Both the position numbers and the translations under genes were made by a program. The notes under the pieces are model-generated. The model was not told the origin of the DNA, did not search any database, and saw nothing but the letters and a program-made list of their open reading frames with translations. From positions 1 through 33,469 of IMG/VR virus record IMGVR_UViG_3300021440_000081: 33,469 bases of DNA. One strand, 5' to 3'. This document shows, one piece after another, positions 1 to 33,469 of the stretch (positions are counted from its first letter, which is position 1; each line of letters starts with the position of its first letter). This DNA comes from a virus.

Positions 1-460
1 GGTGGCCGGCAACGCCTGGGTGGACGGCGATGCCCAGGTGTCCGGCAATGCCCGGGTGTACGGCAATGCCCGGGTGTCCGGCAATGCCCAGGTGTCCGGC
101 AATGCCCAGGTTTACGGCGATGCCCAGGTGTACGGCAATGCCCGGGTGTCCGGCAATGCCTGGGTGTCCGGCAATGCCCGGGTGTACGGCAATGCCCGGG
201 TGTACGGCAATGCCCAGGTGTCCGGCAATGCCCAGGTGTACGGCGATGCCCAGAAAACTCCCGTGCTAATTAGTGGTTTGCGTTGGTATGTTACGATTAT
301 CGACACCGAAATAAAAATTGGCTGCCAGGTTCACAAAATAGAAAAATGGTCAGAGTTTACGGACGATGAAATAAAAGACATGGATTCAGGAGCGCTTGAA
401 TTCTGGAGAGAAAATAAAGAAGTAATTATGACTTTGGCCAATAATCACAAAGTTAAATAG
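1..460 (+). CDS. Hexapeptide-repeat protein, C-terminal part (gene runs off the window start)
   Basis: The open frame enters from base 1-2 and ends at TAA 458-460. The first 84 codons are 14 six-residue units of the form V-[S/Y]-G-[N/D]-A-[Q/R/W], the spacing expected for a left-handed parallel beta-helix. A non-repeat tail of about 68 residues follows (I-S-G-L-R-W-Y-V-T-I, then a W-x2-F and an A-L-E-F-W segment), which is typical of this widespread phage/prophage family. Its function is not established. The N-terminal part lies at 33135-33469; joined around a circle the protein would be 264 residues. NinB follows after 7 bases. Confidence 0.85.
   Translation, partial: VAGNAWVDGDAQVSGNARVYGNARVSGNAQVSGNAQVYGDAQVYGNARVSGNAWVSGNARVYGNARVYGNAQVSGNAQVYGDAQKTPVLISGLRWYVTIIDTEIKIGCQVHKIEKWSEFTDDEIKDMDSGALEFWRENKEVIMTLANNHKVK
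2..253 (+). repeat. 18-base tandem repeat, 14 units, coding for beta-helix hexads
   Basis: Fourteen near-identical 18-base units. Variation sits almost entirely at three codons: tcc/tac, aat/gat and cag/cgg/tgg. The near identity at silent positions points to recent expansion or homogenisation by recombination or slippage. The array continues in register from the one at the window's right end. Confidence 0.95.
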
Positions 461-467
461 GTAATTT

Positions 468-917
468 ATGGAAGACCTATGGGTTTTAACTGAGGCAACG
501 CGGAAAGACCTAGCGCGTCACATTATGTCGGTAAGCCTTGATCAGCCGCTAACCGTTGTAATCAGCGACAAGATGGCCAGGCGCAGCGAGTTGCAGAACA
601 AATACCTATTTGGCTGGGTTTACCGGCAGCTATCTAGTTCGCTGCAAGATGCAGGCATTTGTATTCGAACAAACGGCGGCGATATTCCGTGGACTAAGGA
701 CACGCTGCACGAGGTGTTTAAAGTCAAATTCCTGCTTGAAAGCGCTATTGAATCCATAGGCGGAAAAACCCTGCATATTTACAAATCGACAACTCAGCTA
801 AACAAAAAAGAGTTCAGCGAGTTCGTTGTTAACGTCAAAAACCTATCGCGTGAATTCTGGGGAATCGACATCCCAGAGCCTCCGGCTAAATCAATTTACG
901 ATGCGTGGCGGGAATGA
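468..917 (+). CDS. ninB: NinB-like recombination protein
   Basis: 149 residues, close to the usual length of lambda NinB (Orf), a recombination mediator that binds SSB and single-stranded DNA and can substitute for RecFOR in phage recombination. The family pattern is visible: a Q-P-L-x-V-V-I segment near residue 25, then R-R-S-E-L-Q-N-K-Y-L-F around 39-49, and a W-G-I-D-I-P-E-P near the C-terminus. It starts at ATG 468, 7 bases after the repeat protein. Its stop overlaps the next start (ATGATGA), so the two are probably translationally coupled. NinG two genes downstream supports the assignment. Confidence 0.85.
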   Translation: MEDLWVLTEATRKDLARHIMSVSLDQPLTVVISDKMARRSELQNKYLFGWVYRQLSSSLQDAGICIRTNGGDIPWTKDTLHEVFKVKFLLESAIESIGGKTLHIYKSTTQLNKKEFSEFVVNVKNLSREFWGIDIPEPPAKSIYDAWRE

Positions 918-1315
918 TGAAAGATCAAATAATTAGCCCAAAAAGGCCAAGGCACGATTCGTGGAGATTGGTGCGAGAGTTGGAGAATATTGACGGAGGC
1001 ACTGTTGAATGCTGGCTGCACAGCTCTGGCATTAGTGTTTTTTCCTCAGTTGAAGCGCCAGAAAAAAGCCTTGGCCCTGAATACCATGTTTCTGTAACAA
1101 AGTTTGGTAAGCGCTGCACATCAAATGAGGGAAATTTTGCAATTAAGGCTTTTGATATGGAGAGTGCCGACGAAGACAACCACACGCGCATAGCTAGAAA
1201 TTATTGGCGCCCAGTTGCTGATAATCTTGCTGAGCATGTTTGCGAGTGCAAAAATACGGAGCCAAAAATTGTTATGGACAAAGGTGACTTTATTTATCGG
1301 CCAATAAATGATTAA
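914..1315 (+). CDS. Conserved phage protein of the nin-like region (unknown)
   Basis: About 133 residues from ATG 914 (or 132 from ATG 917); an in-frame GTG at 905 lies too deep inside ninB to be preferred. The start overlaps the ninB stop and the 3' end overlaps ninG by 8 bases, so it sits in a tightly coupled operon. Recognisable stretches are P-R-H-D-S-W near the start, G-G-T-V-E-C-W-L-H-S, and D-K-G-D-F-I-Y-R-P at the end, a pattern I associate with a family of phage proteins of unknown function. No catalytic motif is clear. Confidence 0.75.
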   Translation: MMKDQIISPKRPRHDSWRLVRELENIDGGTVECWLHSSGISVFSSVEAPEKSLGPEYHVSVTKFGKRCTSNEGNFAIKAFDMESADEDNHTRIARNYWRPVADNLAEHVCECKNTEPKIVMDKGDFIYRPIND

Positions 1316-1838
1316 ACAACGAAAAAGAAAATGCGGATATTGCAGAACTCCGTTTTTGCCGTTTAACTCGCTTGTGAAGTGGTGCTCAATTGAATGTGGA
1401 GTGCAATTATCGAAGGATAAATTAGCCAAGAAGCAAAAGGACGACTTCAGAGCAAAGGATGTTAAAACCCTGCGCAGGAAGGCTCAGGAGATTTTCAATA
1501 AGTACATCAGGTTGAGGGATTCTGATGACGGCTGCATAAGCTGCAGGAAGCCTAAAGATTGGGTAGGGCAATGGCATGCAGGGCACTATTTGACCGTAGG
1601 TGCTAACCCGGAATTGCGCTTTAACGAAGACAACTGCCACAAACAATGTGGACAGTGTAACTTTTTCAAAAGCGCAAATTTAACCATGTATAGAATTAAG
1701 TTAAAGAAAAAAATAGGCATAGAGCGACTGGAGGCGCTTGAAGTAAAAGGAAAGCCGATTCGGCTCAGGGCCGAGGATTACCACCAAAAAATTGCAGCAT
1801 ATCAGGCAAAAATAAAACAACTAAAAAAAGGTAAATAG
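1308..1838 (+). CDS. ninG: NinG/Rap-like recombination nuclease
   Basis: 176 residues. NinG (Rap) is a lambdoid structure-specific endonuclease that acts on branched recombination intermediates. The N-terminus has a zinc-binding pattern C10-x2-C13 with C26 and C30. The middle holds C-I-S-C-R (about 77-81), a W-H-A-G-H-Y-L motif (about 89-95), R-F-N-E-D-N, and a second cysteine pair C-x-Q-C-N-F-F-K-S, all characteristic of the family. It overlaps the preceding gene by 8 bases and ends 2 bases before the small membrane ORF. Confidence 0.9.
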   Translation: MIKQRKRKCGYCRTPFLPFNSLVKWCSIECGVQLSKDKLAKKQKDDFRAKDVKTLRRKAQEIFNKYIRLRDSDDGCISCRKPKDWVGQWHAGHYLTVGANPELRFNEDNCHKQCGQCNFFKSANLTMYRIKLKKKIGIERLEALEVKGKPIRLRAEDYHQKIAAYQAKIKQLKKGK

Positions 1839-1840
1839 TC

Positions 1841-2026
1841 ATTAAAATAGGTTTTTTGGGGATTTTAACAATAGTTTTCATCGTTCTTAAGCTGACCGGA
1901 TTCATTTCATGGGGGTGGATTGCCGTGTTGTCGCCGTCAATTTTAGCAGTATTGCTATGGCTTTTCGCTGTTGTAGTATTAGGCATCTATCGGCCAAAAA
2001 AAATCGTCAATCATAAAAACAACTAA
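1841..2026 (+). CDS. Small hydrophobic membrane protein with non-ATG start
   Basis: An open frame of up to 61 residues between ninG and the MarR-like gene, with two hydrophobic segments (about residues 4-20 and 24-48) separated by a tryptophan-rich turn, then a short basic tail. It resembles small two-segment membrane proteins common in phages and prophages. There is no ATG or GTG. Because TAA at 1832-1834 closes the frame upstream, translation must begin at a rare codon (ATT 1841, with AAAGG upstream at good spacing) or at TTG 1856. The hydrophobic pattern makes it likely to be real; the start is uncertain. Confidence 0.55.
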   Translation: MKIGFLGILTIVFIVLKLTGFISWGWIAVLSPSILAVLLWLFAVVVLGIYRPKKIVNHKNN

Positions 2027-2041
2027 CCAAGTGGAAATAAC

Positions 2042-2368
2042 ATGCAAAACTTAAAAAATGATTTCTTAGCGTTTAAAGAGACGTTCATTTCCGCTCGCGA
2101 GGCCATCAACGAAAAGCTCAAGTGCACGAAAATAACGGCTGAGCAGTGGATTGTTTTGGGCAGTATAACGCCAGGCATCCACTGCTCAGAGCTTGCTAAA
2201 TTGAGTGGCCTTCTGGTGCCTTCGCTGTCTCGCATGATAGTTACTCTGGAGAGCGATGGACTGATAAAAACTGCGCCGGACAAGAACGACGCCAGGCACA
2301 AGAAAATCACTTTGACGAACAAGGGCCAAAAGCTACTGGATAAAATTCAGAAGAGGGCCGCGTCATGA
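2042..2368 (+). CDS. MarR-type winged-helix transcription regulator
   Basis: 108 residues, shorter than most MarR proteins (about 140), with a truncated N-terminal dimerisation helix. The winged helix-turn-helix is clear: I-T-A-E-Q-W-I-V-L-G-S-I, then G-I-H-C-S-E-L-A-K-L-S-G as the first helices, S-R-M-I-V-T-L-E-S-D-G-L-I as the recognition region, and the wing D-K-N-D-A-R-H-K-K-I-T-L-T-N-K-G. MarR proteins bind short palindromes as dimers. It is a candidate to bind the repeated palindrome at 2815-2830 and 4385-4402, though this is inference from proximity only. ATG 2042 follows GTGGAAATAAC. Confidence 0.8.
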   Translation: MQNLKNDFLAFKETFISAREAINEKLKCTKITAEQWIVLGSITPGIHCSELAKLSGLLVPSLSRMIVTLESDGLIKTAPDKNDARHKKITLTNKGQKLLDKIQKRAAS

Positions 2369-2433
2369 TAGCAAAAAAGCAAGACCAGCAAGCACTAATA
2401 CACGAGCTGCGCACACGCTTTTGGCATTTGTGA
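2365..2433 (+). CDS. Possible 22-residue peptide coupled to the MarR-like gene
   Basis: An ATG overlapping the MarR-like stop codon (ATGA) opens a 22-residue, basic, helix-like reading frame that ends at TGA 2431-2433, five bases before the convergent gene at 2438. It could be a real coupled peptide or the remaining head of a longer gene cut off when the leftward module was inserted. Support is only the overlap and the position. Confidence 0.3.
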   Translation: MIAKKQDQQALIHELRTRFWHL

Positions 2434-2437
2434 ATAT

Positions 2438-2773
2438 TTAAAGATCATAAGTTCCAATGGTGTCCCAATGATGTTCCTCAGCAAGTTCTTTAGAGTTACG
2501 AGAAGACGATGCAGAGCGTTTTTTAGCCGCACATTTCGCATGAGATTTTTCACACTTGGATGAATCGCTTGATTCAATTTCAAGTCGTAAAGACTCAAAT
2601 GCAGCAGAATCGGCTTTCAGAATGTACCCTTCGTTGTTGCGAAACAAAAAGGCCATGCGAGCTAGTTTCTTGTAATGATCTTTCATGATTGACCCAACAA
2701 TTTTTACTTTTAATACTGCGCCTTTCATTTTTGCGTAAGAGTCAGTGATATTTGAAGAGGTTTGAAGTTTCAT
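2438..2773 (-). CDS. Unknown 111-residue accessory protein
   Basis: Unrecognised. I chose ATG 2773; a GTG at 2821 in the same frame lies inside the operator and upstream of the likely transcription start. The N-terminal half has a beta-like pattern (K-G-A-V-L-K-V-K-I-V-G-S-I, then a basic helix with M-A-F-L-F-R-N-N-E-G). The C-terminal third is rich in Ser, Lys, Cys and His (S-S-K-C-E-K-S-H-A-K-C-A-A-K-K) and may be disordered or bind metal. It is transcribed alone, opposite to its neighbours, from a near-consensus promoter carrying a 16-base palindrome. That is the layout of an individually regulated accessory (moron-type) gene. A host-interaction or anti-defence role is possible but unproven. 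Confidence 0.65.
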   Translation of the reverse strand: MKLQTSSNITDSYAKMKGAVLKVKIVGSIMKDHYKKLARMAFLFRNNEGYILKADSAAFESLRLEIESSDSSKCEKSHAKCAAKKRSASSSRNSKELAEEHHWDTIGTYDL

Positions 2774-2806
2774 ATTAGCGGTCTCGTTTGCGTTGTTGTT
2801 GAGATA

Positions 2807-2835
2807 ATAATAGACGGTCACGCGTGACCGGTCAA
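2807..2835 (-). promoter_or_regulatory. Promoter with palindromic operator for the 2438-2773 gene
   Basis: On the minus strand: -35 TTGACC (2835-2830), 17-base spacer, -10 TATTAT (2812-2807). The spacer is almost filled by the perfect 16-base palindrome CGGTCACGCGTGACCG (2815-2830). This is a classic place for a dimeric repressor to block RNA polymerase. Eighteen bases (2820-2837) recur exactly at 4385-4402. Confidence 0.75.
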
Positions 2836-2912
2836 GCTATTTCAGCGCAATATGTAAAATAAAAACCTAATCTTTGTATTTAGGTAAAATATGGCATTGC
2901 CCCCGTCGAAAA

Positions 2913-2941
2913 TTGTGAGCAATAGGTTTAGGTTTCATACT
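2913..2941 (+). promoter_or_regulatory. Predicted promoter for the 2964-3335 gene
   Basis: TTGTGA (2913-2918), 17-base spacer, CATACT (2936-2941), followed by AATAGGTAAATTATC before ATG 2964. It is divergent from the promoter at 2807-2835. An ACCTAA/TTAGGT inverted repeat lies just upstream (about 2865-2885). Confidence 0.45.
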
Positions 2942-2963
2942 GTTAAATAATAGGTAAATTATC

Positions 2964-3335
2964 ATGAGCATGCACATAGAAGAACCATGGAAAAAATTTA
3001 GGGATGCAAGCGGGTGTGGTTTATCTTCAATAAATGGAGATTTGATAGCAGAAGGATTGGCGGAGGTTGACGCTGATCGCATCGTGGTCTGCGTTAATAG
3101 CCTCGCTGGCGTACCAAATGAGCTATTGCAAACCATTCGCCAGGCCGATTTGCTAGCGGAAGTAACCGCCCAGAGGGATGAGCTGCTTAACTACATTTTT
3201 AAATGCCTTCAAGAGGCGAATTATTGTGTAGGAAATGAAGAGGGGCTATCAATTCAGCTTTGTAAAATACGATCCATAGCTGCTGAAGCCATTGCCAAGT
3301 GCGAGGTGAAGAACGAAAAAAGCCCTACTCTTTAA
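2964..3335 (+). CDS. Conserved phage protein (unknown), CVNSLAGV-type
   Basis: 123 residues from ATG 2964. The segment I-N-G-D-L-I-A-E-G followed by A-D-R-I-V-V-C-V-N-S-L-A-G-V-P matches a motif seen in many small phage proteins of unknown function. The middle (about 58-85) is probably a coiled coil. The gene stands alone between two leftward units, and its last codons overlap the terminator of the leftward operon (3316-3342). Confidence 0.65.
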   Translation: MSMHIEEPWKKFRDASGCGLSSINGDLIAEGLAEVDADRIVVCVNSLAGVPNELLQTIRQADLLAEVTAQRDELLNYIFKCLQEANYCVGNEEGLSIQLCKIRSIAAEAIAKCEVKNEKSPTL

Positions 3336-3342
3336 GCAGGGC
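3316..3342 (-). terminator. Intrinsic terminator of the leftward 4319-3325 operon
   Basis: Read on the minus strand: GCCCT, 11-base loop, AGGGC, then six T. It overlaps the end of the convergent + strand gene. The stem is short (5 bp), so efficiency may be moderate. Confidence 0.6.
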
Positions 3343-3507
3343 AAGAAGCACATCATCTGAAATCGTGATAACCGGCCACTCAGGGAAGAGGTAAACAAGC
3401 GTTTTTAGGTCGTCCGGTTTAACCCACACCTCGCGTTTAACAAGGCCGGATTCCTTGCGCTGAGCCCGCAGGCGCTTGTTTAGTTCACCCTTTGGAATAG
3501 CGGCCAT
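3325..3507 (-). CDS. Small basic protein, possible ribbon-helix-helix regulator
   Basis: 60 residues. After a basic N-terminus (about residues 8-20), K-R-E-V-W-V-K-P-D-D-L-K-T-L resembles the beta-strand and first helix of ribbon-helix-helix DNA-binding proteins (strand R-x-E-V-W-V followed by a helix cap P-x-D/E). Such proteins are small dimers that bind palindromes. The start overlaps the stop of the upstream gene as TAATG, so it is coupled, and it is the last gene before the terminator. It is another candidate to bind the 2815-2830/4385-4402 palindrome, which would be autoregulation because that operator controls this operon. Confidence 0.6.
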   Translation of the reverse strand: MAAIPKGELNKRLRAQRKESGLVKREVWVKPDDLKTLVYLFPEWPVITISDDVLLALLKE

Positions 3508-3710
3508 TACATGCCACCGCTTAGCAGCCAGGACGCCACAGAGTGCTCATAATCGTAACCATCATTTCCGGACGTGTGACAAGAAACAACGCGGCCAAGA
3601 GCATCTTTAACGGTTCGCAAAGCTACATGTGGGCGCCCTGGATTAGGGGTGGTGCGCTCAAGAGTGCAACCAAGTTTTTCCCACATTGCGTTGGGGCTTA
3701 GGTCATTCAT
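3507..3710 (-). CDS. Unknown 67-residue accessory protein
   Basis: Unrecognised. ATG at 3710 is preceded on the minus strand by AAGG at good spacing. The sequence is mixed, with G-R-P-H-V-A-L-R-T-V-K-D-A and a C-terminal Y-D-Y-E-H-S-V-A-S-W-L-L. It is coupled to the 60-residue gene downstream by TAATG. It belongs to the leftward accessory operon next to the Acb2-like gene. Confidence 0.6.
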   Translation of the reverse strand: MNDLSPNAMWEKLGCTLERTTPNPGRPHVALRTVKDALGRVVSCHTSGNDGYDYEHSVASWLLSGGM

Positions 3711-3769
3711 TTTTGGCCTTTATGTAAATTTAGTTGATAAACCTTACAAACGGTAATGCTGTATGTAAG

Positions 3770-4069
3770 CTATGCCCCTTGCGGGGCGGGGTTGTTATCT
3801 GCTGCCGCTGCATGGAGTCCAAGGGCCGCAAGTAAATGGAGCCTATAAGCCTTTGGCGTCTGCAGTATCGCGCGGCGGTAGTTGGGGCGAGACCTTATGC
3901 CCGGCAGTTCTAGTATCGTCAACCGGACATACACGTCAACGGCTCGCCCAGGCCGGTTACCTGGCTTCGCATAGATATGGGTAAGCTGCACGAGGGAAGT
4001 CATTAGGCGCGGCTCCAAGGTTATGGCCCTTGCGGGGCGGGTTGGTAAATTAGCTAAGTGTTGAGCCAT
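3770..4069 (-). CDS. Possible 99-residue protein bracketed by a 20-base repeat
   Basis: An uninterrupted frame from ATG 4069 to TAG 3770, overlapping the end of the upstream gene by 20 bases, within a 340-base stretch that otherwise has no gene. The predicted protein is basic, helix-prone and unrecognised. Against it: it contains no family pattern, and both ends coincide with a direct repeat (3771-3790 and 4022-4041) read in different frames, which suggests DNA- or RNA-level structure. It may be a real gene, an RNA element or an insertion. Confidence 0.35.
   Translation of the reverse strand: MAQHLANLPTRPARAITLEPRLMTSLVQLTHIYAKPGNRPGRAVDVYVRLTILELPGIRSRPNYRRAILQTPKAYRLHLLAALGLHAAAADNNPAPQGA
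3771..3790 (+). repeat. Direct repeat copy 1 with GCCCC-TTGC-GGGGC hairpin
   Basis: Twenty bases, TATGCCCCTTGCGGGGCGGG, with a partner at 4022-4041 differing at one base. The core is a perfect 5-bp hairpin with a 4-base loop, without a T-run on either strand. Confidence 0.7.
4022..4041 (+). repeat. Direct repeat copy 2
   Basis: Nineteen of 20 bases match 3771-3790. The single change (C to G) weakens the hairpin stem. Together the copies bracket 231 bases. Confidence 0.7.
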
Positions 4070-4319
4070 CTAAAAAATTGTATGTGCCATGGTATCCAGG
4101 GCGCGCAACTTGAGTAGCCGCCCCTGCATCAACCAGGTAGCTAGCTTCGCGCAATGCACCGTCGGCGGAGCTGTGGCCATGGGATAAGGCCTCTGCGATC
4201 GTCATACGAGAGAGCCTTTCGATTTTTGCAGCAATCCCGTAAACCTTGGCGCGGCAGATGCTGGGCGGGGTAGATTGAGCCAAAGTTTGCAATGCTTTAA
4301 TAGTTTTGGTCTTAGACAT
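4050..4319 (-). CDS. Unknown 89-residue accessory protein, first gene of leftward operon
   Basis: ATG 4319 is used; an in-frame TTG at 4325 is less likely. GAGA lies about 8 bases upstream. The N-terminal half is basic and helical (K-T-K-T-I-K-A-L-Q-T-L-A-Q and A-K-V-Y-G-I-A-A-K-I-E-R-L-S), followed by E-A-L-S-H-G-H-S-S-A-D-G-A-L-R-E-A. I do not recognise the family. It is the promoter-proximal gene of a leftward operon divergent from the Acb2-like gene, with the shared palindromic operator upstream. Confidence 0.65.
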   Translation of the reverse strand: MSKTKTIKALQTLAQSTPPSICRAKVYGIAAKIERLSRMTIAEALSHGHSSADGALREASYLVDAGAATQVARPGYHGTYNFLDGSTLS

Positions 4320-4370
4320 AATCAAATCTCATCTTATTTCGCTCCGGGCCTATCCCGTTGCTGTGATGTA

Positions 4371-4402
4371 ACTATAGGATAGTAACGCGTGACCGGTCAA
4401 GC
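4371..4402 (-). promoter_or_regulatory. Promoter with second copy of the shared operator
   Basis: On the minus strand: -35 TTGACC (4400-4395), 18-base spacer, -10 TATAGT (4376-4371). Bases 4385-4402 (ACGCGTGACCGGTCAAGC) are identical to 2820-2837. Here the palindrome is imperfect on the -10 side (GTAACGCGTGAC). Confidence 0.7.
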
Positions 4403-4427
4403 ACTCAATGCAAAATAATTTAAAAAA

Positions 4428-4456
4428 TTTCCTTACTTCGAGTTCGGTGGTACAAT
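4428..4456 (+). promoter_or_regulatory. Predicted promoter for the Acb2-like gene
   Basis: TTTCCT (4428-4433), 17-base spacer, TACAAT (4451-4456), then AAGGGG ahead of ATG 4481. It is divergent from the operator-bearing promoter, so the sponge gene would have its own rightward transcription. Confidence 0.5.
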
Positions 4457-4480
4457 CGAAAAAAGTCAAGGGGAATTTTT

Positions 4481-4723
4481 ATGAAAAATCAGCACGAAAA
4501 AATCACTGGATACCGAGATTTGACGCGGGAAGAAATCGACCTCATGAACAAGGTCAAGCAGAAGGGCGTTGAGCTGGGAGAACTAATCCAGGAGATTGAA
4601 ATTTACAGCTCGCAAACAGGCGGTCATGCAATTGATATGCGCTGGCTCGACATTGGCAGAACTGATTTGCAAACCGGAACAATGGCGCTAGTTCGCTCAA
4701 TTGCCAGGCCAACCACTTTCTAA
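4481..4723 (+). CDS. acb2: Acb2-like cyclic-oligonucleotide sponge (anti-CBASS)
   Basis: 80 residues, the usual length for Acb2, a small phage protein that assembles as a hexamer and sequesters cyclic di- and trinucleotide signals made by CBASS defence systems. The family pattern is clear: H-E-K-I-T-G-Y-R-D-L-T near the start, E-E-I-D-L-M-N-K-V-K (17-26), then a C-terminal helix R-W-L-D-I-G-R-T-D-L-Q-T-G-T-M-A-L-V-R ending R-P-T-T-F. Tyr11 and Lys26 coincide with the ligand-contacting residues I recall for phage PaMx33 Acb2. It has its own predicted promoter and AAGGGG ribosome site, and sits beside unknown accessory genes, suggesting an anti-defence locus. Ligand binding is not shown by sequence alone. 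Confidence 0.87.
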   Translation: MKNQHEKITGYRDLTREEIDLMNKVKQKGVELGELIQEIEIYSSQTGGHAIDMRWLDIGRTDLQTGTMALVRSIARPTTF

Positions 4724-4733
4724 GGGGTAATTT

Positions 4734-4847
4734 ATGCGCGTATCAAAACCAAGCAAACCACGGGTTAAAGAGGTAATGAATCCCAAGAAGACCACGTATT
4801 CGGGCGGCAAGCCATCAAGATCGGCGCCTACGCGCAAGGGGCGCTAA
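4734..4847 (+). CDS. 37-residue very basic peptide between sponge and lysis genes
   Basis: ATG 4734 follows GGGGTAATTT, a good ribosome site, 10 bases after the Acb2-like stop. The product is rich in Lys, Arg, Pro and Ser and ends K-G-R. Its stop overlaps the next start (TAATG), so it is coupled to the membrane protein. It may bind nucleic acid; no function is recognised. Confidence 0.55.
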   Translation: MRVSKPSKPRVKEVMNPKKTTYSGGKPSRSAPTRKGR

Positions 4848-5269
4848 TGCGATTCCTGCCGCTGCTTCTAGTGCTAATTTGCGCCTCTGTACCGGTTGAA
4901 GAGCTGTCCAGCACGCTTGAACAAGAGCTGGTGATCCGATCGGTTTGGTCATTGCTGCTTGGCGCCGCGCTTTACTCCTGCATTAGCGTCAGGCGGCTTG
5001 TAGTCATACTTTGTTGCGAGTTTTTCTCCATCGGTTATAATTTGGCCATCGCGCTTGGGTATTATTTCACTGATTCAGATTTGCGCGCGTGGTATGCGCC
5101 AGTGATGATCGCTCTGCTGTGTATCGAAATAGTTGCAGTACTGCCAGGGCGTACCCGACGTGACAGCAGAAACAATCGAGGTGGTGGCAATCGTTATAAT
5201 CGTCGCTCATTTATCGCTCGTAACGTGGCTCATAGTGAGCCGGTGCAGGTGGCTGCATGCAAAATATAA
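4847..5269 (+). CDS. Integral membrane protein at head of lysis cassette
   Basis: 140 residues. Hydrophobic segments are at about 1-14, 28-45, 48-72 and 83-99, followed by an Arg/Asn/Gly-rich cytoplasmic-type tail (R-R-D-S-R-N-N-R-G-G-G-N). ATG 4847 overlaps the upstream stop (TAATG) and the 3' end overlaps the next gene by 13 bases. The position immediately before holin and lysozyme genes suggests a role in lysis or membrane control; it could be a holin or antiholin. No sequence family is recognised. Confidence 0.6.
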   Translation: MRFLPLLLVLICASVPVEELSSTLEQELVIRSVWSLLLGAALYSCISVRRLVVILCCEFFSIGYNLAIALGYYFTDSDLRAWYAPVMIALLCIEIVAVLPGRTRRDSRNNRGGGNRYNRRSFIARNVAHSEPVQVAACKI

Positions 5270-5607
5270 GCGACATTTCAAGCGCCGGGTCTGACCCCAT
5301 GTGGCATTTGATCCTGCACTCAAAGGCCTTCACAGTAACCGCCACCACAAGCGCAATAACATACCTAACCGCATACAGCACCGACATGGGCCAAGCCGCC
5401 CAAGCAGTCCCCCAAGTAATTAATTTTATTGGCACCCACGGGCCGATAGAGGGGAAAAGCTGGGCAGATGTAATGGCCTTTTTCTCGTTCCTCCTGGTTA
5501 TCACCAATCTATTTATTGGCCTTCAAAAAGTTTTTTCAACTTTCGCCTGTTGGTGCCGAAATTTACGTTCGTGGCTCAAAAAGCCCAAGCGCAAGGGACG
5601 CAAATGA
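5257..5607 (+). CDS. Probable holin (small membrane protein with basic tail)
   Basis: 116 residues. A hydrophobic stretch at about residues 25-42 and a strong transmembrane segment at about 70-90 (A-F-F-S-F-L-L-V-I-T-N-L-F-I-G-L) are followed by a highly basic C-terminus (W-L-K-K-P-K-R-K-G-R-K), the general plan of class II phage holins. Holins make the inner-membrane holes that release or activate the muramidase. The gene overlaps both neighbours and lies 62 bases before the muramidase start. Confidence 0.55.
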   Translation: MQNISDISSAGSDPMWHLILHSKAFTVTATTSAITYLTAYSTDMGQAAQAVPQVINFIGTHGPIEGKSWADVMAFFSFLLVITNLFIGLQKVFSTFACWCRNLRSWLKKPKRKGRK

Positions 5608-5687
5608 ACGCAGCCGCAATCCTGGCCGGGTTATCCGGCATCGCATTCATTATCTGGTGGGTGGCTAAATGGCCAGCTTTGACATAG
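5604..5687 (+). CDS. 27-residue single-span membrane peptide
   Basis: ATG 5604 overlaps the holin-like gene's stop (ATGA), preceded by GGGACGCAA. The product is one hydrophobic helix (A-A-I-L-A-G-L-S-G-I-A-F-I-I-W-W-V). It overlaps the muramidase start by 19 bases in another frame. It may be a holin regulator; the overlap on both sides and the clean hydrophobic helix support translation. Confidence 0.45.
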   Translation: MNAAAILAGLSGIAFIIWWVAKWPALT

Positions 5688-6184
5688 CAATCACTAAAAC
5701 TCTCGCGAATGAGGGCGGCGCAGCGTACACAGAAACCCCCCGCGATACTGGCGGTTCAACCAAGTACGGAATAAGCCAAAAATATTACCCGACGCTTAAT
5801 ATTAAGTCTCTCACCGAAGCTGAGGCCAAGGCCATTTACAAGCGCGACTACTGGGACAAGATAAAGGGCGATTTGATTGCCGACCAAGACATTGCCGAAT
5901 CAATTTTTGATTTTGCAGTAAATTCTGGTGTTGGCACAGCATCAAAACTTGCGCAAACTGCCGCATGTGATGTATCTGGAGTAAAAAGAGCTGCTAGTTT
6001 TATTGATGGTGTTGTCGGCCCAACTACCGTTGGGATATTAAACACGCTTAATTCAAATCATTTTCTGGCAGTCTATTCGCTGCTTAAAATTTCGCATTAT
6101 GCAGAGATATGCACCAAAAACCGAGACCAAAGCAAATTCCTCCTTGGATGGATTAACCGTACATTGCATGAGTGGATGCCATGA
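5669..6184 (+). CDS. GH108-type endolysin (N-acetylmuramidase)
   Basis: 171 residues, typical for the family. The enzyme cleaves the glycan strands of peptidoglycan at lysis. The N-terminal catalytic signature is clear: N-E15-G-G-A-x-Y, with Glu15 as the catalytic acid, then D-T-G-G-S-T-K-Y-G-I-S (26-36). A Y-W-D-K-I segment follows near 61, and a peptidoglycan-binding-3-like C-terminal half contains D-G-V-V-G-P-T-T. No signal peptide is evident, so export would need the holin genes next to it. The stop overlaps the following small gene (ATGA). Confidence 0.9.
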   Translation: MASFDIAITKTLANEGGAAYTETPRDTGGSTKYGISQKYYPTLNIKSLTEAEAKAIYKRDYWDKIKGDLIADQDIAESIFDFAVNSGVGTASKLAQTAACDVSGVKRAASFIDGVVGPTTVGILNTLNSNHFLAVYSLLKISHYAEICTKNRDQSKFLLGWINRTLHEWMP

Positions 6185-6351
6185 TTTTTGACCCGCTAAG
6201 CCTGCTATCAATCGGCACCAAGTTAATCGACAAGCTGATACCAGATCCGGCCCAAAAAGCAATCCCTGAGCACTTGTGGACAGTTTTCGGCTTTGTAATG
6301 GGTGGCTATATTGGCGGTCGCACATTAGAAAAAATGAAGGGCATAAAGTGA
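6181..6351 (+). CDS. 56-residue GTA-holin-like membrane protein
   Basis: ATG 6181 overlaps the endolysin stop. The sequence begins D-P-L-S-L-L-S-I-G-T-K-L-I-D-K-L-I-P-D-P-A-Q-K, which strongly recalls the start of the three-segment holins found next to GH108 endolysins in gene-transfer agents and phages. Here only one membrane segment follows (F-G-F-V-M-G-G-Y-I-G-G), so the protein is short relative to the usual three-segment form. Likely a holin or holin partner. Confidence 0.6.
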   Translation: MIFDPLSLLSIGTKLIDKLIPDPAQKAIPEHLWTVFGFVMGGYIGGRTLEKMKGIK

Positions 6352-6438
6352 TCAAAAACCGCGCATATTGTCGCCAAAACATAGTCGATAATCGCGACAG
6401 TACCGAAAAACACGGGTTTATAGGGGCTGCTAATCAGT

Positions 6439-6453
6439 GTTATGTTATAACGT
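6439..6453 (+). repeat. 15-base element, inverted copy at 12719-12733
   Basis: GTTATGTTATAACGT lies 23 bases before the small terminase start. Its exact reverse complement occurs at 12719-12733, ahead of the scaffold gene. It is itself an imperfect inverted repeat (GTTAT-GTT-ATAAC). It may be a regulatory site for late genes, or a promoter -10 region. Confidence 0.55.
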
Positions 6454-6475
6454 GTAATCCTGAAAAAATCCTTTT

Positions 6476-6907
6476 ATGACTGAGAAGAAAAGTCACCTAT
6501 TTTCATCAGAGAATCAGCCAGCCAACTACCGAAAGGGGGTTAAGAACGGCCGGACGCTTTTAATTGAGGGGTTGAAGCGCCGCTCGATGAGCGAGGATGA
6601 TTTTATTGATAAGCTATGGGATATGGCATTGGGCGATGGCGGCGGGACTTACATGGGCGAAGTCCTTCAACGGTACATGCCAAAGGCCAAGTCAACACTG
6701 GAGCCGGTCACAATCTCAGGGTTTGATGAGGCGGCCACCCCATTGGCAAAGGCCAATACAATTTATAATGCCATGGCCTGGGGCGAAATCCCGCCCGACG
6801 TTGGGCAGATTTTCATCGACTCGATCAGCAAGCTACTCGCAATCGAGGAAATCACAGAGTTAAAAAAGCGCCTTGATAAATTAGAGGCTATCGTCAATAA
6901 GAATTAA
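6476..6907 (+). CDS. Terminase small subunit
   Basis: 143 residues. The start F-S-S-E-N-Q-P-A-N-Y-R-K-G-V-K-N-G-R-T is the pattern of a family of phage small terminase/DNA-packaging proteins; a coiled-coil C-terminus (I-T-E-L-K-K-R-L-D-K-L-E-A-I-V) suits oligomer assembly. The small subunit recognises the packaging site and recruits the large subunit. The large subunit is 1.9 kb away because two decoration or tail-type genes are inserted between them. ATG 6476 is used; a 124-base gap upstream holds the 15-base element at 6439 and a TGTCGC/GCGACA inverted repeat but no convincing gene. Confidence 0.75.
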   Translation: MTEKKSHLFSSENQPANYRKGVKNGRTLLIEGLKRRSMSEDDFIDKLWDMALGDGGGTYMGEVLQRYMPKAKSTLEPVTISGFDEAATPLAKANTIYNAMAWGEIPPDVGQIFIDSISKLLAIEEITELKKRLDKLEAIVNKN

Positions 6908-6918
6908 AGGGCAAAAAA

Positions 6919-7938
6919 ATGGCAACTTTAAGCGCAGGATCAACAACTTCAGTTAGTGTTGCAGTTGGTGAAACTCTCCGAATTTCAGGAAATGCAGAGG
7001 TGTCCGTGGTTGCGGGCATAACTACAAGTGTGAGCGGGGCGGGATCGTTTGGCCCATTTGGAGCAATTACACCAATTTCCGTAAAAGCTATTTCTAATAT
7101 TCAGTATTCATCTGAATTGGAAGAGACTTCGAGGCCGTTATTATTTCTTGACTCTAACGGAGACGCGCAGGGGATTAGAAATAAGGATGGCACTGCAACT
7201 CGATTTCAGGGCGTGGCGCAGTACTACAAATTTTTCATTCCTGGGCAGCAATTCATTGGTTCTGGAGATGCTAAAGATAAAAGCGGAAACGCTGCCGACG
7301 CTACACGTCTTGCATCATTAACAGACGCAGCGGCATGGGCTAACCCTGGTTATATAACATCTGGCGCGGGGGCAAATTTTGGGTTAACTATCCCTGTTGC
7401 TAAATTCTCATTTGACTTAGCTAGTCAGTCTGTAATTTTATCGTTTCGATTAAAAAAGGTTGGCCCTGTTGGTTCGGAATCGATTATTGGATGCGGTGAT
7501 GCCGCAGCAGCACAGGGGTTTTACCTTTCGATGCGTGCTGCATCTGGCAGCGTTTCAAAAATACGCCCAATTCTTAATACCTCGGGAGGCGTAGTTTCTG
7601 GGCTAGCCGATTCCCTGGCAACATTTGGTGAGGCGGCAGCAACAGATCACGTAGTAACATTAGCTATTGATGGCATCACCAAGGGCGTTTTCCTATATTG
7701 TGACGGAACTCTGTCAAACAGCTATACGGCAGCTTTTACAGGCGGCACAACAATCGCTAATGCATTTGGCATTGGGTCAAATACTGGAAACGTTGGCGCG
7801 ACGTCGGTGGCTGGTCAGTTTTCAGGCATTCACTTTCTGGTATTTGATGGTGTCCTGCCTGCAAATATCGGTATTATTGCGCAAAAATTATCGGCAAACC
7901 CGCACGTACCTCTATCTGATTTTGATATGGAGTTTTAA
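6919..7938 (+). CDS. Virion-associated protein with lectin-like (LamG/ConA) domain
   Basis: 339 residues, no catalytic motif. The N-terminus (M-A-T-L-S-A-G-S-T-T-S-V-S-V-A-V-G) resembles beta-rich phage surface or tail-fibre start modules. From about 105 to 320 the repeated pattern of short beta strands, with S-V-I-L-S-F-R-L-K and H-V-V-T-L-A-I-D-G followed by V-F-L-Y-C-D-G-T, is typical of concanavalin A-like jelly-roll domains that bind sugars. It starts after AAGGGCAAAAAA and is followed 2 bases later by the SGNH esterase gene, so the two probably act together on host surface polysaccharide. Confidence 0.6.
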   Translation: MATLSAGSTTSVSVAVGETLRISGNAEVSVVAGITTSVSGAGSFGPFGAITPISVKAISNIQYSSELEETSRPLLFLDSNGDAQGIRNKDGTATRFQGVAQYYKFFIPGQQFIGSGDAKDKSGNAADATRLASLTDAAAWANPGYITSGAGANFGLTIPVAKFSFDLASQSVILSFRLKKVGPVGSESIIGCGDAAAAQGFYLSMRAASGSVSKIRPILNTSGGVVSGLADSLATFGEAAATDHVVTLAIDGITKGVFLYCDGTLSNSYTAAFTGGTTIANAFGIGSNTGNVGATSVAGQFSGIHFLVFDGVLPANIGIIAQKLSANPHVPLSDFDMEF

Positions 7939-7940
7939 TT

Positions 7941-8846
7941 GTGATTAGGCGGCGTATAGCGAATCTTATTGGCCAGTCTAACGAGGCCGGGTCAGGAGAT
8001 ACCTCCGACTTCACAACAACCTATGGTTGCCCTATGCGCGACCCTGTTGGCCCTAACGGGAGCGCAACTAGAAGCATGTGGCCCTACTTGGGCGAGCTTA
8101 TGGGGCGTCGCGGTACATGGCTAACCGTTAAAAATACAGCGGTTGGATCAACAAGTGCCGCGCACTCATGGTGTGGATATATCCGAACATGGCAATCTGG
8201 AATTTTGGTTGCTGTTGGTAGTTATGCGCTTTCCGGTGGAAAAACGTGGAAATGCACAGCGGCCAGCACGACAGTTAACGCTAGCACTGTCGTTCCAGCG
8301 GCAGGACTTCAGGCGGATGGCGTCACATGGGCAGATATGGGCGCATCCACCGCCACTGATATCGTAGGCGTATGCTCAGCATCCAACCCACGATTTGACC
8401 CCAATGGGTATGTAGCAACTGCATACGCCAGCATTTCATCGGCAGTCGGTTATGACGAAAAATGGTGTTTTATTAGCATTGGACAGGGTGACAAAACTTT
8501 GGGAGTTGTCCGCGCCGATTATTCTGCTGCCTTGATTATTTTAACAAATTATATGCTGAGCCTAGGCGTGAAAGTGGCGATAGGGTTTACCTGCGCAGGA
8601 AATACTGCGGGACTAGAGGCGTGGTATCAGTCTGATTTATTGCCAGGCTGGGCGGATTCGGTAAATTATTTCAAAGGCTACCCAAATGTAATTCAGGGGG
8701 CAAATCTACGAACTGTGTTAGGGCCTTTAACTACATCGCCGGCATCCGGCCCAGGATTAAAATCCGATAACTTACATATGAATGACGCCGCATATAAATT
8801 GGCTTCTGAAGCGTGGGCCGAGGCATTAACGCGAGGCGGTTGGTAA
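7941..8846 (+). CDS. SGNH/GDSL-type esterase (likely polysaccharide deacetylase of the virion)
   Basis: 301 residues from GTG 7941, with GGAG 8 bases upstream. N-L-I-G-Q-S13-N-E-A-G carries the nucleophile Ser13 and the oxyanion Asn of sialate-O-acetylesterase-like SGNH enzymes; D275-N-L-H278-M-N-D near the C-terminus supplies the catalytic Asp-His. A small inserted module (about 83-135: G-G-K-T-W-K-C-T-A-A-S-T-T ending V-T-W-A-D-M-G) resembles carbohydrate-binding inserts of phage tail proteins. Such enzymes remove acetyl groups from O-antigen or capsule during adsorption. It abuts the large terminase gene with no gap. Confidence 0.75.
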   Translation: MIRRRIANLIGQSNEAGSGDTSDFTTTYGCPMRDPVGPNGSATRSMWPYLGELMGRRGTWLTVKNTAVGSTSAAHSWCGYIRTWQSGILVAVGSYALSGGKTWKCTAASTTVNASTVVPAAGLQADGVTWADMGASTATDIVGVCSASNPRFDPNGYVATAYASISSAVGYDEKWCFISIGQGDKTLGVVRADYSAALIILTNYMLSLGVKVAIGFTCAGNTAGLEAWYQSDLLPGWADSVNYFKGYPNVIQGANLRTVLGPLTTSPASGPGLKSDNLHMNDAAYKLASEAWAEALTRGGW

Positions 8847-10526
8847 ATGTCCGCCCGCCAATCCCTAGCCAGGCTTTCAAAACTTGAGGAAGAGATTAAC
8901 GAAAGCACTGGTGAAAAATACAGTACTGTTTTCGGTATTGTGTCGGCGCCTGGGGAGCTTATTCGCAGGGTTAAGTATTCCGGCAATTCGTGGATAGAGG
9001 TAGACGAAAAGCCGGAGATATACATTGCTGAGCGGCTGGAGTGCGTTTTATACAGCAAAAAGCGGATGGTTATCGTTATCGGTGGCCGGGGCTCTGCGAA
9101 GTCCGTAGGTGTGCACGACATAGTTTTGAGCCGGGTGCGTGATCGCGGCGATAAGGCGATGTGCATGCGGGAGTTTCAGGCCTCCATTTCGGATTCGGTT
9201 CACTCCCTGCTTGCAGAGGAAATAGACCGCTTGAGCATGAGCGGCTTCGACGTTCAGGAAAAGAAAATACTAAGCGACAGCGGCGGCAGTGTCAGGTATC
9301 GGGGACTTTCTCGCAATACAAGCGGTGTAAAGTCAGCAGCCGGGTTCAATATATTCTGCGTTGAAGAAGCCGACAACCTAAGCGCAAATTCAATCAAGAC
9401 TCTTACGCCGACGGCCAGGAACAAGGCGCTGTTTGGTACGCCTGCGGAGATAGAGGCACAAATTAATGCCGCAAACGATGAAGAGGACACGTTTCAGAAC
9501 GTGCAGATGTTTTTCATCGCCAACCCGAAGTCACAAGCTGACCCGTTTTCGCAGCGCTTCATAAATCCGTACCTAGATGAGCTAATCAGCAAAGGCGTTT
9601 ACGAGGACGAGCTGCACCTGATCGTCATGATGAATTTTGACGATAACCCTTGGTACAGATTTTCAGGCCTCGAGGCAGAGCGCGAGCACGACAAGGCCAA
9701 TTGCGCCCCAGCCATGTACCGTCATATCTGGGAAGGCGACTTCTTGGACGAGGTGGAAGATTCAATTATTAGCCAGGATTGGTTCAACGCGGCCATTGAT
9801 GCTCATGTGAAGCTAGGCTTTAAGCCGACTGGCGCCAAGGTTGTAGCATTCGACCCCGCCGACACAGGAAACGACGCAAAGGCCATTACATACCGCCAGG
9901 GATCGGTAATTCTGGATGCCAGGCAAACCAAAGACGGGGATTTTCACACCGCAACGCTTTGGGCTTGTGAACTCGCTAGAGAGGTTCAGGCCGATCACTT
10001 TGTGTGGGACGGCGGCGGCATGGGTGCAACACTGCGCAATGAGATTACCCGGCAACTGGCCGGCACTCGCATTGAAGTGTCGATGTTCAACGGTGCCGCC
10101 GGTGTTCGCGCTCCCGAGGCCGTCTATTCGTTTGAGAATAAAGGCGTTCCGATTCAGAACAGCAAGCCCAACAAAGACACGTTCTCAAACCTACGGGCAC
10201 AAAAGTACTGGGAGTTGCGCGATCGCTTCTATGCAACCTATAGGGCAGTTGTGCATGGCGAATTAACCGACCCCGATAAGCTAATCAGCATAAGCTCCAC
10301 CATTGAAGATTTAGACCTGCTGCGCGCTGAAATGTGCCGCATACCTCGTGACCGCGACCCGAACGGCAAAATTAAGATCATGGGCAAGGATAAAATGCGC
10401 GAGAAGAAGCTAAAAAGCCCTAATATGGCCGACTCTGCTATGATGAGCCTTGACATACCGGATATAATGAGAGCAAGAACGCCAACGGCGGCACCTCGCC
10501 CTATCCAGAGATTCCCGACGCGATGA
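8847..10526 (+). CDS. Terminase large subunit (packaging ATPase/nuclease)
   Basis: 559 residues, somewhat longer than P22 gp2 (499). The ATPase domain has Walker A V-I-G-G-R-G-S-A-K-S (77-86) and Walker B I-F-C-V-E-E-A-D (169-176). The RNase H-like nuclease domain begins with V-A-F-D-P-A-D-T-G-N-D around 335, with D-G-G-G-M-G later. It pumps DNA into the procapsid through the portal and cuts concatemers. A longer N-terminal extension (to about residue 55) precedes the usual start. ATG follows directly on the esterase TAA; its end overlaps the portal start (GATGA). Confidence 0.93.
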   Translation: MSARQSLARLSKLEEEINESTGEKYSTVFGIVSAPGELIRRVKYSGNSWIEVDEKPEIYIAERLECVLYSKKRMVIVIGGRGSAKSVGVHDIVLSRVRDRGDKAMCMREFQASISDSVHSLLAEEIDRLSMSGFDVQEKKILSDSGGSVRYRGLSRNTSGVKSAAGFNIFCVEEADNLSANSIKTLTPTARNKALFGTPAEIEAQINAANDEEDTFQNVQMFFIANPKSQADPFSQRFINPYLDELISKGVYEDELHLIVMMNFDDNPWYRFSGLEAEREHDKANCAPAMYRHIWEGDFLDEVEDSIISQDWFNAAIDAHVKLGFKPTGAKVVAFDPADTGNDAKAITYRQGSVILDARQTKDGDFHTATLWACELAREVQADHFVWDGGGMGATLRNEITRQLAGTRIEVSMFNGAAGVRAPEAVYSFENKGVPIQNSKPNKDTFSNLRAQKYWELRDRFYATYRAVVHGELTDPDKLISISSTIEDLDLLRAEMCRIPRDRDPNGKIKIMGKDKMREKKLKSPNMADSAMMSLDIPDIMRARTPTAAPRPIQRFPTR

Positions 10527-12565
10527 AAAATGAAAAGATGCTAAAAGAGCTAAAGGAAGACTTCGAGGCGGACAAGGAATATAACAGCGACACGCGCCAA
10601 GAGGCACAAGACCTACTGCATTTTTACTACATCAGTCACTACACGGAAGAGTGGCGCAATTCGTTGCCGCTGAAATTCCAGGGCCAGTTCGACAATATTA
10701 AAAAGGCCGGACGTAAAATAATTTCCGACTTGAGCAGCCAGGATATTCAAGCCGATTTTGCTCCAAAAGATGGCACAGATCCAAGCCTGTCAAATGTCAT
10801 GGATCGCCTGTTTAGAACTGACGCCCGCAAGAACTCATCCATTGAAGCTTTTTACAACGCCACTCTTGAGCAGGTTCCTTGCGGAATTGGTGGCTGGCGC
10901 TTGGTTAACGAATGGGAATCAGACAAGATTGGCGATCGCAATCAGTCCATTAATCGCATACCTGTTCACGAATTTAACTCATGCGTGTTCTTTGATTCAT
11001 CCGCGCGCATGCAGGACAAGAGTGACGCCAAGCGCTGCCACATTGTCAGCGGTTATAGCTGTGAGGATTACGAAGACCTGCGCGAAGAGTTGACCGGCGA
11101 AGATGACGAGGATGAGGAAAGTGAATCTAAAACTGGGCCTTCGCCTGTCACTAGTTACGGCACAATAGTAAACAATGGCAAGGACGTTTACATCGTTGAG
11201 AGCTATTACCGGGAGAAAGTGAACCAGGTCGTTGAGTTTTACAAAGACGAAGATGGCAAGGTATACGCCTACGAAAAGGCGGAGGCCAAAAAGTTTGCAT
11301 CCACACTGGCGGAAGAGGGAAAAACCTTTTTTGACCGCAAAACAATTAAAGTCTGGAAGGTAAAAAAATACACCTGGACGGATAAAAAAATTCTGCAGGT
11401 GTCCGATGTTGTTGGCCCTAATATCCCGGTTGTTCCGCAATACGGCGAGCGTGTTTATGTAAACGGCGTTGAACATTACGAGGGAATCACCCGCGCCGCC
11501 AAAGACGCCGCCCGCCTGCGCGACTTCATGTATTCGTACATGGCCGACATTGCAACCAGTTCGCCGCGAGAAACACCGATCTTTTTCGCTGAGCAGATTG
11601 AAGGCTTAGAGTGGCAGTATCAAGAAAACGGCGTTGATGGTGCCCTGCCGTACAGAACTATCAACCGAGTGGCCGCAGATAGCACCCCGCTTCCTGGTGG
11701 GCCAGTTGGCACGCTTCCGCCTCCACAACTTCCGCCTGCACTCATCGCGGCGATGCAGGGCATTAACGAAAGCCTGACAGAGACAACATCTAGCGGTGCT
11801 CCTAACTCAATTGCTGACGTGTCGATGAGCGGTAGCGCGGTAAGCCAAGTTCGTGCAATGCTTGATGAGAATTCAATAATCTTCAGGAATGGGGCAAAGA
11901 TCGCCAAGCGCCGCGATGCAGAGATTTGGTTGGGAATGGCGCCCGAGGTTTACGGCGTTAAGCGCAAAGTTACCCTGACGAATAAGGACGGAACAACCAC
12001 TGAAGAGTGGCTGCAGGAAACCGAGTATGACTTGGAGACCGGTGAAGAGCGTGTAATCAACAACCTGGCCGAGGCTGATTTTGATTTGGCCGTTGACATA
12101 GGCGAATCATTCGGAAGCCAGCGCCAGCAGTCGCGCCAAGAAATAGGCAACCTTCTGCAATCGCTACAACCTGGAACAAAGGAATACATGATGTTCCTGC
12201 ATAAGTATATTTCTCTGACCGACGGTGAGGGTACAAGCGACATTCGCAAATATGCGCAAAAACAGCTTTTATTAATGGGCGTACGCGAAGCTGAGAGCGA
12301 GGAAGATATAGCCGCGCTAGAGCAAGCGCAGGCAGAACAAGGCCAACAAGCCGACCCTGCGCTTGAGCTAGCCAAGGCAGAACAGATGAAGGCTCAGAAC
12401 GGAGCGGAGAAGCTAAAAATCGACATGTACAACGCCGAAACCGCCCGCATGAAAGCCATGCAGGAAGGCGCGAAAATACAGGCAGATGTGGAGAATCTGC
12501 ACACTAAAACTGCGGGCAACCACATTGATAATGTGCAGAAGGCTTATGGTGGGCGGGCTAATTAA
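10523..12565 (+). CDS. Portal protein, P22 gp1-like
   Basis: 680 residues; P22 gp1 is 725. It would form the dodecameric DNA channel at the capsid vertex. Supporting features are the acidic helical N-terminus, the stretch I-S-D-L-S-S-Q-D-I-Q-A-D-F around 75, N-R-I-P-V-H-E-F near 142, an acidic loop D-D-E-D-E-E-S-E-S near 195, A-A-K-D-A-A-R-L-R-D-F-M-Y near 325, and a long C-terminal helical region rich in Ala, Gln and Glu (about 590-680) matching the P22 portal barrel. The gene overlaps the terminase stop by 4 bases. Confidence 0.9.
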   Translation: MKNEKMLKELKEDFEADKEYNSDTRQEAQDLLHFYYISHYTEEWRNSLPLKFQGQFDNIKKAGRKIISDLSSQDIQADFAPKDGTDPSLSNVMDRLFRTDARKNSSIEAFYNATLEQVPCGIGGWRLVNEWESDKIGDRNQSINRIPVHEFNSCVFFDSSARMQDKSDAKRCHIVSGYSCEDYEDLREELTGEDDEDEESESKTGPSPVTSYGTIVNNGKDVYIVESYYREKVNQVVEFYKDEDGKVYAYEKAEAKKFASTLAEEGKTFFDRKTIKVWKVKKYTWTDKKILQVSDVVGPNIPVVPQYGERVYVNGVEHYEGITRAAKDAARLRDFMYSYMADIATSSPRETPIFFAEQIEGLEWQYQENGVDGALPYRTINRVAADSTPLPGGPVGTLPPPQLPPALIAAMQGINESLTETTSSGAPNSIADVSMSGSAVSQVRAMLDENSIIFRNGAKIAKRRDAEIWLGMAPEVYGVKRKVTLTNKDGTTTEEWLQETEYDLETGEERVINNLAEADFDLAVDIGESFGSQRQQSRQEIGNLLQSLQPGTKEYMMFLHKYISLTDGEGTSDIRKYAQKQLLLMGVREAESEEDIAALEQAQAEQGQQADPALELAKAEQMKAQNGAEKLKIDMYNAETARMKAMQEGAKIQADVENLHTKTAGNHIDNVQKAYGGRAN

Positions 12566-12693
12566 TTGTTTTTAATACTGGCAACGTAACTCCGCTTCTT
12601 AGCATTCAACACCGCTTCGCGCACACCAATTTTAATTCCTATTTCCGAATTGCCGCCTGGCAAGCAATCTTTTAGTTCGTTATAGGCTGTCAA
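12562..12693 (-). pseudogene. Possible minus-strand coding remnant between portal and scaffold
   Basis: The 240-base portal-scaffold gap holds a minus-strand open frame that reads like protein (T-A-Y-N-E-L-K-D-C-L-P-G-G-N then I-G-V-R-E-A-V-L-N-A-K-K-R-S-Y) but has no ATG or GTG. Its only usual start is TTG 12693, giving 43 residues. The open frame extends back through the 15-base element at 12719-12733. It could be a small antisense gene or the tail of a gene that lost its start. Confidence 0.3.
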
Positions 12694-12718
12694 GCACTTA
12701 TTTGCGAAAATATCAAGG

Positions 12719-12735
12719 ACGTTATAACATAACGT
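12719..12735 (+). repeat. Perfect inverted repeat ACGTTAT-AAC-ATAACGT, partner of 6439-6453
   Basis: Seven-base arms with a 3-base centre, upstream of the scaffold gene. Fifteen of its bases are the reverse complement of 6439-6453. Probable protein-binding site or promoter element; both copies sit in rare gaps of the late operon. Confidence 0.6.
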
Positions 12736-12756
12736 TACGCGGCGGCGGTGTCACGC

Positions 12757-12783
12757 AAACCCTACCGGAGGGCACCCGGGTTT
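12757..12783 (+). other. AAACCC/GGGTTT inverted repeat before scaffold gene
   Basis: Six-base arms separated by 15 bases, 22 bases ahead of the scaffold ATG. It could form a hairpin in the leader and tune scaffold translation. No T-run follows, so it is not an obvious terminator. Confidence 0.35.
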
Positions 12784-12805
12784 ATCGTTCATAGCGAGTA
12801 AAACT

Positions 12806-13798
12806 ATGTCAGACGTGCAGTCATTAGAAGAGCTAAAGGCTCAAAACGCAGCAGAAGAGGCGGCCCAGGCTAAACAGCCAGAAGTCGAAGAAGTTGAGGC
12901 GGAAGAAGCGACCGAGTTAGAAGCAGAGCAGCCGGAGACAACCGAAGGCGGCGAGGTGGAAGAATCGGAAGAAGATTGGCTCAAAGAAGACAGCGCCGAA
13001 GAAAAAAAGCAAAGCGATTTAGTGCCCGCTGCAGTTTTAGCGGAAACGCGCCGAAAGTTGCGCGGCCAAGTTAGCGAGAAAGACGCCGAGATTCAGCGCC
13101 TAAAAAGCGAGTTGGATCAAGTAAGGGCGAATCCTGCGGCCACAAGCTCGCAAGATTTAGAGCTTGAGGTGGCGGTCGAATCCTGGGAGTACGAGGGCGA
13201 CAACTACGCACGCTATAAGGCCGAGCTAGACGCACGCAACGCACGCAAGATCATGCAAGCCGAGAGTGCACGCGCACAGCAAGCCCAGCAGATCGAGCAG
13301 CAACAGCGCGAAATTGCCGAGCAAGTAGATCAACACTATGACCGCGTCGAATCGTTGGTTGCCAGTGGAAAAATAACGGTTGAGAAGTTCAAAGCGGCTG
13401 AGGCCAATTTGATCGCAAAGCTCGACCAGATGACCGGCGCAGGTGAAGCGGTGATGAAGAAATTCATTTCGAGCATTGGCGTAGGGTCGGAAAAAGTTGT
13501 TACCCACCTAGGCACCAACAGCGCAGCGCAACAGCGGCTAGAGCAAGAATTAAAGCGCGACCCATCAGGCATTGCAGCAGCAATTTACCTGGGCGGATTG
13601 CGGGAAAAGTTCAACTCTGCCCCTGTGAATAAACCCAAAACAGCCCCAGCCCCCGATGTACCGCTAAAGGGCAAAGCACCTGCAACGTCGTCGCACTATA
13701 AAGCCTATGAAAAAGCCGTAGCTGCAGACAACCCAACAGCAATGCTAGAAGCCAAGCGGAATGCCAGGGCGGCGGGAATAGACACGTCCAAATGGTAG
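12806..13798 (+). CDS. Scaffolding protein, P22 gp8-like
   Basis: 330 residues (P22 gp8 is 303). The N-terminus is very acidic and Ala/Glu rich (to about residue 65), and the middle is a long helical, coiled-coil region rich in Gln and Arg (about 75-180). The C-terminus is basic (A-K-R-N-A-R-A-A-G-I-D-T-S-K-W), the coat-binding end in P22. Scaffold guides coat assembly and is released before packaging. It lies between portal and coat, exactly as in P22, 11 bases before the coat gene. Confidence 0.85.
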   Translation: MSDVQSLEELKAQNAAEEAAQAKQPEVEEVEAEEATELEAEQPETTEGGEVEESEEDWLKEDSAEEKKQSDLVPAAVLAETRRKLRGQVSEKDAEIQRLKSELDQVRANPAATSSQDLELEVAVESWEYEGDNYARYKAELDARNARKIMQAESARAQQAQQIEQQQREIAEQVDQHYDRVESLVASGKITVEKFKAAEANLIAKLDQMTGAGEAVMKKFISSIGVGSEKVVTHLGTNSAAQQRLEQELKRDPSGIAAAIYLGGLREKFNSAPVNKPKTAPAPDVPLKGKAPATSSHYKAYEKAVAADNPTAMLEAKRNARAAGIDTSKW

Positions 13799-13808
13799 GT
13801 AAAATTTT

Positions 13809-15095
13809 ATGGCTACATTAAGTGCAGGCAAAATCGTCGCAACTTATTTAGAAGAGGCGGCAAAATCATTCGAATCTCAGCGCGGCATGCTTGATTACGT
13901 TAAAGTGATGAGTCCAGACCCAGCTGAAATGCAAAACTCATCCAACAGCGTGCTTCGTCGCGTTAATCAACAAGGTGCTTCAATCGCGGGTTTTGATTTG
14001 ACTGGCCTTGAGACCGGCTTGATCCAAGAGTGCTATGTCGCTGGACTTGGCACCCCAGATAACGCCTTCGTAAGCCTTCGCGCTGACGACCTACGCGATA
14101 TTAGCTACATCCGTGATCAGGCGGTTATCGACGGCGAGAAGCGCGCAAGTGTTCTGAACAAAGCCATCACCGATTCAATCCGGTTGACCGGCTCAATGTT
14201 CTACCGCACCAACGTAACCTCTGGCTATGACGCAATCAGCCTTGCTCAAGCCGCGATGAACAAGCGCCAAATCCGCAAGTCAGGCCGCATCATGGCGTTG
14301 AATGACAGCGATTTGCAGTTGTATAGCAAAGACCTGGCTTCGCGTTCTAACTTGGTTGGCCAGCCTGAAAAGACTTACCAAACTGGCCAATTGTTCAAAC
14401 AAATAGCTGGCTTTGAGTCGGTAATTGCAAACTCGTCTCTGTCTGCCCTGGCTGGTGGTACTGACCCTGCGACTACCGTCACCGGCAACCAGTCGTTTTC
14501 ACCAATCCCAGTTGGCACCGTAACTGCTGCAACCAATACCGTGGTGAACGCCGACTACCGAACCGCAACTATCCCTGTTGCCGCTTCTGCGTCTTACAAC
14601 GTGGGCGACCGGGTGAATTTTGCAAACGGTGGCGTGACTGTTAAAGCTGTTGGCCGTGATGACAAAACCGTGACCGATGAGGCTATGAGCTTTGTTATCG
14701 TATCCAAGCCAAGCGGCACTTCTATCGAGGTGTGGCCTAAGCCCATCGCTGCTGATGACCCCGCGCTGTCAACGCTTGAAAAGGCGTATGCAAACATTAA
14801 CACCCGCATTTTGAACGCGGCCACGGTTAACCGTTTGAATACTGACAATAGCAATCAGCCCAACATTTTCTGGCAAAAAGATAGCATCGAGGTTTTTGCT
14901 GGCACTATGCCTGTTGAGAAGTTGGCTGAGTGGGGCGGCATGAAAACTGCCCGCGAGCGTTTGACTGATGACTTGTATATATACATGCTCTATGATGCAA
15001 ACATCGCAAGCCTGCAAGCCCGCTGGCGTATGTTCGTTTGGTACGGTGTCAACAACGCCCGCCCAATGGACAACGGCGCTTTCGTTAGCTTCTAA
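13809..15095 (+). CDS. Major coat protein, P22 gp5-like
   Basis: 428 residues against 430 in P22. This is the HK97-fold capsomer protein. Matching features are A-K-S-F-E-S-Q-R-G-M near 20, a D-D-L-R-D-I-S-Y region near 92, and a central inserted domain (about 220-310, V-V-N-A-D-Y-R-T-A through G-D-R-V-N-F). The C-terminal segment K-T-A-R-E-R-L-T-D-D-L-Y-I-Y-M-L-Y-D-A-N, then R-W-R-M-F-V-W-Y-G-V-N, is typical of P22-type coats. A strong terminator follows 9 bases downstream. Confidence 0.93.
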   Translation: MATLSAGKIVATYLEEAAKSFESQRGMLDYVKVMSPDPAEMQNSSNSVLRRVNQQGASIAGFDLTGLETGLIQECYVAGLGTPDNAFVSLRADDLRDISYIRDQAVIDGEKRASVLNKAITDSIRLTGSMFYRTNVTSGYDAISLAQAAMNKRQIRKSGRIMALNDSDLQLYSKDLASRSNLVGQPEKTYQTGQLFKQIAGFESVIANSSLSALAGGTDPATTVTGNQSFSPIPVGTVTAATNTVVNADYRTATIPVAASASYNVGDRVNFANGGVTVKAVGRDDKTVTDEAMSFVIVSKPSGTSIEVWPKPIAADDPALSTLEKAYANINTRILNAATVNRLNTDNSNQPNIFWQKDSIEVFAGTMPVEKLAEWGGMKTARERLTDDLYIYMLYDANIASLQARWRMFVWYGVNNARPMDNGAFVSF

Positions 15096-15102
15096 TTTCC
15101 CC

Positions 15103-15124
15103 AGGGGCTTCGGCCCCTTTTTTT
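15103..15124 (+). terminator. Strong intrinsic terminator after coat gene
   Basis: GGGGC-TTCG-GCCCC (15104-15117) followed by seven T. The UUCG tetraloop makes the hairpin very stable. It would lower transcription of the downstream neck and tail genes relative to coat. Confidence 0.9.
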
Positions 15125-15134
15125 GGATATTCCT

Positions 15135-15413
15135 ATGCCTATTCATGTTTATAAGCCAGGCGATACGCACGAAGTTGACGGTCTAAAATGTGAGATAATC
15201 ACATGCGAGATCGGAGACTACGAAGCGCACAAATCCGCTGGCTGCGTTGACGATGTTCGCGATCTTTACCCTGATTTGTACAAAAAAATGGATGCTGAAG
15301 AGCTTCAGGAAAACGGCTATGAGCCAGAAGAGCAAATCGACTTGTTAGATGCGCCCGAGTTTTTAACTCAAAACATCCCGGTTGATAAGGCCGACAAAAG
15401 CAAGAAAAAATAA
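15135..15413 (+). CDS. Small acidic protein between coat and neck genes (unknown)
   Basis: 92 residues from ATG 15135, which lies immediately after the coat terminator; an in-frame TTG at 15123 is inside the T-run and unlikely. The sequence is acidic (D-V-R-D-L-Y-P-D-L-Y, E-E-L-Q-E-N-G-Y-E-P-E-E) with a basic end (K-A-D-K-S-K-K-K). A small gene here is common in P22-like phages. It may be a head-completion or assembly helper. Confidence 0.6.
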   Translation: MPIHVYKPGDTHEVDGLKCEIITCEIGDYEAHKSAGCVDDVRDLYPDLYKKMDAEELQENGYEPEEQIDLLDAPEFLTQNIPVDKADKSKKK

Positions 15414-15428
15414 CCCAGAGGGGCCGCT

Positions 15429-16127
15429 GTGAAGACAAAAATCGAGCTAGTGAATGGTGCGTTTGCTGAGCTTCGGATCAGCGGCCTTACTTCTGCTACT
15501 GATGCAGAGGATATTGAATTAGGGCTGTCTGCGCTTGAACGCATCATGCACAGCGCCAAGCTGCCACTGCCGTACAATTTTGAAGATATTCCCGACCCAA
15601 ACACAGAGTCCGGGCTTCCTGAGCATGCAGTGCTAGCCATTGAACTCAAGCTTGCCCAGCGCCTCGCGCCTTCCTACAACAAGCCTTCCAACATTCCAGG
15701 GCTCAGCTATGAATGGTCGCAGTTAATCTCACGGCTAAATCAGCCCCGCTACCTGCAGCCATCAAACCTAATGCCTATTGGCCGTGGTAATTATGGCCAA
15801 TTCAACCAAACCAACTACATGCCAACGCCGGTTTTATTGCCGCCCGGAACTATTGAGCTAAACATTAACGATGCCGGAATGTATCAGGTTGAGTTTGGCG
15901 ATTATCTGCAGCCTGGCGAGGTTATTAGCTCCATTGTTGATACAGCAGAGGCTGGCATAACCGTTTTGAGTGATTCCATAACCGGCGACTCTTACAGCCT
16001 TGAAGTGCAGGCAGGCTCATCAACCGGGCTAACCCGCATTAAGTTGGTAATGACCGGCGACATGGGTAGCGCCCGCACGCGCTATGTGTATTTCAATATC
16101 GTTGATGGATTATCTGCCAATGGGTGA
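15429..16127 (+). CDS. Head-completion/tail accessory protein, P22 gp4-like
   Basis: 232 residues from GTG 15429 with GAGGGG upstream. The N-terminal domain (K-T-K-I-E-L-V-N-G-A-F-A-E-L-R-I-S-G-L, then L-G-L-S-A-L-E-R-I-M, then A-V-L-A-I-E-L-K-L-A-Q-R-L-A-P) matches P22 gp4, which binds under the portal ring as the first neck protein. P22 gp4 is about 166 residues. The extra C-terminal part (about 145-232) is a beta-rich domain that begins with I-N-D-A-G-M-Y-Q-V-E-F-G-D-Y and may decorate the neck. Its end overlaps the gp10-like gene by 8 bases. Confidence 0.75.
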   Translation: MKTKIELVNGAFAELRISGLTSATDAEDIELGLSALERIMHSAKLPLPYNFEDIPDPNTESGLPEHAVLAIELKLAQRLAPSYNKPSNIPGLSYEWSQLISRLNQPRYLQPSNLMPIGRGNYGQFNQTNYMPTPVLLPPGTIELNINDAGMYQVEFGDYLQPGEVISSIVDTAEAGITVLSDSITGDSYSLEVQAGSSTGLTRIKLVMTGDMGSARTRYVYFNIVDGLSANG

Positions 16128-17514
16128 GCTAACCATCCCAATCATTGGAGGCGACCAGGTGCTTGATAACGCCGATTACGCCGACGCTATACCCATCAAC
16201 ATGTTGGCCGTCATTCGCGACATTAAGGGCAACCCCGGCTATTTAATTTCGCACGATGGATTAACCCAAACGCACACCGGCCATGGCGTTGACCGTGGCG
16301 CGTTATTCAATGAGCGCTGGGGCAGATCGTTTCGTGTGTCCGGAGAAAATCTGATTGAAATTGTGGGCGGTGCGGTTGTTGTCATTGGTGATATTCCCGG
16401 CGCTGACCGAGTGCGCATGGCATACGGCTTCAACTCAATAATGATCGTTGCCAGTGGCAGCACATATCGATACGACGGCACCACATTAACGCTAATGACT
16501 GACCCGGATTTCGGCGCACCGATTGATGTTATTTGGATTGATCAGTACTACCTTTTTACCGACGGCGAAAACCTTTACCACACTGATATTGGCGACGAAA
16601 CAAGCATTAATCCGCTTAAATTTGCCACCTCTGAATTGAGCCCAGACAAAACCAAAGCCGTTGGCCGCACCCAGGATAATTTGCTGATTGCTATCAACCG
16701 ATACACGACCGAGTATTTTGTTGACCAGGCAAACGAGAATTTTGCATTTACCCGCATCAACCAAAAAGCCGTTAATTGCGGCATAGTCAGCACTGGCGGC
16801 TGGATTGAGATAGGTGGCAGGGTGTACATGCTGGGCGGTGCCAAAGGTGAGCCAGTCACATTTAAGCTTTTGGGCGCTGGGCAGGCCGAGACTGCGGCCA
16901 CAGATTATATTGAGCGCATCATCAACAGCTACAGTGAAGCAGAGTTATCCACAGCTTATTTAGAGGGACGTTCTCGCGCCCGCGATCAGCTTGTTTACAT
17001 TCAACTGACAAACCATACGTTACTGTATAACGTTTTTGTGGCCAACAAATTTGGCCCGCAGTACGCATGGAGCGAATTGCGCAGCGGAGAGGATGCCTGG
17101 CGGGCATGTAATGGGGTTTATGATACGAACTTGGGCCAGTGGATTTATGGGGATAAGCTGTGGACAACTATTGGAAAACTTGATGATACTCTGGCCTCGC
17201 ACTATGGCGATTCAGTGACCTCGCAATTTCAAACGGCTTTAATTACGATGGAATCCGTCAGCGTTTCCGATCTTGAACTAAATGTTGTCAGCGGCTACGG
17301 CGAGGACACCGCGCTTTTTGTCAGCACCACGCAAAACGGCAGCTACCATGGCGCCGAGTGGACTAAATATATCGCCATGGCACTGATGTACAACTACCGC
17401 TATATAGTCCGCCGCGTTGGCTATGTGCGCAAACAAATAGGCTTTAAATTCCGCTCGCTCAATAAGTCAAAAATAAACGTATCAGGCTTGAAGGTGACAC
17501 ACGATGGTGGATAA
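16120..17514 (+). CDS. Packaged-DNA stabilisation protein, P22 gp10-like
   Basis: 464 residues from ATG 16120; the frame is open further back to 16084, but the P22-like start (I-P-I-I-G-G-D then N-A-D-Y-A-D-A-I-P-I-N-M-L-A) fits 16120. P22 gp10 is 472 residues and forms a beta-propeller ring that plugs the neck. Visible pattern: G-Y-L-I-S-H-D-G-L-T, R-V-S-G-E-N-L, D-R-V-R-M-A-Y-G, and F-T-D-G-E-N-L-Y-H-T-D. The gene overlaps the gp4-like stop and the tail-needle start, keeping the P22 order. Confidence 0.88.
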   Translation: MGELTIPIIGGDQVLDNADYADAIPINMLAVIRDIKGNPGYLISHDGLTQTHTGHGVDRGALFNERWGRSFRVSGENLIEIVGGAVVVIGDIPGADRVRMAYGFNSIMIVASGSTYRYDGTTLTLMTDPDFGAPIDVIWIDQYYLFTDGENLYHTDIGDETSINPLKFATSELSPDKTKAVGRTQDNLLIAINRYTTEYFVDQANENFAFTRINQKAVNCGIVSTGGWIEIGGRVYMLGGAKGEPVTFKLLGAGQAETAATDYIERIINSYSEAELSTAYLEGRSRARDQLVYIQLTNHTLLYNVFVANKFGPQYAWSELRSGEDAWRACNGVYDTNLGQWIYGDKLWTTIGKLDDTLASHYGDSVTSQFQTALITMESVSVSDLELNVVSGYGEDTALFVSTTQNGSYHGAEWTKYIAMALMYNYRYIVRRVGYVRKQIGFKFRSLNKSKINVSGLKVTHDGG

Positions 17515-18163
17515 GGCTTCGCAGTATTACGTCAGCGATACAGACATTGCGCAGCTAATGGCAATCAGCGGCCTGCCTGCCAATTTTAGACAGCTATTTG
17601 CCCGCGATTATTCAGCATTAAAACGGGACGTTGGAGGCGACAAAGACGCAATTACTGCCCTTGAAGAGAGGGCTACCGATGCCGAAGATCGCCTTGATGC
17701 TGCCGAGGGTCAGATAGACATTATTGATGCCCAGATAGTTGATATAACTTTGCGAGTAACTACCGCCGAGGGCGATATTTTAGACCTGGCCCTGCGGGTA
17801 ACTCAGACCGAGAGCGATATAGCAGACAACCGCGCAGATTTTGACGATCACGTTATTGATACGACTACGCACGGAACAACCGGTGCGATAGTTGGAACCG
17901 GAAATTATGCGACAGGCGCTATAGGTGGGACTGTTTTATTGGCCGCTGCGGTGGCCGATGCAGTCGCTAGCTCCGCCAATGCCGCCCTAAATCCTAATGC
18001 TGCCGGAGTGGTATATTTGCAAGCAGACGCGGCTACATGGGTAGCGATGCTGAACGAGCACAAAACGCAAATTAATTTGCTAAAAACAGATTTAAACCTG
18101 GCAATCACCCAGTTAAACGCGCTGCTCGCATCCGAGCGAACAGCCAAACAGCTAGCGCCGTGA
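17504..18163 (+). CDS. Tail needle protein, P22 gp26-like
   Basis: 219 residues (P22 gp26 is 233). After about 50 residues comes a long coiled coil with heptad spacing (I-T-A-L-E-E-R-A-T-D-A-E-D-R-L-D-A-A-E-G-Q then repeats I-x-L-R-V-T-x-A/T-E), expected of the trimeric needle that plugs the neck and pierces the outer membrane. A non-helical middle (H-V-I-D-T-T-T-H-G-T-T-G-A-I-V-G-T-G) is followed by further helix, suggesting a fibre-type knob or hinge. Position after gp10 matches P22. Confidence 0.7.
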   Translation: MVDKASQYYVSDTDIAQLMAISGLPANFRQLFARDYSALKRDVGGDKDAITALEERATDAEDRLDAAEGQIDIIDAQIVDITLRVTTAEGDILDLALRVTQTESDIADNRADFDDHVIDTTTHGTTGAIVGTGNYATGAIGGTVLLAAAVADAVASSANAALNPNAAGVVYLQADAATWVAMLNEHKTQINLLKTDLNLAITQLNALLASERTAKQLAP

Positions 18164-18513
18164 TTAGAGACGCCACGCCGGATGATTTGGCCCACTGCCT
18201 TGACGCAGGCATGGTTAAAAATACAGGCGTACAGTTAAAAGATATTGACAAGCCAATGCTTTGTATTGAGCAAGATGGATACCGGATGTGCGCGCTGGTG
18301 TATACTTTAGGCGCTGATGCAGAAGTGCATTTAATGAGCCCAAAAGTATCAGCTATCAAATCGCGAGACCTGGCAAAAGAGCTTATAAAATACCTCGACA
18401 ATATTGGCATACAACGAATTTACACGACAATTGGCCCACAGTTTAAACGGGCCGAAAATCTAGCAAAAAAGCTAGGATTTGAAAATATAGGCGGTGAAAT
18501 ATGGCTCTTGTAG
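18160..18513 (+). CDS. GNAT-like small protein in the ejection cassette
   Basis: 117 residues. Starts I-R-D-A-T-P-D-D-L-A-H-C and ends R-A-E-N-L-A-K-K-L-G-F-E-N-I-G, both typical of GCN5-related N-acetyltransferases, but it is shorter than the usual 140-170 and the acetyl-CoA-binding R/Q-x-x-G-x-G/A loop is not evident. Comparable truncated GNAT-like proteins occur among phage internal virion proteins. The start overlaps the needle stop by 4 bases and the end overlaps the next gene, so it is expressed with virion genes. Confidence 0.55.
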   Translation: MIRDATPDDLAHCLDAGMVKNTGVQLKDIDKPMLCIEQDGYRMCALVYTLGADAEVHLMSPKVSAIKSRDLAKELIKYLDNIGIQRIYTTIGPQFKRAENLAKKLGFENIGGEIWLL

Positions 18514-19154
18514 GCGCCCTTTTTGGGGCTCAGGTAGTAGGCGGAAATCAGGCGGCTAAGGCGCAAACAAATGCTGCCAATCAGGCAACTGCGCTTAGCC
18601 GTGAGCAGTATCAACAGGGGCTTACCAAGACCGCTCCATTCCGAGAGCTTGGAATTAGTGCTATTCCTGGGTTGCAGGCGCAAATTAACCAGCCAGTGAC
18701 GCCTTTTAAATTCCGTGACGCCAATTCATTTTTAACCGACTATTTCCATGGCCCGGAATATAGCGCGCTGAACACGCAGGCGCAGGATCAGATATTGCGC
18801 AATGCTGCGGCAACTGGTGGATTTAGAAGCGGCGGCACTCAAGCTGATTTGGCTATGATAGCGCCAACGCTTGGCATACAGGCATTGCAGCGGCAAAACT
18901 CGCAGGATTTGCAGGAGTATGGTACCAATCAAGCGGCTAACTCAGACCGTTTTAATCAGCTTTATGGAATTACAAACCTTGGTGCCAACATCGCCACCGG
19001 CAACGCAAACGCCGGGGCCAATTTCGCCTCTCAGGCAGGGCAAAACGCAATGTATGCCGGTAACGCAAAGGCAGCTAATTACATGAACCGAGCAAACGCG
19101 CTAACCGGACTGGCAACCGACGCGGGCAGCTTGTTGATTAAGGGGTTGATCTAA
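18501..19154 (+). CDS. DNA ejection protein (P22 gp7-like position)
   Basis: 217 residues. Gly/Ala-rich start (M-A-L-V-G-A-L-F-G-A-Q-V-V-G-G-N-Q-A-A-K) resembles a membrane-active segment, followed by a helix (A-N-Q-A-T-A-L-S-R-E-Q-Y), then Gln/Ala/Asn-rich sequence including A-T-G-G-F-R-S-G-G-T-Q. This pattern is common in podovirus proteins that leave the capsid and help build the channel into the cell. The first of three adjacent ejection-type genes, as in P22 (gp7, gp20, gp16). Confidence 0.65.
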   Translation: MALVGALFGAQVVGGNQAAKAQTNAANQATALSREQYQQGLTKTAPFRELGISAIPGLQAQINQPVTPFKFRDANSFLTDYFHGPEYSALNTQAQDQILRNAAATGGFRSGGTQADLAMIAPTLGIQALQRQNSQDLQEYGTNQAANSDRFNQLYGITNLGANIATGNANAGANFASQAGQNAMYAGNAKAANYMNRANALTGLATDAGSLLIKGLI

Positions 19155-20404
19155 TGGCCGGGATAGTAGGCGATATAATAAGAAATGTTCAGGGTTTGCA
19201 GGGTATCGCATCCATGAAAATGCAGATGGACGAAAACAAAGCGGCTCAAGAGCGGCAGAAAATCGGCATGGATGCTCTCAATAAATATCGAGAAAGTGCT
19301 CAGCTTGGAAATCCGGATGATAACGCTTTTACAACAGCGGTTATGAACGTGCCCGATGCAGCTAAAAACGTCTTAGCGTCAATTGGCATTAAAGACACGA
19401 TGCAAAAAAAGGACGCCGCCAGCTTTGCGCTAAAGGCCGCGAATATAGTTGAATCACCTGATCAGTTTGTTGGCGCTATTGATGCGCGTATCAAATACCT
19501 GCAAGACGCGGGACGCGACCCAAAGGATTCAATCGCCTTGCGTGAGCAGTATTTGGCCGGGGATAAAGAAGGCGTGAAGCGTAACCTTAAAGGCGTTGCT
19601 GCCGCACTCGTTGGCGAGGGGACTTTAGCCCCTAAAATTTATGAATCCACGTTTGGCGAACCGGATAAAATGAGCGAGTACCAGCGCCAGCAAATTGACC
19701 TGCAAAACCGTGAGCTAAATTTGCGTGGCCAGCAATTAGCACAGCAAGCTAAAGGCCCGGACTCATATTTCACATTTGGCCAGACTGCTGGCGGTATCGT
19801 TCGCCAAAACGCACGCACCGGCCAGGTCGAGCTTGCCACCGATGCGCAGGGCAACCCAATCATTGGCGCCGCAGCAGATCCTACTTTGCAGGGCAAAATA
19901 ACTGAATCAGAAAAAACCGGTGCGCTAAATGCCGAGCGGTTCAGCGACACCAAAAAAGCGATAAAAATGAATGACCAGATTTTGGAGTATTCAAAAACTG
20001 CAGAGAAGCTATTACCGGTGGCTACCGGCTCAGGCGTAGGCGCGGCAGTTGATGCGGCAGGCCGTTTAGTTGGCGTCAGCAGCAAATCATCCGAGGCCGC
20101 AGCAAAGTTACGCACTCTGTCAGGCTGGTTAGTTTCAAACGTGCCGAGGATGGAAGGGCCTCAGTCAAACGTTGATGTTCAGAATTACCAGAAAATGGCC
20201 GGTGACATTGGCAATGAACGCCTGCCAATTGCAGAGCGCCAGGCGGCATTAACCGCCCTTGTCGGACTTATTAAAACTCAAAAAGACCTCAATTCGCAGG
20301 TTATTAGCGGAAAAATACAAAGCGTCTACACGCCCGGGCAACAACCGCAAGAACAGGCGCCAGCCGCTCAGCGTTATAAAGTAACAGTAAAGGGGCAGCA
20401 ATAA
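19154..20404 (+). CDS. DNA ejection protein (P22 gp20-like position)
   Basis: 416 residues, mostly helical and rich in Gln, Ala and Lys; P22 gp20 is 471. It has a coiled-coil-like centre (Y-Q-R-Q-Q-I-D-L-Q-N-R-E-L-N-L-R-G-Q-Q-L) and a Pro/Gln-rich tail. No enzymatic motif is seen. ATG 19154 overlaps the preceding stop; the end overlaps the next gene (AATAATG). Assigned from position and composition. Confidence 0.6.
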   Translation: MAGIVGDIIRNVQGLQGIASMKMQMDENKAAQERQKIGMDALNKYRESAQLGNPDDNAFTTAVMNVPDAAKNVLASIGIKDTMQKKDAASFALKAANIVESPDQFVGAIDARIKYLQDAGRDPKDSIALREQYLAGDKEGVKRNLKGVAAALVGEGTLAPKIYESTFGEPDKMSEYQRQQIDLQNRELNLRGQQLAQQAKGPDSYFTFGQTAGGIVRQNARTGQVELATDAQGNPIIGAAADPTLQGKITESEKTGALNAERFSDTKKAIKMNDQILEYSKTAEKLLPVATGSGVGAAVDAAGRLVGVSSKSSEAAAKLRTLSGWLVSNVPRMEGPQSNVDVQNYQKMAGDIGNERLPIAERQAALTALVGLIKTQKDLNSQVISGKIQSVYTPGQQPQEQAPAAQRYKVTVKGQQ

Positions 20405-22398
20405 TGCCAATTTATGAGGCTACCGATCCGCGCACCGGCGTGACGATAGAGCTTGAAGGCGACACGCCGCCAACTGATGCCGACCTTGATGAGATTTTTG
20501 CGGGCTTGGCTCAGCAGCCGTCGGCCTTGTCGCTTGAGCCAGCAGGAACTCAGATTCAGGGCGCAGCTGAGCCTTCCCCTGATCGTTCGCTTGGGCAGAA
20601 GGCATTAGGTGCCATTGAGACTACTGGGTCGCTAATAACAGGCGCCATCCCTGGCACTCTTATAGGCGTTCCATTTGGAGCCATTCGCGGCCTAGGTGAA
20701 TCCGTTTTATCCGGGCAATACGGCACGCAACAGGGCGCCGATTTGGTTGAGCGAAGGGCGCGGCAGGGTATGGAGTCTCTCACCTATTCGCCGCGCACCG
20801 AGGCAGGGCAGCAGTACACAGCGGCGACAGGAGAGGCCTTAGCGCCATTGGCGGCTATTCCAATCGCTGGCGGCCCTGGCGCTGGTGTGGCTGCGGCACT
20901 GGCCGCACCGGCTGCTCGTGTCGCGGGTGCCGAAGCTGCAAACCTTGGCCGTCGTGCCGGTGATGCTGCGGCACAAGCTGGGCGTTCTGTCGCTGCGGCT
21001 CCTGGGCGCTCACTTGAGGCAGTAGGACTTAGAGAGCCCGCCATTGCCGATCAATTTGCCGGGCCTGCTGGCGGTTCTGCTGCGGCAAACCTTGGCGACG
21101 TGCGCGGAGCAGTCGCGCAAAATCTGCCCGTGCCCGTTGAGCTTACCCTTGGAGCCGAGACACGCAACCCGATGCAGCTTGCGTTTGAAAAAGAGGCAAT
21201 GAAAGGCGAGTTAGGCGGCCCACTACGTCAAAGGGCAGAGGATAATATCACGCAGATCAATCAGAATTTTGACGCGATGATTGACATGACTGGCAGCCAG
21301 CTAACCTCCATGGGGCCAGGGGCAATTGGGCGTAAAGTTGTTGACACATTGGCGCAAGGTTACGACATAGCCAAAAAACGCACCAATGAGGCGTACAAGC
21401 AGGCGGAGAATTCAGGTGAGGCATTATTGCCTGTTGATATTTCTCGACCCGTAAGCATTGGTGAGGGCGATACAGCGCTAACTACATCGCTTATAGACAA
21501 CCTAAATTCATACCCAAGTGGACTGGAGACAACAAAGCTGGCCACACATGCCAAAAAGTATGCGGAAATTTTAGGCATAGCTCGCGATGATGGCACTGGA
21601 GTTTTAGTTCCACTGCCAACGAATGTTAAAACGCTCGAAAAATTCCGCCAGGAAATCGTTTCCGCCACCGGTTATGACAAGCCAGATATTCGCCAGGCAA
21701 CCATATTTAAAAAGCTAATTGACGCCCAGGTTGAACCATTGGCCGGGCCTCTATACAAGCGCGCCCGCGAGTTAAGAACACTACAGGCTAAAAAGTACGA
21801 AAACCGCGCCATAATTGCAGATTTGCTGACAAATAAACGGGGAACGGATGACCGAAAAGTTGCTATTGATCGGGTTTTTAACGAGACGGTTTTAAACGGA
21901 TCGCCTGAAGAGTTGGGGTTTTTGCGCGGGGTTATTCTTACATCAGGAAAAGGTGGCCGAGAGGCGTGGAAAGAATTACAAGGTGCCACTATCAAGCACA
22001 TTCAAGACGAGGCCACTAAGGGGATGAACACAACATCTACCGGTGAAGCCATTGTTAGCCCAGCAAAACTACATAATGCCGTGCAGGCGCTTGATAAAAA
22101 CGGAAGATTAGATTTGGTATTGGGACAAAAAAATGCAGCGCTGGTACGTGATTTAAATGACGTAGTTAAATACGTCAATACTGTACCTCCTGGGACTCTA
22201 ATTAATTCATCTGGGACGGCAGGAACTCTAATGGCAGCCATGGCTGAAGCTGGCGCTACAGGTGCTCTAACTGGTCTACCGGTTCCTGCGCTTAGCATTT
22301 TAAAAATGCTTCGCCAGCAAGTTAAAAATCAAAAACTAAAACAGAAAATTAATAGGGCACTGAATTTGCGCCCAAGCCAGCAAGGGTCAGCACAATGA
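20404..22398 (+). CDS. DNA ejection protein (P22 gp16-like position)
   Basis: 664 residues (P22 gp16 is 609). The N-terminus has the short motif E-A-T-D-P-R-T-G-V-T-I-E-L-E-G-D-T-P-P-T found at the start of several large podoviral internal virion proteins. An Ala/Gly-rich, weakly hydrophobic region (about 70-210) could insert in a membrane, and the rest is helical. A C-terminal Gly/Ala segment (T-L-M-A-A-M-A-E-A-G-A-T-G-A-L-T) precedes a basic tail. Expected to be ejected with the DNA. Confidence 0.65.
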   Translation: MPIYEATDPRTGVTIELEGDTPPTDADLDEIFAGLAQQPSALSLEPAGTQIQGAAEPSPDRSLGQKALGAIETTGSLITGAIPGTLIGVPFGAIRGLGESVLSGQYGTQQGADLVERRARQGMESLTYSPRTEAGQQYTAATGEALAPLAAIPIAGGPGAGVAAALAAPAARVAGAEAANLGRRAGDAAAQAGRSVAAAPGRSLEAVGLREPAIADQFAGPAGGSAAANLGDVRGAVAQNLPVPVELTLGAETRNPMQLAFEKEAMKGELGGPLRQRAEDNITQINQNFDAMIDMTGSQLTSMGPGAIGRKVVDTLAQGYDIAKKRTNEAYKQAENSGEALLPVDISRPVSIGEGDTALTTSLIDNLNSYPSGLETTKLATHAKKYAEILGIARDDGTGVLVPLPTNVKTLEKFRQEIVSATGYDKPDIRQATIFKKLIDAQVEPLAGPLYKRARELRTLQAKKYENRAIIADLLTNKRGTDDRKVAIDRVFNETVLNGSPEELGFLRGVILTSGKGGREAWKELQGATIKHIQDEATKGMNTTSTGEAIVSPAKLHNAVQALDKNGRLDLVLGQKNAALVRDLNDVVKYVNTVPPGTLINSSGTAGTLMAAMAEAGATGALTGLPVPALSILKMLRQQVKNQKLKQKINRALNLRPSQQGSAQ

Positions 22399-24503
22399 GC
22401 TACAGCGTTCAATTAGATGTAAACCACGCGCTAGACACCGCGCAATTTAAGGCTTTAGCTGGAGGCAAGGTTTGGATTGGCGTACCAGATGGGAGCCCTG
22501 CAACGGTTTCTGGTGATCGCATTCAAATCTATTTGGCGCGCCAGGGTTTGGCCGATTTAGCAATCGCTCAGCCACTCGAAATTGGCCCAGGCGGCCAGGT
22601 CATGTACAGCGGAACGCCTGCACAGATTAAAGTCCTTGTGCCGTACTGCGTTCAGATCATGAATTCTTTTGGGATCCAGAAATACTATACGCCAAAAAGT
22701 AATGGATACATTGAAAAGTTTATTTCTATTGACGCGTCAATAGCATCATTATCTACAGCGGTAAAAACTGTATCAATATACGCCGATTTATCGACTGCAT
22801 TAGCATCGGCAACGATTGGTCAGCAATTATCTCTATTAGGTCATACATCGCCAAATATCGGTGGAGGTATATTTGATGTAGTTAGTTCTACCGGTTTAAC
22901 TCCCGACACAGGAACCACTGTCGTAAACGGTGCCAAGGCCGCAGTGCGCCAAAACCAGTCGCCACTAACGCCTCAAATGTTCGGCGCGCTTGGAAATATC
23001 GCTGGGCCGAACTATGCAGATGTAACAGCAGCGCATGACGATACTCAAGCGTTTAAAGACATGTTTGCAAAAAATATGGCTTGGGAAATACCGTTGGTGC
23101 CGTATGGATACAAAATCACAGATAAACTATCGATAAATTCAGATGGGAAATGCTACGCAAATCTACGCCCAACAACTGCAATAGGAGCGCTACCTAACGA
23201 CTATGACCGTTTTTGCGTCGCGATCGAAGAGTCTGGATACCCAGTAAAGCGCCGCATAGAGGGGCTAAAGGTAGAGGGTAACGTCACGGTAAGGGCAGCC
23301 GGTGTAAATGGCATTAGAAACGATTGTTATAACTCCATCCTTGTCGGATGCAGCGCACCACAATTAAACTTTGGAATTGTCGCCCGCTCATTTTCTCAAA
23401 CATATTTAAAGTGCAATGCATGGCAATGCAATACTAATTTTTCGGCATATGCGCGAGACACTAGCCATGAAATAAACACACTGACGATTGACGGCGGAAA
23501 CTACGACACCCCTGTTAATAAATCGGCTGTGATTGGCGACTTGACGTGGACAGACTCTATGACGTCTGGGAATTCACATGGGGTTGTAATTAATGTTGTA
23601 AACGGCGCCAATTTTGACGGCGGGGAATTTGCAATTGATAACTGCAGCGCAGTGAATATTGAAGGAATTTACATAGAAAGTTCTGTTTCAGATAAATTAA
23701 TCACTCTGGGCGGAGCGTTTGATGGATCACTCAAATCCGTAACAATACATAAAAACTTTCTTAAAAATGCAAAATATGCTGTTTACTGCAATACCGCTGT
23801 AGATGACTTAAATGTTGGGCCAAACTTTGTAACTCAGGTCACTATTAATGAGGTGCGCCTATCAAGCGATATTTACGGAATTACATACCGTCCAGGCGTA
23901 TCAATTGGAAGCTTTGGAAGCGGTCAAGCCATAGGAATAGCTTTTAGGAGCCTTGCCACCGCTTCAATCCAGTTTGGCGCGTTTACGATTGAGCGCGAGG
24001 GACTGCTGAGAGGTGTGCAAAATGCGGAGGCTGTGCCCGCGAAGTGGTATCCAAGCGGTAAATATAGAGACGGAGTAACAGAATATCTAAATATTTCTGC
24101 GTCAAGCTGTGCCTTCTACACTACGCCGTCAACTGGCAAAGCAGGAACTGTCGCCGGTACAAACTTTACCTTTACAACTCTTGCGGATTGTTACGCCTTT
24201 AACGGTGGAGATAGGATTGTTACAGTTCCGGCGGGTGCTGTTTATATAAGATCAGTAAACTATGAAACTGGGGTTGCTGTAATAGACGGCGGGGTTACTG
24301 CGCCAGGTGCAGCAACAATAAGCCAAGTTGCAGTGACTAAGCACGCAAAAACCATAACTCTAACCGGAGCCGCACCAGCAGCGGGAACTTGGAGCGTTGG
24401 CGACATTTGTGAAAATGGAATAGTAGCAGTTGGGACGCCAAAGGGGTGGCGCTGCACAGTTGCCGGAACTCCTGGTACATGGGTAAGTGAAGGAAACCTA
24501 TAG
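22395..24503 (+). CDS. Tailspike with P22-type head-binding domain
   Basis: 702 residues (P22 gp9 is 667). Residues 1 to about 110 resemble the P22 tailspike head-binding domain: F-K-A-L-A-G-G-K-V-W-I-G, then R-I-Q-I-Y-L-A, P-L-E-I-G-P-G-G-Q-V-M-Y-S-G, and V-P-Y-C-V-Q-I. From about 185 (T-P-Q-M-F-G-A-L-G) to about 540 a right-handed beta-helix fold is likely, the part that binds or degrades surface polysaccharide. The end (P-K-G-W-R-C-T-V-A-G-T-P-G-T-W-V-S) is a common tailspike cap. This is the host-range determinant, and the last late gene. Confidence 0.9.
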   Translation: MSYSVQLDVNHALDTAQFKALAGGKVWIGVPDGSPATVSGDRIQIYLARQGLADLAIAQPLEIGPGGQVMYSGTPAQIKVLVPYCVQIMNSFGIQKYYTPKSNGYIEKFISIDASIASLSTAVKTVSIYADLSTALASATIGQQLSLLGHTSPNIGGGIFDVVSSTGLTPDTGTTVVNGAKAAVRQNQSPLTPQMFGALGNIAGPNYADVTAAHDDTQAFKDMFAKNMAWEIPLVPYGYKITDKLSINSDGKCYANLRPTTAIGALPNDYDRFCVAIEESGYPVKRRIEGLKVEGNVTVRAAGVNGIRNDCYNSILVGCSAPQLNFGIVARSFSQTYLKCNAWQCNTNFSAYARDTSHEINTLTIDGGNYDTPVNKSAVIGDLTWTDSMTSGNSHGVVINVVNGANFDGGEFAIDNCSAVNIEGIYIESSVSDKLITLGGAFDGSLKSVTIHKNFLKNAKYAVYCNTAVDDLNVGPNFVTQVTINEVRLSSDIYGITYRPGVSIGSFGSGQAIGIAFRSLATASIQFGAFTIEREGLLRGVQNAEAVPAKWYPSGKYRDGVTEYLNISASSCAFYTTPSTGKAGTVAGTNFTFTTLADCYAFNGGDRIVTVPAGAVYIRSVNYETGVAVIDGGVTAPGAATISQVAVTKHAKTITLTGAAPAAGTWSVGDICENGIVAVGTPKGWRCTVAGTPGTWVSEGNL

Positions 24504-24507
24504 AGTT

Positions 24508-24939
24508 CTAAAACCCCGAACATAAAACATTGAATTTCGTAAACCGGTATGCGTCGTCTGCGTGCCGTTTGCGCTCTTCTTGAATTTCTTTCAGGCAAAC
24601 ATCGTTCACGTCTTTAAGTAAACAATTTGCCTGCAGCTCCACCTCTTCTTCATACTTGTCCTTGTTCGGATACTCAAAAAACAGAGTTATTTTTATATCC
24701 CAGGTAAAGCGCATTTTTGTAAAAACCGGGTTGCGTTTATTCCTAACTAAATCAGGCGCCAAAATCCGCGCCATAGGGTTAGCGTGCGAAACTTTCGTAG
24801 TGACAACAGATCGCTCATCAAACGGGTTTAAATCCTCCCACTCAAGCGACAGGCCTTTGATCATCTTGCGCGCCCGAGTAACTTCGTTCTGATTTCCAGA
24901 ATTGAGCATCTTTACGATGTTGTTCGCTATCGGTATCAT
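24508..24939 (-). CDS. Unknown early protein under its own leftward promoter
   Basis: 143 residues, unrecognised. It seems to have an N-terminal helical part (A-N-N-I-V-K-M-L-N-S-G-N), a central beta-like part (F-T-W-D-I-K-I-T-L-F-F-E-Y-P) and a charged C-terminal helix (E-I-Q-E-E-R-K-R-H-A-D-D-A-Y-R). It is convergent with the tailspike, only 4 bases apart, with no terminator seen between them. Its promoter is a near copy of the one that drives the recombination operon, so it is probably made at the same early time. Confidence 0.6.
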   Translation of the reverse strand: MIPIANNIVKMLNSGNQNEVTRARKMIKGLSLEWEDLNPFDERSVVTTKVSHANPMARILAPDLVRNKRNPVFTKMRFTWDIKITLFFEYPNKDKYEEEVELQANCLLKDVNDVCLKEIQEERKRHADDAYRFTKFNVLCSGF

Positions 24940-24967
24940 TTGAACTACTCTTTAAAAGTTAATGTAC

Positions 24968-25012
24968 TTAACATATTAGGCGCAAGACAATGTAAAGTCA
25001 ATGCAGACTAAC
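24968..25012 (-). promoter_or_regulatory. Leftward early promoter, copy 2
   Basis: On the minus strand: GTTAGTCT, then -35 TTGACT (25001-24996), 17-base spacer, -10 TAATAT (24978-24973). It aligns without gaps over 45 bases to the promoter at 27282-27326; the matching blocks are GTTAGTCT, TTGACTT, GCGCCTAAT and TGTTAA. Confidence 0.75.
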
Positions 25013-25015
25013 TAT

Positions 25016-25642
25016 TTAAATCCAGCCGTTTTTTGTGTCGTATGCAATTAGCATCTGCTCAAGCCGTTCGACGTCTTCATAGAATCGAATGCACTCAGCC
25101 TGCATGTTTTTGATGTATGGCTCATCGCGATAGACGCGCTTTAAGAATGCAGGCATTCCTTTGCAGTAGCACATAAAGTCCAGCCAGTCCTCTTCCATTA
25201 CCCATAGACCGGTTTGAATCTGTGCGGTGTGTTCGCTTGGCACTTTGCCTGATTCTAAAAGCTCAATCTGCAGGTCAGGCTTGCGGGTTTTAATCTCAAG
25301 CAACCCATGTTCTAGGCGGTAATCCGGCGAATACCCAACACCGCCTATGCCTTGGTGATTGATCGCAAATCCAAGCTTAGTGCCTTCATTGCCTGTTATC
25401 GTCTTGTAAAACTCAACCGCAAGCGGTTCCCACTCGTGCCCGCGTTCTGTGTCTGCATTGCCTTCCCAGTCCTTCCAGGCTTCGCCGCGATACCGTGCTG
25501 CGGCGATCTGCCTAGCGTACTTGTTGCGTGTTTTTCCTTCGCCCTTGGCAAGCACAAGCTTCATATTGCTTGCCGTTATCACCTGCGATCGCTGAAAGTC
25601 CCACTCAGCCGAATTTTGTTCGAAGTCGAATAACTCAAGCAT
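25016..25642 (-). CDS. YqaJ-type (lambda Exo-like) recombination exonuclease
   Basis: 208 residues. It would degrade one DNA strand from ends to make single-strand tails for the annealing protein encoded just upstream. Family motifs: R18-S with I-T-A-S (22-25), R-G-H-E-W-E-P-L-A (67-75), G-V-G-Y-S-P-D107-Y with L-L-E116-I-K118 as the metal-binding D...E-x-K core, and H-T-A-Q-I-Q-T-G (138-145). The start overlaps the ERF stop by 8 bases, so expression is coupled and stoichiometry linked. Confidence 0.92.
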   Translation of the reverse strand: MLELFDFEQNSAEWDFQRSQVITASNMKLVLAKGEGKTRNKYARQIAAARYRGEAWKDWEGNADTERGHEWEPLAVEFYKTITGNEGTKLGFAINHQGIGGVGYSPDYRLEHGLLEIKTRKPDLQIELLESGKVPSEHTAQIQTGLWVMEEDWLDFMCYCKGMPAFLKRVYRDEPYIKNMQAECIRFYEDVERLEQMLIAYDTKNGWI

Positions 25643-26369
25643 TCCCGGCTTCCTTCTCTTTTTTTTCGGCTCCTAAAAGCCATGCTTGGGCATCGTTAAA
25701 CATATGGCTTGGAACATTCTTTGGCTCACCAAGCCAGCCATAGAATTTCTCCTGATTAACCTCAGATAGGCGGTTAAAAATGGCCTCTAGGGTTTTTACT
25801 TGTCCATGTGATATAGACCTAGGCGATGACTGATTTCCGTCTTTATCGGCATCCTTGAACGTAAGGTTGAAGATGTCGCTCTGCAAATAGCGTTTAGCAT
25901 ACGCCCTAGAAGATGCCATACCGTGCACTTCTGTCTTGTTCACGTTCCCCTGGGCGCCCTTATTATCAAGCGGAAGGTCAATAAAATAGGTTTTGCTGTA
26001 CCCGCCGATATGGGAAACCTCGCAGGTTGTTCTAAACCACCAGGCAGGAACCTTGTCCGAGTCTTCCTGGTTGAACGACAAGCAGAAACCGCCATCCGTA
26101 TAAATTGGGCGAATTTCTTCAAGAACGGAGTCAAGGTCTGCATATGTAGACTTGGTTTGGCTGTTGTTTTTATTCTTTGTTATTGACTTGATTAAGCTTT
26201 GCACTCGCGTCATAGCGTGGTTGAATTCAATCTTCGACTGAATCTCAAATACTTCTTTGCGCATATCCAATACCGCACGCATTTTCTCAATGCTAACGTC
26301 CGGAGATTTTGCGAGCTCGCCAATCATCGCCAACATTGAATTCTGATCTACTACTATTAATTCACTCAT
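25635..26369 (-). CDS. erf: ERF-family single-strand annealing protein
   Basis: 244 residues from ATG 26369, which has GGGGG about 6 bases upstream; the frame is open to 26381. ERF of P22 (204 residues) is a ring-forming annealase needed to circularise the genome. The family core is present: F-N-H-A-M-T-R-V-Q-S, T-K-S-T-Y-A-D-L-D-S-V-L-E-E-I-R-P-I-Y, G-F-C-L-S-F-N, and a later S-S-R-A-Y-A-K-R-Y-L stretch. It pairs with the YqaJ exonuclease downstream as a Red-like system. The start overlaps the upstream stop. Confidence 0.92.
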   Translation of the reverse strand: MSELIVVDQNSMLAMIGELAKSPDVSIEKMRAVLDMRKEVFEIQSKIEFNHAMTRVQSLIKSITKNKNNSQTKSTYADLDSVLEEIRPIYTDGGFCLSFNQEDSDKVPAWWFRTTCEVSHIGGYSKTYFIDLPLDNKGAQGNVNKTEVHGMASSRAYAKRYLQSDIFNLTFKDADKDGNQSSPRSISHGQVKTLEAIFNRLSEVNQEKFYGWLGEPKNVPSHMFNDAQAWLLGAEKKEKEAGNA

Positions 26370-26635
26370 AAATACCCCCACTGGCTTAAAATTTGTTTTA
26401 GTTCTTCTGGCGTGTCGATGCCTTTTGTACGTTCGCTATCTGAAACGAAGCATTCGTGACTTGATATTTCCGCGTTTGGATTTTCTGCAATAAATAAATT
26501 GCGGGAAACTAGCGCTAGAATTCCGTCAACCGATACCGCGCCGCGTTCCGCTGCAAGATCAATGTGCCTCTCCATCCGTTCGCGCACTTCATCACGCCCG
26601 CAGTGCATCTGCGAAAAGTCTATGTCATCGCTCAT
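26366..26635 (-). CDS. Unknown small early protein upstream of ERF
   Basis: 89 residues from ATG 26635 (an in-frame TTG at 26641 is less likely). It has E-V-R-E-R-M-E-R-H-I-D-L-A-A-E-R-G near the start and a C-terminal D-T-P-E-E-L-K-Q-I-L-S-Q-W-G-Y-L. Overlaps at both ends (ATGA) put it inside a coupled operon with the recombination genes; no family recognised. Confidence 0.65.
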   Translation of the reverse strand: MSDDIDFSQMHCGRDEVRERMERHIDLAAERGAVSVDGILALVSRNLFIAENPNAEISSHECFVSDSERTKGIDTPEELKQILSQWGYL

Positions 26636-26763
26636 CTGCAAGTAACCTCGAAAAATCGCTCGCTCAGCGGCGGCGGTATGTTGTTTAAAATGTACCAGGT
26701 CACGTCTAGGCCGTTTTGGTAGTAACGGTAAGGCGTTGGCACGTGGATGTAAGGCTCAAACAT
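26632..26763 (-). CDS. 43-residue early peptide
   Basis: ATG 26763 to TGA 26632, with the stop overlapping the next start as ATGA and the start overlapping the upstream gene as ATGTTTGA. The product is aromatic and proline rich (P-Y-I-H-V-P-T-P-Y-R-Y-Y, then N-N-I-P-P-P-L). Overlaps at both ends argue strongly for translation. Function unknown. Confidence 0.6.
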   Translation of the reverse strand: MFEPYIHVPTPYRYYQNGLDVTWYILNNIPPPLSERFFEVTCR

Positions 26764-26893
26764 CTTTAAGCGCCTTTGCTAAAAGCTCAGGAATCACACT
26801 AGAGCGCACAAGGCAGATCACAGAGTATGATTTACCTTTGAGTCCTAGAGTGCCTTTAAAGCCGGTTTCGTATGGCGTTATTATCAGTGACAT
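26756..26893 (-). CDS. 45-residue early peptide
   Basis: ATG 26893 to TGA 26756. It overlaps the end of the upstream gene by 38 bases and the next start by 8. The sequence looks like a small beta-rich domain with a helical tail (G-F-K-G-T-L-G-L-K-G-K-S-Y-S-V-I, then V-I-P-E-L-L-A-K-A-L-K). Function unknown. Confidence 0.6.
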   Translation of the reverse strand: MSLIITPYETGFKGTLGLKGKSYSVICLVRSSVIPELLAKALKDV

Positions 26894-27215
26894 AAGTGCT
26901 CCAGTGTAGGAAGTTTGCAGCCGTTTCAACAAAATGCAAAAATTGCGGAGGATCTTTAAACAAAAAGAATAGCATTGATTCTGGCGTGAAATTGGCTGCA
27001 GTCATTGATTGGCAGTGTATCGCATCGGCGTCAATAATCAGGCTTGCGTCAAGACTTGTGCCCGTATCCTGAGAGTATATAAGCGCCCGAGCGATCATGT
27101 AATTGCGCAGGCGTTGGCAGTAATCATCGGGGGATTCTTGGTAAAGATCGACAAGAATTTGGCCGAACAAATCCGCGCCAGGTATGCAGTCTTTATTGAT
27201 TTTCACGGTTTTCAT
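26856..27215 (-). CDS. Unknown early protein, first gene of the leftward recombination operon
   Basis: About 119 residues from ATG 27215. The start is not settled: GGAGG abuts that ATG with no spacing, while GTG 27206 lies 9 bases from the same GGAGG, and a GTG at 27233 lacks a ribosome site. Helical N-terminal half (L-V-D-L-Y-Q-E-S-P-D-D-Y-C-Q-R-L-R-N-Y) and a hydrophobic C-terminal part (F-L-F-K-D-P-P-Q-F-L-H-F). Family not recognised. Confidence 0.6.
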   Translation of the reverse strand: MKTVKINKDCIPGADLFGQILVDLYQESPDDYCQRLRNYMIARALIYSQDTGTSLDASLIIDADAIHCQSMTAANFTPESMLFFLFKDPPQFLHFVETAANFLHWSTYVTDNNAIRNRL

Positions 27216-27281
27216 CCTCCAAATATGTCTCACTAAGAAGTGCTGCGAAGTACATAATAAAAAATACAGTTACCTCTGTTG

Positions 27282-27326
27282 TTAACAGATTAGGCGCCTT
27301 AACTTTAAAAGTCAACATAGACTAAC
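27282..27326 (-). promoter_or_regulatory. Leftward early promoter (PL-like), copy 1
   Basis: On the minus strand: GTTAGTCT, -35 TTGACT (27315-27310), 17-base spacer, -10 TAATCT (27292-27287). It lies about 70 bases before the first gene of the recombination operon. It contains ACTTT-A-AAAGT, a small inverted repeat over the -35/spacer that could be a Cro or repressor site. Confidence 0.75.
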
Positions 27327-27332
27327 TTTTTC

Positions 27333-27360
27333 TTGCAATTATTTTTTGTCGTAGTAGATT
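27333..27360 (+). promoter_or_regulatory. Possible rightward promoter for the Cro-like gene
   Basis: TTGCAA (27333-27338), 16-base spacer, TAGATT (27355-27360), divergent from the PL-like promoter. GATACTGTT occurs twice just downstream (27362-27370 and 27395-27403). Weaker than the leftward promoter. Confidence 0.35.
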
Positions 27361-27372
27361 AGATACTGTTGT

Positions 27373-27456
27373 GAATCACCCTGGGGGACAAGTGGATACT
27401 GTTTTCAGTAGGGCAGCTATCTGGCCGATAAGCAAACGGTGGGCCTAGGGTGATTC
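27373..27456 (+). repeat. 10-base inverted repeat in the Cro leader
   Basis: GAATCACCCT (27373-27382) and its exact complement AGGGTGATTC (27447-27456), separated by 64 bases; the match continues for two of three more bases inward. In RNA the arms would close a large loop ending 13 bases before the Cro ribosome site; in DNA they could be a pair of protein-binding sites. Confidence 0.6.
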
Positions 27457-27480
27457 TAAATAACAACTGGAGGATTAAAT

Positions 27481-27669
27481 TTGTTAGTAACCGACGCAAT
27501 AAAACACTTCTGCGGAGAGAAGGGAAACCGTGCGCAACTTTCACGGAAGCTAGGCCTATCTAAAGCCTCTGTATCGGCCTGGGGCGAGTACGTTCCTGAG
27601 TACCTGGCCTACAAGCTGCAGGTGCAGACAAACAACAAGCTCAAGGCTTGCCCTGAGCACTACGAGTAA
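27481..27669 (+). CDS. cro: Cro-like helix-turn-helix repressor with TTG start
   Basis: 62 residues, almost the length of P22 Cro (61). TTG 27481 is preceded by GGAGG with 7 bases spacing, which decides the start. The helix-turn-helix is R-A-Q-L-S-R-K-L-G-L-S-K-A-S-V-S-A-W, followed by Y-V-P-E-Y-L-A-Y-K-L-Q-V-Q-T, the same arrangement as P22 Cro (V-I-P-E-x-x-A-Y-R-L). In P22, Cro lowers early transcription by binding operators at PR and PL. Here the expected divergent CI gene is missing: only about 250 bases separate this gene from the leftward operon. Confidence 0.85.
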   Translation: MLVTDAIKHFCGEKGNRAQLSRKLGLSKASVSAWGEYVPEYLAYKLQVQTNNKLKACPEHYE

Positions 27670-27707
27670 CGCTATGTCCTGGTGGAAAATCTCGCATACG
27701 CGGAATA

Positions 27708-27734
27708 GCGGGTTCGATTCCAGCCTTAGCTCCA
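27708..27734 (+). other. tRNA/tmRNA 3'-end-like segment
   Basis: The sequence reads GCGGG, T-loop TTCGATT, CCAGC (T-stem with one mismatch), then CTTAGCTCCA. This is close to the 3' end of tRNA-Ala or tmRNA genes, which are common attachment sites. No matching 5' half is present, so it is not an RNA gene. It could be a remnant attP core or coincidence; no integrase is visible. Confidence 0.25.
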
Positions 27735-27753
27735 CTTAATGGGAGAAGCCGTT

Positions 27754-27918
27754 ATGAACCAAGAATTTGAGCAGTATTGCCCAGTATGCGGAAGAACAAT
27801 AACTACTGACAACGTGCAAGAATTTATCAGTGGTGATCATGACGGACTATTGTTTGTGCATGACGCTATTCCGCACGATGATTTAGATATAGCTGCTTTG
27901 AGGTCAGGTATTCAGTAA
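27754..27918 (+). CDS. 54-residue protein with CxxC motif, conserved in phages
   Basis: ATG 27754 follows GGGAGAAGCC. Y-C-P-V-C-G-R-T-I near the start is half of a zinc-ribbon-like site. The C-terminal V-H-D-A-I-P-H-D-D-L-D-I-A-A-L is a pattern I associate with small conserved early phage proteins. Its stop overlaps the next start (TAATG). Function unknown. Confidence 0.65.
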   Translation: MNQEFEQYCPVCGRTITTDNVQEFISGDHDGLLFVHDAIPHDDLDIAALRSGIQ

Positions 27919-28148
27919 TGCCATGTGTTGTTACGAAAAATTCGGTTATATGCTACCCAAAGCACACATGCGTGCATCTTAAAACATACGGCGCAAATGT
28001 TTGGATGGAATATCACACATACCTAGGCCCAACATTCTATCGCAGCGAAAACATGATCGCTCCAATCTATACGCCAAGCAAGAAAACATGGCAGGCGTTT
28101 GATAGGTGGATGAACGAGCAAACCCCTCTTGCATCCGCTCAAGTCTGA
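27918..28148 (+). CDS. Unknown 76-residue early protein
   Basis: ATG 27918 overlaps the preceding stop. The sequence has three Cys and several aromatic residues (C-V-V-T-K-N-S-V-I-C-Y, then W-M-E-Y-H-T-Y-L-G-P-T-F-Y). No family recognised. It belongs to the short operon downstream of Cro. Confidence 0.6.
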   Translation: MPCVVTKNSVICYPKHTCVHLKTYGANVWMEYHTYLGPTFYRSENMIAPIYTPSKKTWQAFDRWMNEQTPLASAQV

Positions 28149-28162
28149 GCTATAAGGCAGAT

Positions 28163-28402
28163 ATGCACTCACATGACACCAAATGGGTACAAGAACAATT
28201 GGCCCTGATGCCGTCTCAAATGCGCGATCAGGTGCTTAAAAAGTATGAGGCCGTATATTCGCAAGTTGTAAGCGAGAATGCCGGGAAAATAGCCGCAGAA
28301 GGCCTCGCAAGGCGTGAGGCCAACACCAGGCTGCGCGAGTGCGTTGATAAATTTGGCCTTGCCTATGGTGGGCAGACTATAAGTCCGCCTAGAGTTAAAT
28401 GA
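28163..28402 (+). CDS. Conserved small helical phage protein (unknown)
   Basis: 79 residues from ATG 28163 with AAGG upstream; the frame is open to 28106 but the better ribosome site and the family-like start (H-D-T-K-W-V-Q-E-Q-L-A-L-M-P) fit 28163. Helical, with A-R-R-E-A-N-T-R-L-R-E-C-V near the end. This pattern occurs in small proteins just upstream of replication genes in other phages, though no function is established. A terminator follows immediately. Confidence 0.65.
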   Translation: MHSHDTKWVQEQLALMPSQMRDQVLKKYEAVYSQVVSENAGKIAAEGLARREANTRLRECVDKFGLAYGGQTISPPRVK

Positions 28403-28425
28403 ACCGCTGACAATGCGGTTTTTTT
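28402..28425 (+). terminator. Intrinsic terminator ending the Cro operon
   Basis: AACCGC (28402-28407), 7-base loop, GCGGTT (28415-28420), then a T-run to 28425. It separates the Cro operon from the non-coding region. Confidence 0.8.
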
Positions 28426-28438
28426 ATGCCACAAAAAA

Positions 28439-28472
28439 GGGGGTTGACCTGCGAAAGGCAACCCCCTATTCT
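28439..28472. promoter_or_regulatory. Hairpin GGGGGTTG/CAACCCCC overlapping a candidate promoter
   Basis: An 8-bp stem with a 12-base loop (28439-28466). On the minus strand it is followed by six T, a good leftward terminator. On the + strand TTGACC (28444-28449), 17-base spacer and TATTCT (28467-28472) form a near-consensus promoter within the same bases. A transcript from it would start near 28480, at the next hairpin ATTCGG/CCGAAT (28480-28499). Confidence 0.55.
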
Positions 28473-28967
28473 TTTGCACATTCGGGGTGGAATCCGAATC
28501 GACACGTGAACAACAAGAAGATATATCGACTGGCCCGAATATGCGGCCATATTAACTTGCGTTCATGCGTCTTTCAACCACCACCGAATAGATCGGGGTT
28601 TAATGTCACCCTGTCCCATTGCGCCGTGAATGCAGAGTAATCGCCTGCAGGAGCGAACACGGTTAGAAGTGAATGCGCGGTACCCGGTAAAACGGGATGA
28701 GGCAAACAGCGAACGCGGGTCAGGATGGCAGATGGCGGGGGTTGTGGACTTGAGGGCGGGAATCGGGCAGAGGGCGCACCCTGTTACACGCAAGCACCAC
28801 TGTGGGTAACTAAGCCAGGCGGCACGTGAGATTGGCGGGAGAAGTTCCGCATGCCTATCGGCCTATACGGCGCGGTAGATCAGCCAGGCATGATGATCGA
28901 AATTACAGTGCTCAAAATAAGTAGCGGGGGTTTAGTGCCCTCTGACCTTGGTGCGTCTGTTACCGCG

Positions 28968-29024
28968 ATTTAGTTAAATATTTTTACTTATCTAGTTGTG
29001 CAACTAAATTTTGTGCCATAGAAT
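28968..29024 (+). promoter_or_regulatory. Promoter and palindromic operator for the replication operon
   Basis: TTGTGC (28996-29001), 17-base spacer, TAGAAT (29019-29024). The palindrome TAGTTG-TG-CAACTA (28993-29006) covers the -35 hexamer, and ATTTAGTT (28968-28975) pairs with AACTAAAT (29002-29009). A dimeric regulator, possibly the Cro-like protein, could bind here. Confidence 0.6.
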
Positions 29025-29054
29025 TGCATAAGCCAGTGTCGAAAACTGGAAACA

Positions 29055-29096
29055 ATGAACGCAGAAGCTCGCTTTGATGTGGCTCCTGTGCCGTAA
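29055..29096 (+). CDS. 13-codon leader peptide ahead of the helicase
   Basis: ATG 29055 preceded by TGGAAAC; product M-N-A-E-A-R-F-D-V-A-P-V-P. The reading frame covers the whole left arm of the long inverted repeat (29065-29082). A ribosome translating it would keep that arm unpaired, which would free the helicase start region. Support is position and the overlap with the stem. Confidence 0.5.
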   Translation: MNAEARFDVAPVP

Positions 29097-29159
29097 TCAA
29101 TCCCGCCCTCGGGTCTGCGCTTCGCGGCATTCGACCAGGGGCCACTTTAAAGCGAGCTT
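29065..29159 (+). promoter_or_regulatory. Long RNA stem that would hide the helicase ribosome site
   Basis: Arms of 18 bases, AAGCTCGCTTTGATGTGG (29065-29082) and CCACTTTAAAGCGAGCTT (29142-29159). In RNA 17 of 18 positions pair (one as G-U). The right arm contains GCGAG, the only ribosome-site-like sequence before ATG 29163. The 59-base loop includes TCCCGCCCTC (29101-29110), complementary to 28752-28761, and a small CGC/GCG hairpin. Confidence 0.7.
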
Positions 29160-29162
29160 AAT

Positions 29163-30668
29163 ATGCAGTTATCCGACCTGCGACCACACCAGCAGAAAAC
29201 AATTTCCATGCTGCGTGCCGACTGGAAAAGTCATAAAACACACCTGATCAACGCCCCATGTGGTTTCGGTAAGACGGCCCTTGCGTCCTATCTGGCCCAG
29301 GCATTCGCGGCAGCAGGACTGCAGGTTGTATTTGTCGCCCCGTATATAACCTTGGTTGACCAGACCTACAAACGTTTCCAGGAGTACGGACACACCGATC
29401 TATCGGTAATTTGGAGAGACGACCCAAGGCACGACCCGCGAGCCATGGTTCAGATAGCCAGCGCAGACACCATAATCCGCCGTGATTGGCCGTCCAAGTG
29501 CCAAGTGATCATATGGGATGAGTGCCACCGTATGAAGAAAAAACTTCTTGAAATGGTGGATGGGATGGATTTTAAAACCATTGGGCTCACCGCCACCCCA
29601 TTCAGCCCATGGCTAGGCAAACATTACTCAAACTTAATCAAACCAGTCACAACCCGCGAAATGATCGATGGCAAATGGCTCACACCGTTTGAGATTTACG
29701 CCCCATGCTCTCCTGATTTATCTGGCGCCAAGATGCGTACCAATGAATTTGGCGAGAAAGACTACTCAGAGGCGTTCGCGGCTGAGGTTATGGGCGATGC
29801 CAAGATCATTGGGAATATTACCGAAAACTGGCTAAAGAACGGAGACAACCGGCAAACTATTGGTTTTGCTCCATCTGTATCCACCGCCAACGCCTACACA
29901 GTCGAATTTAGGAACGCCGGTATAACTGCAGAGGTCGTTACCGCAGAAACTCCAACAGAAGAGCGCCAGGTGATTTTCAGGCGTTTTGAGCAAGGTATCG
30001 TGAAGGTAATCTGGAATGTTGGCGTTTTGGGGGCCGGGTTCGATTCAGACGTGCGCTGCATCATTTGGGCTAGACCAACAAAATCCGAGACAGTATGGAT
30101 ACAGGGAACCATGCGGGGCAGCCGACCGGCACCTGGCAAAAATGAGTGCCTGCTGTTCGACCACTCGGGCACTTATTTGAGCCTTGGCGACCCGGAAGAC
30201 ATAGAATATTTTGAGCTTTTCAGCGAAGACGCGGAAGAGGTAAAAAATCGCGTAAAGCAAAAAGAGGAACGCCAGGAAAAAATAGGAAAAATTTGCAGCA
30301 ATTGCGGATATGCAAAACAGCCTGGCGAATATATGTGTAAGAAGTGTGGGCACAAGCCATTAGCGGGGGAGTTTATCGACGGGATAGATGAAACCAGGGA
30401 GATAGTAAAAGCGACCGGTAAGGTAAAAGCGAAATCTAGAGAGGAAAAGTTTCAATTCTGGCTAGAATTAAAAGGCTATCAGCGCGAGCGTGCCGCAGCA
30501 GGCAAACCGGCAAAAGACGGCTATATTGCAAACATTTATCGCGATTGGTGCGGATGCTGGCCAAAAGACATGCCTAAAGGCGAAAAGCCTCCGGGCATAG
30601 AGGTTCGCAACTTCATAAAATATAAAAATATAAAATGGGCGAAGGGCAAAAAAAATGCGAACGGTTGA
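29163..30668 (+). CDS. DEAD/DEAH-type superfamily 2 helicase, replication operon
   Basis: 501 residues. Motif I A-P-C-G-F-G-K-T (31-38), motif II D119-E-C-H122, motif III T143-A-T-P-F, and motif VI Q-G-T-M-R-G-S-R near 325 define an SF2 DEXH helicase. A C-terminal zinc-finger of C-x2-C...C-x2-C type (about 377-398) follows, then a conserved-looking Y-I-A-N-I-Y-R-D-W-C-G-C-W-P. This type accompanies a P4-like primase in several lambdoid and Pseudomonas phages and is thought to act in replication initiation. ATG 29163 lies 3 bases beyond the long stem. The end overlaps the primase start by 14 bases. Confidence 0.88.
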   Translation: MQLSDLRPHQQKTISMLRADWKSHKTHLINAPCGFGKTALASYLAQAFAAAGLQVVFVAPYITLVDQTYKRFQEYGHTDLSVIWRDDPRHDPRAMVQIASADTIIRRDWPSKCQVIIWDECHRMKKKLLEMVDGMDFKTIGLTATPFSPWLGKHYSNLIKPVTTREMIDGKWLTPFEIYAPCSPDLSGAKMRTNEFGEKDYSEAFAAEVMGDAKIIGNITENWLKNGDNRQTIGFAPSVSTANAYTVEFRNAGITAEVVTAETPTEERQVIFRRFEQGIVKVIWNVGVLGAGFDSDVRCIIWARPTKSETVWIQGTMRGSRPAPGKNECLLFDHSGTYLSLGDPEDIEYFELFSEDAEEVKNRVKQKEERQEKIGKICSNCGYAKQPGEYMCKKCGHKPLAGEFIDGIDETREIVKATGKVKAKSREEKFQFWLELKGYQRERAAAGKPAKDGYIANIYRDWCGCWPKDMPKGEKPPGIEVRNFIKYKNIKWAKGKKNANG

Positions 30669-31614
30669 TGCTGTGGTTGGTAATTGGGAGCTGGTATTTA
30701 GTCGTTACGGCCTTCCGTGGATAACCGGAAATAAGCACATTGACTGTCCCATCTGCGGTAGTAAAAAATCATTTAGGATTGACAACAAAAACGGCAATGG
30801 TACGTTTATTTGCAAGTGTGAAGCCGGTAATGGTTGGAAGTTGCTAACTTTAACTACGGGAAAGGAATTCAAGGAGCTTGCAAAGGAGATTGATTTAATA
30901 CTTGGCAATGACAGCAGTCCGGTTGATAAAGTTAAAGCTGTCGTTGTCGATAAGCCTCACCGCATAACGTCTCCAAAAGCAATGGAGAGGGAGCGAGATT
31001 ATTTTATCTCACTGCAAAAAATAAAAGGTACACAGGCGCAAGATTATTTTCACTCTAGGGGCATCTATTTAAGCCCTCGCGCTGGGGTTAGATATTCTCC
31101 TGGCGAGTTTGATTATGACGAAAACAGAAAAATACCATGCATTTATTCAATAGCATCTAATGAATATGGCGAGCCTGTTTTTAAGCATTTGACCTATATT
31201 GAAAATGGCCAAAAGGCAAAGATTGAAACTGTTCGTAAGATGCACACAATACAGGATTATCCAGGCAGTGTTGCCATAAAGCTGTTTGAGCACTCAAGCG
31301 TTTTAGGTGTTGGAGAGGGCATAGAATCATGCCTAAGCGCCGCACATATTTACAGGATGCCTGTGTGGTCAACTCTAAATGCAAACCTAATGCAGAGGTT
31401 TAGGGCGCCAACTGGAGTAACAGGGCTTTATATATTTGCCGACAACGATAAAAACGGAACGGGGCTTGCTGCAGCGTTTTCATGTGGCCGCGCTAATATT
31501 ATGGCAAAAAACGACGTGCAGAATGTGTTCATACGATGGCCTGCAAAACTAAATGACTTCAACGACATGCTAACTGGTGGCGATGAGGTTATAGAGTGGG
31601 TTTTGACAAAATAG
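30655..31614 (+). CDS. DNA primase with P4-type zinc ribbon and Toprim domain
   Basis: 319 residues. The zinc site is C31-x2-C34...C53-x-C55 in D-C-P-I-C-G-S-K-K-S-F and F-I-C-K-C-E-A-G-N-G-W. The Toprim domain has V-G-E-G-I-E-S near 219 (catalytic Glu) and F-A-D-N-D-K-N-G near 261 (D-x-D), and ends with D-F-N-D-M-L, characteristic of phage and plasmid primases. It lacks a fused helicase domain, which the upstream SF2 helicase may replace. GAAGGGC precedes the start, within the helicase 3' end. Confidence 0.9.
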   Translation: MRTVDAVVGNWELVFSRYGLPWITGNKHIDCPICGSKKSFRIDNKNGNGTFICKCEAGNGWKLLTLTTGKEFKELAKEIDLILGNDSSPVDKVKAVVVDKPHRITSPKAMERERDYFISLQKIKGTQAQDYFHSRGIYLSPRAGVRYSPGEFDYDENRKIPCIYSIASNEYGEPVFKHLTYIENGQKAKIETVRKMHTIQDYPGSVAIKLFEHSSVLGVGEGIESCLSAAHIYRMPVWSTLNANLMQRFRAPTGVTGLYIFADNDKNGTGLAAAFSCGRANIMAKNDVQNVFIRWPAKLNDFNDMLTGGDEVIEWVLTK

Positions 31615-31654
31615 CTATTTCACGAATTAATTCACTTTTCGAGGATGACGACAA

Positions 31655-32569
31655 ATGAAAAACGACAAGACACAACAAGCACAGAAGAACATATACGATA
31701 TGTTAAAAGATGTTTTATACCAGGCGATAATGGTAATCGCATATCGTGACGGCGATGTTTCCAATGAAAATGGCAACTACGCAACAACCGATTGCGATTC
31801 ATTAATTCGACTTGAGTCGGCACTTTGCGAATACCTCGGAACAAGCAGCGATGACATAGATATGCAGGAGGCACTCTCACGTCTCGAATCCATGTATTTC
31901 CCATATGGGGTAAATCCTGCGCCAAATATGCAGCTAATTTTGACAGCTTTAAGTCACGCAGAAACAATATGCGATAGAGTGCCACCACTTTGCCATTTGC
32001 CGAATTTGCGAGCGCCTATTGAGCTTCAGGAAATAGGCAGGCTGGTTAACTTTCAGGAGGATAGCGGGCATCATGGATATGCACTAATCAATGACGCAAA
32101 ACAGCATGTTAAAAACCTAATAAAATTTTATAGCGGAGCGATTGGACACCAACTTCAGGAAGGACACGAGAAACCAAATAAAACACAGCAAAAAACTTCT
32201 GAAATAGAAGAGCTGGAAAGCTTAAAGGATGCGTATGCCGCCCTTTTTAATAAGAGAGCAATGCGAGTTCATGACCTACAGGGAAAAGTTAGAGAAGCGC
32301 TGGACAAGAAATCATGCCCAGGAATTTTTATGCAAATTGCTTCTGATGCAATTCTTGAGCATGGATGTGGTGAGCTGGCAGATACCGCATATAAATTGCA
32401 AAGGACAGAATCAGAGCGAGACGACGCGATAAGGGCAGCAGCTAAGATTGCAAACGCGTTTCAGGATTTGTACAACGACTGCGGCGAAGACCCACAAATT
32501 AAAGCGGCATACAAAAAGGTTGAAACCCTAATTTCTGACTATGCCGGACTTGAGGGACTGCGCTTATGA
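31655..32569 (+). CDS. Unknown early protein with helical C-terminal half
   Basis: 304 residues from ATG 31655, with GAGG about 9 bases upstream. The N-terminal 160 residues look like a compact helical domain; the rest (about 185-300) has long charged helices, likely coiled coil (S-E-I-E-E-L-E-S-L-K-D-A-Y-A-A-L-F, then Y-K-L-Q-R-T-E-S-E-R-D-D-A-I-R-A-A). Such large unknown proteins with a repeating E-R-D-D-A-I-R pattern are common in early phage operons. Its stop overlaps the next ATG (ATGA). Confidence 0.65.
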   Translation: MKNDKTQQAQKNIYDMLKDVLYQAIMVIAYRDGDVSNENGNYATTDCDSLIRLESALCEYLGTSSDDIDMQEALSRLESMYFPYGVNPAPNMQLILTALSHAETICDRVPPLCHLPNLRAPIELQEIGRLVNFQEDSGHHGYALINDAKQHVKNLIKFYSGAIGHQLQEGHEKPNKTQQKTSEIEELESLKDAYAALFNKRAMRVHDLQGKVREALDKKSCPGIFMQIASDAILEHGCGELADTAYKLQRTESERDDAIRAAAKIANAFQDLYNDCGEDPQIKAAYKKVETLISDYAGLEGLRL

Positions 32570-32691
32570 TCATTTATCTGGAGTCAGGAAGTCGCCTCCG
32601 ACATGTGGAACAGGTCGAACCCGGTAGAGTCAGCATTAGACGTAAAGGGAGTGTATTTAAACTTTTTGGCGGGAGAACTGGCTCGCTTTAG
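32566..32691 (+). CDS. Possible 41-residue overlapping-frame peptide
   Basis: ATG 32566 overlaps the preceding stop (ATGA), the coupling seen throughout this genome, and opens a basic 41-residue frame ending at TAG 32689. It overlaps the longer gene at 32603 in another frame for 89 bases. It might be a genuine overlapping gene or the reason the 32603 gene is translated (coupled re-initiation). Confidence 0.3.
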   Translation: MIIYLESGSRLRHVEQVEPGRVSIRRKGSVFKLFGGRTGSL

Positions 32692-32854
32692 GTTGCGCGT
32701 AATGGTTACAGAGAAAGGATTAACAATTCACGAAGCATGCCCAACCGATGAAGAAACAGGCGATGAAATAGAAAGGCTTCTGAGACAGTGCAGGCTGCAC
32801 ACGCAAGACCTCACCGAATTTTACAAAAAACGACTGTCGCCAGCACATGGATAA
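32603..32854 (+). CDS. Unknown small early protein
   Basis: 83 residues from ATG 32603, which lacks a clear ribosome site. Contains W-N-R-S-N-P-V-E-S-A-L-D and a charged helical C-terminus (D-E-E-T-G-D-E-I-E-R-L-L-R-Q). It overlaps the following gene by 8 bases. Unrecognised. Confidence 0.55.
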   Translation: MWNRSNPVESALDVKGVYLNFLAGELARFRLRVMVTEKGLTIHEACPTDEETGDEIERLLRQCRLHTQDLTEFYKKRLSPAHG

Positions 32855-33122
32855 AATACCCTTTGCCGAAAACCTGGCGCAGTACCTGCCGGGTAGTTAT
32901 AACAATAACCTAGCGCTTTTAAACGAAATTCAAATGCAGGCCATGCACGAGGACAACCGGCGCTGGCGATTGGCCGAGCAGCGCTACCAGGAGCGGAAGG
33001 ATGCCGCTAACGAGGCGGAGTTAACAAAGGCCACGCCGCCGCATCAACCGCCTGAGAGAAAAGCACAAATAGCTATTGCGTTAAGCGTAAAATGTGGTAA
33101 GGTTAGGTTAACTAATCAATAA
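32847..33122 (+). CDS. Unknown small early protein
   Basis: 91 residues. The first part (L-P-G-S-Y-N-N-N-L-A-L-L-N-E-I-Q) is followed by a charged helix (E-D-N-R-R-W-R-L-A-E-Q-R-Y-Q-E-R-K-D-A-A-N-E-A-E-L). It overlaps the preceding gene and ends 12 bases before the repeat-protein start. Unrecognised. Confidence 0.6.
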   Translation: MDKIPFAENLAQYLPGSYNNNLALLNEIQMQAMHEDNRRWRLAEQRYQERKDAANEAELTKATPPHQPPERKAQIAIALSVKCGKVRLTNQ

Positions 33123-33134
33123 CGAGAAAATAAA

Positions 33135-33469
33135 ATGAAGTACGAACTAACCAAAAACACAAAAACATTTTTCGGTAAAACTCTGTACCAAATTCGCGCC
33201 CTAGTTGCCATCACCGCTATAGGAGTTCAGGTTGGCGATCTTGGCGGTTACATTGAGCGTGAAAGCTGTCTGTCACATTATGGCGATGCCTGGGTGTCCG
33301 GCAATGCCTGGGTGTACGGCGATGCCCAGGTGTCCGGCAATTCCCAGGTGTCCGGCAATGCCCAGGTGTCCGGCAATGCCCGGGTGTACGGCAATGCCCA
33401 GGTGTCCGGCGATGCCCAGGTGTACGGCAATGCCCAGGTCGGCAATGCCCGGGTGTCCGGCAATGCCCG
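33135..33469 (+). CDS. Hexapeptide-repeat protein, N-terminal part (gene runs off the window end)
   Basis: ATG 33135 with GAG upstream. The first 45 residues are a non-repeat head typical of this family (K-T-L-Y-Q-I-R-A-L, then V-G-D-L-G-G-Y-I-E-R-E-S-C-L-S), followed by about eleven six-residue beta-helix units. One unit is a residue short (A-Q-V-G-N-A) and one has Ser for Ala (G-N-S-Q). The last two bases plus window base 1 complete an Arg codon that continues in register into the gene end at 1-460. Function unknown; it stands between early genes and the nin-like genes. Confidence 0.85.
   Translation, partial: MKYELTKNTKTFFGKTLYQIRALVAITAIGVQVGDLGGYIERESCLSHYGDAWVSGNAWVYGDAQVSGNSQVSGNAQVSGNARVYGNAQVSGDAQVYGNAQVGNARVSGNA
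33283..33469 (+). repeat. 18-base tandem repeat continuing at the window start
   Basis: Ten to eleven units with the same three variable codons as 2-253. A 3-base deletion at about 33439 shortens one unit while keeping the frame. Confidence 0.95.

Follow-up and report, generated by a model that had tools for sequence, protein, structure and literature searches.

Acb2 proteins soak up the cyclic-nucleotide alarm signals which bacteria use to stop phages. They bind trinucleotides more tightly than dinucleotides, their ligand range varies among homologues, and they take up signals shared with type III CRISPR (PMC12043709). The Acb2 of phage T4 binds 2',3'-c-di-AMP with a Kd of about 62 nM, and its Y8A substitution disrupts cyclic-dinucleotide binding; Acb2 is also detected by Panoptes, which it triggers (PMC12657218). 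In Tad1, an N-terminal beta-sheet domain precedes the helices (PMC12043709).

The window that we have analyzed spans 33,469 bases and makes up an entire virus record of IMG/VR. One of its genes, acb2, very probably codes for a typical Acb2: a hairpin protein, likely a hexamer, which would hold cyclic di- and trinucleotides used in defence. In this uncultivated P22-like phage, the gene appears to be accessory and to stand alone. This reading draws on family membership, a predicted hairpin fold, conservation of ligand residues, purifying selection and an accessory distribution, all of them obtained here. The features of the locus are:

4481..4723, + strand: acb2, predicted 80-aa cyclic-oligonucleotide sponge of the Acb2 family (PF24729, PDB 8h2j, predicted fold)
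4468..4473, + strand: Shine-Dalgarno-like AAGGGG, 7 nt before the ATG, read from the sequence
4448..4456, + strand: TGGTACAAT, possibly an extended -10 promoter element of acb2, inferred by reading the sequence
4385..4402, + strand: element of 18 nt (ACGCGTGACCGGTCAAGC) in the gap which precedes acb2, with an exact second copy at 2820-2837
4734..4847, + strand: small basic 37-aa ORF directly after acb2, 45% identical to the ORF at 1172-1291 of a sister contig (L025)

The acb2 ORF starts with ATG and its frame is intact over 80 codons. Its product has a single Pfam-A match, PF24729 (Acb2_Tad1_hairpin, E 1.3e-17), which covers positions 1-58 of the 58 in the profile, with a score of 64.1 bits vs a curated cut-off of 27. 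A phmmer search of PDB sequences aligned residues 1-80 of the query to residues 1-93 of the Acb2 chain 'p26' (8h2j, E 1.8e-19). The only strong matches were Acb2 entries (8h2j, 8ixz with E 4.8e-19, and their groups), while T4 Vs.4 (7uq2) gave a weak match. Two PHROGs families were also matched, phrog_717 and phrog_29522, both of unknown function. As judged from the sequence, the Acb2-family match is far beyond chance. The first-pass annotation had described the product as Acb2-like from end to end and had proposed a profile search against the family; the match to the full PF24729 profile and the alignment to 8h2j across the whole query bear out this description.

The AlphaFold2 model of the monomer, obtained with 13 aligned sequences, has a mean pLDDT of 86, with low confidence for residues 1-8. 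Two long antiparallel helices (16-45 and 53-75) follow a short N-terminal segment, as in Acb2. When the model was compared with 350,542 PDB chains, the best nine matches were all Acb2 or T4 Vs.4, either apo or cGAMP-bound, with probability 1.00; the tenth had a probability of 0.13. With Acb2, the model reaches moderate TM-scores of 0.69-0.73, normalized by query length. Sequence and predicted fold give the same closest PDB structures, Acb2 (8h2j, 8h2x) and T4 Vs.4 (7uq2). A library of predicted virus structures gave weak matches only, several of them named Acb2/Tad1 hairpin proteins. The protein is not a Tad1: no strands or N-terminal beta-sheet domain are predicted in the model, and 80 aa leave no room for such a domain.

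The alignment to the Acb2 of phage PaMx33 (locus L016) is gap-free over the first 40 residues or so. Since no gap precedes them, Tyr11 and Lys26 have the same numbering in both proteins, just as the first-pass annotation had stated; the corresponding residues of T4 Acb2 are Tyr8 and Lys23. I8, G10, Y11, N23, K26, M68 and R72 are invariant in 76/76 distinct homologues, which include T4 Vs.4 (27% identity). R54 and T61, the equivalents of PaMx33 R67 and T74, are also kept. An unusual residue is R16, a position where 69 of the 76 homologues have Q; all other near-invariant positions are kept. We take G10, Y11 and K26 to be residues tied to the dinucleotide site; G10 and R54 are presumably residues of the trinucleotide site, both kept here. 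Lys26 is said to have a role at the dinucleotide site, reportedly described by Huiting et al. in 2023.

Relatives of acb2 are found in 225 of 50,697 phage records and in 48 plasmid records, and a profile-guided scan of IMG/VR confirmed at least 437 candidates. Since hundreds of phages carry relatives, acb2 is a genuine but ordinary member of the known Acb2 family. The commonest length among 76 homologues sampled is 74 aa (39 cases), followed by 80 aa (11 cases), so a short hairpin is normal; the 93-aa PaMx33 Acb2 is a long form within this sample. A 109-aa homologue with a long hairpin is found in a Burkholderia aenigmatica locus (L122:8850-9179), with the terminase large gene 0.7 kb downstream.

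The window contains genes for NinB, NinG, an endolysin, the large terminase, a portal (phrog_156), a major head protein of the P22 coat type, the head closure protein Hc3, an ERF recombinase and a YqaJ nuclease. At the level of modules (NinB, NinG, portal, coat and Hc3), the earlier description of the phage as P22-like is right; identity of the structural proteins to those of named phages does not exceed about 38-50%. A 108-aa MarR-family regulator (2042-2368, PF01047 above cut-off) adjoins the nin-type genes. An Rfam search across the window gave no match. Both ends of the record (33135-33469 and 1-460) lie inside a repeat-rich type of gene with VYGNAQVSGNA-like short repeats. Since the same kind of gene is found at both ends, the genome may be circular, with a break introduced by the assembler within the repeats.

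Six sister contigs have portals 89-92% identical to that of the window. PF24729 is absent from all six, most of which are fragments that may not cover the region of acb2. One of them, L025, does cover it: a short leftward ORF is followed by a 110-nt intergenic piece, 91% identical to 2786-2894 of the window. A gp49_66-family gene (L025:617-1168, 183 aa, PF13876 E 2.5e-33) is then found where the window has 2964-4723, and to its right the small basic ORF and the lysis genes follow as in the window. The flanks are kept and the center is swapped, therefore the lysis genes are preceded by an exchangeable slot, which contains acb2 in the window. The 37-aa ORF marks the right edge of this slot, because it is kept in L025, which does not contain acb2. 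We conclude that acb2 is accessory and occupies a variable slot, with the nin-type genes on one side and the lysis/terminase genes on the other. An association of acb2 with the gp49_66 family, suggested by the swap in L025, was discarded: a search of 80 acb2 loci found no such gene, even with a threshold of E 1.

No good -35 element accompanies TGGTACAAT, which was not reported by a two-hexamer promoter scan. The two exact copies of ACGCGTGACCGGTCAAGC in the window compare with 0.02 expected by chance. Both lie in divergent gaps, and each overlaps a leftward sigma-70-like promoter; the promoter-like site which overlaps the copy at 4385-4402 is 4400-4371. In the spacers of these two promoters, the palindrome GGTCACGCGTGACC is present in full or as a half. 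A variant of ACGCGTGACCGGTCAAGC is found in the matching gap of the sister phage (L025:545-562). ACGCGTGACCGGTCAAGC is possibly a shared operator.

The host was sought by means of the terminase and the tail spike. Nothing close was found in terminase scans of 84,980 species genomes: The first scan gave no match, and the second gave only distant relatives, most of them in Gammaproteobacteria, with identities of up to 47% over their best segment. Since these relatives are only distant, no host can be named. The tail spike gave only short or weak partial matches. The SMODS nucleotidyltransferase marker (PF18144), a model which does not cover all CD-NTases, was detected in 6/185 sampled genomes from the class of Microbulbifer, and is therefore a minority trait in that class. 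A CBASS marker was found in 0/7 genomes with distant terminase relatives, a result which carries no information here, as none of these genomes is the host of the phage. Because Acb2 also acts on signals from other systems, the gene by itself is no proof of CBASS in the host. The first-pass annotation took acb2 to imply CBASS, or another cyclic-nucleotide defence, in the host population; for CBASS this is not supported. The gene suggests past selection by a cyclic-nucleotide defence somewhere in the history of the phage, not CBASS in its present host.

By analogy with characterized relatives, the two-helix hairpin protein would most likely form a hexamer. This putative hexamer would tightly hold cyclic di- and trinucleotides from bacterial defence cyclases, without cleavage. 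With their ligands sequestered, the defence effectors would not be switched on, and the phage would be protected against CBASS.

The surroundings of acb2 have also been interpreted as an anti-defence locus, from 2438 to 4847. It is improbable that the gene is part of such a clustered island. As an island might, the region differs between sisters, with genes in both orientations and short ORFs of no known family. Nevertheless, Pfam, PHROGs, NCBIfam and PADLOC searches with its other ORFs gave nothing above a family cut-off, so that no second anti-defence gene is seen, and the L025 slot carries the gp49_66 gene instead. Across 73 non-redundant acb2 loci, no neighbor family recurs in more than six. 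The nearest relatives, L002 (71% identical) and L003 (69%), have nothing else detectable in common with the window. In L002 the gene is found among early recombination-type genes (roles read from ORFs), in the Vibrio phages 1.246.O and 1.087.A it has capsid genes on one side and sheath genes on the other, and in the Marinobacter phage PS6 it lies between terminase and portal. Mobility without a fixed partner fits a gene which acts alone.

The idea that acb2 is a decayed or non-functional copy, carried passively, is extremely unlikely. The absence of the gene from sister phage records and the unusual R16 would agree with it, but the reading frame is intact, a ribosome-binding site is present, and R16 is the only exception among the near-invariant positions. 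A comparison with L002 indicates purifying selection, with dN about 0.15, dS about 1.2-1.4 and dN/dS about 0.11-0.12. Somewhat unlikely, though deserving more weight, is a sponge of the Acb2 family directed mainly against a system other than CBASS. Such a protein would take up the signal of that system (either cA3, which is shared with type III CRISPR-NucC, or a different cyclic nucleotide), with a ligand range shifted by the short hairpin. The conservation of R54 and T61 agrees with this possibility, as do the tighter binding of trinucleotides and the different ligand ranges of homologues (PMC12043709). Compared with PaMx33 Acb2, 13 residues are missing from the hairpin, so ligand preference may differ, above all at the trinucleotide site. 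Against this, the dinucleotide-site residues G10, Y11 and K26 are all kept and 80 aa is a common length among family members, which gives no hint of a special ligand range. We consider it improbable that this is a short-hairpin Acb2 with a ligand range unlike that of PaMx33, for example for a cyclic trinucleotide or a non-CBASS signal of a probably gammaproteobacterial host.

As a typical Acb2, acb2 adds one well-conserved member to a large family, and a case of swappable single-gene cargo in an uncultivated P22-like lineage. The understanding of CBASS is unchanged. The larger point is gene mobility: The phages which carry close relatives are unrelated, and the gene is found at early, structural or lysis positions.

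In comparison with known systems, the Acb2 of the Pseudomonas phages PaMx33 and PaP2 (8h2j, 8h2x, 8ixz) belongs to the same family and has the same hairpin fold, with 45-51% identity. Y11 and K26 are at equal positions, and the N- and C-terminal segments are conserved. On the other hand, PaMx33 Acb2 has 93 aa vs 80 aa here, where the shortening affects the hairpin tip, and the PaMx33 and PaP2 genes are found after replication genes, whereas acb2 lies upstream of lysis genes. T4 Vs.4 (T4 Acb2, 7uq2) shares the fold by structure search and has the seven invariant residues in common, but it is only 27% identical and does not keep R54, W55 and G66, C-terminal residues of the family. The anti-Thoeris sponge Tad1 has a C-terminal helical hairpin covered by the same Pfam family, PF24729. 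The closest annotated relatives, both 64% identical, are the homologues of Vibrio phage 1.246.O, which also has 80 aa, and Acinetobacter phage Ac42. These are unrelated phages with the gene at unrelated positions, between capsid and tail-sheath genes in the former and near a topoisomerase gene in the latter.
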